64,000 nt of DNA from Ceratobasidium sp. AG-K (taxonomy: Eukaryota > Basidiomycota > Agaricomycetes > Cantharellales > Ceratobasidiaceae), in assembly GCA_037039685.1 (NCBI GenBank), contig JAWNGF010000001.1:248001-312000 (forward strand). Reading direction: 5' to 3'. Within the stretch, counting starts at the first letter, position 1. Every line of letters starts with the position of its first letter. This document shows, piece after piece, positions 1 to 64,000 of this stretch. The position numbers and the translations under genes were made by a program. Below the pieces are notes generated by a model. It made no database searches, was not told the origin of the DNA, and was given only the letters and a program-made list of their open reading frames with translations.

Positions 1-1832
1 TTTAATCGATTTTCTCATCAATTTAGCTTACGTGTGGGGCAGGACACAAACATCCATATTGTAATCTTATCGATTGATCTATTTTAGACTTTGTACTGTG
101 GTCAAGAGGGCCACTATTCGATCATTCAACTCTCGTGAGGTGCTGCTAATACTTTTTTGTGCCAAACTCCTGCTCATCTTCGCCCAGATCCTGGGTCCGT
201 CTCGCGCTCGATATGCAACTAGGTCGCTCCGGCACGCTCCGGCATACGGATACTCCCCTGCCATACATTATTTGTTCCTCGGGCTACACGCCTTACCTTG
301 CTAGTTTCACGCAAGCATAGAGACATTCTCAACTTCGGCTTAACTTGTCGCAGAATCATCTAATTCGAATTTGACCCACCTGGGACGACTTACGCGAATA
401 CTGAGAATCAGACTAGCGAGCCGAGTAGCAACGCTCATGTTATCGCGGTTACTCTGCCCATAGTCTTGTGGCACGGTCACCCCGGCATAACCCACTGGCG
501 CGATCCACCGCGAGTCCACAGCCAGGTGCCTAATCCTGACCACACCCCGCTTCGTGCACCTCTCATGGAACAATTATCAACAAAATTTCTCGCTCAATCC
601 CCTCTACACTCAAGTTCGGGAGCATTTCTATCGTCGACTCTTTCATCACGCACCCTCGCCGCATTGAGATCCCAACTGCCGCGCCTTGACATTTCTCAAC
701 CCCAATCCCAGCCGCTCACCCCTCATTTCGATGCCATTTCGCCTACCTACAGAAACAATAAATTCTCTCGGCACATGCGTGCGAATCGGCACGGCACGGG
801 GCGCCACCCGCGTCCGCCAGAGTCCAGCATGTGTATTGTGCCACCTGGATCCACCACCGGGCCCCCGTTAATCATCCGTCAGATTCGGGGCGTGGTCTGG
901 ATTGCAAGCCATTATGAAGTACACGACAGACTATTGAGGGGTGATTCGAGAGCTTAGAGCTCATATCCTACTCAGATTCGCGGCCACAGTGAAGGAATGC
1001 AATGCCGCCTGCCAGTGGGAATTGATTTTTGAGTATGCCTAAATAGTGAGCCTCGTATTCCAGTGGAGATTTTTGTACCGCAGCTATCCGTGAATACACA
1101 AGTTCCCAATATAGCACCATTGGTCCCGACAGTCCGTTATGCCATGGACTCTCAAGTCCAAGATCCGGATTTGTAACCGCGTGCAAGAAAGCATCACAAA
1201 CGTCAACACTCTGAAGTTGCGCGCGGGAATCGATTGAATTCTATTCTTTTTATTTTTATTTTAATTTTAAAACCTGTCAACTGTCCCTTGACGCATTTGC
1301 TGCTACAATGTTTCCTCTCGCGCCGCGTAAAGGTTCCTGAGCCATCGGGAAGCGCTCACGTCCCACACGACGCCATTTGCGTCATTTGAAGTCTTTGCGT
1401 CCGGGAGTGTCCTCAACTTGCCAACTCTGCGTTTCCGATACACGAATTGCCCTTGCTTATCGTTTTGATGATACCGTATTCGCTGGATGAGTAGCCTTGG
1501 ATTTACTGTAATTCCCCTTTTATCGTAGCTTACATTCCCTCGTCGCCCCCAAGCTGTAGAGAGACTCGAGCCGCTGAGTTACGGCACGTATGCGTACGTC
1601 CACACAATTACGACTCCCAGTTGGTCAAAACCTACATCAAGATAACACACAAGGCCGGTCGCAGATATGGGCCCTATGAATGTTTGGCACCGCTCTCGAA
1701 ATACACACAACACATCGCAAATTTATCAACAAGGCTTCAAAACACTGTGACATCCGTTACATGCACGGGCAGCAGAGATATCTGGCCCAACCGTTCGAAG
1801 AAGTCTTCCGCCGCACATCCATGTTTGGGCCC
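1..1832. other. no recognisable gene
   Basis: Open frames here (the longest about 163 codons near position 466) show no domain motif, no convincing intron structure and no paralogue elsewhere in the window. I see only unannotated intergenic or decayed DNA up to the tail exon of the first kinase relic. Confidence 0.5.
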
Positions 1833-3250
1833 TCAAATTTCATCATCGCTGTCATCGTTTTCTTCAAAGGGCACCAGTTTATCTTGTGTAATCAATTTCA
1901 TCTGCTCACACTCGTGCTAAGGACCTTTGAAATTCGACTTGCTTGAGATCTACTCACGATATCCCTGACTTGGTGAGCGCTGGGTCGTTGCTTTGGATTC
2001 CAGGCCCAGCAGCTTGTCAGAGTGCCCAGAGTACGTCGCCGCTGGCGCTCCGTGGAGGGATCTCCTCTTCTGGCCTCCATGGGGGGATTTTTTTCAAAGC
2101 CACAGGAATTGGGGCCTGACGCTCGCTTGCTAACCCAGAATACGGAACTGGCCACTAATGATTTCCTACGGGGTTGATTCCTAGTACCGTAGTTTCGTGA
2201 ATAAATGGATCACTTACGAGAACTGTCTTTTTAGATTGTGTGTTAGGCGGAAGCTGTATATGCCGGTCGTTTATACTTACCATGCCAAGTGCGTACACAT
2301 CAGTCTTGTCATTCGGTCTAGCCTGTGCGTCTAATAGGATCTCGGGCGCCTGTGATGCGTTAGAGTAAAGCTGTACTGAAATGAGGAAACCACCTACCGC
2401 CCAACGGATTGAAACACGTATAAGTAGAATCGTTCCTTTCGAATGAAACCTCAGAGCTGGAGATCCTCGAATTACCAAAGTCGGTGAGCATGGGGACCCC
2501 ACTGTCTGAGATTACGACATTTGCCTTGGCGAGCATCAGCAAGAGGGATATAACCTAGATGAAATCCTACCAACCCCTTTGATATCACCATGTATCTCAT
2601 TGAAAGTTTAGTCGTTAGAGCAGAGGGATGCGATTTCTCGACTCACAATATTCTCGCTGTGTAGGTAAGATATCGCTTCGCATACACCGGTACTCTGGAC
2701 CGCGGGGGTGTCATCAAATTTAGAGCGAGCAAGTGACGCAAATTGAGCACATACCAAGGAGCAACGATCTATTAATGGATTCTCTCTACCCATGCCCTGA
2801 GATTGCGGCTCTCAACCCAAGGAGACAGTAGGGCGATTTGGCCGTGAAACTCCGCAAACCCCATACATTGCAGTATATTAGGGTGGTGGCACCGAGACCA
2901 TATATAAAGCTCGTTAGCTATACTCTATAATCAATGGTCGTAATAATGTGTGCAGGCACTTGGAAGTGTGCTGGAAATGTACCTTAAGAATGGATCCCAT
3001 ATTCTGAACTTCCGCAGCATGTGTTCGGATAGCTTTGATAGCAATCCTGGTACCGCCTGGTAACAGGCAAGTGTAGATGTCGGCAACCCGCCCGAGGCAA
3101 TCGGATTTTCGAGAGAGATGTTATGTCCATCTGCGATGTCAAATCTTTGCAACCCTGGTTACTAAGAAAATGCCTGGCTTCAGAAAAAGACTGGAATCCA
3201 ATGAGATGAGTCCATAATCGAGACGGATGTACTTACAATTCGGCTGGTCA
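1833..3250 (-). pseudogene. TKL-type kinase relic A, several frameshifts
   Basis: This is a relic of the family intact at 5140-6582 and 14946-17935. Read from high to low coordinates it has an ATP-site segment with IAIKAIR (about 3050), the helix STGVCEAISYLHSENI (about 2660), a catalytic loop IHGDIKG on its own small exon (about 2585), LTDFGNS (about 2480), APEIL and DVYALGM (about 2300), and SCWAWNPKQRPSA (about 2010). The tail exon 1833-1901 encodes an acidic end (EENDDSDDEI). Compared with the paralogues I count four places where the frame must shift by one base: inside the G-loop (about 3085), after NLRAWV (about 2785), before the RWA motif (about 2420) and before LTSCWAW (about 2015). 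The 5' exon is not resolved. The intron layout matches the family, so the gene was once complete. Assembly error is the alternative, but neighbouring paralogues are clean. Confidence 0.75.
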
Positions 3251-3475
3251 CCATGTAGCAGTAGCATTTGAAACCTGCGAGCGATCGGGGTTTGTTTTCG
3301 AAGGGTTTGCGCCAGTCTAACAAAAAATTAGTGGACAAAAGGACGGAATGTGCAAGTCCAATTCACTCGCCCCCTAAACACCAACGTACGGGTGGAAAGG
3401 GCTCGCCTGTGTCAAAAAATCAACAACTCACCTCCTGGTTCTTCACATTCAAAGTACACGGGCTCAGAGAGAAAT

Positions 3476-4984
3476 TTAGATTACTAATCCATAGCTGCTC
3501 ACCATTGGTATTCTGCCACAAACGCTAGTACCAATTGCGTCGAAAACCGATAAGCGACCCATAATGGTCTCAGCGCTTGGGCGGTCGGCCGGGCCCCGAG
3601 CCCAACAAGACTCGAGTACGCTCCAAAAAGCATCGTGGACCCCAGTGTCTGGTCTTGAAGGAAGCTTGCCCCCAGCCGCAAGGTCAGCCCACACCTTTAT
3701 GTTACTTAATCCTTCATATGGCAGCTTGCCCGTGATTATCTCCTGGACATTCTGTTAATCGTTTGTGGTAGCATTCAAAAAGGTCGCATACCAGGACAGT
3801 CTAACATTAATTAAGATAATTCAACTCGTGCTCGCAATCAGTGGAAATTTTCATACCATGGCGAAGGCATACACATCCGACTCCTTGCTTGGTCTGGCTT
3901 GATCGTTGATCAATTCAGGCGCCTTGATGGGATTTAAATTTGCGTATCTGGGTTGTCGAACCACTCACCGCCCATCGAAATGATATAGAAGGCCTTCCGG
4001 TATTAGTAAACTGACGCATAATTTCTTGATGATGTGAGTTCCCAAAGTCCGTGAGCATGGCGACGCCATTGGCTGAGACCATCACATTGACCTAGGTGAG
4101 GGAGTGAAATCAATTGTTACTGGCGGAGCCATCTTGTCATGCATAGCCTAGGGATTAAACTCACCGCTTTCAGATCCCCGTGCACCTAGGAGGTAATTAG
4201 TTGCCCAAGTGCTCAACCAAGACCCAAAACATACCATTCCGTCTTGATGAATGTATTCCAAGCCAGCACAAATACCCTTACACTTTGGGGAAATGATAAT
4301 TTACTCGTAATAAGTGATTGCTCAGACTTACAAGCGCTAACCGGTTAGTGCTGGGATGGCGCTCCAGGAACACAGATAAGTTGCCATTGTCCATCCATTC
4401 TGATAGCATCGATACCGATTTTGAAAAATTGCGAGGCCCATTAATGGTAGGACGTTCGGATGTTGGAGTCTTGACCAATGGCATAACTCCCTGGCCGCAC
4501 GCTTCCAATGTTATGAGGTTAAATCGTATATAGGATTGGAAGTTCCGGGGCATACTTTGAGAATTTTTTTCCTGTTTCCTTCCCCTCCATGGCTTTCGTG
4601 TACGCGCAACGACTTAATAGCAACCTTAGACCCGTCTCCCAAGACTCCTGAATATACATCGCAGAACCCTCCTCCTGCCACCGGATTCTTACTGTGATCG
4701 GCCGCACCAATCAATGATGTCAAATCGGGGACATCCGTGCTTTGCTAGCTCCGCAATGATCTCTTCAACCGACTAGATCAAGAGTCCGGTCCTCGTACAC
4801 GTTTTATCCTAAATATGTGAGGGATATGACTACATACCGTGGCACAACCAATAACTCGCTCATTCTCATTACTCAGGAGAGTACATATGGACGCCGGCCC
4901 TGGTGGGATGCTCATTGGGGCTCCGAGTGAGTCACAGTGAACGATGGATGCGGATAGAGGCCAGGGGAGAAGCGGCTCGCTCAA
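3476..4984 (-). pseudogene. TKL-type kinase relic B, head-to-head with the intact copy
   Basis: This is the closest paralogue of the kinase starting at 5140, in opposite orientation. Visible parts are an N-terminal exon ending NENERVIGCAT, the G-loop AGGGFCDVYSG with VAIKSLR (about 4670-4610), HPNVLPLMGLA (about 4460), the helix GLEYIHQDGM (about 4235), the 21-nt exon VHGDLKA (about 4185), LTDFGNS (about 4050), APELINDQARPS (about 3925) and SCWARGPADRPSA (about 3600). Two single-base shifts break the frame. One is an extra C in the run before DLTSLIG (about 4725); the other is a missing base between GLAIFQNR and SMLSEW (about 4410). The intact copy is continuous at both places. The DFG, APE and Lys motifs are still readable, so decay is recent or the assembly is wrong at two bases. 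Confidence 0.75.
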
Positions 4985-5139
4985 GAGCGCCCATCAGCCA
5001 AAGTGATCACGTGCCCAAGGAAGTTTGCCCGAACGGCCACTCAAACAACCCACAGATCTGATAGGCGCTTGCAAGTAGCTTTCCCTCTCTTGACTTCAAC
5101 TTGGGTTTACCGCACGCTTGCCATTCTCCTGAAGCCGTC
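4985..5139. promoter_or_regulatory. short divergent spacer between kinase copies B and C
   Basis: About 150 bp separate the two oppositely oriented kinase copies, so any promoters would have to be shared or overlapping. I see no clear TATA box. Position only; function is inferred. Confidence 0.3.
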
Positions 5140-6582
5140 ATGGACACCACAGCTGGGCCAGCTTCCACGCACAATCGCCTGGGCGACGAGAGTGAACGAG
5201 TCATTAGTTGTGCCACGGTGCGTAGCCCTATCCCCCACGCAGTCAGCCGTGAACGGGTACTGAGGAACTGATCCTTGACCTAGTCAGTTGAGGAGATTAT
5301 TGCGGAGCTAGCAAAGCGTGGATGCCCTGATTTGACAACTTTGATCAACTCAGATGCTCGCAGCCAGTTCGCTGTGGCGGGAGGAGGCTTTTGCGATGTG
5401 TACTCGGGAGCCCTGCGCGATGGTACAAAGATCGCTATCAAGTCATTAAGAGTATACGAAGATGCCCACGGGGATGGTAATAGGAAAAAGATCCTCAAGG
5501 TACGTTGGACCTTTCCCGTCGCCGTCGGTGAAATCTGAGTTTGAGATGCCAAAAGCACGCAGCGAGGGAGCTATATCACTGGTCGAAACTTCGACATCCA
5601 AACGTGCTACCATTGATGGGTCTCGCAAGTTTTCAAGATCGCATATCAATGATATCAAAGTGGGTGAACAATGGTAACCTGACATCGTTCCTTCAGCGCC
5701 ATCCAGACGCCAATCGACCAAGCCTTGTAAGGTCGAGTTTACACTTCGACTCCAGGAGGCTGATAGCCTTTGCTTAAGTGTATGGATGTTTGCACCGGTT
5801 TGCGCTACATTCATAATGATGGAATGGTGAGACACTGTGCTGCCATGAGCATCCAGGTTACTCAGCCATTCCACAGGTCCACGGGGATCTCAAGGGGGTA
5901 ATCCAAAATCCTTGAAATGAACGATATTGGAATATTCTTTGTTTACGCATAATCTTATTGCAGGCAAACGTGTTGGTCTCATCCGACGGGGTTGCTATGA
6001 TTACCGATTTCGGAAATGCAAATCTCAAAGACATTACATTGCGGTTTACGAATACTGGCAAACCGGCCTACACTCTTCGATGGGCGGTAAGACGCTTGAG
6101 GGGCTACTCTCATTGTACCTAATTCTCCGCGTTCAGGCACCAGAGCTAATGAGCGATGATACAAGACCAACTAAAGCGTCAGATGTATACGCGTATGGGA
6201 TGGTGCGAGAACACTCCATTGACTTCACAATTGAAAAAGTAGCTGAATAAATATCATGGTTAGACTGCTCTAGTACGTATTCGAAACAAGTACTTGCCCC
6301 AATTTTCAACCCTATTAGCAGGAAGTACTCACAGGAAAGGTACCGTATGAAGAAGTGCGAGACATGCAACTGTCCAATATTTTTGCTACGGGGTGGCGAC
6401 CTCCTTTACGACCGGAGATTAGCATTGATAATACTTTGTGGAAAATACTCGAGTGTTGCTGGTCTCAGGAACCCACTGACCGCCCGACGATTGAGACAGT
6501 TATGGATCAGTTGATTTTATTTGACCCTAAGCTGATCGATCCCAACGGCGGGGGCGTGACTGTACGTGAAAAGCCCACTTGA
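5140..6582 (+). CDS. TKL-type protein kinase, intact copy C
   Basis: This is a predicted serine/threonine or tyrosine-kinase-like enzyme of about 328 residues. Exons: 5140-5217, 5284-5499, 5556-5726, 5779-5826, 5877-5897, 5964-6086, 6137-6202 and 6322-6582, all phase 0. Motifs in order: G-loop AGGGFCDVYSG, IAIKSLR (ATP lysine), HPNVLPLMGLA, YIHNDGM, VHGDLKG (HGD replaces HRD, so non-RD), ANVLVSSDGVAMITDFGNA, APELMSDDTRP, DVYAYGM, and CCWSQEPTDRPT (the conserved Arg). The catalytic loop sits alone on a 21-nt exon. No signal peptide or membrane span is seen. The start is uncertain: the ATG at 5140 aligns with paralogue B, which could extend further. It lies head-to-head with frameshifted copy B. 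Unlike copies A, D and E it has no separate acidic tail exon and reads through to a stop. Confidence 0.82.
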
Positions 6583-6787
6583 CTTTCAGGCCCCCACTAA
6601 CAAAATTCCAAATCTCAATATAACTAGGGGGTCAGTGTAAATATTACATTTTTTCCATATTTCAACCTCATTCCACAACTGGCGATGTTTTATTCCCATC
6701 TCTCGGCTTCAGATATGTTTGTCGAGCATGCCATTCAACTGATCTGTTCCTTTGATTGTTTAGGTTTCCCGCCTACCGTCAGAGATA

Positions 6788-8142
6788 ATGGCGGTTTTTG
6801 ACGCATATGGCTACATGGACCTTACTCAGTCCCTTGCCCTCCGAGACTGCTCTAGGCGGCCTTGTTTCTCAGACACGCGCCGTGATATTTACTCAGGGAT
6901 GCTTCGCGATAGCACAAGGGTGGCGATTAATATCGTCCGAGATATTAGCCAGGAAACCAGCTCACCCACTATGATTGAAAAGCAAGTAAAAGTACATGAA
7001 CACACAGCCTAAGCAGGTGATATTCTGAACTGATACACTTGGAAGGCTCTTCAAGCGTGGTCCAAGTGCAACCATCCGAATGTCGCGCGGATCATGGGTT
7101 TCGCCGAGTTTCAGCGTCGGGCAGCTATTATCTCCCGTTGGGCGGATTATCGGTCCATCAGTTCCTACATGGCATCGAATCCGTCAACGGATCGGTGCTC
7201 CTTGGTAAGCATCAATTTGCCCCCCTGCTCGCTCTTAGCATGGCTGACATTCATATGTATAAATGACGCTGTGATTGTAGAGTAAATCCATATCCGAAGG
7301 GCTGGCATATTTGCACGCAAACTCGATCGTGAGTGTCCAAAGCTTTCCCTAAATCATATGCGTCCCTTGTTGGTATTTACTGTTCATTAATTCAAGGTGT
7401 ACGGTAATCTTACAGGGGTTAGCCCTTTCTCCCAGCATAGTTTGCTTGGATCTTACAACTAAGTAGGCCAGCATCTCGGTCGCAGGAAACGACGTCGCGG
7501 TACTGGTAGCACCTGACGAAGATCTAGCTAGCCCAAGGTTGCCGACGAACCAGAACTCTGCTTTTGATCTCTCTTCAGCTCGTTGGACGGTATGTAATTC
7601 TATATCCTAGGATCAAGCTACCAAGCCAACTTCTAATAGGCGCCCGAAATACTAAAATCCAACACCGCATACACCTACGCCAGTGATGTGTACGCACTTG
7701 GAATGGCGAGTACCCAACAATTTCAACGATCGGTTGAAGTCTTATTATGTCTTACCTAGACCATACTGGTGAGATCGATCCGTTCGCTCAATCCCAGGAG
7801 TCTGAAATTAGTGGTGTAGGAAGTTATCACGGGGAAAATGCCGTTTGCCGAGGTCGCAGATGCCGACATATATGAGACAGTGGTAGTTGGGAAACAGAAA
7901 CCACCAAGACCCGAAGACCACATCCCTTCACAAAGCGTGTATGGGAATATATTCTGGGCTGCGCTGACAAGGTGCTGGTCCCGCAACTCACGCCTTCGCT
8001 CAAGCGCTGCCGAAGTGAAGGAGATTGTAAGTAAGCCTTTATCCCTATTAATGTCCGTATTCACCACGCGGATTTACGATAGATGAAGCTCCTTACACCC
8101 AAGGGACTGGAGGTTGTAGAGGACGGGGACAATAGCGAGTAG
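6788..8142 (+). CDS. pseudokinase of the TKL family (copy D)
   Basis: This is a continuous 293-residue model with family intron positions. Exons: 6788-6985, 7046-7204, 7281-7328, 7397-7417, 7467-7589, 7640-7705, 7820-8026 and 8083-8142, all phase 0. Every catalytic element is changed. The G-loop has no glycine pair (CFSDTRRDIYSG). VAIK reads VAIN (AAT codon). The HGD loop reads VYGNLTG, so the catalytic Asp is lost. DFG is absent, the aligned segment being VAVLVAPDEDLA. Structural motifs stay: HPNVARIMGFA, LAYLHANSI, APEILKSN, DVYALGM and RCWSRNSRLRSSA. Loss of catalysis without frame loss suggests a maintained non-catalytic protein rather than simple decay; that is inference. One intron begins GC (7706, gcgagt). 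The tail exon encodes an acidic end. It lies 200 bp downstream of copy C in the same direction. Confidence 0.78.
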
Positions 8143-8499
8143 TGAATTGCTTCTTAATAAGCACGAATAATGCAATGTACGGTGTCTAGTGACCGATCCC
8201 ATGGTTTCCCGCGGAAAATATCGATCGCGTTCCGTATAACTATAATAAACCTGATATGTGTTGGAGAGGGTTGCTCCCGGCTCCGTTCGAAGCAATCGAG
8301 TTTAGAGATAGCCGCACGAAGTTGCCGAGAGAGGTGGACCTCCGTGTGTGACCCGGATGCGAGACCAAGGAACCTAGAACCAGGGTGCGGTCCGTTGAAG
8401 AATATGGGGTTCGGACCTCAATCTGTAGCCAAGTAGGATTAGGGGGTATTTTTGTAAGCGCAAAGTGGGTGACGTAAACTAGCCAGCATAAACTGACCA
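8143..8499. other. no recognisable gene
   Basis: Intergenic stretch after the pseudokinase stop. Short frames on both strands show no motif or splice-consistent extension. Confidence 0.4.
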
Positions 8500-10160
8500 A
8501 ATGGATTTATTGGCCCGTCTAGCTCAAGTTCAGTGGAACGTTCAGAGCGGCGAGCACCCATAATCTGAGGAATTGCACCCAAGGCGAGTCGAGCAGATCG
8601 TGAACCCAGAATTAGCACGGAAGACCAAGACAAGACTAGCACCGGCCCCATGAAAGGCCACAAAATTTGGGGCTTGTCGCTGAGCTTCGTCAGTACAAGG
8701 AAAAGGCGCACACATTCGCCGTTTGTCGACCCTGATGAGTCATCAGATTGCAAACCGTCCAATGGTCCCAGGACTCGTCCTGAACCGCGACACGACCACA
8801 GGAAACGTCATTCCGCGTACAGAGGCATGCTTCCAGTGCTACGAGCGGCAATAAGCCAATTGCTATCTCTATTATAGAATGTTTCCTTTGGTACGCTTTT
8901 TACTTTGTTGATTGGTTTGGTTGATGCTAGAATTCGCCGTGGCGGTCCCATGCGCACGCTCAGCGACCAGACCGCGCCATTTCCCGCATTATTTTCAACT
9001 CAGTTATCCCACTAGTCGATCGGGTTCTGGGAAGGTAAGCATTAGGATCACTTGCACGAGATTTCGCTTATGTCTCATAAAGCGGGAGTGTATCTCGTTT
9101 AATTTATTCGTCGACCGCCCACATTTCTACACGTAGTACCCACTCCCTAATTCGCGGCCACTACACTCTACCTCCATCCCAAAATTTCTATGTAACGACT
9201 TCACCTTCAATTGAGCCTAGTGTACTGGCCCGGGAACAGTTCACGTGAACGCCATCCCACCCAACGTCTCAAGGCTGATTTGCCCTGGCTCTACTCCTTA
9301 TCTTCGGAGCTCGCAAAAGCCCAGAGCGATCGCCGAATTTGACTTGGGTGTCATTCAAGCGCGGCCGACTTCTAGTTGGTCGCGCCCACGGTTGTTTGCC
9401 TAAACGTCTTGCAAGGGACGCACAGCCAACGCACGAAATGACTAGGAGATACTCAGCTTCAGGAGGCGGGAATGGGAGCGACTTCCCTCTCAACACGTTC
9501 GCACTTTCTTTTTGACCTGGCTTGCTGTGGACCCGGTTCAACTCTTACTCCCGTCTTGGTCGCCTCACGCTAAATTTATCGCCAGACATGCGATCGATCC
9601 ATGGCCCATCGCAACACTTCCCAGCACGAATTCAAGAATCCCGCTCGCCAAGTCGTAGATCGATCCACAACTACTACTTTGTCCCAACCAATTCGGGGCC
9701 ATTTGGTCCAACTCGCCAGCCCATTCCTCCAAGTTGAGCCCAAGCCCACCGGGAGGATGTACTTCTTCTTCCCAATCTCCAACCTGCCTCGCTCTATCGC
9801 GTCCCACCATTTAAGTGATGGAGTCACTTATAGAAAGACCGGTTATTCGGACATGCATCCAACCTCTACCCCAAGTGAACCCCAGTGACCCCAGATGGAC
9901 CCAGTTATCGCTCGCGAGAGGACTCTCTTACGACTTTGACAACCTCGGGGTGATGAAGGTCGTCCTTGCTGTCTACGCTGGCTCGTACCACCGCATTTAC
10001 GCCACCTATGTCGGCCATGCAGTAAGTAGCCCATGTTTTGTTCAACATGCATAGGTTACTACATATTCCGGCAGTGCAATGGGACGTAGTTCCTCGTCGA
10101 ATTCTCCCACATGGATTCCCAGGATGGCTTGCCGTATCAAGCCTCTTGCGCCCTGGACTT
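8500..10160 (+). repeat. diverged direct repeat, copy 1
   Basis: This segment aligns by eye with 22040-23950 in the same orientation. Anchors include a block near 8890-9030 (matching about 22395-22545, with the shared core cccactagt followed by gggt-rich sequence) and a strong block at 9590-9790 (matching 23390-23590, sharing gttgagcccaagcccac). The ATG-led block at about 9950-10020 matches about 23757-23830. Many differences are C/T or G/A. No continuous reading frame is shared, so I read it as an old duplicated non-coding or decayed segment. Confidence 0.55.
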
Positions 10161-10491
10161 GGTGGGAAACGGATTCAAGTCTCAGCAGGCACATACAATG
10201 TGGCTCAAATTGCCAATTTTATTTGGGCTAACTACCCCGAACGCGCTCAGGCCAAGGGGATCCCCAAGAGTATGTGTAATTCTTGTTTTATCCGAACTCA
10301 CATTTAAGATGACCCTCGGTGCTTGTGTAACAGGCACTCCAAGCGTAGGCTTCCCTCCTGGCGGAACATACACCACCAATAATGGCCCCTCGAAGGAGCT
10401 TCTTGGGATCGATTACATCCAATTCGAACAGATCTTGAAGGATACTTTCAATGAGTTCCTTGCACTGGAGAAAGAACTAGGTTCAGTGTAA
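10161..10491 (+). pseudogene. C-terminal relic of a Gre2/dihydroflavonol-reductase-like protein
   Basis: Two exons (to 10269, then 10334-10491) give the typical C-terminal end of extended short-chain reductases of the Gre2 type. It starts with GGKRIQVSAGTYN and AQIANFIWANYPERAQAKGI, then PSVGFPPGGTYT, LLGIDYIQFEQILKDT and LALEKELGSV followed by a stop. The N-terminal Rossmann fold (TGxxGxxG) and the YxxxK active site are not found upstream, where sequence runs into the degenerate repeat. The call rests on recognising the C-terminal pattern and is moderate. The related repeat copy near 23.9 kb lacks this part. Confidence 0.45.
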
Positions 10492-11211
10492 ATATGACTT
10501 GAACCGTTCCAACGTTCCTGCATGCGGCCGTTGAAACAGAATACTGGACTGGTGCATGTCATAAGCGTATCAAATCCAACGCCCAGCGATCCAAAGATTT
10601 ATTGCCCGAAGTATGGAACATCTGCCGCGCACATGCTTGCAACATTGCTTTTCCCTAAATAAGAAGTGACGCAATATTTATTATGTACGAGTGAAATGTA
10701 CATGGTGTCTCTAGAGATGTAGCGAAAGTTGAACACGTTGACGAGATGGTGGAGATGCAGCCGATGGAACAGACCACGTTCAGGCCTACTTGGCTATCCT
10801 TGTCCAACCCCCCACCACAACGTAGGAGAAGCATGATGGCGCAAAGTAACTCGTGTGCACAACACACCCACAACATGTTGCGATCTCGGATGTGAAGGAT
10901 TTGCTGCGCCCCCTAATCGCGTTTACAGTAAGACAGGCCGAGCATAGCTATTCAACCCCATGGACTGGTGTCGTAACTAGCGCGCAATGATCAATAAGGG
11001 AATCAATCATCCGCCCCCCAAGAGCAATTGAATTTTGCCTCGATGCACGTGCACACCGCCTAATCCAAAATAGAATAAGTCCAACGTGCCATCCCAAACC
11101 CTCACAGCACAACCCATGTACCTTGCATGAAATGCTGTATCGACTTGACTTTCCATGCTTATAAAGGTCGTTCCTCGATCCGCCCCAGCATCCGCCCCAC
11201 AACATTTGGCC
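10492..11211. other. no recognisable gene
   Basis: Spacer upstream of the dynamin-like gene; it must contain that gene's promoter. No clear TATA box or repeat is seen. Confidence 0.4.
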
Positions 11212-14115
11212 ATGTCAGTGCTCATGTCGCCACCGGGTTCCCCGAGGTCACGATCGGGTGAAACGTCATACGTCAATATGAACAACGACGAAAGCTCCCG
11301 ATATCGCCGGGAGCTACTCGAGATCTTGGGCTCATTGCGATCTTTAGGGTGCGTATCGAGTGATTTGTGATCTACATACGGTGACCTAAGCGTAATGACA
11401 TGTGCAGGCTATCTCAAGTGCTCGATCTACCGCAAATTGCCGTAATTGGGTCCCAAAGCGCTGGGAAGTCATCCCTAATCGAGGCACTGTGCAAGGTGAC
11501 CGATGATAATTTGTATAACGAATAACCTTGACGCCTTTGAGTAGATAAAGCTCCCTCGGTCAACGGGAACATGCACTAGGTATATATGCAGACCCGCGGC
11601 TGAGTCATTTTAGCTTTATTTTTGCCAGGCTAATTGGAGCTATCAATTAGATGTCCTATCGAATGCCGGTCTCAATACGCCGATCGCCCGTGGCGAGCAC
11701 GCGTGTTTCTGAAGATTGAGCGGGACAACCAAGAGTCGTCACGATGGGGAGAAGAAATCCCTTTTGGTTGGCATATATAGCTTATATAGAACGTGATTAA
11801 TCTAGAACTAATAATACATTGCATCAGGGGATCCAATTGACGACCCAGAGCTTATTGAAGAGCGCATCAAGCGAGCACAGTTGGCCGTTTTGCATCCGCG
11901 CGTGGATCCAGCCGGCTTTTTGAATGGCGACTCGGGGCCAGGTGGAGGACTATCGTTTACGAAAAACTGCGTTCTCGTGAAAATATCTGGCCGCGAGCTC
12001 GCCGATCTAAGCTTCGTCGACCTACCGGGTATGTGGAAATGTCTGTGTTTAAGTTTATAGTACACTACTCACACGAGGGTCTTATTTGTACAGGCATCAT
12101 TGCGAATACGGCTGATCCCAGGAACAAGGGAGATATAAAGCTTGTACAAAAGCTGATCAGCTCGTATATGCAAAAGAAAAGTACCATCAACTTGATCGTA
12201 ATTACTTGCGAAGGTACGCACCGTGGCGACTTGACCGTAAGACAATGCCTCAAATAGCCCCATCTAGCCGATATTGAAACCCAAGGAGCGGGATTAATCG
12301 CCAGAAACTATGATCCTACGGGGGAGCGGACAATTGGTGTGTAACCCGATGGAATCTGGGGATCGTTTACGAGAGAGTTGACCAAACTTAGGTGTCTTGA
12401 CCAAACCTGATAGAATTGAGCCTCGGCAGGAACGACAATGGATTCCATTGGTCATGGGAGAATCTAATCCATTAGCAAATGGCTGGTTTTGCGTGAAGCA
12501 ACTTGGGACAGACGAGCGAGAAACCGGTCTCACGTGGGAAGACGCACGAATACAGGAGAGCACGTATTTTGATAACGCTCCTGGGTGGTCAGCAATCCCA
12601 GAGGAGTACAGAACCAATCTGGGGTCGAGAAACCTAGCATTCAAACTGGGCCAGGTTTTGTCCAATGAAATACAGACGCGGTTAGTAGCTGGTCTGCGGG
12701 TTCCGCATGTGTACTAATAATACTATGCCTAGTTTGCCGGCTATCCGCAACGAGATAGAACGACTCATCAAAGCAAACGACATTGAGGTCCAAAAATTAC
12801 CCAAGCTCTCGCCGCATGGACACAGGGATCTCGTCTATCACTTAATAACGGAATTCGTGAAAGATATCGAGAAGCAATTGATCAATGGCAGTCCGGGCGC
12901 CGGCTTTAACGGTGTTGTTCAACGTATCCGGAGGGCGCATGTTGACCTACGAGTGGAGTTGCAGCAGGCCGCGCCGGTCTTCCTTCCTTGCGTCAGCGGC
13001 AGCCGATATCCCGAGCTGCCACGGCCAAGCTTTCTACCTGCCGATGAGATATGGCTGTCAAGGTCTCCATGTGGGAACGAATACAATACCGCCGACGTCG
13101 CGGAGTATGCAGATGGGTGATTGCTTTTTTTTTACCTTGGCTTCTCATTTGTTCGCTGAATTATCATGGTCGAAGGGCCCGAACTCGGGAATGGCCAGGT
13201 AACCTCCCGAGCGACTCGTCTAGGCTCTGCTAACGGGTCAATGACTGTCAGGGCATTATCCATTCCAAGTTATGCTGGATTACACAGAGAAATTCGTCGA
13301 GCGATGGAAGCATCCAGTCGACCAGTGCTTTGAGACTACTTGCTCCTATTTCGAAAGCAAGCTGCTAGGGCTCATTGGAGACCATTTTTCGCCGTACAGT
13401 CACGGAGGACTAATGGACGAAGTCAAGTAAGTCCAAGACGGACGGAGAACCCCCCAGATTTACAATACCTGTAGGGTCATATGTATGGAACTAGTTGGAA
13501 GGTGTAGAAATAATACGACCGAGGCGCTGGCAAAAGACCTTGATCAAGAGGCACACCCAGAGTCTACCCATGAGGACCTTTACTTAACCTACGAACGCCA
13601 GTATTCAGATTACTACCGCGACTTTTTCAATTCGAGCGTTGGGCTGAAACGGCTGGCCCAAGCCTTGGAAGCTGGAGAAAACTCCAATCTGCTCCAGGCA
13701 ATATCGGTGCTTGAAGAATGTGGTCTACCACTGATCTCACCTTCAGAGTGGCGGGGTATACATCCAACTAATAAATCCGATCGTAGCGTTCTTAACATAA
13801 TGTCGAGCGTGCGTGCTCACTATCAAAGTAAGCCATGTGATAATACATTCCGGTTGTCAAGATATTGATTGTCACTCAGTTGCATACAAACGCTTTGCTG
13901 ATAAAGTGAAGGAGACCGTCGATCAAACCTACGTCCGTGCCATTGGCAATGATCTCGAAGGCGCATTACGGAGAGGCTTGTGGCTAAGCAGCAGTGAGAA
14001 ACCCGAGGAATATTTTTCGGATCTGATAAAAGAATCCGAGGACTTGGAGGTGTTAAGGGGCGTTTTGAAAGACAAAGCGAAGAAGCTCAATGCGGCAAGG
14101 ATGAAACTTTCATAG
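11212..14115 (+). CDS. dynamin-family large GTPase
   Basis: This large GTPase of the dynamin superfamily (VPS1/Mx-like) acts in membrane fission or remodelling. Thirteen exons: 11212-11348, 11408-11495, 11545-11579, 11651-11766, 11828-12028, 12094-12213, 12268-12336, 12392-12680, 12733-13116, 13176-13198, 13252-13426, 13475-13827 and 13880-14115. They total 2226 nt (741 residues) with consistent phases throughout. Motifs: G1 IGSQSAGKSS, the TGTCTRCPIECR block, G3 DLSFVDLPG, G4 GVLTKPD, then middle-domain helices, ARTREWPGHYPF and a C-terminal GTPase effector domain (YKRFADKVKETVDQ...). There is no PH domain, proline-rich tail or transmembrane segment. Exon 10 is only 23 nt. The start is the in-frame ATG before an SP-rich leader; an upstream in-frame ATG at 11155 is possible. 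It is single copy here and sits between kinase paralogues. Confidence 0.9.
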
Positions 14116-14945
14116 CCAGTTTGCCTGCATGTAATTTGTTGGATGTAACAATTCTTACTATCTGGGCAGGCAAGACACCTATGGCAAGCCATAGTAAATT
14201 GTAAAATCGATTGTTGGGGTACAAAACAAATCAGCCCGATTTGTGCCGTCATACGTATGACTCATGATCACCTCAGGCGCGAGCTAACCCCTTGTTGCTG
14301 CAGAATAAAGTAGGATTTAACCGTGCCTATTTTGACCACCCCTTGCTCGCTTGACGGCTTCAGGGGGATCAATACCACCATGACTACCTATTTTAGCTTG
14401 TGCACCCATGCAAACAAGTCGTGCATCAATTACGCCATGGCACCGCCTACGCTCATGTCCATCACACGGGGGATCGCTATATCATTCCGGTGGTGTAAAG
14501 GAACATATCCGTTTGTCGACTTTTCCGCCACTCGGGTTCCCAGGATGGCTCACGGTGTTAAAACTATCGCTCCCATTGCATTCATTACCGCACAAGCCAA
14601 TCTAGGCCACATAGTGCCTTCCCACGCCTTGACTTGCATTACAGAGGGCTTCCCATGATAATCAAATCTGGGGGTCCCTCGTCGCTCGCTTTCGCGGCTG
14701 CAACGGAGGACGGAGAGTAATCCGGCGATCCGATCTTCCCAGGATCAACCAATGATATGGAATGCGTCACCGAGTCTCGTAACCGGTCAGATTATCGCAA
14801 CTTTTTTGTCCAGATTTTTTCATAGTGAATACGATTTCCACAACGGGGTTCGTTTTGCAAGACTGGGACGCTTTGTAACTATACATAGATCAAGTGCGGC
14901 GAATGTACAGTAGCTACCGATCCTAAAACCGGATACCGGACAGAT
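14116..14945. repeat. gap with a third, very degraded repeat copy
   Basis: About 14320-14640 resembles part of the repeat copies at 9950-10140 and 23760-23950. Shared pieces include a cggtttcc/gggttcccaggatgg-type block and an accatgg..ccgcc block. The rest holds nothing I can support. Confidence 0.35.
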
Positions 14946-17935
14946 CTAAGGCTCGGTCTCACTTTCAGGTTCAGATTCGATATACGCGAGCGTTTCGGTT
15001 GTGATGCTTCCCATCTACGCGCGTGTTCAAATTGTGTTATTCTGTTCAGGCATTGGCTGTACTCACTATGTGTCTAGTGTGAGCCGCGCTTGGACGTCGC
15101 CGAGGCTCATAAGCCCAGCAGCTCGTAAGCAGCGCCCAGAGAATGTTGCCGCCAATACTTTGCGGTGGTATTTTATCCTCCGGCCTGGGTGGAAACCTCT
15201 TCTTGAACACCACAACGGTATACAGGTTACGATCCATCACTTGGCTGAATGGAACCTGGCCACTAATGATTTCCTGAGAAGATAACGTTAGCATAGCCTT
15301 CTTGTTTTGTTTTTTTTTCATCGGGGATTTACAAGTATTGTCTATTGAAGGTCCGATAAGGCTGCATTTATGGGCATCAACTATTTCATACTTACCATTC
15401 CAAGTGCATACACGTCACCCGCACGACTGAGCGGGCTGGATTCCTTGAGTATTTCTGGAGCCTATGATACACGGAAATCAGCCAAGAAGCCTTGGTCCAA
15501 AAGCGCCACATACCGTCCATCGGACCGAAAAGCCGGTGTTGGCCGTTGACGTGAATGATACTGTGGCTCCGGCTAGGCTTGCGTTTCCAAAGTCAGTCAG
15601 CATGGGAGCCCCACTCCCAGATACCAACACGTTGGCCTTTTGGGCTTCATTATTATCCTTGGCCAAGATGTGAAGAAGAAGGTGCTAACGCCTTTGAGAT
15701 CGCCATGAACCTTGTGGTCGATGTTAGTCACAAGATAATCTTAGAATGATTCTGACTTACAATATTTTGACTATGGAGATACTCCAGCCCCTGGCATACT
15801 TCATAACACTGCATGGGCGGTTAAACAAGACATTGGATGGGCTTTTCAATACAGTGCTGACTGCTCACGAATCGGACTCTACTTGCCATTAGACATCGAT
15901 CAACCAATGGATTGTTCGTCAGGTAGGATGTTACCGTCCCGTTCACAGCCCAGGGAGATATCATAGCCAAACGACCCTGAAAATCTGCGAATCCCATAAG
16001 TGGGACTATATTCCGGTGTGCGCACTTGGACCAAGCATAGATTTCCTTGGCCGCACGCTGGGGTCACAATGGCGCTAAGTTGGTATCGTTATTAAGATCT
16101 GAAGCAACAGCTAAACCTTTTGGTATTTTCCGGCTGGTAGTCCATCTGCACTGAGCGGGCGTATCGATTTGATCGCAACAAAAGTGCCGTCGTCAAGATA
16201 GCCGGAATGTACATCACCAAACCCGCCGTTGCCTACGGGATACTGTGAGCAACTTGTGAGGCGAGATGTTAGGTTAGTGCAGCCCCAGCCTCCAAGAAGT
16301 TCAATAAGTTCAAATAACGACTAGGTGTAGAATCTCTAAGATGGACTTTCGGACCTAGCCACTTCGCTTACCAGATGACTGGTCACGACGAAGTCGTTGG
16401 AGATCTTGCCTATTACCGAGGTCCTGGATTGAGCCTGGGGCGTCGCAGATGTACTGTCGAAAGGCTACAAAAGTGGGACGGGTGAGGCGGTCGATAAGTG
16501 GGGTTCGCTAGAGTTACGTCTCCTTCAACTCGCCTCGCTGCCCTCCTAGACAATCAGTGTGATGAAAGGCTGTGTCGGTCGAATAGCTCGAGCACATCAT
16601 ACGTAACTTACAATCTTTACTCAAAACAGTGAACTTGGCTTGGGTCAAACAGTATCGGATAGCACTTACCCTCTAGATCCCAACAAAGAAGCAGAGAATC
16701 CGGTCAATTTCGTGTGAGCAGTTTGAATCTAGCTTACCCCCTGAGTTCCCAACGTGATATTATATTTAGGTCAGTTCGGCTCGCGCAATGTCACACATAT
16801 TTACTACCTTCTACTCATATGATATGGCGACGTTAATAGTCAAGCTTGCTAACACGTTGTTTCGCCCTACTCACCCGCCACACCCCGCCACATCATGAGA
16901 AAGGTCAATTTAGGTCAAACAACGTCACGCCGGACTCACTATCTATGATTTCAATATCACAGTTGAGTCAAGACAATGTGGTCCAAGCAATACAACTCAC
17001 TCTCTGCATCCACAGCAAGATGATTAGATTATATCAGCTAAGCTCGAGCGGTGCTTGCGCGACTCACATCCTTTAGCCCGGTATTGCCGGTAAATCAGCC
17101 TGATTTCAGAAACCCACCCTAAACATACCAGCTATATTCAAAATATAGGACACGACTATCAGCTTAGCCCGAACAATACGACCTCCAACTCACTCGCTAT
17201 GTCCGCGACGTCACAACAAATTGAGGTCAGTTGAGTAAAACAAGACTGCATGTCACTCACTAACTACAGTAGTTGCGCGGATGCAACAAACCGTTAGCCT
17301 ATCTTACATTGACTCATGATTAACTCACAATCTACACCGCCAGAATTGTAGTAAAACCCAAGTTAGCGTCTGTTCGAGAAGCGCCCATAAACCTACCTCC
17401 TACACTTCCGAAATATCTAAGATCTAGATTCGACCACCGCTTATCCGACTGACCTTCTGCATCCCCGGCACAGGTCAGTCTAACGATATTGTGATAATAA
17501 TTACTCGGTACTCGCATCCTGGGTCAGTGACATTGGGTCAGGGGGAGGTGAGTGTAGCCCAAGCATGTTAAACGGCAGGCATCCGGCTCACAATCTACAC
17601 CACAATGTATCACAAGCACAAATTAGTTTGGCCCGAGTAGCACTATATCTCACTTACTTGCTACCTCCCCGGCAAAAAAAAATTATAATGAGTTAGGTTC
17701 GCGTTGCGGATACCAGGTTTGACCCACAGCCTATGCCATACTGCGTTAAATGAATCCAATTTATACAACCAGGGTCGATAACCCTGACTTACACGCTACA
17801 ACAGTGGCATTGGTTGACGCACGGATCAACATACAGTAATGTGAGCTATTTTTCGTGCAACTCACATCCTACGCCCGCAAATCCGGACCGAGGTTGGTGA
17901 GGGTTGCCCTTGAAGAACCGAGCGAGACTTACCAT
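14946..17935 (-). CDS. TKL-type protein kinase with single-codon exons at its 5' end (copy E)
   Basis: The kinase body is an intact family member. Main exons (high to low): 16534-16545, 16372-16464, 16117-16320, 15887-16057, 15761-15808, 15690-15710, 15514-15636, 15396-15461, 15067-15273 and 14946-15014. They encode GNGGFGDVHSG, VAIKSIR, NIVPLMGFA, LEYLHSQNI, VHGDLKG, LTDFGNASL, APEIL, DVYALGM, SCWAYEPRRRPSA and an acidic tail (ESEPESETEP). Exon sizes 171/48/21/123/66 match copy C exactly. All required catalytic residues are present (HGD form of HRD). Upstream, in the same frame, lie 22 exons of 3 nt (separate entry). With the ATG exon at 17933-17935 as start, the product is about 358 residues. 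The ATG context after splicing (A at -3, G at +4) is favourable. Two of the main introns begin with GC (donors at 16533 and 15886). The start and the use of the microexons are inference. Confidence 0.7.
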
Positions 17936-18003
17936 CTGCACTAGCGAAAATGCCTCAGAAAATTAACTCTGCTCGAGCACCACCATATCCAGCTCACATT
18001 CTA
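16534..18003 (-). other. array of 22 three-nucleotide exons between short introns
   Basis: On the minus strand the pattern AG-NNN-GT recurs every 57-76 bp. The 3-nt exons in transcript order, by lowest plus coordinate and codon: 17998 AAT, 17933 ATG, 17866 GAT, 17793 CGT, 17728 GCT, 17658 CAA, 17592 ATT, 17516 GAT, 17454 AAG, 17397 GAG, 17329 ATT, 17261 TTA, 17194 CGA, 17129 CTG, 17068 GAT, 17001 AGA, 16940 ATA, 16875 CGG, 16805 GTA, 16738 GGG, 16670 AGG, 16612 ATT. A 12-nt exon (16534-16545, GAG GGC AGC GAG) follows, then the kinase exon at 16464. Introns are 54-73 bp. Donors are GTRAGT-like (one GC, at 17515) and most introns carry a CTGAY, CTAAY or TTGAC branch-like site 15-35 nt before the acceptor. 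Only one acceptor, before 16877, is broken (TGG for TAG). The introns share a weak core: GCTCGAGC occurs exactly in three of them. There is no stop among the 22 codons. Confidence 0.75.
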
Positions 18004-18354
18004 GATCTACTGTCCCATTAGGGTAATAATTGATGTTCATATTCCCTTGCATCAGCCAACGTGGTCGGTTGCTCACTGTATTTCAAAGGAAATATAGAAG
18101 CAAAGTTGAATGTGAGACGGTCGTCGAAGAAATCAAGGTCGTGGAGGTAACGTGATCTTCAGGCGGTTATGCCAGATTTGTGTGTCTGGGGGTGGTCGGC
18201 ATAAGCGGTATGACCGAGCTGTTCCATAACAAGCTTTTGACGAACATAATTTATCCGAGATTACATGTATGCATGCTTCTATGATTCGAGTCACTGCGCA
18301 TACAGGCTGGTCTGACTCCGCGCAATGACCACGCTTACAGAGTACAGTAAAACA
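18004..18354 (-). other. probable 5' leader region of kinase E
   Basis: A further donor (gtgagc, complement of 18071-18076) would give a 73 bp intron joining an upstream exon (from 18077 upward) to the first 3-nt exon. That exon is open in only one frame and contains no ATG near the junction, which suits a 5' untranslated leader. Its upstream end is not resolved; the foldback element begins at 18357. Confidence 0.35.
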
Positions 18355-18356
18355 TA

Positions 18357-19774
18357 CACTGCCACTCAAAAGGATTGCGACACGTGACTCCGAAAGTCTA
18401 CTCGAGCACTAGCTCCCGAAGCATTCGTTCAAAGAGCTAGAAAATATTAGTGTATGACCACCGTACTGCAATACATATATGTTTAAAATATCTAAGAGAA
18501 ATGAGTCCCTTAAGGCTGTGAAACAAAGAGTTAATGGTATGGGCATGTTGCAATTCTTTTGATGACGCATATACCCGGTGTAAAACAGTCTTTTCCAAGG
18601 CTATATTGAGCGACAAAAAATGAGAAAAAAATCTTTACAATACAATAGTCAGATCAAAGCATAATTTGTGCAAGCCTTGCGCTGAGGTAAGCTGTTTCTG
18701 CGGAGCAAGAGGCGAATAGGTTGCTCGAATAGAGTGTATTCCAGCACTTTCAATATTGGTAATGGTGCTGTTGTTGCATAATAGAATCAATGTGAGCATG
18801 CCTATAGATCACTCTCGTACAGTTAGGGAGGCGTTTGTTTCCGCTTATGAGCAGGAAATCAGTAAAAACTGAAAAGCGTTACTACAGATCCAACTTCCTT
18901 CCTAGATTAATGGAGCTTATATTGTGCGTAGCAAGCGGAAACTTGATCATTTTATTCTCGAGATACGTCTCTAACTCTGTGCCGAGTTTCGACTGTTTTG
19001 AAGCCATGACGGTGAAGCAACGAACAAAACAATGTGTGACAAGTGAGTCAAGTGATTATGCTATTACCAATTTACTATGTGAGGAGGTGACAGCAGTAGT
19101 AATTTGTTCGTTGCTCCACCATCATGGCTTCAAAACAGTCGAAACTCGGCACAGAGTTAGAGACGTATCTCGAGAATAAAATGATCAAGTTTCCGCTTGC
19201 TACGCACAATATAAGCTCCATTAATCTAGGAAGGAAGTTGGATCTGTAGTAACGCTTTTCAGTTTTTACTGATTTCCTGCTCATAAGCGGAAACAAACGC
19301 CTCCCTAACTGTACGAGAGTGATCTATAGGCATGCTCACATTGATTCTATTATGCAACAACAGCACCATTACCAATATTGAAAGTGCTGGAATACACTCT
19401 ATTCGAGCAACCTATTCGCCTCTTGCTCCGCAGAAACAGCTTACCTCAGCGCAAGGCTTGCACAAATTATGCTTTGATCTGACTATTGTATTGTAAAGAT
19501 TTTTTTCTCATTTTTTGTCGCTCAATATAGCCTTGGAAAAGACTGTTTTACACCGGGTATATGCGTCATCAAAAGAATTGCAACATGCCCATACCATTAA
19601 CTCTTTGTTTCACAGCCTTAAGGGACTCATTTCTCTTAGATATTTTAAACATATATGTATTGCAGTACGGTGGTCATACACTAATATTTTCTAGCTCTTT
19701 GAACGAATGCTTCGGGAGCTAGTGCTCGAGTAGACTTTCGGAGTCACGTGTCGCAATCCTTTTGAGTGGCAGTG
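18357..19774. mobile_element. foldback (palindromic) element with Tc1/mariner-like ends
   Basis: Two arms of about 671 bp (18357-19027 and 19104-19774) are near-perfect reverse complements around a 76 bp spacer. By eye I find only two differences near the centre, both transitions. The ends read CACTGCCACTCAAAAGG... and its complement, each flanked by TA (18355-18356 and 19775-19776), as expected of a Tc1/mariner target duplication. Each arm also holds an inner, inverted version of the end motif (around 18550 and 19570), the same outer/inner layout as the transposase-bearing Tc1-like element at 36669-38265. No transposase is present. The frames in the two arms are mirror images, not genes. It sits upstream of kinase E. 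Confidence 0.85.
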
Positions 19775-19776
19775 TA

Positions 19777-20442
19777 AGTCTTGGGTACCCGAACCTCAGA
19801 TATCCACCTTCATCGGCAAATTGACCACCAGCTCGTAAGCGCTAACAAACCAGGTTGCAACCGCTTCCAAACAGAGAAATCTCAGTAAGCCTCAAAATCT
19901 TCTCAAGGCGGATTTTAATCGAAAGAATGCTACCGACTAACTCACAAATCGTTGTAAATTTGAGCCTTATCATTTTGCACATAGTTACCGTTGTAAATCC
20001 GACAATCATTTTCAAGTAAAAAATCGTTGATGTTCCTTGTTTTGATCACAAAATGCTTTCTTACTCACTAGAACGCGTTGTAAACTATGTACAATCAACA
20101 CTCGGGTGTCAGATTGTTAGTTTGAAATGCACAATAGGATTGGCCACCAGTCGCCAAAGCCTTCAGTTTCCAAAATCTGACTTGATAGAGCATCAAATCT
20201 AGTTCTTATTTCTTGTGGTATATACATGTAGACGAGAGATTATGCAGCTCAATGGAATTGAATCAAAGACCTGTCTGTTCACCTGGTATATGCACGTAAT
20301 CCAACCCGGGTCGATTGCAATTTCAGTCCGTGCTTACTGGAATCTATTTATTGCAAGAAGAAAAGAGCAGCGTAAGTGAGCTACAAGCTTATCAATGTGA
20401 TATCAATATCCACAGCATATCATTCACCCCAGATTTACTTAC
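19777..20442. other. no recognisable gene
   Basis: AT-rich sequence with several loosely repeated gttgtaaa words (about 19950-20090). No coding motif. Confidence 0.4.
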
Positions 20443-20790
20443 CTAAATCGATAGAATTGTCAGCGCAAACCCCTCGTGGTCCCGCTGAGGATCTCCGGCC
20501 ACTTCCAACACAGAGCACAGGCTCCGGACATCTAGATACCTGAAATTATCACACTGGATCTAGGTTAGCACTAAGTTTGTAGTGGGTAGTCTGGCTCACC
20601 TCAACACCACAGCTCGCAACCACTGCAAACGCGGTGGGAACCCTATGTAGTCACTACCAGGGAGGTAGAGACTTGATAGCTTGCGCTTTAATAGGACCCA
20701 GGGCTCTCTCATCAGTATCCGGTTCCTTGTTGCTAGATACCAACTCTCACTGCTTGTACCACCAGCCTCCGTTGTCAACCGGAATATCAT
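20443..20790 (-). pseudogene. leucine-rich fragment, F-box/LRR-like
   Basis: Two joined exons (20600-20790 and about 20443-20539, acceptor aatttcag, next donor gtaagt) read through a leucine-rich stretch: KLSSLYLPGSDYIG, LQWLRAVVLRYLDVRSLC, SVLEVAGDPQ. The spacing of L-x-x-L and the phrase LRYLDVRSL recall the LRR part of fungal F-box proteins. No F-box is visible and both ends are unresolved, so this may be a relic or a misread. Confidence 0.25.
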
Positions 20791-22039
20791 TTGCTAAGAA
20801 ACCATCAGCATTGATACCTTGATACCTGAGTTTCAGTATGAGCCTGGTTGTGCACCTTCCAAAGTACAGATTAGATTTTTGTCACTTCCGCTGCTTCTGT
20901 AGTTTACGAAGTTGTTGTTAGCATAGAAGATGATTTACTACTGCTAAGACCAGCATTGTAACGCTGAGGGGGGGCGAGTAATATGGACCGGACTTTCCAC
21001 TGCCAGTGACGAGATGGACGGCGACGAAACAGCCGTTTTTTTCGGTGGTCTTTATACATAGCAAGTGCACGTACCAAGAATACAGACACGACTCAAAGGG
21101 TTTCACGAGTCCGAGGACCAAAGAGATGACAATAACTGTAGGAATGGGCCCAAAGGAGCGACAAAGCGATGAGAAAGAGAAAACACGAAGCACAACTTAA
21201 AACATACCAACCAGCTAGGTCACTAAGCTCCGGCGCTATGCCTTTGGGACCCGAGAAGTGTCCTTGTATTGAAGGACGGCATCGACGACATTCACACATA
21301 ATCAATGATCGAACCTTGATGCATAATTTTATCAACTATTAAACCCCCTTATGTGCCTTTGGATTTCCTCTGAGGGTTTGATAAGGCTTTCAAGCCCACC
21401 CTAAACTTGTATTATGAATGATCCCATTGGGGGACCATATTATCGCCCCTAACATGTATTCTAATGGGTCTTGGGAATAGCAATCGTGACGTTGTTCGGT
21501 AACTGGTTACACTCCGCTGAAATCTCGAATAACCGTGTTGGTATTGGGTAATCCGCCCAATTTGTCTCCATCTTCCGGCCATTTTGCCGATGTTTGCAGC
21601 AAGATTTCGCAAACGCTATTTGAGTGAGACAAGGTTCTTGTTCTAAGCGTTAGTTTCAAGTCGTTAGCCGACTGGGAAGTGTACAGAACGAATTTGAAGT
21701 ACAACCGATTTAGGTACACAAGCTATTGTAACTCAACAAGTCTCGCGCTTGCATAATGGGGCGGTCAGCTATACAATAACTCCGGACTCGGCGAATGATA
21801 CCGTTGCGCAATGAAATTAATTTGTGTGGATTCGAAAAATAGACCGAGGTGTTACCCTATCTACGGAGCTCATTCAGAAGCACTGGTGGCGAAACGAGCA
21901 CCGAACTCAGTCACCAAGAGTGTGAACCCGGGATTAGGCTTCTAGGTTGATTGGGCGTGAATAATGCAGGTCTCGGAAACTTTTTGACGGATGGATTCGC
22001 GCTTCGACTTTCAATAATGTGATATATTTCATCCCTCCA
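20791..22039. other. no supported gene; weak membrane-protein-like frames
   Basis: Minus-strand frames at 20904-21335 contain hydrophobic runs (VIVISLVLGLV) and a segment VFLVRALAMYKDHRKKRL that faintly recalls the loop of fungal multi-span DUF6533-type proteins. They lie in different frames without good junctions. The rest is featureless. Confidence 0.25.
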
Positions 22040-23950
22040 ACTCCAGCTTGGGTCCAGAGAAACGTTCAAAGTACCAGGAATCCGGAAGATCCAAGACCGG
22101 TTGATGATAAAAATACGAGCCCGAGAGTAGCGAATAAGATAAGATAATGGGAGGCACCAGGAATCCGTAGAAGTCGAATGTTTGTTGGGTGAGCCGTCGC
22201 CAATGCAAGGAAGGGCCTCGCAAAGTTAGACGTTTCGCCAGCGAGGATGAGTCAGCAATTTGGAAATGAGTGAATAGGACCTTGATCCACTCGACCATCA
22301 AGGATTTACAAAACGCCATTCTGGGCGCAGAGGCAAGAGCCCAGTGCATCGAGCGATACTGAGATAGAGCGCCACAAAATGGAGGAATACTTACTTCCGG
22401 TACGCTTGTTACTTTTCTTATTGACTTGGTTGATGTTCGCACAGGACCAAGGTCTCACGAGCACCCTCAACGGCTGGTCCATAACATTTCTCACACCATG
22501 TTAGATATGGTCATTCCACTAGTTTATTGGGTCTCTGGAGGGTGGGTACTGGGCTGAATTGTCTTAGATCACACTGATATTTCATAGAACACCAGTGTAT
22601 CGTCCCACATACTAGTCATCCCGCCCCTCTTACTGCGTCTTGCACCCTGTAGTCAAGCGTGGATCTCCTGCCCCTCCGATCAAACCCACCGAACTCAATC
22701 TCTCTCTCTTAGCCACCGTACAACGGTCACTAAACCTCCGCCATCGAAGCGACCGCCCTTTGGATGTCAAGGTCCGGACAATTTGCGCGAACGCCTGGCC
22801 CTACCATACCCCGATCGTTGGAGTTTGTGATTTCACACATGTGCATTGCGGCCCTGGTCGTATACCTTGCTTTCCTCTATTCTACGCAATTATGAAACCA
22901 TCGGCAAATTCGACTCTGGTGTAAATTAAGGAACTAACCGGTTCGAAGTGAGCACGTCCAAGGCGATCTGCTTGAATACTTGGAAATTAGCGCCTGGTAC
23001 CTACTCAGTTCCCGGGAACGCGAATGAAAGCAATTTTGGTCTCCGCATTATCGTACTTGCTTTAATCCCACTACCATGATAGGCTGATTTGCTCTAGCTC
23101 TGTTCATTCCCCTCTCACTTCACGTAGGACTAGAGCCACCGCCGAACTCGACTCGGATGTCATTCCAGCGAGGTCAGCTTCAAATTGGGCGTGTCCAAGG
23201 CTATCCGTCTAAACATCCTGCAAGGGACACGCGGTCGACGTATGGGATGACTAGGGAGTATCCCGCCCCAGAGGCGAGGGAAGCTGTTTATATTTCAACG
23301 CAGCCGTGCTTTCTTTGGAACCTGGCTCGCTGTGGACCCGGTTCACCCTTACTGCCGTCTCGGTCGCTTCACGCTAAATTTATCGTCAGATATATGATCA
23401 ATTCATGGTCCGCAGCGCTGCCCTGCACGAATTCGAGTATCCAGCTCGCCAGGTCATGGGTCCATCCAAACCGGCTACTTTTGTCCCAGCCAAGTCGGGG
23501 CCACTTGGTCCGAATCACCAGCCCATTCCTTCAAGTTGAGCCCAAGCCCACTGAGAGGATGCACTTCTTCTCCCCAATCTCCCACCCGCCTCGCTCCATC
23601 ACATCCCGCCATTCAAAATACTTCGTCACTTGTAGATAAGTCAGCTATACGGACACGCATGTAACCTCTACCTCCTTCCAAGCGAACCCCGTTGACCCCA
23701 AATGGAACTAGTTATCGCTCGCGAAAGGACTCTCTCGCGACTTTGACGATCTCAGGATGATGAAGGCCGCCCTGACTATCTACGTCAGTTTGTGCAACCG
23801 CATCAACGACACCTATATCAGTCATACCATGACGCCGCCCACATTCTGTCCAACACGCTTAGGTTACTATATATTTCCGCGGTGCGATGGAACGTAGTTT
23901 CTTGTCGAATTTCCCCACACGGATTCCGGGGTGGATTGTAGTATCAAGCC
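22040..23950 (+). repeat. diverged direct repeat, copy 2
   Basis: This is the partner of 8500-10160, in the same orientation and order, about 13.5 kb away. The best conserved part is 23390-23600. It ends where copy 1 runs into the reductase relic. No open frame is shared with copy 1. Confidence 0.55.
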
Positions 23951-24261
23951 TATCGCCACGGTTGTGCTAACCACCAGACACCTCTGGCCCGTGCCATAAA
24001 GTGACTTTCAATTCCTTGTATATAATTCCGACGTTCCCTTGTGATAATCAGATTCGGACTACTCAACTCTTCCTCTCCGTTTGCGCTCGCGACCACGATA
24101 GAGGGCAGCGGTTGATTCGGTAGTCAAACTCAAATATGAGGATTGCTTTACATATAGTCTGCTTCCTGGAAGCCATGATGGCAGGCAATTCACGTGAAAT
24201 ACTCGGTTATAGCATCGGGAACAAATTTCCTGCTACGCATACAACCAGCTACCAACTGCAA

Positions 24262-24483
24262 ACCAGACGACCGAGGTTGACCTCGCTTTTGGTGCTTCTG
24301 CCTAATACCGAGTGACATCGAGGTGCGCTTAGATAAGCGTCAAGGTCGTTCTCACCTCGCTGTTTCCTTGTCAAGTATTATCCTATCACGCCGACTCTTG
24401 ATATTCACCTTAGGGTTCGAGGCTTACACAACCCTCGAAGTTTTGACAGCGAGGTCGAGGTGACCTCGTCCGACCTCGATTCC
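24262..24483. repeat. CGAGGTC/GACCTCG-rich inverted-repeat segment
   Basis: The words CGAGGT and ACCTCG recur in both orientations. There is a dense block at 24450-24480, a hairpin at about 24414-24442 (gggttcgagg ... accctcgaag), and matching words at about 24268-24286. The ends are roughly inverted, as in a small MITE, but no target duplication is clear. A further copy of the word lies near 24744. Confidence 0.35.
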
Positions 24484-25570
24484 AACACTAAAATCACCAG
24501 TGTCTGTGTCTCTATACCCGCTGACAGAAGCAAAACTTGAGACACGAAAATACGTTTCAAGGTAGCGTCGATCGAACAATTACCATAAAAGGACTTATGA
24601 ACAAGACAAATAACTGATAGCGGGACCACCGCGGGGCCGGTACAATATGTTTATCCGTGGACAGCTGTGGGGTAAAACTTAGCGCGTCATGCTGTGCGCT
24701 ATGATCGATGACGGGTAATTGTACACTTCCGTGTACTTGCAAACGAGGTCGGGGGTTTACCTAGGTTTGAGAAGTCGGTGGTCGTGTTGGTTGCTGGGCT
24801 TGGAGACTGATCCGACGCTGGTCAAAGAGAATATCTGAATGAGCTGTTGCGCCACTCCAGCCTCCACTCAAAAGGTCAAATTGGCCAAACGTTGTGGTGA
24901 ATAACAATTCAATGCGGCACTCAGGTCCGGCACGGATAGATGTGCCAGAGTTGTATGCGTACCTTTTACTGTAAAATTCCTACACGATCAATCGAACCGC
25001 AGGATGGTTGGGTTTATTTGCCTATCTAGCGATAGGGCAAGGCTGAATTATTCAAACACACCTGAACCACAGTGAATGGCATCCTAACAATTGCATATCG
25101 CGTTTATAGAAACACAAATCCACATTTCAAGTTATCGTTCTAGTCAGGGGCTCGAACATTCCCACGCCCAGATCAGACAATCAGGCTAGACCCGCCCATC
25201 AGATGAGATACGGCCTCGGGACAAGAGTCCAGCCGCGAGTGGGACTGAGCAAGGCGCCTGGCGTGAATGGCTGGGTGGAGTCGTGCCGGGATCCGAGTGA
25301 TACGTCACAAAAGACAAGACAAGTTGTGGGAAATCCCGGGGTCGGTGCGGCGCTTCGGGAAGGAATCGGAGAAGATGAGGTCATAGTGGATCCTGCACCC
25401 GTCAAGTCGGACAGTAACTCGCAAAGAGCACAAGGGTACTGCGACTCGATCCCGACCCGGAACACTCGTAACGCACGTCAAGCGGGGGTCATTTACCCAA
25501 AAGGGTGAGTCAGCAATTGGCAACCGAGGAGATCACGTGGTAACATGTGTTTGTGGGCTTCAAGTTGACC
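24484..25570. other. intergenic, upstream of the KIN1-like gene
   Basis: No coding motif. The last few hundred bases, GC-richer after 25150, must hold the promoter of the following kinase. Confidence 0.4.
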
Positions 25571-28500
25571 ATGGCCGACGACGAGTTTCCCCGGGGACTG
25601 CACAACCAAGCACTGAGCACGGTGGCCGAGGACGGGCAAGCCACACCATCGCACGGGGGAACCGTCACAGCGGGTGAGCCACCACGGCTTGGTCATGGGT
25701 GTAGCTAACTGGGGCCAGGGCACGAATACGAGATGCACATTGAGAAACCCAAAGACAAGCTCCCGACACCGGCCGAGGCGCCCGCTGCCAGGCCACGTGC
25801 GGTGAACCCAGCGGCGATTGCGGCGAGGCGGCCTGTGTCGATGCCGCCGCAGTCGTCGGCCCAGGCGGCTGCGCTTGCCGAGCGGATGTCGGTGGACGAG
25901 AATCGAGAGCGGGAAAAGGAAAAGCGCAAGCCGGCGGAAAAGTCGCGTGGGCGGGTGTTGGGCGACTATGTGCTGACCAAGACGCTCGGCGCAGGCAGCA
26001 TGGGCAAGGTCAAGTTGGCGGTGCATACTCCGACGGGCCAGAAGGTGAGACTACTAGTTGTATTTTACTTGTGCTAATACCGGGTAGCTGGCGATTAAAA
26101 TCGTACCGCGCGTGTCGACCCACAACAATGGCCAGCCAATGACCGCGTCGCAGCTGGCCAAGGCGCAGGCAAAAGACGCCAGCAAGGAGATCCGCCACAT
26201 CCGCGAGGCGGCGCTCTCGATGCTGCTCTACCATCCATATATCTGTGGCATGCGCGAAATAATCACCCATCCTGGGCACTATTACATGGTCACCGAATAC
26301 GTCGACGGCGGCCAGATGCTGGACTATATCATCTCCCACGGCCGACTCAGGGAACGCGCCGCCCGCAAATTCGCACGTCAGATCGGGTCGGCCCTTGAAT
26401 ACTGCCACAAGAACAACGTCGTCCACCGCGACCTCAAAATCGAAAATATCCTGATTTCGCAAACCGGAAACATCAAGATTATCGATTTTGGACTGAGCAA
26501 CTTGTACAACCCCGAGGACCACCTCAGCACGTTTTGCGGCAGTCTCTACTTTGCCGCCCCAGAGCTGTTGAATGCCAAGCCCTATACTGGCCCTGAAGTC
26601 GACGTGTGGTCGTTTGGTGTCGTGTTGTACGTGCTCGTGTGTGGCAAGGTTCCGTTTGACGATCAGTCCATGCCCGCCCTCCATGCCAAGATCAAGCGCG
26701 GCCTGTTTGACTCGCCCATGTGGCTCTCCCAAGGTACGTCCTCAGCTAATAACACAACTAAAGCTAACAATTTGTAGAATGCAAACACATCCTCTCGCGC
26801 ATGCTCGTCACCAACCAACCCCACCCTCCGCGCCCCCCTCTCCGAAGTCCTTAACCACCCCTGGATGATCCGCTCATTCGGACACCCACCCGACCCCCAC
26901 CTCGTCCCGCGTGAACCTCTCACGATCCCCGAACTCGACCCCGCCGTCATTCGGGAAATGACTGGATTCGAGTTTGGCACCCCCGAGACGATCCATGCCG
27001 ACTTGATCCGCGTGTTGAGCGGTGACCGGTACAAGCACGCCGTCGAGCGCTGGCGGCGGACCCGCGCCGGCGAGAGCGGCTCGAGTCTAGGCCTGGATAC
27101 CGTCACTCCCGCGGCAACTTCGACTACTTTGAGCGTACCAAGCACGAGCGCGAGCACTGAACCTTCCACACCCAAGTCCCGTTCAAAGCGGTTCTCCGGC
27201 TTCGACTTTTACCGTAAAAAAAATTCCTCGCCTCGCCACCGCCCCCAACACCCGCCCCCGCCCCCATCATCCCCGAAACCACACCCGTCAAGGACGCCGA
27301 ACCCGATCCAACGCGGGGCTTCCATCCCCTCATCTCGATTTATTACTTGGTGCGGGAAAGGATGGAGCGGGAACGCATGTACGGACCCGGCAGGTTCGCG
27401 AGTTCCCAGTTGAGTCTTGGTGAAGCGGGCTATGCGCAGCCTGTCCCCCATTTAGCTGCCCCTCCTGCATCGCACGTTTCCGGAACGTCGTATGACCCTG
27501 GTGCAGTCCCCACTACTCCCACCACAACTGTTGGACCCGTTCCGCGCGCGAGGGCCAAGGACGGTGAGGGTGTCCCCTCGCCTGTTCCCTCGCCTACGCC
27601 TACGGGGGGCATGAGCGTTCCTAAACCGGCGTCGCATAGGCGGAGCCACTCGTTGAGTCAGAAACCACGCGCGTTTGAGCAGGAGCCTCCACGGACGGCG
27701 GGGCCGGCGGTTGGGACGTTTAAGCAGGCTGAGAGGATTAGGGAGGAGGGTGCGGAGGAGGAGGGGGATTCCGAGGGTGAGTCGAGGTTTTTTTTTGGGC
27801 GGTTGGAGTTGGCTCGATTGTCCTCTTGCCTCGGTTCGCGATTCTTATTTCGCGATAATTGGTTCTTATTTCGATTTAATTATTCTCGGTTCCTTGATCG
27901 ACTGGCCTTGATCCAACTATTCCCCATTCGCTCGATTTCTAACTCGGTTACGCATCGCTAACTCGAACATAGGCACCGAACTAGGAATCCTCCCACCCGA
28001 GTCGCGCCCCGTCCCCGAGCTCGCCTCTCCGCGCGCATCCTCGCTCGCCCGCAGGTTCGGCTCGCTCCTCGGCGGAACAGCAGCCTCGAAACGCGTAAGC
28101 TCGCTCATTGAACGCGAACGTCCCGAAAAAGACGCCGACGCCAAGTCCGCCAAATCTGCCGAAGTCCCGTCGACTCCTCCTGTCATGGCATCTGCGAGTG
28201 GAGGAATCGGGAACCATCGGCGTGCGGCGACGGTTACGGATTCGACGTCGGCGAGTGTGGGACGCAAGCATGAGCGGAGGGGAAGTTTGCAGGCTGGGGC
28301 TGGGAATGAACTTGTCGGCCTAAAACGGCGGGGGATGGCTCAACGAGGGAAAAGGTGGAAGGAAAAGGGAGACAAGGTCGAGTCGGGGAGTGAGGATGTC
28401 AAGCCTGTGTACCTCAAAGGTCTCTTTAGGTGGGTCCCCATCGTTTGGACTCGAGCGGGCGCTAACGGGTTGATAGCGTCGCGACGACATCGACGAAACC

Positions 28501-29160
28501 CGCACACGTGATCAAGGCGGATGTCAAGCGCGTGTTGGACAGGATGCAGGTCCAGCACCGCGAGATCCGGGGCGGGTTCGAGTGTATCCACGTTCCGAGT
28601 ATCGACCTCACCTCGCTCGCGCCTACAGCCGACGGCGAACCTCGACGCAGTGTCGTCCGCAAAGGCAGTCGGATTTCGTTTGGCAAAAAGGGCGAGGAAC
28701 GCAAACCCACGGTCGACGAGAAGAAACCCGAGGAAAAGAAGCCCGAGGACAAGAAACTGGACGAGAAGAAACCCGAGGGCAAGGAAGTCCCCACGAGCCG
28801 CTCGAGTCTGTCGTTTGGCGGACCCCGGCCAGACCCCAATTCGAACCCGGCCTCGCCCAATCGAACCAAGTTTTTACCCCCCATCCCCCGCGACTTTGTG
28901 GAAAAGGGACAGGGCCAACCGGTCACACCCGAAACGGCCGAGGACGTGTGGGAGAATGGGACGGCCAACGAGTTGTGTGTGAGGTTTGAGATTAGCATCG
29001 TCAAGGTGAGCTCCTCGTTTTTATTGAAAATATACGAGGTACTGACGATTCGCAGGTCCCGCTTTTGCCATTGCACGGCATCCAATTCCGACGCGTCGGC
29101 GGGGACGGGTGGCAGTACCAAATGCTCGCCCGACGCGTGCTCACCGAGCTCAAACTCTAG
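25571..29160 (+). CDS. KIN1/PAR-1/MARK-type serine/threonine kinase with KA1 domain
   Basis: This is a KIN1-family kinase; relatives act in cell polarity and exocytosis at the cortex. Exons: 25571-25673, 25719-26044, 26088-26733, 26778-27776, 27973-28429, 28477-29005 and 29056-29160. The kinase domain shows [52 protein letters not shown] and [12 protein letters not shown]. Downstream come [13 protein letters not shown], the family motif [20 protein letters not shown], a low-complexity linker, and a KA1-type end ([24 protein letters not shown], then [12 protein letters not shown] to the stop). Two frame breaks lie in exon 4: a CCAA tandem duplication after MLVTN (about 26815-26822) and a run of eight A at about 27214 where nine restore the frame. 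Both are repeat-type errors, so assembly mistakes are as likely as real lesions. GC-rich codon use differs from its neighbours. Confidence 0.88.
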
Positions 29161-30179
29161 ATTCATTTCTATTCTTGTCACGAAACGCGCTTTTTTACTC
29201 ATGATTATACCGGTTTTTACACTTAGTTTAGTATTTTTTTTTTTGTCGTTGGTGCAATCGATTCGCGTGGTGTGTATACCTACGCCGTAATATGCAGCTC
29301 ACTGTTGGAGACGAGCAATGCTTTAATTTTTGGTGGCCCAGTTCAATTTATTGTGCTGTTGCACCGCGTACCTTGTGGAAGTAGAATGCGTACGCATTGG
29401 AGAATCCAGGGAACGGCCGTAAGCACATGGATATTTCTCACAGAGATGGTGATCCAAAGAGGAAACAGGCAGAGAAGGCGAAAACAAAGTGACTGCTAAC
29501 CACGCTATACTTTGTTCTCAAAAATGTTCAACTAGCTATGTGACCATAAGGTCAAACCGCCAGTAGCCTAAGCCAAAAAAAGAATCGTCTACTGTATGTA
29601 CGAATCATGTGATGCGTATGTATGCGCCGCATTCCACAGGGATGTTCAATCCCGTACTCTGAGCGCTCGTGACAAAACTAGAGCTACGGAGAGAGGCGAA
29701 AATCAGGATCACATACCATCCAGTTGTTCCCTTAATATGTTCGGGCTTGATTCCCAAATCCCTCTTGGCTTCGACCTCCATGGACAAATCAGAGCTTCAA
29801 GCGGACCAGGAGCACCTCGATCTTGCACGCGTACTCCGTTCCCCTAAATTCTTCTAGCAGCGGGTAAATATCAGTTCTGGTTAAACCTGTTGCACGCCAG
29901 CACCGCTTTTACCAATTAGCTGTCAGGACACAACAGCATGAATAAGTAGTGACTTACAATAGCCACCTTGTTGTAGTGTCGTCACAGCTTCGGACAAACG
30001 ACCACTTCGATCAAGTAGGGTTTCTGGTGAATGGCTACATGTCTCCTGCTAGATTGGGAGCGATACCTTGGTGGGGATGGGGTATGAACCTGCAAGAGGT
30101 GACTGATTCTATCGCACAACACGCGGGCCAAAGGTACAGCTATTTCATGTCAATTATGTTGTTGGTGTACTACAAACAT
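29161..30179. other. intergenic between convergent genes
   Basis: Lies between the KIN1-like stop and the amine oxidase stop (convergent). AT-rich just after 29160 (possible 3' UTR). No coding motif is seen. Confidence 0.4.
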
Positions 30180-32404
30180 TTAGGCAGAAACCTCCACAGT
30201 GCTAAATTCAGCAAGTTGCAGGGTCTTGCTAATCTGCAACTGTTTAATGAGCAGTCGCTCCGAGACTACAAAGTCGGGGTGCCATCGCGCAATAAATTCC
30301 TTGACTAGATCTTTCTCGCCTTCTTCGTCATCTTTTCCCTCTTCGCCTTTGGTTTCGCCTCCCCTGCTCCTGTCCCAGGTCACCTTTGGGCTCAACTCGA
30401 GCAACTGACGTACGCCGCGTTGCGCACTCTCAAGCGCGCCCGCCACCCAGCTATTTTGTTGTAGGTTGGTCTGAAACACCCAGCATAAGGGTTTGCAAAC
30501 TCACCCGTGAATTGTACTAATCGTTTCTCCGACAAAGTACACGTGTCCTCCAGCTGCTGGTCGGCTCAGCGCACAATAAAACTGCTGATACTGAGTTGGC
30601 CCAAAAAGTCCAAAGGCGCCTATCGGAGGAGAGGTTAAAAGCAAGTACGTGTATGAACTGCTTCATCAGACCTACCCATGGATTCCGGACGGTGAGTCCA
30701 ATCCCACGGATACATTTCCTCGAATTGTTCGTGCAAGAACTCAGAACTGAGACCATGGACATAGGCAAGGTCCTCAAGCATCAGCTCCTTTAGACGCTCT
30801 TGGGCCGCAGTACCAGGCCCTTGCATCAATGCACTAAGTGACACGGCATCCTGAGCTAGGGAACAAATATCTCAGCCAAGTGTCTCATAAGAAAAAATAA
30901 TTGAAGGTTACTCCAGGAATAGCTTGCAATTAGTACAGTTGACTCCTGATTTCCGTAGGAGGGGTACACTATCGTTCGAGCGAGCCTATCCGTCATGCTC
31001 TGGCCTCCGCTGATGTCCTCTTTCGCCCACCAAGCAGTCTTGAACTTGATGCCAATCTTGCAGGAGGGACCAACCGATGCTAGACGTAGGGCGTTTCGCT
31101 GCTGATAATCGAGCTCGCAGGTCGAAAGATCAATTGTCCGAAGGCAGGGAGGTGGAACGGCAAAAACAACGTGAGAATACTGGGCCTCGAAGGGTTTAGA
31201 TTTAACATTCGAACCCTCTCCAGTCGATTCAAGTCCGAAAATGGTGATTTTCTGGTCGTTGGTAGGATCAGATTTATCGTAGACTACCGATGTGACCTGG
31301 TGATTTTTCTTGACAAACACGTTATTCGGGTAATCCGTCTTCAGCTTATCCATCATTGCGTGAATGATATCTTCAGAGCCTCCCCTGTAAGCATCGTAGT
31401 GGTTATGTTGCTGTACCTAGTGCGTTGAATGTAGGAGTCAACTCACTCGACGCAATACCAATCAAGGTCCGATGGGCTTTTCTTATTATATAGGAAGCAC
31501 AGTTCCTCAAAAACGGTCTCGCTGTTCATTAGTGAGCCTTGAACTGCATTGGTTTGGTCCCAGAAACTCACGCAAGTGCCCGATCAAACCACCCAGTCCC
31601 AAAGCACATGGTTTCCATGTAGTCGACGGTTGAGGCATCAAACCCGCACTCCATCATCAGGTAACCGCGAGTTGAATAGCGGTCATATTTCAATAGTTCC
31701 CTTATACCTGCCTCGCGGTCGTCAACCAAGCCTTGGATAAAGTGCTCGATGGCGCTGTATAATAGCTCCGAGGGATCCTTTCGTGCATTTTTCGTCGGTA
31801 CAGCCCCACCGCGGTCAGTCCCAACGTCAAAAGGGTCCTCTTCGTATGATTTAAGATCCCCTTTTCGATAGCGCTTGAGGTTGTATGCGAGCCAGTTTTG
31901 GGGCTCACTAATGTTGTACTTCGTGAGGGGAAGTTTTAGATAGTCAAGCAACTCGAACGTAGGCTTCATGAGCTTCGTATTAGGAAACCGCATGGCCCCA
32001 ACGTCCTATTGCACAGGTCAGTCAGGTGAAGTCGACCCAAGGAACACAAAACCTACAAAATAGTCCCATTTCCCACCACTTTTGAACTTGTGAGTGTAAA
32101 GCCGCCCTCCAACACGATCGCTCGCCTCATAAACATCAACCTCATGATTCACGCCTAGCATCATGGCAGTGAAGAGTCCAGCAACTCCTCCCCCAACAAC
32201 CGCAATCCTTTTGATGGGAGACGTATCAGAGCTATTGCCGTTCCAAGTATCTGGGAGCGAATCCTCCTGAGAGGGGGGAAGCCATGGGCCGGGGGTTGAT
32301 TGTTCAAGCTGAGCGACGGAGTGGTGGTAGTCCTTGATCAACTTTTCGCAATAATCACGACGAGCGTCATACGCCTCTGAAAGAATAAGGTTGATACCAG
32401 ACAT
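30180..32404 (-). CDS. FAD-dependent amine oxidase, paralogue 1
   Basis: This flavoprotein of the monoamine/L-amino-acid oxidase fold oxidises an amine to an imine with release of peroxide; its substrate is unknown. The N-terminal exon carries the dinucleotide-binding motif IAVVGGGVAGLFTAMML followed by VDVYEASDRVGGRL. Next comes DVGAMRFPNTKLM, then MCFGTGWFDRAL, the FAD/substrate block SHVVFAVPPPCLRTI, CKIGIKFKTAWW, DLAYVHGL, YPWDW and the C-terminal FAD motif GHVYFVGETISTIHG. The last exon begins WVAGALESAQRGV and ends AEFSTVEVSA then stop. Introns of about 50-60 bp fit at each junction and the model is open throughout. The region after GVRQL carries a low-complexity charged insert (KGEEGKDDEEGE) absent from paralogue 2. 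No secretion signal is evident. Confidence 0.85.
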
Positions 32405-33479
32405 ACGGATACTCGGTTTATAGTGCTGAAGTGAGTTGCGGCTGAAAGGAGTTGCCCCAATGTCGACTCATTTTATATCGGTCTGAGGGTTGACTCGGCG
32501 TTGTATGGCCAATTTTTTGGGGTCGTTTGAAGCAGGACAACACCTCTGTGTTCCGTTGTGTTGAGGGTGCTCTGGTGACAGATAGGGGGAGATGGTCAGC
32601 CTCCGGGTGCCTCGGTCACAGCGTCCGGGTCTCACCTTTGCGTCTCGGGAACCTTTACCCCGAGTACCCACAGCGGTTATCATCATCGCGATATTGAGTC
32701 ATACACTAGTTCATCCGCCGAACAACCACACGTGACACTCGCATGACATCCTTTTGGTCTCGAGCACAGCAACTTGAACACCTTGGCTTTGTTGCCAGAA
32801 GAATACGATGTGTTGGCTCATATCCTAACGTACTTGCGGTATCGCTCCATCAGCTATCTTGATTCGTCATGGAAGGACAAAAATATTGTCATTGTGGATT
32901 GATATTGAGCTCAGGGGGAAAGCCTGACTTATTTATATTTCACTAGAGGCGTCACGCCTTATAGGTTGTGTATTTAGTAGTGGCGCATGTGAAGAGATGA
33001 CAAATTACTTGGGTGAACGGCTTCCATACACCCCTGATTCTCGTAGTTACAGTAATAGATATATAGGACTTTGGTAGGATCTAGACGGAATTCTGGGGTC
33101 CCAGCCACATACCTAAGATCTCAAGCGTGCCTGGCACCAGAGGAGGGTTTGCGGCCACCAACGGTTACCGGTCGACAAAGAATAAAGTTCAAGGAGTACC
33201 ATTAGTGCCTAATGATTGGCCGTTCAATGAATATTGCGGAGATCAAACTTTCCAAACCATTCTACAATCCAATACCTGTCCAACGCCAACCCATGTGGTG
33301 CGGTTATGATAGATCCCGTACACATCGTCTCTTTGTGTTGTGACTGTGCACCCAATCTGGTCTACTGTGTTGAAGCGCCGGTGACAAAACCTTCCGAAAT
33401 AGTGCCTCCTGGCTACGTTGCCTGATGATTGCCGTTGATATATGCCACGGGTTAACAAAGCGTGGCGCAAGTGCCCCTT
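32405..33479. other. intergenic, no recognisable gene
   Basis: Upstream region of the amine oxidase (about 32405-32760) followed by featureless sequence up to the LINE fragment. Confidence 0.4.
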
Positions 33480-34742
33480 GTCGGACACGAAATGAGCGCC
33501 CGGCTACTCGGGGTCCGCTTGGTCACGTGCTGGAACTGTATACAGATGGCTCTCACTTTGCAAATGACATGGGCTGCAAAACCAGGTGGTGCTGGGTCCT
33601 GTTCAGGAACGGGTGAGAAATTTCCTTAGACATTGGTGGACTCGGGTGCAGGGTGACTAGTTACAATGGGGAGGCCTGGGCACTTTCCCTAGGCATCACT
33701 CACACCTTACAGGTCATGCACAACAATGACAACCAACACATTCACATCCTATGCAATAACACTTCCCTACTCCAGGCTCTTTTGTCAAGGGATCCCAAGG
33801 GCACATCATCAGCACTGGATTCATCCAGGTGTGCCCTCCTTGATTTTCTCCTGCTTCATGTGGATGCAAATATTGAGTTTTCATGGGTCCCTTTCATGAA
33901 GGAGTTTTTGGGAATGAACAGGTGGATAGGCTGGCCAAGATGGCAGCAAAAATGACCCCCACACTGTGGTTCAATATGTCTATCAACTACATCAAGCACC
34001 ATGCATGCAAGCAGCTCCCAAGGGATTGGAATTCCAATTCAGAGCAGTACAAGAAGTCTAATCAAACATCACTGGTGATGCAAACCCTAGGTTTTCCACC
34101 CAGACTGAAACTGCATCCCATTTGCACTAAGCCGGGGAATCAAAGAGGCATACATACACAGCTGATCCAGGCCATCACCAGTCACAGTTGGCATGCCTAT
34201 TTCCTTGCACACACTGGTTCCATCACTTCACCTGCATGCCCCTGTGGTGCCCCTTCTCAAACTGTCTCCCACATCTTCCAGGAGTGCCCAAACACAACCA
34301 GGGGAGATGGGCTTTCAAAGGCATCAGCTGGTCATTGAATATGTAGTTCCTCTTCTCCAAGTCTGTACTCAAGCAAATCTGTTGGTTCTCTTTTGGGCTT
34401 GTGAGCACCAATTTGCTTGTGCATGCTCACTTGGGTGCTCCTGAGTGCTCCTGTACCCAAGCAAGCATGTATGAGCAAACCAGTGCTCATTAGCATCAGA
34501 GGATTTTGGTGACATAGGTCTCAAGGCAGCTCTGGGGTTTCTGGCTTTGGAGAGGGTTGACATCTAATTTACCTTTGCACATACCTATGCTCCTTACCTT
34601 ACTCCCATTTTTTACTTCCTTCTTGTTTTTGTTCTCCTGTGTACTGTCTTCCCCTGGGTTGTACTTAGTGTCTGGCTTTGTTGTGGTGTCTCCCTTGTAG
34701 GAGGCCGCCTTACAAATAGCATCCAAAAAGAAAAAAAAAAAA
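33480..34742 (+). mobile_element. 5'-truncated LINE (RNase H and C-terminal part) with poly-A end
   Basis: Three frames together give an RNase H domain of a non-LTR retrotransposon: ELYTDGSHF (about 33535), YNGEAWALSLGI (33655), GNEQVDRLAKMAA (33910). A cysteine/histidine tail SPACPCGAPSQTVSHIFQEC (34230-34290) is typical of LINE C-termini. The reverse transcriptase is missing, as is usual for 5' truncation. After a roughly 400 bp 3' tail the element ends in an A-rich run (about 34726-34742). Frameshifts near 33615 and 33900 show it is dead. Confidence 0.7.
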
Positions 34743-36668
34743 GCTTGGTCACATGCCTGTTTTGAAATTTCATCCTGTGGCTTTAGTCACAAAATGAGCA
34801 CTTGCATACAGTGCAAGCTGTTGTGCTTGTGCAACAGTGCATGCCTTTGCCATGTAAGAATTTATTTCATCAACTAATAATGCTAGTTACCCACATCACT
34901 ACTTTAGCAATACCTGTACATACCTTTTCTGACTTCTGTGCTCTACCAAAAATCCAAATTCTCATTTGGCTTATGAGGCCTTGTAATGACAAGGACAATC
35001 TCTTCAAGCTTGTAACAGGTTGTGGGGGCTTGTAAGATCTTACAAGCCCAGACTAGTTTATTGCTTGTTTGTCTCCTGAGCACTCCCCAGCAATTGCAAG
35101 TGATCTAGAGCCTGCTGAGATAGTCCCTGGCATCACAAGACCTCAGGAGACAAACAAGAATTTCGATTTTTGGTAGAGAGTTTCAATGAAAGTTTCCAGC
35201 AAGTTCCAAAGATATGGATGGGGCTAGTCCAAAAAATGCATGTGGCTTATTGTTCCTGCAATGAGCTCAATACTCAGCTGACACTGACCCAAATTCAACC
35301 AGTTTGTGGGGAGTCCAGTAGTACAGTTTGGAACAAATATGAACAAATAAAACCTGCTGTAATTGGTCAAGCTGGAGAACAAGACAACCAAAGCACACAA
35401 AATATGTTAGGTACTATATGTCTTAGATACCTAGAATCAATGTCAGGCTTTCTCACCATGTGTTTGTGATTACCATATTAGGCAATTCTGACTTAGCTGC
35501 TATAGGAGACAGTGTCAGAAAAATACTTAAGTTGGAATGTCAATATGCACAGCATGTTGCAAGGCAGCTAGACTTCATTTATGAATTTTTATATTTTCTT
35601 CTGATAGCATTCATAAGGAAATGGTGGAATTATTTGCATTCCAATTAATGGTGCTTCCCAGATAATGTGGTTGACCTTTTTCTTTCTTTGTTTTTGGATA
35701 CTATTTACATTGGGGGGATTTTACAGGCCTTTAGAGCCTTGTGGAGCCCAAGAGTGCAGGGATGTAGTCTCCATTCCCTGGATGTCCTGGGAGCATCTGG
35801 GAGCAAATGACAGCTGAGTCAGCTGTCAAAATCCTAAAGCAGCATAGTACCTGTAACCAGGAGATGCACTGAGGGTACAGGTGTGTTTGGGTACTCATTT
35901 ATGGCTTTCTTGCCTGTTTTGTATCAAACCCATAGCTCAACAAAATATAAATATTTAAAGAGACCACCTCCCCCATGTGACAATGCATTGGGACCTTTGA
36001 CTTGTGTGTATGCACTCTTTGTCACAACCCTAACCAAACCCTGGAGGCCAAGACCCCACAGGTGGTGAGGATGGGGGTTGGGACAACAACAAAGGTCAAA
36101 TGTACGGCACTAAGGCCAAAGTGAGTCACACATCAAGTGATTGGGGAAAACAACAGGAGAACAAGTCTTGTAGAGACAAAACTTGTGTTGCTGGTATATA
36201 TACTATCTAGTGTGGCTATGTACAATAGATAGAAGGTGACAAAGGGAGCCAAAACAAGAAAAGGCAAGAGTCCAAGAGAAGCAAGGACAAGACAAAGGAA
36301 ATGTGTTAAGTCCATGGAAAACAGTAAAAGGAGAAGACATGCCAGGCAGGCATGTCCTGCAATCATGGCTTACAGAAAGGTGACTAAATGCGCCAAGGCA
36401 AGAGGAACAAGACCAAACACAAGGTAAACAGACAAGAGGGGAAAAGAAGAAGAAAAGGTCATGACACTCTTGGTGCCTTGCAAACTGCATTTGGAAAACT
36501 GGGAATACCTAGATGGGGATATAAATGACCAGCTAGAATACCTAGCTCACCTAGCTCACCTTGAAAGGTCCTATGTTTATAGTACTATATAGCAATAAGG
36601 AGAATGAGCTGGGCACATCTGGTGGTACATACCTCCAGCTAGCAAGCTATCATGGCTATATAGTGCTA
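34743..36668. other. repeat-rich spacer, no gene
   Basis: AT-rich sequence without a domain-bearing frame. It has a 24 bp perfect palindrome at 35026-35049 and an inverted pair at about 35065-35080 and 35144-35160 (gtttgtctcctgag and its complement). It looks like decayed transposon DNA. The Tc1-like element is inserted at its right end. Confidence 0.4.
35026..35049. repeat. 24 bp perfect palindrome
   Basis: The half-site GGGCTTGTAAGA is followed directly by its exact complement, with no spacer. It may be the fused ends of an inverted element; no protein-binding role can be assigned. Confidence 0.6.
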
Positions 36669-38265
36669 CACTAGGCCACAAAAGTTTTGCTGCACGTGAC
36701 CCTAAAGGTGCCTGACAACTGTGGCGGATGGTGTAGGAGTTGCAAAATTAAGTAAAAATTACTGTCAGACTTGCATGTATGATTAGTATATACATACCCA
36801 GTCTCATAGCAAATGATCATGAAATGACTTAACTGTGGAGAAAGTCAGTCAATAGACCCTGGCAAAACTTTTGTGGCATGCAAGCACCAATTACCACCAC
36901 AAACAAGAAGTTGTCTGTGCTCCAGCTCACAGTCTAGGAATCAATGCTAATATATTTTTTATAGTTTACACCCATGCCCAAAAACACAAGCCCAGCTTCC
37001 AAAGCCTGGATTGTCACACTTGTTGAGAGTGGGCAGGACTTCAATGTTGTTGCCCCCCAGGTGGGCAGGGACCCTCAGACTGTTGCTCAAGTCTACAAGA
37101 GGTACCACAAATCACATGATTTTGAGTCTGTGGCACCTTGAAGTGGTTGTCCTTGCAAGCTGAGCTCAGCTGATGCACATTGTGCCACTCTCAGGCTCAC
37201 TTGGGGGCAAGCCACAAACACCACCCAACTCCAACACACCACATTTCCCAAGGTTTCAGTTGAAACAGTCTGCCAAAGGCTCAAAGATGAAGGCCTGTAC
37301 AACTCTAAACAGTTCAAGGTCCCCAAACTGAAGCCCCATCAAATTACCGCATGCCTGGAATGGGGAATTGAGTGGCTTCTCTGGACCCCAGCAAACTAGG
37401 CATTTGTTGTCTATTCCAATGCCTCAAAATTTTATCTTTTTGGCTTGGATGGATGTCAGCAAGTCTGGAGGGAACCTGGGCAAGCTCTCAATCCATGTTA
37501 TGTGCAAAAAAAAAGTGGCTCACGGTGGGGGATCAGTCATGGTCTGGGGGTGTGTCACACATGATGGAGTAGGCCAACTTTGCTGCATCAACGACAGGCT
37601 CACATTGCCTGGGTATGTCAAGATCTTGAACAAGCATCTGCTCAGGTCTGGGGAGAACCTCAAAATTGACCTGCACAACATCCTCTTCCAATGTGATAAG
37701 GATTGGAAGCAATGGACAAAGCTGGCATGTGATTTCCTTACCAAGCAGGAAGTCGACTTGCTCCCCTGGCCAGCAGCCAGCCCCAATATGAGTATAATTG
37801 AAAACCTAGGGGATTACCTGGACCAACAGGTTCATTCTCAGGTGCCAGCTCCAAGCAACAAGACTGAACTTTGGGAGTTTCTGCAGGAAGAGTGGTATAA
37901 AATTGACAAAAAAATTATTGACAATCTATATGACTCAATTCCTACCAGAATCCAGGCATTGGTGGAGGCAAAGGGTGGGAACACTGAGTATTAATTACAG
38001 AATTTCCTTGTTTCTGATTGTTGTGTAATGTACAATACTCTTGTCCAGTGAATCAAGCCACAAAAGTTTTGCCAAGGTCTATTGACCTACTTCCCTCACA
38101 GACAAGTCATTTCATGATCATTTGCTATGAGACTAGGTACATATATACTAATCATACATGTGAGTCCAACAGTAATCTTTACTTAATTTTGCAACTCCTA
38201 CACCATCTGTTGCAGTCATTGGGCACCTTTAGGGTCATGTGCAGCAAGACTTTTGTGGCCTAGTG
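36669..38265 (+). mobile_element. Tc1/mariner-like transposon with long compound inverted ends
   Basis: 1597 bp element flanked by TA (36667-36668 and 38266-38267). The ends read CACTAGGCCACAAAAG and complement. The inverted ends are about 215 bp long (to about 36885 and from about 38050). Each contains a second, inverted copy of the word GCCACAAAAGTTTTGC at its inner edge. One dead transposase gene lies between them. The two ends differ at several sites, so the insertion is not recent. Confidence 0.85.
36974..37994 (+). pseudogene. Tc1-like transposase, inactivated
   Basis: The N-terminus (MPKNTSPASKAWIVTLVESG, then VGRDPQTVAQVYKRY) is the helix-turn-helix of Tc1 transposases. A TGA at 37139-37141 interrupts it where CGA fits (CpG to TpG). 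A TAG lies near 37390, and a run of A near 37507 shifts the frame into the C-terminal part (GGGSVMVWG, FQCDKDWKQWT, LLPWPAASPNMSIIENLG). Of the DDE triad, the first Asp is replaced (SNASKF for the usual SDESKF), the second is present and the final Glu is present. It cannot be functional. Confidence 0.85.
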
Positions 38266-38347
38266 TAGGTTTCTTCCAGCTAGTGCTATATGAGGCTAGC
38301 TGGTGCTGGGTAGGCATCTGTTCCATGGAGGGCAAAGATGGTAACAG

Positions 38348-38761
38348 CGTCATGAGCTGACTAAGCTCAGACACTTTATTCTGATTTTATATCTTTTTTT
38401 CCGAACACTTTCCTTTTTTGGTACAAATGTCCTCTGGCGCTTAACTTGTATCATGTGACATATTTGTCTTTCCATTTGATATTGGTGTTGCTTCCAGAAC
38501 TTCCAGAATGTCAAGTCATACCTCTTATCTCGCTTATCATTGGTTGTACTTGGCTTTCTCACACTGATAGATGATGATGTGGCACTGATCCCTTGTGTAT
38601 ATAAACCCAGAGGTCAAGCCGGTTAACGACAAGGCTTGACCTCCTCTCCACTAGGACTTGATCAATCAATCCTCTAAACTATCACTACTCCTTGGGTTCT
38701 AAGACTTATCTAAGTCGAACCCCTTAACCTTTTATACACCTAATTGACCCAAGTCAGGACA
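38348..38761 (+). repeat. LTR 1 (414 bp) of the outer Ty3/Gypsy element
   Basis: Begins CGTCATGAGC (the other copies have TG) and ends GGACA. It has a TATA box TATATAAA at 38598-38605. It is the same length as LTR 3 (50974-51387) and differs from it almost only by C/T and G/A changes at CpG sites. It is preceded by AACAG, near-matching AACGG after LTR 3. Confidence 0.85.
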
Positions 38762-38763
38762 TT

Positions 38764-38775
38764 AGGTCAAGCCTT
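38764..38775 (+). promoter_or_regulatory. self-priming primer-binding site (outer element)
   Basis: AGGTCAAGCCTT begins two bases after the LTR. It is the exact reverse complement of AAGGCTTGACCT at 38631-38642, which starts 33 bases after the first base of the TATA box, where the transcript should begin. This is the arrangement of Tf1/sushi-type self-priming elements rather than tRNA priming. Confidence 0.75.
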
Positions 38776-40078
38776 TCTAGCATTGGCCTTAAGCCCCTGC
38801 TCTTCCACCAAGTAGATAGAACGTACACGGGAAAACGGGCATAGTACAATGGACAAAGAGCTATACTTGATATAGACCAGTAGTCCCACATTGCTATACA
38901 CTGTCAGTGAACCCAATCGTTATCCTCTTTTGGGTCATAGCGGCTTTAGTCAGCTAAATACACGCTTACTCTGTTATACACTGTTGTTATCACGCCCGCC
39001 CAAGGTTGTTGATAATTGATAAGATCAGATAAGGAGTATATAGAGCAAAAGCTTAGCGTTCAGCACCCTTCACATCCCCATCAACATCTCAAGGAAGCCA
39101 GATCCTCTCAAGCCAACCTGGAAAGTGGTCAGAGCACCACCCAAGTTAACACTCATATCCATCAAGAACCCCACCAATTAGTCGTTTCCATCAGTACGCA
39201 CTAAAAAAGGATTAATTAGTAACTGACTAATTAACCTTAAAAGTGTTCCCTGCATTCTTTAGCCTCTGCAAAGCAGTCTTTAGACTAAAAGACTTTGTAC
39301 TTGATCTAGACACCAAAGTTGACAAGTTAAACAGTTGAATTGAGGTACTAGAAGAAGATCAGGTTGAACAAGCAGAGGAACTAAGGGTTGAACATACAAG
39401 AAACAACGAGAACTACAATCAGTTTGAAGCTGACTACCAAACACTTCACTCAAGGCTTGAGTTCATCAAAATCAGCATCAAGAATACAAACAAGCAACAA
39501 GCCAATCAAGACCGTGTGCAAAGCATAAACCTTGCTGACACCAACATCGAAGTCAAGCGCCTACAAGAACAAATCCGCATCCTGATTGAAAACTGCAACC
39601 AACTCATTAAAATCCAAGAAAAGCACACTCAAAAGGTCAAAAATCTCATCAACAACAACAAACGTCAGTGGCGCACCATTGAAACCCTTAAGGACAAAAT
39701 CAAGAGCAGATACTGCCCCCTTGCATCAGAAGTGCATATTCCTATTAATCAGGATTACCGCCTTCTAAACCATCTTAACACCATCGCTCCCAACCCTTTT
39801 CAGTGGGACCAAGACCTCGACTCACACAGGAATGGCACCGGGAACAGCTCAGGCTAGAGTCCCTATCACTCTTTATCCAAGACGTTCATTGTAACTACAT
39901 ATACAAACAGTACAACAAACTAGGAGTGATCAACGCATTGTTTCTGGAGGACAAAAATCTCAAATTGGTGTTTTTAAGAAGTTTACGTGTTATTAAAGAT
40001 AGACGAGTTTGCCGAAGGATTTGCAATATTCTGGATGGTCTGGGCTCCCAATAAATCTACACTTCTCCCTGCTCCAAT

Positions 40079-40749
40079 ATGTCTAGAGCTCCATCACCCA
40101 GTCAAGGAGGGTTCACCCAAATATCTGAAACATCCCCACCCAATGTAGTAGCACATGCAATCAATGCGCTAATAGATGAGGTGCAAAAGATAAACGGCCA
40201 CATCAATGCCTTGAATAGCATCACTACCATGCTAGAACAAGGAATTGACAACACTGTTGCGGATGTCATGGCAATCCAAAATCAAACCTCACAGATTGCA
40301 CCCCTTCACCAATTAATAACTGCAGTATCTCAATCACTAACAAACCTGGGAGCAACACCCTCTACAACTGCATCAACAACTACTCCAGGGTACAAACTCA
40401 AAATGCATCCCCCAGAAGAATTCTCTGGAGATGTAGATAAATTTGATGAGTTTAAATCGCAATGTACCCTGTACATAAACCATACATCCCTGCAAGCAAC
40501 TACAGAACAAAAAATCACTTATATCATGGGTTATTGCAAAGGGCCCGCCTACGTATGGATGCAACCTGGAATTGACATAGATATGGCAAGAAGAGGAGCA
40601 AGCAATTGGCTGCACGACATAGATGAATTCTGGAACAAAATGCAAGCTAGGTTCGGCGACGTCCACAAAATCGACCAATATAGACAACTATACAAAAAAT
40701 TGGCCCAGAAGAATTCCGTTCAAGATTATCTACGGGATTTTGTGTTGTG
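40079..40749 (+). pseudogene. gag, truncated by insertion
   Basis: Starts MSRAPSPSQGGFTQIS like the complete gag downstream and matches it through FKSQCTLYINHTS, MGYCKGPAYVWMQPGID and WNKMQARFGDVHKID. It then ends after DYLRDFV, followed by an unrelated stop supplied by the inserted element. The zinc knuckle is lost. Confidence 0.8.
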
Positions 40750-43700
40750 ACCTGTCCCGCCCTCTGCCTCTCCTTCTGTGGACTTGTGGCTTGTATCGGC
40801 GCCTTATGCGCCTCTTCTGTATAGATGTGCCCTCTCCCTCGTTTAGTGAGGTGTATGGATGATGTGTCACCATGAATCATATGACTCATGCTGTTTTCTA
40901 TTGGCTGGCCTGAGCAGCCCCCTTTATGACTTGGACTCTGACTCAGGCTTGTGACTCATGTACCTTATATGACTCACTTGCCTTTTGCCTATATATACTG
41001 GCTTGCAAGCATGGTCACCCCCAGCTTGCTTTGCCTTGTCAACTCTCCCTGCAGTGTGTGATGAGAGGCACTTGGCTACTTAGCCACTACAGCAGCCACT
41101 TGGGATTTGGAGCTAGGACTTCTACTTAGAAGCTAGCAATTTCCCTTAGCAATTTAGTCTACTTAGACTTATCGCTCACGGTCAAAAGGCAATTAGCAGT
41201 TGTCAACTCTACTACTTAGCAGGTTGCAACATTGCAAAGCAAGCTCTTTTCCGCTGAGCCACAAGAAAACAAGATCATGTGATCTCTCAACAATGTTTAC
41301 AAGATCCTCGAGCACAGCGTCAAACAGGCAGGCTACTGAGCCCACGCCACAAATAGTTGAGCTATGATCAAACCCATCTAGAGGAGCAAGGGATTGAGCT
41401 GGAGATTGGACGGCCCCGCTTCAAAGCAATAGCCGGGTATCAAGACCTCCATCTACTAGCGTCCCAGGAGGAATCGGAAATATTATCAAAAATTCAGGAA
41501 CTCAAGGAGAAGCATCTACCTCAAATGAACAAGGGTCCACTTCTCCAACTATCCAAAATGTTGAACAGCCTATCAACACTCCTCCTCCACCAGAACCACA
41601 AATCAGTCAAAGGGACATAGTTAGCCCCAGAGTACATTGCGTCATTAGGATACTGCCACCACCTAGAAACGCCACTCCGGGGCCATCAAACCCCGCCCAA
41701 GCACTACCCCCACAAGCACACACCTTGACAACCGGAAGGCGGCAGCCACTAGAAATGCTGAACTTTGACAACATTTTTCCTCCCGCAACAGGAACTCCAG
41801 TAGGGCCTATGGTATCCACACTGGCGTCAATGCCAGGAATGATAGTGACCACTAGGACACACAGTGCAGCCAGCGTACCATCCACATTCAAATCCCAATG
41901 AAGCGTTGAAACCATCTCTCAGGATGAATGGCTGAGAAACAAATTACTGGTAGAAAACGTCAAAGGAAGAAGGGTCAAAACCCTAGAAAGAATTTTCAAC
42001 ATGCTACAGGTCCAATACCAACAAGAAAATGCAGTTCAAGCCCTGAGAATTGAAGGCCTAGAACGCCGATGGGAAATCCAGGTGGCCAATACTACAAATA
42101 TGATGCAGCAAATTGAGCGCATTGCTTCAAGGACCAAAGATGGGGTCAACACCTTCTACAAACGTCTCCAAAATGTCAATTGCACACAACAAAGGATCGA
42201 ACAAACATTTGAGCAGATCAACCAACAATTAGGGGCTCAAAACCAATTGATCACCCAGAACCTACAAAACCAAGTAGGATAAATTGATAGAATGGAAGAG
42301 ACCATGGGAAGAATGGCTGAAGGAATGAGGAACATCACAATCGCCCTAGGACGGATCAATGAAGAAGTTGCAGAAGGATTCCAAGAACAAGCCAATCAAC
42401 TCAGGGAAATCCAAACAGGAGGACAAGAAACATTTGACCTTCTTGAACAAATTGGAGCTGATGCCCAAGTAGAATTGGATCACTGACGCAAGGAGTCTAA
42501 ACACACTTCCATAGAAATCCCAAACCCTAGGGAACCTCCTCCAAATAGGAGAAATATCTCACCTCAGGGAAGACAGTCTGCCTCATTCAAAGTACAAGGG
42601 CAATCAGGCTATCAAATTAGGGACAAAGGAAGAACTCTCATTATCCAAACAGGACAAGGCAGAAATGGGAATGGATCAGGTCCACACATCAAAATGCCCA
42701 AAGCATTTGAAGGAACAAGGGGAACGGCAGCTGAAACATTCCTTGCACAAATGAAAGCATTTTTCCGTCTGAACCCAAATCAATATGATACAGAAGAATG
42801 TCGAATTGTTGCCACCCTGATGAACATGGCAGAGGGAGCAGCAGGAAACTGGGCACAACCCGCTCTCAATTGATACAACAACAATGAGAACCACCCCTGG
42901 CTAGAATCTTGGGAAGCATTCCAAAGCGCCTATGAGAAGCAATGGAGCAACCCCAGCAAGAAAATTCAAGCGGAACAAGGAATCCAACGCCTCTATCAAA
43001 ACAAATCCATAGGTGAATATGTCTCTGAATTCCGACTTCTTGCACAAGAACTTGATTGGAACGATGCTGCCCTGATTGCACGCTTCAGGCAGTGGCTGAG
43101 TAAACTCATCAAAGCAGAACTCGTGCGCAAAGAACTCAGGGACAAGAGAACCGCTGCACAAAGGAACCTAGAAGGATGGATTGACATTGCCCTCCAAGCC
43201 AAAGAAATTCAGAAACTCACCAACCCACAGAACAAAGGAAAGAAAGAAGACAAAAGCAAGGGATCCAAACCTTCCAGGCAAGTGAAAGGAGATCTTGTTC
43301 CAAAAGCAGAAAAGACACAACAGAAGGAGAACAGCCTCTGCATCAAGTGTGGAGAAGCGGGACATACAATTGCTGATTGCAAAAAGGAATGGACCTACAA
43401 GGACAAAGGAAAGGGACCAATGAAAGGGAAAGCCAGCAAAATGAAGGAAGAAGAAGCAGAGGAGACCCAGTCCACCAATTCAGAGTTGGAAAACTAGATG
43501 GGCGTTGCTACACCGTGTGTGAAGACACCCCAATATCCTCTCTGCGAAATGTATACTACTGCAAAGCCACAAATGAATCACCCATGGTATAAGCACAAGC
43601 AGAGGGAATCACAGAAAACATCTCTACTCTCATCAACTCTGGCTCCAGTAGAAACTTCATCGACCTGAACTTTGTGAAGAAAAACAAAATTCCTTTGATC

Positions 43701-44440
43701 TCCTTACAAACCCCTAGAAACGTGGAAATGATTGACGGAAAAACTCAAAAGGATTTGATCCGCTACTGTTGCAAATTGAAATTCAATATAGAAGGAAGAA
43801 CTTTCAAACAAAGATTCTATGTCATGCCAACAGGGACTCAGCCTATGATCCTTGGCATGACATGGTTGAAGGAAACAAACCCTGAAATTTCCTGGGCCCC
43901 ATTCTCTATCAAGTGGAGAAAGGAGCCTGACATCCAGGCAAAAGCAGGAATGTTACAAGAACTTCCAGAAGAACTCAAGGACTTTGCCAATGTCTTCAAC
44001 AAGGAACAATATGACAAACTCCCAGAACATAGGGAATGGGATTGCAAAATTGACTTCTATGACAACAACAGGCTTCCAAAACCAAAAAAGGCCTATCCAC
44101 TGTCGCCCAGAGAACGGGAAGCCACAAAGGACTACATGAAGTCGGAACTGAAGTCAGGAAGGATCAGACCGAGTGACTCCCCTGTTGCCGCTAGTCTGTT
44201 CTTTGTCACAAAAGCCCTGAAACCAGGACAAACTGTCCCTGACCTGAGACCAGTTGTCGACTACAGAGGGGCAAATGCAGAAACTATCCCTGACCGCTAC
44301 CCCATACCTTTGATGGACCAACTTCTGGAAATCTTCAAGAAAAATAGCAATAAGTCAGATGAGGAACTTTTCATCACTTCCCTGGACTTGAAAAATGGTT
44401 TCTGGAACATGAGAATCAGAGAAGGAGACAAATGGAAGAC
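40747..44440 (+). mobile_element. second Ty3/Gypsy element, 3' end missing
   Basis: A different family from its neighbours. A probable 5' LTR starts with TGTTGTGACCTG or TGTGACCTG near 40743-40747 and runs to about 41310. A decayed gag, a protease and the beginning of reverse transcriptase follow. It stops in the reverse transcriptase (DKWKTVM) at the exact start of LTR 2, so the third element inserted into it; its own remainder is not found after LTR 3. Confidence 0.75.
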
Positions 44441-44453
44441 TGTCATGAGCTGA
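41357..44453 (+). pseudogene. gag-pol of the second element, decayed and truncated
   Basis: Gag capsid part (MPKAFEGTRGTAAETFLAQM; NPSKKIQAEQGIQRLYQ), then a CCHC knuckle CIKCGEAGHTIADC (about 43340). Next comes a retroviral-type protease region (INSGSSRNFI; QPMILGMTWL), and a reverse transcriptase start (SGRIRPSDSPVAASLFFV; LRPVVDYRGAN; LDLKNGFWNMRI). At least two in-frame TGA codons (near 41900 and 42873) stand where CGA fits, and several frame changes occur. The usual D-S/T-G of the protease reads NSG. Confidence 0.75.
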
Positions 44454-44857
44454 CTAAGCTCAGACATTTTATTCCGATTTTATATCTTTTTTTCCGAACA
44501 CTTTCCTTTTTTGGTACAAATGTCCTCTGGCGCTTAAACTTGTATCATGTGACGTATTTGTCTTTTCATTTGATATTGGTGATGCTTCCGGAACTTCCAG
44601 AATGTCGAGTCATGTCTCTTATCTCGCTTATCATCGGTTGTACTTGGCTTTCCCACACTGATATCTAATGACGTGGCACGGTTCCCTCATGTATATAAAC
44701 CCAAAGGTCAAGCCAGTTAACGACAGAGCTTGACCTCTTCTCCACTAGGACTTGCTAAATCAAATCCTCTTAAACTATTGCTACTCCTTGGATTCTAAAG
44801 ACTTCTCCAAGTCAAATCCCTTAACTTTCATATACCTAATTGACCCAAGTCGGGACA
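44441..44857 (+). repeat. LTR 2 (417 bp)
   Basis: Begins TGTCATGAGC, ends GGGACA, TATA box TATATAAA at 44692-44699. It retains most of the CpG sites that have decayed in LTR 1 and LTR 3. Confidence 0.85.
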
Positions 44858-44859
44858 TT

Positions 44860-44871
44860 AGGTCAAGCTCT
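44860..44871 (+). promoter_or_regulatory. self-priming primer-binding site (inner element)
   Basis: AGGTCAAGCTCT begins two bases after LTR 2 and is the exact reverse complement of AGAGCTTGACCT at 44725-44736, again 33 bases from the TATA start. Compared with the outer element, both partners changed together (CCTT/AAGG versus CTCT/AGAG), keeping the pairing. Confidence 0.8.
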
Positions 44872-46176
44872 TCCTAGCATTGGCTTTAAGCCCCTGCTCT
44901 TCCACCAAGTAGATAGAACGTACACGGGAAAACGGGCATAGTACAACGGACAAAGAGCTATACTTGATATAGACCAGTAGTCCCACGTCGCTATACGCTG
45001 TCAGTGAACCCAATCGTTATCCTCTTTTGGGTCATAGCGGCTTTAGTCAGCTAAATACACCCTTACTCTGTTATACACTGTTGCTATCACGCCCGCCCAA
45101 GGCTGCTGATAACTGATAAGATCAGAAAAGGAGTATATAAAGCAAAAGCTTAGCGCCTAGCACCCTTCACTTCCAAACCAACATCTCGAGGAAGCCAGAT
45201 CCTCTCAAGCAAAAACTGGAAAGTGGTCGGAGCACCACCCAAGTTAACACTCTTATCCATCAAGAACTACATCAACTCGTCGTTTCCATCAGTACGCACT
45301 AGAAAGGAACTAATTAGTAACTAACTAATTAACCTTGAAAGTGTTCCCTGCATTCTTTAGCCTCTGCGAAGCAGTCTTTAGACTAAAGGATTTTGTACTT
45401 GATCTAGATACCAAAGTCGACGAATTAAACAGTCGAATTGAAGTACTAGAAGAAGATCAAGTCAAACAAGCAGAAGATTTAAGGGTCAAACGTACCAGAA
45501 ACGACAAAAACCACAATCAACTGGAAGCCGATTATCAATCCCTCCTTCAAGGCTCGAGTTCATTGAAATTGACCTTGACAATACAAACAAGCAACAAGCC
45601 AATCAAGATCGTGTCCAAAGCATAAACCTAGCGGACACTAATATCGAAGTTGAGCGATTGCAAGAACAAACCCGGGTCTTGATTGAAAACTGCGACCAAC
45701 TTATAAAAATCCAAGAAAAACACACTCGAAAGGTCGAAAATCTCATCAGCAACAACAAACGTCAGTGGCGCACTATCAAAACCCTTAAAGACAAAATCAA
45801 GGGCAAATACTGTCATCAAGCAGCAGAAGTGCGTATTCCTATTAATCAGGATTACCGCCTTCTAAATCACCTTAATACCATCGCACCCAACCCTTTTCAG
45901 TGGGACCAAGACCTCGACTCACACAGGAACAACACAGGGAACAACTTAGACTAGAGTCCCTAAAACTCTTTATCGAAGACGTTCATCGTAACTACATATA
46001 CGAACAGTACAACGAACTAGGAGTAATCAACGCGTTGTTCTTGGAAGACGAAAATCTTGAATTGATATTTTTGAGAAGTCTGCGCATCATTAAAGACAGA
46101 AGGGTTTGAAGAAGAATCCGTGATATTTTGTACAGCCTGGGATCCCAATAAATCTACCTGTTTTCCCTGCTCCGAT

Positions 46177-47445
46177 ATGTCAAGAGCCCCATCACCTAGT
46201 CAAGGGGGATTTACCCAAATTTCAGCAACATCCGGACCCGAGGTAGTTGCACATGCAATCAATGCCTTAATAGACGAAGTGCAAAAAATTAACGGTCATA
46301 TTAATGCCTTAAATGGTATCACCTATACCCTAGAACAGGGGATTGACAATAACATTGCAGATATCCATGCAATTCAAAATCAAACTGCACAAATTGCACC
46401 CCTTCACCAATCAATGAATGCAGTATCTCAGTCACTTGCAAACCTAGGGGCTACACCCTCCACCACCGCGTCAACAACCACCCCAGGATACAAACTCAAA
46501 ATGCATCCCCCAGAAGAATTTTCTGGAGATGTCGATAAATTTGATGAGTTTAAGTCGCAATGTACCTTGTACATAAATCATACGTCGCCACAAGCAACCA
46601 CTGAACAAAAAATCACTTATATCATGGGTTATTGCAAGGGGCCTGCCTATGTATGGATGCAACCCGGAATTGATGTGGACACAGCAAGAAGGGGGGCAAC
46701 AAATTGGCTACACGACATAGATGAATTCTGGAACAAAATGCAAGCTAGGTTTGGCGATGTCCACAAGATCGACCGATATAGACAATTATACAAAAAATTG
46801 ATCCAGAAGAACTCGGTCCAAGATTATCTACGAGACTTTGTCACTTATTCATCGGTACTTGGGTACACTGATCAAGTACTTCGTGATGATTTCTATGACG
46901 GTCTTAAAGATGAAATCAAGATGGCCATGGTGTCACAGAACTTTAAACCCCACGAAGTGACAAGGACATTCAACCAAGTTCGCGAAAGAGCCCTGGAAAT
47001 TGACTCCACAATGAATGCTATTAACGCACCAAAGAAGTTGCAAAACCCACAAAACACCACTTCAAAACAAAGTACTTCCAAGACAACCACAAGTACTCCA
47101 AACGCCTCACTAGGTCAAAGATTCAATGTAAACGATCGAGTCTTTATGTCAAAACCTACAGGGGGGGTGCAATACGGCAAAATCTCAAGCATTACCCGAA
47201 ACGCCAAGGGCTGTCCAGTTCCACAGATCTCCTGGGATGATGGGACAAAAGGAAATGTCCCTTTTGGAGCAATTCAAAGAGACACCCAAACCAGTAACCT
47301 CAACGCTCCTACCATCCAAACACCCAAACCGTCCACTCCTGCCAAAGACCCTAATGCAATGGACCTTGATGGAAAAGGAAAAGGACCAATGATTTGCTTC
47401 ACCTGCGGTGGCAAGGGACACTCAGCAAGAGTCTGTCCTTCCTAG
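46177..47445 (+). CDS. gag polyprotein with zinc knuckle
   Basis: A 422-residue frame starting MSRAPSPSQGGF; an open extension upstream to 46120 lacks an ATG. A capsid-type region (FKSQCTLYINHTS; GPAYVWMQPG; YRQLYKKLIQKNSVQDYLRDF) is followed by a basic/threonine-rich linker and a C-terminal CCHC knuckle (CFTCGGKGHSARVC). The gene looks intact. Pol follows after a gap of 119 bp in another frame. Confidence 0.85.
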   Translation: MSRAPSPSQGGFTQISATSGPEVVAHAINALIDEVQKINGHINALNGITYTLEQGIDNNIADIHAIQNQTAQIAPLHQSMNAVSQSLANLGATPSTTASTTTPGYKLKMHPPEEFSGDVDKFDEFKSQCTLYINHTSPQATTEQKITYIMGYCKGPAYVWMQPGIDVDTARRGATNWLHDIDEFWNKMQARFGDVHKIDRYRQLYKKLIQKNSVQDYLRDFVTYSSVLGYTDQVLRDDFYDGLKDEIKMAMVSQNFKPHEVTRTFNQVRERALEIDSTMNAINAPKKLQNPQNTTSKQSTSKTTTSTPNASLGQRFNVNDRVFMSKPTGGVQYGKISSITRNAKGCPVPQISWDDGTKGNVPFGAIQRDTQTSNLNAPTIQTPKPSTPAKDPNAMDLDGKGKGPMICFTCGGKGHSARVCPS

Positions 47446-47564
47446 AACACAGCGTCAGGGTTTGAAGCTCAGATTGAAGAAATCTCTTCAGACATCGAAT
47501 TGGGAAAAGACGTCACCAAGGCTTATTAAGGAGCCAAGTACTTGGTGACATATTAGCTAGTAAT

Positions 47565-48842
47565 ATGGATGAACTAGAAATCATGTCAATATCAAATGAA
47601 AACCAATTATACCTTGATTTCACCGCTCATCCACTAGCTACGGCTCCTGGTTCTAAGTCAGTTAACAGATCAAAAAGATTCTCTGGACAAGCACTTCTTG
47701 ATTGCGGCACAACCTCCTGTTTCATCAACCCTTCCCTAGCAAAAGAGGCAAACCTTCCCCTTTTCCAACACAAAAAACCCAAGACCCTGCGAGTCATAGA
47801 CGGACGAGAAGTCTCGTCTGGAAAAGTCACCCACTATACCAAATTTAAACTTGTCATGGGAACACATTCCAGCAAAATAGAATGTCATGTTACAAACATT
47901 GGAAGACACCCTATCATACTTGGGATGTCATGGCTCAAGAAACATAACCCACAAATTAATTGGAAAAATAGGACAATTGCATACACAAGCGAATTCTGCT
48001 CAAAAAACTGCCTAGAAGTCCCATCTACGCTCCAAATCGCAGCAGAAACTACATTACCAGAGGAATACAAAGAGTTCGCGGATGTGTTCAACGAGTCCAG
48101 ATTAGAAGAACTCCCACCTCACAGGCCAACTGACATTACGCTCGACCTCTTACCAGAAGCTAAACTAAAGCATGGCCCTATTTACAAAACATCCCCAGCT
48201 GAAGACAAAGAAATGAAGAAAGTACTAGAAACCCTTATCCGAAGGGGACACATTCAGATTTCTAAGTCTCCTTTGGCTTCCCCGGTTCTGTTTGTCAAGA
48301 AACCACATCCAGAAGATCCAAACAACCCAGAATTACGCTTTTGTGTTGACTACAGATATGTGAATTCGCTATGCAAATTCAACGCAAGTGGAATACCTCT
48401 ATTGGATCAATGGTTAAGGGCCCTGGAAGGATTTGTCATTGGCACCACTCTAGACTTGGCACAAGGATTCCATCAAACCCGAATAGCAGCAGGCCATGAA
48501 TGGAAAACAGCATTCAAAACTCAATACGGCATGTACGAATGGAAAGTCATGCCCTTCGGTCTCAAAAACGCCCCATCAAGCTTCCAGTCCCTAATGAACT
48601 CTATATTCAGGGACATTATGGGGGTTTTCGTACTCGTATACATTGATGATATCTTTGTCTTTTCCAAACGAGTCGAAGATCATCCAGGACACGTGAAAGA
48701 GGTGCTAAGAAGACTAAGGGAACACAAGCTGATCGCGAAATTGAGGAAATGCAAATTCCACCAGACCAAACTGGACTGGGTAGGATTGGTCATTTCCAAT
48801 AAAGGAATCGAAATGGATCAGGAAAAGGTCACGGCGCTATGA
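47565..48842 (+). CDS. pol, first part: protease and reverse transcriptase
   Basis: Protease-like N-terminus (ALLDCGTTSCFINPSLA; PIILGMSWLKKHNP), with DCG where active proteases have DSG or DTG, so activity is doubtful. Reverse transcriptase follows: SPLASPVLFVKK, LRFCVDYRYVN, TTLDLAQGFHQ, MPFGLKNAPSSFQ and the catalytic VLVYIDDI. The frame ends at TGA after EKVTAL. The next frame starts on the overlapping ATG (ATGA), where one missing base would explain the break. Confidence 0.85.
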   Translation: MDELEIMSISNENQLYLDFTAHPLATAPGSKSVNRSKRFSGQALLDCGTTSCFINPSLAKEANLPLFQHKKPKTLRVIDGREVSSGKVTHYTKFKLVMGTHSSKIECHVTNIGRHPIILGMSWLKKHNPQINWKNRTIAYTSEFCSKNCLEVPSTLQIAAETTLPEEYKEFADVFNESRLEELPPHRPTDITLDLLPEAKLKHGPIYKTSPAEDKEMKKVLETLIRRGHIQISKSPLASPVLFVKKPHPEDPNNPELRFCVDYRYVNSLCKFNASGIPLLDQWLRALEGFVIGTTLDLAQGFHQTRIAAGHEWKTAFKTQYGMYEWKVMPFGLKNAPSSFQSLMNSIFRDIMGVFVLVYIDDIFVFSKRVEDHPGHVKEVLRRLREHKLIAKLRKCKFHQTKLDWVGLVISNKGIEMDQEKVTAL

Positions 48843-50962
48843 ATTGGAAAGCTCCCAAAAACGTCAAACAAGTTCAAGAATTCCTAGGATTCGTCAATTT
48901 CTATCGAAGATTCATTCAAGACTTTGCCGGCAAAGCCAGACCTCTGTACAACCTACTTAAGAAGGATCAAAAGTGGCAGTGGACAAGCAAAGAACAAGAG
49001 GCCATGAATGCACTAAAAGAAGCTCTTAAAGTGGCACCTGTAATGATGCAGCCCGATCAGAATAAGGAATTTTTCCTCGAGACAGACGCGTCGGGATTTG
49101 CCACAGGAGCAGTTTTATCTCAGAAGGATGAAGAAGGGAAACTACACCCTGTAGCTTTTCTTTCTAAATCACTAAATCCGGCTGAGCGAAACTATGACAT
49201 TTTTGACAAAGAACTATTGGCAATAATTAGAGCTTTCAAAGAATGGCGGCACCTACTTCAAGGCACAGAAAAAGCTGTTCAAGTGATAACAGATCACAAA
49301 AATTTGGAATACTTCTCATCATCCAAACAATTGAATCAACGCCAAATCCGCTGGATGAATTTCTTGGTAGACTTCAACTTCCAAATCTTGTACAGGCCAG
49401 GAAGCCAAAACAAAAAAGCAGACATTCTCTCAAGGCGATATGACCTAGAACCTTTGGGGGGGGTAGAGAGCCAAGTTCTCCTAAAACCAGACATTTTCAT
49501 TTCGGCTATTACCCCTGACCAGGAGATTAACGACCTAATCAGACAAGCAATCCTTGAAGATTCCAGATTAGAAGAAGCCCACAATAAGCTGAGAAACGGA
49601 GAAAAAGTCAAAGATTGGGAATACAGAGAAGGACTCCTAATGTTCAAAGGGAAGATCTTTGTCCCCAAGGATGAAACCATCAGAAACCTGATATTGGAAT
49701 TGCGCCATGACAATATTACAGCCGGGCATCCTGGACAAGCAAGAACATTAGAATTGGTCTCAAGAACTTACTACTGGCCAACCATGAAGAAATTTGTCAA
49801 CTCTTATGTGTCACACTGCGAGACATGCATTCAAATTAAACCATCAAACCAACTCCCCACAGGACTACTGCGTCCTTTACATATTCCTGAGAGACCCTGG
49901 GAAGAGATCTCCTATGACATGATTGTAGGGCTCCCAGAATCAGAAGGATATGACGCAATCTTGACAGTAGTAGATCGGTTCTCCAAGATGGCACACTATA
50001 TCCCTTGCAAATCAACGGCCACAGCAGTAGACATAGCCAATATCTTCATTGCAAACATTTGGAAACTTCACGGCACCCCAAAAGCAACAGTCTCGGATAG
50101 AGGATCCACTTTCAACTCAAAGTTCATTAGGCATCTGTACAAACGGTTGGACGTAAAACCTACCTTCAGCACCGCCTACCATCCAAGGACAGACGGACAG
50201 TCAGAACAAGCAAACCAAGTCGTTGAAATCTTTATCAGGGCTTTTGTCAACCATAGGCAAAACAACTGGGTAGCCTTACTCCCTATGGCAGAATTTGCTT
50301 ACAACAATGGAATCCAAGCATCCACTGGCAAAACCCCTTTCCAGATCTGTCAGGGTTTCAACCCTAGAATGAACATTGGGGAAGAATCAGACTACACTGT
50401 TCCTGAAGCTGATGCCCATGCAGAATTCCTGTTGAAAGGATACAATGAAGTCAAAGCCACTCTCATCCTAGCAAACCAATCCTACAAACACTACTTTGAT
50501 AAGGGAGCCAAAGAACCAGAAGAGATAAAACCTGGAGATAAAGTCTGGCTTAATCATCAAAACATATCCACAGACAGACCTTCAGTAAAACTCTCCCACA
50601 AAGTTTTAGGCCCCTACAAAGTATTGGAAAAAATAGGGACTCACGCCTTTAAACTGGAACTACCAAAGTCTTTGAAGATCCATCCTGTCTTCCATGTCAT
50701 GTTGCTCAAGACGTTTCACTCTGATCCCCATGGTTGCAAACCCGCTCAACCACCCCCTATTGTCACGCAAGAAGGAGAAGAAGAGTGGGAAGTCAAAGAA
50801 ATCCTCAATTCCAAGAAAATTTGCCGTCAACTTCACTATTATGTCAAATGGAAGGGATACTCTCATGCAGACAATTCTTGGCAAACAAAGGAGGACCTCA
50901 AGAATGCTCCTGAGCTAGTTGATAAATTCCACAAACTCCACCCCACCGCGCCAGGCCCTTAA
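48839..50962 (+). CDS. pol, second part: RT thumb, RNase H, integrase, chromodomain
   Basis: A 707-residue frame. It starts NWKAPKNVKQVQEFLGFVNF (connection to reverse transcriptase), then RNase H (FLETDASGFATGAVLS; YDIFDKELLAI), the integrase zinc finger (H-H then HCETC) and the integrase core. Catalytic Asp residues sit in TVVDRFSKM and TVSDRGSTF, and the Glu in TDGQSEQAN. A C-terminal chromodomain (EVKEILNSKKI; YYVKWKGYSHADNSW) places it in the chromovirus clade. It overlaps the previous frame by four bases in the -1 register, which is probably a deletion rather than programmed frameshifting because no slippery run is visible. Confidence 0.88.
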   Translation: MNWKAPKNVKQVQEFLGFVNFYRRFIQDFAGKARPLYNLLKKDQKWQWTSKEQEAMNALKEALKVAPVMMQPDQNKEFFLETDASGFATGAVLSQKDEEGKLHPVAFLSKSLNPAERNYDIFDKELLAIIRAFKEWRHLLQGTEKAVQVITDHKNLEYFSSSKQLNQRQIRWMNFLVDFNFQILYRPGSQNKKADILSRRYDLEPLGGVESQVLLKPDIFISAITPDQEINDLIRQAILEDSRLEEAHNKLRNGEKVKDWEYREGLLMFKGKIFVPKDETIRNLILELRHDNITAGHPGQARTLELVSRTYYWPTMKKFVNSYVSHCETCIQIKPSNQLPTGLLRPLHIPERPWEEISYDMIVGLPESEGYDAILTVVDRFSKMAHYIPCKSTATAVDIANIFIANIWKLHGTPKATVSDRGSTFNSKFIRHLYKRLDVKPTFSTAYHPRTDGQSEQANQVVEIFIRAFVNHRQNNWVALLPMAEFAYNNGIQASTGKTPFQICQGFNPRMNIGEESDYTVPEADAHAEFLLKGYNEVKATLILANQSYKHYFDKGAKEPEEIKPGDKVWLNHQNISTDRPSVKLSHKVLGPYKVLEKIGTHAFKLELPKSLKIHPVFHVMLLKTFHSDPHGCKPAQPPPIVTQEGEEEWEVKEILNSKKICRQLHYYVKWKGYSHADNSWQTKEDLKNAPELVDKFHKLHPTAPGP

Positions 50963-50973
50963 AAGGGGGGTAA

Positions 50974-51387
50974 TGTCATGAGCTGACTAAGCTCAGACAC
51001 TTTATTCTGATTTTATATCTTTTTTTCCGAACACTTTCCTTTTTTGGTACAAATGTCCTCTGGCGCTTAACTTGTATCATGTGACGTATTTGTCTTTCCA
51101 TTTGATATTGGTGTTGCTTCCAGAACTTCCAGAATGTTGAGTCATACCTCTTATCTCACTTATCATCAGTTGTACTTGGCTTTCTCACACTGATAGATGA
51201 TGACATGGCACTGATCCCTCATGTATATAAACCCAGAGGTCAAGCTGGTTAATGACAAGGCTTGACCTCCTCTCCACTAGGACTTGATCAATCAATCCTC
51301 TAAACTATCACTACTCCTTGGGTTCTAAGACTTATCTAAGTTGAACCCCTTAACCTTTTATACACCTAATTGACCCAAGTTGGGACA
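50974..51387 (+). repeat. LTR 3 (414 bp)
   Basis: Begins TGTCATGAGC after the polypurine tract and ends GGGACA, followed by AACGG. It pairs with LTR 1 by length and by shared variants (for example cactttattctg, gatagatgat), not with LTR 2. Confidence 0.85.
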
Positions 51388-53990
51388 AACGGACAGAACA
51401 TTTTTGGACATGACTAAGCAATGACTAAGCAGTGGCTGCGCAGTTTTACCAAATTAGAAGTGTTACAAATGCTTAGTAACATTGGCAATTTTGATCATAC
51501 TTCTGAACTGGCCAGGAGTTTCCCTTCCCCTGTGCACCAATGTATGGGTAAGCTCTTGTTATTTCCTAAATTTAGCCATCAATTCACACACCTTATTAGC
51601 CTTGTCCCGCGCCCATTGGGATGGAACATTCATATTCTGGGTACTTGAGTTGTATTATAGGTACTTTTGGGGAATGCCAACGACAAAATGTGTCTGTGGT
51701 GGCTGTTTGCAAGAAGCAACACGGCAAGTGGGACTTGGCTTTGCCTGTAGCCTACCATGTGCGCACAGGCCATCCTAATCTGTGAGTCTCCTTCACAGTA
51801 TCTGCTTGTATCTTACATTATCTTTGGGCTGATATTACCAAGACAATCATAATTTAATATGATCTAAACTAGCCGTTATATGGCAGTATCCAACAGTGTC
51901 CAACAGTAGATACAGTCAAAATCTTTGGAGTGATCTCTGGCGTTACAACTGTGCATGGGTGAATAATGAGTAGACCAGTACCTCCCCCATGCTGCTTTGT
52001 CGGAACTTGGGCTATAACAGTACAATGTCTGTCCAAGCTTGGGGAGTGGAGCATGAGCTTAGCACTGGGATACACTATTATATTAAATTTGCCTAATTGA
52101 CTCAAGCCGCCGTTAGCTTGCATGAGAATAAAGAAAAAGAAAATTTGCAAGTTATTTGGGCAAGTGTATTTAAGTAAGAGTGAACAGGAAAGCCTTGATG
52201 ATGGCTAAGGGTACTGGGTGGCTAGAAGTCTCTGGGATGCTGCAAGGAAGTGAAACTGCAAGATGCAAAAATGGTTTGCAGGGGTGGTAGACTCGCCCTG
52301 ACTCATGACAACTATAACAATGGGTGAGACACTGAAAAATAACCCCGAGCGAGCAGCAGCAAGAGAACATAGAAGATATTCAGTGGGTCACATGGGTGTC
52401 TGGTGGATTGAGCGGGGTAGCGCGAGCGCCCTGATGGTCAAGTCGGGGTTGTGAGTCTCCGCGGGCTGTGACTCAATGATTGCAGTAACTGCACTTTGTT
52501 TCAGGATTGTACTTTTGGACCAGAAAAATACGTGCAGACAAGCATTGAATTACACTGGTGAGGGAATCACTGACTTGGTACTATCCCTACCAAATGTTAG
52601 GGGCTGATTATGCCCACCCATCAGCATAGCTATATGCGTCCAATAAGCCCGTGTACGGGACCAATCAATGGCGACATTCAATCGGGATACCGGCTATCAT
52701 AAGGCGTGGCAATAGTAACTCACTTGAACCAAATCCTTCCCGCCGGTTGATGGCTTACCCGTACCGGGAATCCAGGCCAGCCTCAATTACCTAATCACGC
52801 TTTGATCTCTTGGTATAAAATTAGAGTTCCAAATGAATCATTAATAACCTCAAGATTACCTTTTACGGCCTTGGCGAGCGCGCCCTGTCAGCCAAATTCG
52901 TCTGATCAACCAACAAAGGGGCAAGTCGGACAGCTGTCAACACCGGCGCTATCATTCACCTGTCAGAATACAACGGGGATAACCAGGCCGTATCTAAACT
53001 GGGGGTGCTTGCCATCCGGTTACGGCATGTTCCAGACAACCTGTCACCCAAAAGGGGTTCCTCTTTGGTGGGCGCCAGCTCACATGTCCAGTGTTGAAGT
53101 GTGGGACTGTTGCAGGCAATGGCTCATAAAGGTATGGGTGGGACTTTGTCAGACAGTGATTTGTAGTCGCAGTAGTGAGAGCTGTCCAGGAGTGGCTGTG
53201 CGTCAGAGGTTATGACGAGGACCGCCATGGATGTCGCTGCTGAAACATACCTCCGAGGTATGACGTATGTTACGGTGATAATGCACCGCACCAATTACTG
53301 GAGCTGCACACGCAGAGCGGTATGGCTATGTACGGCATTCCGGTACGGGAGTCTTTTGTTAGACTGAAAGGACGAGATCACAGCTATCCCCAAACATCCT
53401 CGGTATATTGAGCTCCCCGTTCGATTTGACCGCAAATGGGATGGTTCTGCAACATTCATGGCACATCAATGTTCAACAGGTATGCGAAAGTACCGGCCAA
53501 AGTTGCTCCGAGTGCAAAGCATTCTGGGCGGAGGCATACCCGTGGACGGTAATAGAGTTCCGTAAAGCGTCAAAGCTCAGGGGCCGCTCTCTCGGCGAGT
53601 TCAGCCTTCCCCGAAAGGCAAGCGATGTCGATCATCGACCATCCAGGCACGGGATAAAACTCAAATTGTTCCTAATGTGTCAGCCTCGATCTGATATGTT
53701 GAAGTGTATGGCACTTATATCTCGCCACGGTCGGTCGAAGATCCCTTGTCGGCCCCCTGCCTTGCGTCGTCAACCAGCTCATCCTCATGGATACTCTTAA
53801 AATATCAGTAGGTGGTTGGTTTGGACAGAAGAAGAGCGTGTACGTGATTTGCTTATTTTGGTTGTGGCCCGGCTAATTATTATTGCCCATTCGGCTCCCG
53901 TCGACACAGGAAATGCTCACAGTAAGTATCATCCCGTTGTGTGTGTCCCTTATGTATGAATCATTCACTCGCAGGCAGCCAATTCCTAAC
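51388..53990. other. no recognisable gene
   Basis: About 2.6 kb with short frames (52802-53215 and 53408-53800 are the longest) that show no motif, no paralogue and no coherent splice pattern. The last 150 bp contains a possible donor (gtaagtat at about 53921) and acceptor before the caspase ATG, which may be the 5' exon of the next gene. Confidence 0.4.
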
Positions 53991-55101
53991 ATGCACGCGC
54001 TCGTTATTGGCATCGACGCATATGCGTGCGATAAGATTTCAAACCTCTCAGGCGCTGTTGCCGACGCCGAGCGCATCAACGAGTTCCTACGTGGTGAACT
54101 TGCAGTCCCTGAGGACCAGATCATCATTCTGCGCAACGAACAGGCTACCCGTAGGGCTATCATTCATGAGTTCCGCGCTCTTCGAGCAAACTCAAAGATC
54201 AATCGGCTTGACCCTATTGTGATTTATTTTGCGGGTCATGGCACCGAGGTTGATACTCCCAACGGACGTAGCCATAAGGGATACAAGTCCAAGACGCAGT
54301 GCCTTGTCCCTCAAGACGTCGGTCGACCAGACGAGGGAGGGGATGCGGTTCGTCCCATTCCCGACTATACGATCTCTGCGCTGCTCTATGCTTTGGCGGA
54401 AGAGAAGGGGAATAATATTGTGAGTATTGATATTTATCCAGGTGATAAAACTGACTTGGGATAGACTGTAATCCTCGACTGCTGTCACTCTGCCAGTACG
54501 ACTCGGGGTGTCTTTAATAGCTCTAGGAAGAACCAAACTCCGAACCCCTTTCTCTCACCGTCATCCATTCCATCCCTTCTCAATTCCAATTTATCTCTGG
54601 GAGGTACTCGGGCACGCTACATCAACCCGTCTGCCCTCCCCGAACTCATGGCCCATCATGATAGCGATATCCACATTCGTTCGGCGGCAGGTTTGCCCCA
54701 GCTTTCAGTCATCCCTGAGGCCCTCGAGCCCAGAAAGTCCTTCCAGCGTGGCATGCGTTCTCACGTATTGCTTGCTGCCTGTGGGCACTCCCAACAAGCC
54801 TTTGAGCAACGATCCGGCCGCGGTGGATATTTTACCTCATACTTGTTGAAATATCTTCGACAGAACGAGATCGACAAGCTGACGTACAAGATCTGCATGA
54901 ACGACTTGCCAACTCTGAACACGCCACGGTAGGCCCTTCATTCTATTTGTATTCGGCACGTTCCTGAAGTGAGTTTATTTTTGGTTAGGGACCAGACTCC
55001 AGTATGCGAAGGGGAGCATGTCTAAATCGGAGATGGCCGTGGATCACGACCTATGGGACGTTGTCGAAATGAAGGTTGTCGTTCGGCGCCAGGGTTCGTG
55101 A
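53991..55101 (+). pseudogene. caspase-domain (C14) paralogue 1, internally deleted
   Basis: Exons 53991-54419, 54465-54928 and 54989 onward. The caspase fold is complete: MHALVIGIDAY, the catalytic His in IYFAGHGTE and the catalytic Cys in VILDCCHSAS, followed by SHVLLAACGHSQQAF and GYFTSYLL. After DQTPVCEGEHV, matching NPVCEGQHI of paralogue 2, the frame meets TAA (55023-55025). It jumps at once to a piece equal to paralogue 2's LWDSVEM region (DLWDVVEMKVVVRRQ, stop 55099-55101). About a kilobase of the middle region is thus missing. The catalytic domain may still be expressed as a short protein. The start is uncertain, since an upstream exon is possible. Confidence 0.75.
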
Positions 55102-55857
55102 AACCCCGGAAGGGTGCTGATTGGTGTAGGATTTTATTCGTTCCCGAGTCATGTCGTCGTATAATCGCGACTTTTTCTTTTGGCTTTTTGCTGCGCTGCT
55201 TTTGTTCCGCCTAGTTCGTTCTGCTCGTTTAGTTTATCACATTATGTATTTTCGGTCCCTTTATATTCCTTACTGTATTTCAAGCGCGTCTTAGTAACTA
55301 CTGCCCGGTAATTCCTCTCGAACCAATGAACTAGATTGGGAAGATCTGAGCTTCAGATGACCTTGAGTGATTATCAATATCACGCGGAACCTGGTTGAAT
55401 CAGTGGGCGCTATCACCCTGCCACATAAATCCGATTGACCCCTATCTTTTCGATGAACGATAACGTACAAGAAAGTCTCGACGCCGGCTCATATGGGCCC
55501 AAAATCCTCAGAGATCGGTATGAAGCCTTGAGCGACCTATTTATGTCAACTAGACCAACGCCCTTGCGTTGTTGGTCATCGGAGTCAGCTCGAAGCGCTC
55601 GGCAACTCTATGTCTGACGTGTATTTTGAAATTACCGGGGAGCGCCGATGCCCGATCATCAAGTTTCGCGCTCGTTGAATTTCACCACTTGCCACACGAT
55701 CTCACTAAACCTAACGCAAGAGAAGACCATAACATGATTTTATTGTTCGTGCTCCACTAATATCTGTGTCTATATATATGACGGTGAATCTTTCTCTAGG
55801 CCTCTTTAAGGCGAGGACGGCTGTCAACTCAGACACTTTGAGCACCTCTCCTCGAAC
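55102..55857. other. intergenic between caspase paralogues
   Basis: The T-rich part near 55170-55280 suits a 3' end. No coding motif. Holds the promoter of paralogue 2. Confidence 0.4.
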
Positions 55858-58791
55858 ATGGTTTCCGCTGTTTCGGCAGAGGTGGTAGGAAAGCTGTAAG
55901 TATGACACAACTTGGGTCTGTGTTTATTGATATTGTTCTAGATGTGGCCGAGAGGGCCCACGGCCATTTCCACAGCCTGAACCTCAAGCGCAACAGGTGC
56001 CATCCGCAAGTATAAAGTGAGCGCAGACTATACGCTAAAGTGTTCAACACGCTAATAGTACCGTATTATATCTAGCATCATTAACCCACCGCTACATGCA
56101 CTTGTAATTGGCATCAACAACTATCAAAACCACACCAGATTACAGGCTGCAGTCCGGGATGCCGAAGCTTTCCGGGCCTACTTGGTGCAAGCGCTTTCAG
56201 TCCCAGATCATCAGATTACGTTCTTGCATGATGAGCAGGCTAACCGAGCGGGAATCATTGCCGGGTTTAATAAACTAATCCACGATAACAGCATACAACG
56301 GGGCGACCCGATTGTGATATATTACGCTGGACATGGTGGTGAAATCCAAGCACCTCCAGAACGCATCCACCACGGATCAAAGATTCAATGTATCATCCCT
56401 CAAGATGCGGGCACAAAATTAACTCCTGGAGCTTCCCCCATTCCGGACTTTACTATTGGCGCTCTGTTGGATAAGTTGGCCAGAGCCAAGGGTAATAACA
56501 TCGTATGCATCCCCTGTCCTATTTATGATTCAATACTCATTTCGTACAGACAGTAATATTTGATTGTTGTCACTCGGCCAGTGGATCGCGTGACGAGACG
56601 GACCAATCTCGTTTTGTCAAGAGTGACGATCTGTGTCTTTTGCCAGCCCAAACGGACTCGGATCTTGTTCCTCCCATTTCTACAGAGTCAAGGGATTTGG
56701 CTGTTTCCGAAGGGTTCGCGGGCCAAGCTATGAGCTCACATATACTTATTGCTGCCTGTGCCCACGGGGAAAGTGCATACGAGAACAAGGACACAGGGCA
56801 AGGGTACTTCACTGCAGCGTTGTTGGATGTTTTAGGCAAAGGGGTAGAACGATTGACATACAAGGGATTTATGCAGCGTTTCCCTAAGCTTGAACCGAAG
56901 GGAGGGTATGTTGTGGTCACAATTTACGCTTGGCTTCCAGCTGACATGGCGCCCTAGCTCACAGAACCCTGTATGCGAGGGGCAACATATCAATCGCATA
57001 CTCTTCAACGCAAAGGTGATCGGCGCTGATAGCTCCTTTATCGTCATCAAAACGGAAAGGGGAAGTCATTATCTGCAAGCCGGACTCGCCCAGGGCATCA
57101 CTCCCGGTTCAACTTTCGCAATCCATTCCGACCTTGTCATCGGACCTAATAATCCAGTTCTTGGAACACTGGTCGTCAAAGAATCAAAACCTTTCCTGTC
57201 TGTTCTGCAGTTGCCGGAACATGTCCCTCCATTTACCGTTCCCTCTGAAGCCTACGGTCGGCAGATTGGAGGTGGACCCGGCCGAGAGTTAAAAGTTTCT
57301 TTCACTGCAGAATTCATGAATGCTTCCCGACCAGACCCACTTTGGGAGTCGGCATTTTCTGGTAACAAGAATAATTTGGCGCTATGCCCCACGGACGAAG
57401 AATTCGCACAGGTTGTGGTGGGACGAAACACGGAGGGACGAGCGACGTTTGTGATTCGGAACCCAGCCGCAATCAAGTACGGTGTCGATACACTACCTCA
57501 TGTGGTGCACATGGAAGCCAAACCTGTGTTACACGTGCTTCAGGCTGCTGCGCATTGGAGTTGGCATTTGAATCGCACGCCCGGGTCTCATCCATTCCAG
57601 AGGTCTGTCAAGCTGGAGTTTTATAAACTAGCAGAAAAGGGTTGGAACGACGCCAGCGAACGCATAATGGCCCCACGGGGCGACAACCTAAATAATGCGG
57701 GCGACGCGGAAATTGTGGTTCGAAGCGGGGAGAGTTATGGACTCAAGATCGTTAACAATTCGGCACGGGATCTGTATGCGTACCCTTTTTACTTCTCGGT
57801 TATGTCCCAAGCAATATGTAAGTTTCCCTCTTTCAGAGCCAGCGGGCCATCTTACCCTGCCCAACTCAGATCCTTTATTCACCAAGGTCGTTGGCGGAGG
57901 GAGAGTTGATCCATCCCTACCGAGCAACCGAACCGCGCCTGGTGGGAACTTTGTGGCTGTGGGTTTTGGATCGGGAGGAGTCATTCCGTTCCGCTATCGT
58001 CTGAGGGATGACAACGATATCGAATTGGGGATATACAAAGTATTTCTGACTACCTCTCCGGCGGATTTTGACTCTATCAGGCTGGATAACCCCTTCGATC
58101 ATCTCGGCGGTAATGTCCGCGCTCTCATGTGGGATGAAGAGGTTGACGAGATGATGGACGGCCAGGATCTTTGGGACTCAGTTGAAATGACTCTTATCCA
58201 GCGCAGATATCCCGATCCCGAGAGAAACACAGGTGCTTCCGTTAGATCATTTCCCAGATGAGGCAACTAACTTGTGCCTCAACTCATTCAGAGCCACTTT
58301 TGACCGCCGAGTCTCGCAGTCCTGTGAAGATTCGGGCCTTCGGACGGGCCAACTCATATTCGTGGTTTAGAAGCGCAACTTTATCCGAGGAAATAATCTC
58401 CAAAGCATCTTACATGCGACTCACCACCAAATCAACCGAACGCGGTCCTCCGAACGGCGTTTCGGTAAGTGTCAACCTTCACTAAATTACCAGTTTCTCA
58501 CCCTTCACGCAGCCTCAACGAAGTCACACCTGGTTTAGTATTTGTATTATTGCAGAGGACGGCTTGCCTAGGCAAGGGCCTGATGAAGAGACACTTCAAT
58601 GGCAGAGCCACGGAAACAAGCACTCGGACCCTTCTGACGTGGATGCGCCCTGGATTCCAGGACAGATTTTTGAGCGCGACCATGAAATTTGGAGTTACGT
58701 AAAGGCAGGTGACTCATTCGAAATCTTAGTGGTTGCGCGAGACAAGGGATGGATGAATGTAGCAGATATGGGGCTCCTGGAAATTTGCTGA
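55858..58791 (+). CDS. caspase-domain (peptidase C14) protein, paralogue 2
   Basis: Metacaspase-like cysteine peptidase with a long C-terminal region. It starts MVSAVSAEVVGKL, a short exon ending before gtaagt at about 55895. A P/Q-rich exon follows (CGREGPRPFPQPEPQ), then IINPPLHALVIGINNY, the catalytic His in IYYAGHGGE, the catalytic Cys in VIFDCCHSAS, SHILIAACAHGESAY and GYFTAALL. Downstream is a long region without a domain I can name (about 56970-57830). After a short intron, GGGRVDPSLPS..DLWDSVEMTLIQRRY leads through a GT-AG intron (about 58231-58289) into further exons, ending GDSFEILVVARDKGWMNV and a stop at 58791. The last exons are less certain than the first ones; a stop at 58261 is the alternative end. 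Targets are unknown; family members cleave after Arg/Lys. Confidence 0.8.
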
Positions 58792-58953
58792 ACCTGTATG
58801 AACGCATATATGCGGGATTTTGTAGCAATGAATAAAATTCAGCACGCATTGATCAGAAGCACAAATTCCTTATCCCTTTCACAAGTAAACTTTAATCGCA
58901 TTGCAGAATTTACTCTTTTGTAGGACACGCTTATTCGCGGGATCGAAAACCGG

Positions 58954-61114
58954 TTACTGGTCGAACTCAGCCCTTTGCAGAGTCTGGCTAATCTGGAGCT
59001 GCTTAACCAGGAACTCCTCGTCAACCCCATAGTTCGGATTCCACCTTCCTTCAAAGTCCTCAATGACCTGACCACCCGTTCGCCCATTGTGTGCCTGAGA
59101 TCCCCTAGTAACTTCAAACAGCTGACGCACGCCGCGTTCGGCGCTTTCAAGTGCACCCGCGACCCACCTAGTTTACGATTGAATTGTGAGAGGGGCTGGG
59201 TTGCGTAAAGATAGAAACTAACCCATGGATAGTGCTAATGGTCTCCCCAACAAAATGTACGTGGCCGTCAGCGGCGGAGCGAGTGAGAGCTGTGTAGAAT
59301 TGTTGGTACTGGCACGGGCCAAAAATCCCGAATGCGCCTTTGATACCAAATTTTAGTAAATATCGGCGCCCATGGATTTGAACGCACCCATTGAGTTGGG
59401 GTGGTGAGACCAATCCCAAGGGTAAATCTTTTCGAATTGGTCCCTCAGGAAGTCAATCTCGAGACCATGCACGTAGGCGAGGTCAGCAAGCATAAGCTCC
59501 TTCAGACGTGATTGATCCGGTTCGCCCATCAGTGCACCAAGCGCAACAGCGTCCTGGGCTAAACGGTGAGAGTCTATGTTAGATTTATTCATGGTAACGG
59601 TGATGAACATGACCTACTCCATGTATAGCTCGCGATCAATACGGTTGATTTTCCATCGCCATATGAAGGATAGACGATTGTCCTCGCCAGTCTATCAGTT
59701 GAACTCTGACCCCCATAGATTCCTTGCTCGGTCCACCAGGCCGTCTTAAACTTGATACCAATCTTGCACGAAGGTCCTACCGAAACCTGGCGTAGTGCAG
59801 TACGCTGTTGATAGTCAAGCTTGCAGGTCGAGGTATCAATTGTCCGGAGGCAAGGAGGAGGAACCGCAAATATGACATGGGAGTACTCCCCAAAGCTCTC
59901 CGGCCCGGCCTCTGAGTTATTGCTTTCCCCTTGTAATCCAAAAGCTTTAGCCTTGCTTGGGTAAGCGGGATCTGGTCACTGTAAACAGCGGCCGTGACGC
60001 GGTGTTGCTTCTTGATCATGACAGTGTCCTTCCAAGTAGGATCGTTCGTAAGCTTGTCCTCCATTGCACGGATGATGTTCTGGGAGCCCCCACTGAAAAT
60101 GTTATTGACATGTCAGGGCTAATGTAAGGCTCATAAATTACTCGACTCGCCTGACGCAGTACAATTCCAATTCATCTGGGCTGTCTTTGTTGTACTGGAA
60201 ACATAATTCTTCATACACTGTCTCGCTGCCTTACGGTTAGTGTTTGGCCGTGTTTATCAATGACGAGGACCTACGCCAGGGCTCGGTCAAACCACCCGGT
60301 TCCAAAGCACATAGTTTCTAAATAGTCGACGGTGGCGGCGTCAAGGTGACTATGTTCCATCAGATACCTACGCGTTGTATAATCGTCGAGTTTCATAAGG
60401 TGCGCAATACCGGCCTCGCGATCTTGAAGTATCCTGTCGATCAAATCGCTCAGGGCGTTGTGCAACACGGTAGAAGGATTTTGCTGTGCGAGGAAATCGG
60501 GTACAGTTCCACCCTTGGCGATGCCAACGTGAAAGGGATCGGTAGCATACGACTTAACCTCAGTGGCACCCCGTCGATAACGCTGAAGATTGAACGCTAG
60601 CCAGTTCCCGTTTTGAGTGATTCTGTACGGTACGCGATCGAGGCCCAAATATTCGATCAAGTTCCACGTCGGTTCCATCAGCTTCGTTTTCGGGAATCGC
60701 ATGGCCCCAACATCCTGCGACGTAAATCTGTGAGTTAGAGGTACTGCCAAGTCTCGAAAAACTCACAAAATAATCCCACTGGCCGCCATTTTCAAACTTA
60801 TGAGTGCGAAGTCGGCCCCCAAGCACATCGCTGGCCTCAAAGACGTCGACTTGGCAATTGACACCAATCATCATCGCCGCGTAGAGCCCCGCGACGCCCC
60901 CTCCGACGATAGCGATTTTGCTTGTCGGGCAAGTATCGGAAACGTTGACTTTGAATGGCAGAGTACCATGGGCTGACATGGGTAGCTGGGGACCGGGAAC
61001 GCCGGTCGGTTTTTGGAACTTGCTGTGGTACTCCTCGAGGATCTTCTGGCAGTGGACCCGTCGCGCCTCAGAGGCCTCGGGCAGGGCAAAGTTGGTATCC
61101 GTCGAAGGTAACAT
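58954..61114 (-). CDS. FAD-dependent amine oxidase, paralogue 2 (one frame break)
   Basis: Paralogue of 30180-32404 with the same exon order. It shows IAIVGGGVAGLYAAMMIG, DVFEASDVLGGRL, MRFPKTKLMEPTW, MCFGTGWFDRAL, SHVIFAVPPPCLRTI, CKIGIKFKTAWW, DLAYVHGL, YPWDW, HVHFVGETISTIHG, and a last exon GALESAERGVRQLFEV ending RAEFDQ. The start was chosen at 61114 by alignment with paralogue 1; an in-frame ATG exists at 61171. Between AAVYSD and KAKAFGLQGES (about 59965-59985) the frame must shift by one base, so the copy is either newly broken or misassembled there. It converges with the caspase-domain gene only 160 bp away. Confidence 0.78.
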
Positions 61115-61171
61115 TGAATTGGCTGTTCGTATGGCAAGAGTAGGTTGATTGTTAGAATGGTCCCGAGACAA

Positions 61172-62714
61172 CCTCGCTTTATATCAGTGACGAGGGGAGT
61201 CCAGGCACGGACTAACGCAAGTCCGGAGACTTTCGCGAGGTTCGAGGTGCTGTGTGACCATGATTGCAAGGTTGTGGCGGACAGATACTACCAGGGAAAC
61301 AATGCGATTCAATCCAGAAATGGGTTTTAGTGACGGTCAAAGACACATCGACTGGGTCCAATTTCACAGCGAAATCGATGAAAGCGACTTTTTGAATCGA
61401 GATTGGAGCCACTTGTCGCTCGATCGAAGTATTAGGGCGCTCATTGTGACCACCTGACTAAATGTGATATGTTCCTGTGTGTCAGAGGAGCAATACGCAG
61501 TACCGGGTACCTTGTCCAACGCCCCAATGCCTCGCGATTTGGACCGGGTGGCGGTAGCCAACGACCGGCTACACTGCTCCATGTCAATGACCAAGACCGA
61601 GATCTTCGATCACGAGTCCAGTCGTGTATTTTAACGATTCGATTTTACGTACGTGTTTGCTCCTTTATCTGCCATAGTCCGTATAAGCACGTATGAAGCA
61701 TCGTCGTCCTCAGAGTGCAAGCTAAGTTAAGTGATTTTTCAGAGATACCGAGATAAACAGGTAGTTGGTCTCAAGTAAGGAGCCATTACGAAGTTAAACA
61801 TCGATGGGACGCGATGACCGCGATCAATGAATCGTCTGTGTAGCCAATTAATCGCGAATCACCTCATTTAGAGGCTGGACACGCCGCCAGTTTCGAGGGA
61901 TCCTTTATTCTTATGTTATGTTCGACTCTATCCGTCGCGTAGGATGAACATAATAAGGAGATCGAGTGTTTCCCGTACTGTGATGGTCGTTGTCTTGAGC
62001 CAAAACAATATGATTGGACATCAGGGTCCAGAGCTCGTTCGGAAGCGTACGTAATTACCACGACTTGCCGGTCCTAAAAAGGGAAATTCCGTCCACTACC
62101 AAAACGGTCCACACGATCCGCTGGCGGAGGGGTAGGGCCAAGGAACACATCCAGAATGACTACGAGATTTTAAACCCCAGTCGTACAGCGACACTAGTCT
62201 ACCATATGCGTTGTACCACGGTTGTCTGGGAAAGTACATTCTTCAAGAGTCCGCCGTGAAAAGGCAGTGAATGAAGTCCTGCGTTGTAATCATGGTCGGG
62301 CATTACTCATGCATTCAGCGGGTCGCGGGTGTGCAGCCTAGCACATACGTATTCCACAGGGTCCTCACCGCTCCGAATGGAATATTCGAATCCCACCAAT
62401 GACGCGGCTTGGCGTGGAGACAGTAACCGCGCTTACTTACGTGGCAGTTGCTGACACATACCGCCAAATCCAACCGCGACGATCGCCATGCCGAATGGAG
62501 GGCAGAGGCCAGGCCAGCCTTTCCAGCCGCGAACGCGCGGCTTGCATATCTGAGGCTGAAATACGTCTGTGCTTCCCTTTTCAAATGCGTATATATACAA
62601 TCTAGGCCTACGTTGTCCAGCATCCACTCAGACTTTTCTTCTCCGCTGGTATTCACAGCACACCCCATTCGAACCCACTACCGTTCTACATAGACCACTC
62701 TCTCGACAACTACC
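61172..62714. other. intergenic, no recognisable gene
   Basis: Lies between divergent genes (amine oxidase on - and dehydrogenase on +). A T/C-rich stretch at about 62625-62700 precedes the dehydrogenase ATG, as in fungal promoters, with tatatata-like sequence near 62590. Confidence 0.4.
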
Positions 62715-64000
62715 ATGGGAAACCTCTTTTCTCAAGGCCTCGTGTCTCAAACCTTTCCTCCCAAGCCCCTCTTTACTGTTGAACAAATACCGGATTTGAC
62801 TGGACAAGTTATCATTGTTACTGGGTGGGTAACGGTTTCTCGTAACGCAGCATTACAACTGACGTCATGTCCCTTACAGCGGAAATGCTGGCGTTGGGAA
62901 AGAAACCATCAAGGTGTGTTCGACCACACCCAACCTTGACAAGTTCTAACTTTGGCGTCCAGGCTCTTTTGAACAAGAACGCCAAGGTCTACCTGGCTGC
63001 GAGGAGCAAATCAAAGGCAGATGCAGCCATCGAATGGCTCAAGCAGGAAACCGGTGGCAAGACTCCGATCTTCCTTGAGCTCGACCTTGGAAACCTCGCA
63101 TCGGTTCGGAAAGCTGCAGAAGAGTTCAAGAGGTACGGATTTCCACACAACGCACTATCGTTTACTGATGTTCTATCGAACTTTAGCAAAGAACAAGAGC
63201 TCCATGTACTGTTCAACAACGCGTGAGTGATACCCGCATATTTTGATCGCTACGATACTAAATATGGCTTAGGGGGGTGATGACCCCGCCCGTAGATCAA
63301 AAGACCTCGGACGGCTACGACCTGCAGTTTGGTACCAATGTGCTGGGACACTACTTCTTCACCTCCCTGCTGCTTCCCACGTTGATCCACACCGCAAAAA
63401 ACTCGCCCCTAGCTCGTATGTCCTTGACTCGCTCATTTTGCACCTGCCTAACATCTACGCTAGATGGTCATGCCCGTGTTATTAACACTTCGAGTTCCGC
63501 CGTCTATTTCATGCCCAAGAGCGGCATCGTGTATGATACCCTCCGACCAGACCAAGAAGGTGCACAGGCGTGCAAAAAGACCGGCACGCAGGTATTATAT
63601 GCCCAGAGCAAACTTGTAAGTCTTTATTTCTCCCCGGCTACCATATCCTTACCCTCGTTCGCAAGGGCAACGTTCTCTTTTCGAACGCACTCGCAAAGAA
63701 ATACGCCGACCAGGGTATCATCTCAGCCTCGCTGAACCCAGGTACGTTACGCTCTATTTTGGACCTGCTGAGTGAATTAATCTCGATCCGTAGGGAACCT
63801 GAGGACCGAGTTACAGCGCCACTTGTCCGCTCCATTCGCTTGGGTCTTGGTAAGTTCCAATTGTACCTCCACCCTCGGTATAATAAACTAACGACATGTA
63901 GAATCAAATGATGTACCACGCAAGCTATGGTGCTTTGACTCAGCTCTGGAGTGGAACCATGCCCGAGGGAGTGAATCATAACGGCAAGGTTTGTTCACTG
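62715..64000 (+). CDS. short-chain dehydrogenase/reductase (partial, cut by window end)
   Basis: Classical-type SDR resembling retinol dehydrogenase/WW-oxidoreductase relatives, NAD(P)-dependent. It starts [12 protein letters not shown]; exon 1 is 62715-62824, exon 2 62880-62913, exon 3 from 62963. Splicing builds the cofactor motif [12 protein letters not shown], the acidic [11 protein letters not shown], then LFNNAGVM, the catalytic Ser in [11 protein letters not shown], and the catalytic pair YAQSKLGN (YxxxK), followed by [13 protein letters not shown]. Two further exons (ending [16 protein letters not shown] at 63988) lead to a donor at 63989. The C-terminus lies beyond the window. The N-terminus lacks a clear signal peptide. 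Confidence 0.9.

Follow-up and report, generated by a model that had tools for sequence, protein, structure and literature searches.

A kinase gene of Ceratobasidium sp. AG-K with a predicted array of serial one-codon exons

A functional protein kinase gene, whose N-terminus is encoded by serial single-codon exons (20 exons of 3 nt and then one of 12 nt) spliced together in phase 0 by intron definition over short introns, is very probably present in the genome of Ceratobasidium sp. AG-K. The stretch of DNA analysed, called the window below, comprises 64,000 nt (GCA_037039685.1, contig JAWNGF010000001.1, positions 248,001-312,000 of the forward strand). This reading is based on the array itself, its comparison with the chance level, an unbroken kinase frame, the recurrence of this architecture in several paralogs of the same genome and the codon conservation found there. 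Serial one-codon exons feeding a kinase had already been proposed in the initial annotation and are still the best reading, with much stronger support from the paralogs than from the window alone.

On the minus strand, at 16534..18003, units consisting of an acceptor, three nucleotides and a donor are repeated at intervals of 57-76 bp, a spacing that was annotated initially and is indeed seen in the unbroken 17-unit run. In the spliced model (Table 1), every intron is predicted to be in phase 0, in line with the earlier description of phase-0 junctions and non-stop codons, and the 3-nt exons would encode MDRAQIDKEILRLDRIKGRI, followed by EGSEPFDST. The annotated number of 22 such exons can be retained for the 20 that lie in the reading frame, but not for the other two units. 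AAT may be untranslated, since it lies before position 17935, where the array has its first ATG, and CGG (16877-16875) is probably skipped in splicing because its acceptor is TGG. Similarly, the statement that all internal exons have 3 nt is correct for these 20 in the open reading frame, but the last element (16545-16534) has 12 nt and a GC donor; here the 12-nt reading is preferred over a 4-nt one because it keeps the frame. The unit introns (n=23) are 54-73 nt long, and skipping the CGG unit would lengthen one of them to 129 nt. Their donors are GT in 21 of 23 cases and GC in two, and their acceptors are AG in 22 and TGG in one. The features in the window that count against this reading are one unit without an acceptor, one weak donor (gtagta) and two GC donors.

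Table 1. Units of the array and exons of the predicted kinase gene (positions in the window).
Feature	Position	Strand	Basis or remark
3-nt unit AAT (tag/AAT/gtgagc)	17998..18000	-	5' of ATG exon; either N-terminal or not translated
3-nt exon ATG (M), presumed start codon	17933..17935	-	spliced model
3-nt exon GAT (D)	17866..17868	-	spliced model
3-nt exon CGT (R)	17793..17795	-	spliced model
3-nt exon GCT (A)	17728..17730	-	spliced model
3-nt exon CAA (Q)	17658..17660	-	spliced model
3-nt exon ATT (I)	17592..17594	-	spliced model
3-nt exon GAT (D), GC donor	17516..17518	-	spliced model
3-nt exon AAG (K)	17454..17456	-	spliced model
3-nt exon GAG (E)	17397..17399	-	spliced model
3-nt exon ATT (I)	17329..17331	-	spliced model
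3-nt exon TTA (L)	17261..17263	-	spliced model
3-nt exon CGA (R)	17194..17196	-	spliced model
3-nt exon CTG (L)	17129..17131	-	spliced model
3-nt exon GAT (D)	17068..17070	-	spliced model
3-nt exon AGA (R)	17001..17003	-	spliced model
3-nt exon ATA (I)	16940..16942	-	spliced model
Unit CGG, good donor gtgagt, acceptor TGG (16878-16880)	16875..16877	-	not in model
3-nt exon AAG (K), weak donor gtagta	16808..16810	-	hand-placed in spliced model
3-nt exon GGG (G)	16738..16740	-	spliced model
3-nt exon AGG (R)	16670..16672	-	spliced model
3-nt exon ATT (I)	16612..16614	-	spliced model
12-nt exon GAGGGCAGCGAG (EGSE), GC donor	16534..16545	-	spliced model
93-nt exon, end VVTSHL; resembles corresponding exon of paralog L010 (by eye)	16372..16464	-	
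204-nt exon, glycine loop GNGGFG and VAIK	16117..16320	-	model and domain search
Kinase exon, GC donor	15887..16057	-	spliced model
Kinase exon, 48 nt	15761..15808	-	spliced model
Kinase exon, 21 nt, VHGDLKG	15690..15710	-	spliced model
Kinase exon, DFG motif	15514..15636	-	spliced model
Kinase exon, APE motif	15396..15461	-	spliced model
9-nt exon ACAATACTT (TIL)	15333..15341	-	spliced model
Kinase exon	15067..15273	-	spliced model
Final exon, TAG stop	14946..15014	-	spliced model

The array in the window is real and far beyond chance. The strict pattern YAG-NNN-GTRNGH has 27 matches on the minus strand of the 64 kb, 16 of which fall within 1470 bp from 18003, compared to 7 on the plus strand with at most two per 1470 bp. 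In the window, 3-nt exons form chains of up to 17 on the minus strand and of no more than 2 on the plus strand. With exon lengths of 1, 2 and 4-12, no chain exceeds 3 on either strand, and the longest 3-nt-exon chains in 200 simulated 64-kb Markov-1 sequences were 1-4. Genome-wide, 66 and 80 pattern matches were obtained, as opposed to 0 and 0 with the reversed pattern in two controls. A branch-like YTRAY motif at a suitable distance, said earlier to occur in most introns, was found in 20 of the 23 (500 shuffles gave a mean of 7.6 and a maximum of 14). Between 14901 and 18100, a splice parser with a uniform exon-length prior (1-60) chose a length of 3 nt for 16 exons. The parser score by itself is a weak test, because the reversed sequence scores higher than the real one in 5 of 11 array-less loci and fairly high in L043 (128.5 vs 167.7 for the real one).

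We now turn to the kinase. After the array, ten further exons follow in frame, and the 360-aa kinase frame is intact in the spliced model, in line with the annotated in-frame entry. The model protein gives a Pfam PF00069 match with E 1.9e-40 and 139.4 bits (curated cut-off 31.7) and contains, by reading, GNGGFG, VAIK, HGDLKGAN, DFG and APE, which we take to be the kinase catalytic motifs; with a domain above the cut-off and these motifs, it belongs to the protein kinases (PF00069 / PF07714). Since a TAG closes the frame immediately 5' of the exon starting at 16464, and the first Met after residue 1 is residue 144, within the kinase domain, the kinase requires a start codon spliced from upstream. 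When the first 100 residues of the model were searched against a protein database, 26 candidates were returned, none with E up to 0.001; this is taken to reflect a database that contains no relatives of the organism, and the result has no bearing on other strains.

Of 20 kinase-upstream regions fetched from the same genome, 9 have an array and 11 have none. With the uniform length prior, the parser finds 11-47 exons of 3 nt per array locus and 0-1 in the 11 array-less ones; no other exon length comes close to 3 nt in frequency in the paralog arrays, although other short exons are also set in those of L060 and L063. Three diverged paralogs have 12 serial one-codon exons each, spelling TLDEAKNAALQH, TLDEAKSAAVEH and TPDEAKNDAVQD. 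These blocks (L051, L060 and L068) were placed by hand in part, and the automatic parser recovers 10/12 in L051, where GAG and GCT are merged into a frame-breaking 56-nt exon, 9/12 in L060 and 11/12 in L068, where CAA is missed. The pairwise residue identities are 9/12, 8/12 and 7/12, values reached by none of 5000 permutations for each pair, and of the 8, 7 and 10 codon differences, 5, 3 and 5 are synonymous. The intron identities of the three pairs are 0.560, 0.553 and 0.563, compared to 0.558, 0.559 and 0.550 after shuffling. With 7-9 of 12 residues in agreement, many synonymous changes and introns at shuffle level, the one-codon exons of the paralogs look selected as protein.

Stop codons are absent from a list of 121 diverged-array codons (omitting the near-copies L044, L046, L053, L054 and L058 and, in L043, L045, L060, L063, L064 and L065, the units that are more scattered), compared to 27 in 457 background AG-NNN-GT triplets on both strands of the window. 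L009 has one TAG among 18 codons scored (19 codons in another count). It is important to point out that the window codons are without an alignable homologue, and codon conservation is a result for the paralogs. Helical order found no support in two array peptides, with 827 and 543 of 2000 shuffles scoring as high, and a coiled coil is not claimed.

In further paralogs, the arrays are built from tandem units of 68, 109 or 112 bp, each an intron plus a codon, with near-identical introns and up to 47 units in the longest series (L010). At exon length 7, chains of 17 and 37 were regarded as artefacts that arise from L009 and L010, where the repeats are near-identical. In these homogeneous arrays, the codons are near saturation while the introns differ by 1-4%; 107 units use 10 codons, with CGA/CGG as the single synonymous pair. 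TAT is linked to one intron tail in 27 of 27 cases at five loci, and codons thus behave as inherited cassettes. Intron variants close to the splice site mostly follow the adjacent codon and the linkage is gone mid-intron, which is what would be expected if recombination within introns shuffles single codons. Since array copy number and codon order differ among near-identical paralogs (one motif counts 16 units in one and 24 in another, although the two align at 96.7% including the array), the comparison points rather to single-residue variation made in DNA than to alternative splicing. The window introns have some residual similarity to the 68-bp unit, with a modest mean z of 1.27 (5/22 above 2; the CGG unit was set at 16872, 5 nt off, slightly affecting 2 of the 22), whereas nine kinase introns have a mean of 0.27 with none above 2. 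Low values were obtained for L045, L051, L060, L063, L064 and L065 (z above 2 for 0-4 introns per locus, 9/84 in total).

Several other explanations have been considered. The region could be a single long intron whose internal sites are relics or recursive splice points, or direct joining of the ATG exon to 16545 or 16464 could occur, with the triplets absent from the mRNA in either case. Any number of units can be skipped in frame, since all phases are 0, and one acceptor is TGG. However, the amino acids encoded by the paralog triplets are conserved, with synonymous codon changes, between mutually random introns, and the 121 codons listed from diverged arrays are free of stops. Recursive splice points require no triplet, and the 3-nt spacing and the codon conservation would weigh against them. 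Taken as a whole, this option appears very unlikely. Somewhat easier to conceive, but still unlikely, is an array that was formerly spliced and is now decaying, the paralogs being the working genes. The TGG acceptor, the gtagta donor after 16808 and the GC donor of the 12-nt exon would fit such decay, as would the fact that TRF finds no remaining tandem repeat in the window array, but the kinase frame is intact across ten further exons, 22 of 23 acceptors are AG, all 23 donors are GT or GC, and 20 of 23 introns have a branch motif. That weak splice-like motifs are spaced by chance is practically impossible: AG-NNN-GT triplets are common, as the 457 in the window indicate, but this is refuted by the 200 simulations (maximum chain 4 vs 17) and the reversed-pattern controls.

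Near-identical introns with unrelated codons between them could also result from introner-like mobile introns inserted between the codons of an ordinary exon. This would require insertion exactly every 3 nt in a single phase, which is unlikely, and instead of being dispersed over many genes the two units searched for are seen only in tandem arrays and at two fragment sites: among the best-scoring candidates, the 68-bp unit matches only two arrays, and the 112-bp unit only seven arrays and fragments at C5:2119k and C5:2126k. We find this origin hardly credible. Another option is that a targeted mutator hypermutates the codons of the homogeneous arrays in place. The near-saturated codon columns would agree with it, but the palette of merely 10 codons with one synonymous pair, and the constant association of TAT with one intron tail, make it a most improbable alternative to shuffling.

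For the preferred reading, that is, an N-terminus built from serial one-codon exons, the 3-nt exons would be included in the mRNA. In short-intron genes, recognition across exons of one codon seems impossible; the introns would probably be removed stepwise, each removal joining one codon to the upstream exon, and a 3-nt exon would thus never need to be recognized as an exon. The arrays would stem from old tandem duplications of the intron-plus-codon unit, the window array being an old and diverged case. In some paralogs, recombination would still keep the introns alike and, at the same time, insert, delete and reorder single codons with the frame unbroken. Since mainly single codons differ in sister arrays of repeated introns, these arrays suggest that the proteins are able to change single amino acids via recombination between introns. 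The tandem paralogs are a natural experiment in which the conserved repeat is the intron and not the exon, which would let evolution edit proteins one residue at a time. One can go further and picture a codon-bead system, with single codons between homologous introns, concerted introns as recombination tracts, a small selected codon palette and an N-terminus diversified residue by residue at no frame cost. We consider this evenly balanced between right and wrong; if true, it would be exon shuffling at one-amino-acid resolution, and plausibly a way for a signalling kinase to vary a segment used in recognition or docking. With up to 47 one-codon exons in series in L010, this would be an extreme case of splicing, and standard gene prediction and RNA-seq alignment could then miss entire N-terminal segments.

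Finally, the arrays can be compared with known systems. In recursive splicing, an acceptor and a donor lie back-to-back around a zero-length exon and the intron is removed stepwise; the arrays have such back-to-back sites and would share the stepwise removal, but a conserved codon is predicted to be retained. Some repeats in fungal NLR-type proteins have high internal conservation, with a repeat body evolving in concert and few variable positions. There the concerted body is protein, whereas here it is intron and the variable codon is the only coding part. Among the open-access PMC matches listed, no title or abstract start describes a serial one-codon-exon array, and in the excerpted text of PMC4014442, on Rhizoctonia solani AG8, "microexon" occurs once, as an aligner setting. 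Xlr2 of Trichoderma is reported to have a functional microexon in a filamentous fungus, which is single and regulated, unlike the arrays. Excerpts report 1-nt exons in plant APC11 and VPS55, indicating that spliceosomes can use such short exons (PMC8831610), and three consecutive microexons in RPS24 (PMC11162997); these are single or three in a row, while here long arrays are found. An excerpt of PMC7653826 defines micro-exon genes (MEGs) structurally by at least seven exons, at least half of them below 70 nt and divisible by 3, with a run of at least four; the present model has 26 such exons of 31 and a run of 21 (predicted). As in schistosome and tapeworm MEGs, short exons whose length is a multiple of three occur in series, with single-residue variation possible. 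MEG exons, however, are of 3-81 bp with long introns and secreted products (excerpt of PMC10526429), and by exon and intron length the gene is not of this schistosome type: its array exons are all of 3 nt except one of 12, and its array introns are only 54-73 nt long. In addition, its predicted product is a kinase, and the paralog arrays are tandem intron-plus-codon repeats.

The genome that holds the window has 53.6 Mb in 17 contigs. Along the window array, the acceptor-NNN-donor motif recurs on the minus strand, and a strict form of this pattern has 27 matches on that strand over the whole window, with 16 falling inside 1470 bp, compared to 7 on the plus strand. The spacing of 57-76 bp given in the initial annotation is borne out across an unbroken run of 17 units, which stops before the unit with a TGG acceptor. 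Across 200 simulated Markov-1 sequences of 64 kb, chains reached a maximum length of 1-4, and exon lengths of 1-12 other than 3 give chains of at most 3 on either strand. Of the 23 introns, 20 have an appropriately spaced YTRAY branch-like motif, the mean of 500 shuffles being 7.6 and the maximum 14. As to the 22 exons originally proposed, 20 three-nucleotide exons stand in an open frame, while AAT lies before the ATG exon and CGG has the TGG acceptor; skipping the CGG unit would merge the introns on either side of it into one of 129 nt. Weak points of the array are a single lost acceptor, a single weak donor and two donors of the GC type.

Joining the predicted exons yields a 360-aa protein with all introns in phase 0, in agreement with the initial annotation, and the run indeed leads in frame into an intact kinase in this model. 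The predicted N-terminus reads MDRAQIDKEILRLDRIKGRI from the 20 three-nucleotide exons and EGSE from a 12-nt exon; then comes the 93-nt exon, and the kinase domain after it is complete (PF00069, E 1.9e-40). Directly before the 93-nt exon, the TAG of that exon's own acceptor closes the frame, and the next methionine after residue 1 is residue 144, within the kinase domain, so splicing must bring in a start codon from further upstream. Phase 0 also holds for every intron of the kinase body, which includes one 9-nt exon. A large inverted repeat with 99% complementarity lies upstream of the array, at a distance of about 350 bp; it could be a fold-back element or else an effect of the assembly.

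Coordinates of the features (window positions unless a contig, C, is given; L numbers are fetched loci of the same genome)
Feature	Position	Remark
Window	G000:C1:248001-312000	
Window array	18003-16534	minus strand
AAT unit	18000-17998	
CGG unit	16877-16875	
93-nt exon	16464-16372	
Kinase body	16464-14946	
9-nt exon	15341-15333	
Inverted repeat	18349-19782	
Repeat arms	18349-19028 and 19103-19782	680 nt each, 74-nt spacer
L009	G000:C1:188000-194000	
L009 unit with TAG triplet	about C1:191314	
L064	G000:C6:863500-866500	
L065	C7:839000-842000	
L068	G000:C7:2296500-2301300	

Paralogs of the gene were located by a DNA search at C1:189-190k, at C1:209k and on C3. Three successive 3-nt exons with GTRAGT donors have 66 matches genome-wide, compared to 0 for the reversed pattern, and we grouped these into 13 loci. 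Among the matches listed, a kinase exon follows on the same strand within some 5 kb downstream for 10 of the 13 loci; for C3:243k, C6:865k and C7:840k there was none among the best candidates listed. With a GTACGT donor there are 80 matches and 0 reversed, located in five of the same arrays and at C5:2291k. A splice parser without length preference (uniform prior over exons of 1-60 nt) was applied to 20 regions upstream of kinase-exon matches, chosen from the top of 124 matches with some near-copies omitted. In 9 regions, which are not independent (L044 and L046 are near-copies of L043 and L045, and L051, L053, L054 and L058 are interrelated), it placed 11-35 exons with a length of exactly 3 nt, and in the other 11 it placed 0-1. 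The one-codon-exon array is thus present in some, not all, kinases of this family. In 5 of the 11 loci without arrays, the reversed sequence scored higher than the real one. The same parser gives 47 three-nucleotide exons in L010, 20 in L009 and 16 in the window, and 32, 15 and 17 in L063, L064 and L065, which were taken because the GTRAGT pattern matched them. Since it also puts other short exons inside the arrays of L060 and L063, not every array element is 3 nt. By eye, the arrays of L064 and L065 share W-N-x-Y; the 3 kb fetched of each has no match to the window kinase.

Diverged paralogs allow the codons to be compared directly. In L051 (with L053, L054 and L058), L060 and L068, 12 serial one-codon exons precede a similar 36-nt exon, which reads FLRNNPTMTLSE and YQKKNPDITFSK, with FLRNNPEEMLSE as the L068 version, read by us from the sequence. 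The 12-codon blocks of L051, L060 and L068 spell TLDEAKNAALQH, TLDEAKSAAVEH and TPDEAKNDAVQD; the parser itself finds 10, 9 and 11 of these exons, respectively, the remaining ones come from the chain scan or were positioned manually at weaker sites (GC donor, GAG acceptor) that preserved the frame. Pairwise, 9, 8 and 7 of the 12 residues agree, a level matched by 0 of 5000 permutations for each pair, and of the 8, 7 and 10 codons that differ, 5, 3 and 5 are synonymous. The intron interiors, on the other hand, are no more alike between loci than shuffled introns. The amino acids are kept while the introns between them have lost all similarity, a pattern that is difficult to account for if the codons are not joined by splicing and translated. 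Stops are found in 0 of 121 codons of the diverged arrays listed, compared to 27 of 457 background AG-NNN-GT triplets of the window.

Other arrays are homogeneous. Tandem 68-bp units (65-nt intron plus codon) number 47 in L010 and 18-19 in L009, 112-bp units number 107 across L051, L066, L054, L067, L053 and L058, and units of about 109 bp number 28 across L068 and L065. The alignment of L051 with L066 stands at 96.7% over 3.8 kb, array included, yet the motif used counts 16 units in the former and 24 in the latter, and 25 in L054 and 37 in L067. Among the arrays are those at C5:2155k and C5:2291k. The third family, in L068 (106-nt intron plus codon), forms two homogeneous stretches, each with a similar diverged stretch behind it. 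One L009 unit carries a TAG triplet and, by eye, the exon after this array deviates from the pattern of its paralogs; the L009 copy may be decaying.

Mobile introns were considered, but among the best candidates listed the 68-bp unit is confined to 2 arrays and the 112-bp unit to 7 arrays and to fragments at C5:2119k and C5:2126k, which argues for tandem rather than mobile introns. Mean column diversity in the 68- and 112-bp arrays is 0.02-0.17 for introns and 0.36-0.73 for codons (1.0 in L053, with 3 units). Codon positions 1 and 2 exceed every intron column in 7 of 7 arrays analysed; intron columns at least as diverse as codon position 3 number 1 of 65 in L009, 12 of 65 in L010 and 3 of 109 in L067. 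Unit pairs with fully identical introns (31 in L054, 97 in L067) have the same codon in just 32% and 30% of cases; in L010, L051 and L066 such pairs are few (3, 3 and 4, with the codon shared in 33%, 67% and 50%). The 107 112-bp units use 10 codons and no stop: TAT 31, CGA 22, GGA 15, CTT 10, GTT 10, GAT 8, GAA 6, AGC 2, ACC 2 and CGG 1.

Hypermutation of the codons in place was set aside on the linkage between introns and codons, examined over 92 intron intervals with codons permuted within each locus. Intron positions 3, 12, 13, 15, 24 and 52 are linked mainly to the preceding codon, 83, 101 and 104-106 to the following one, and 60 and 69 to neither; departures from a smooth decay are 9, 31 and 97 (unlinked), 30 (linked on both sides) and 47 (weakly linked to the following codon). 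Moreover, one intron tail precedes TAT 27 of 27 times, in five loci, and the same tail is followed by 7 other codons in L067. It is possible that the TAT association reflects a need for this tail in the splicing of TAT. Since adjoining intron variants are linked to the nearest codon, and the tail to TAT, the codons appear to act as inherited cassettes, shifted around by recombination within the introns. Some intron variants are near-fixed inside one locus and different between loci (for example positions 14 and 24 in L067, position 47 in most L054 units), which is a mark of concerted evolution.

Tandem Repeats Finder reported no repeat in the window array. Its introns are weakly similar to the 68-bp unit (mean z 1.27, 5 of 22 above 2), compared to 0 of 9 ordinary introns of the same gene, 8 of 16 in L043 and 9 of 84 in L045, L051, L060, L063, L064 and L065 together. 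This hints that the window array could be an old array of the same descent.

Regarding function, one can speculate that the N-terminal segment is a variable docking or recognition segment, which would fit the small, reshuffled codon palette; a helical-moment test of two array peptides gave no support for an ordered amphipathic helix. In the open-access literature, covered mainly through titles and the openings of abstracts, we found no description of a serial one-codon-exon array. Short introns of fungi are recognized across the intron. We infer that the introns of the array could be taken out sequentially from the 5' end, such that each step would join one codon to the upstream exon and each removal would offer an ordinary donor to the next step. 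With such stepwise removal, a 3-nt exon would be no obstacle.
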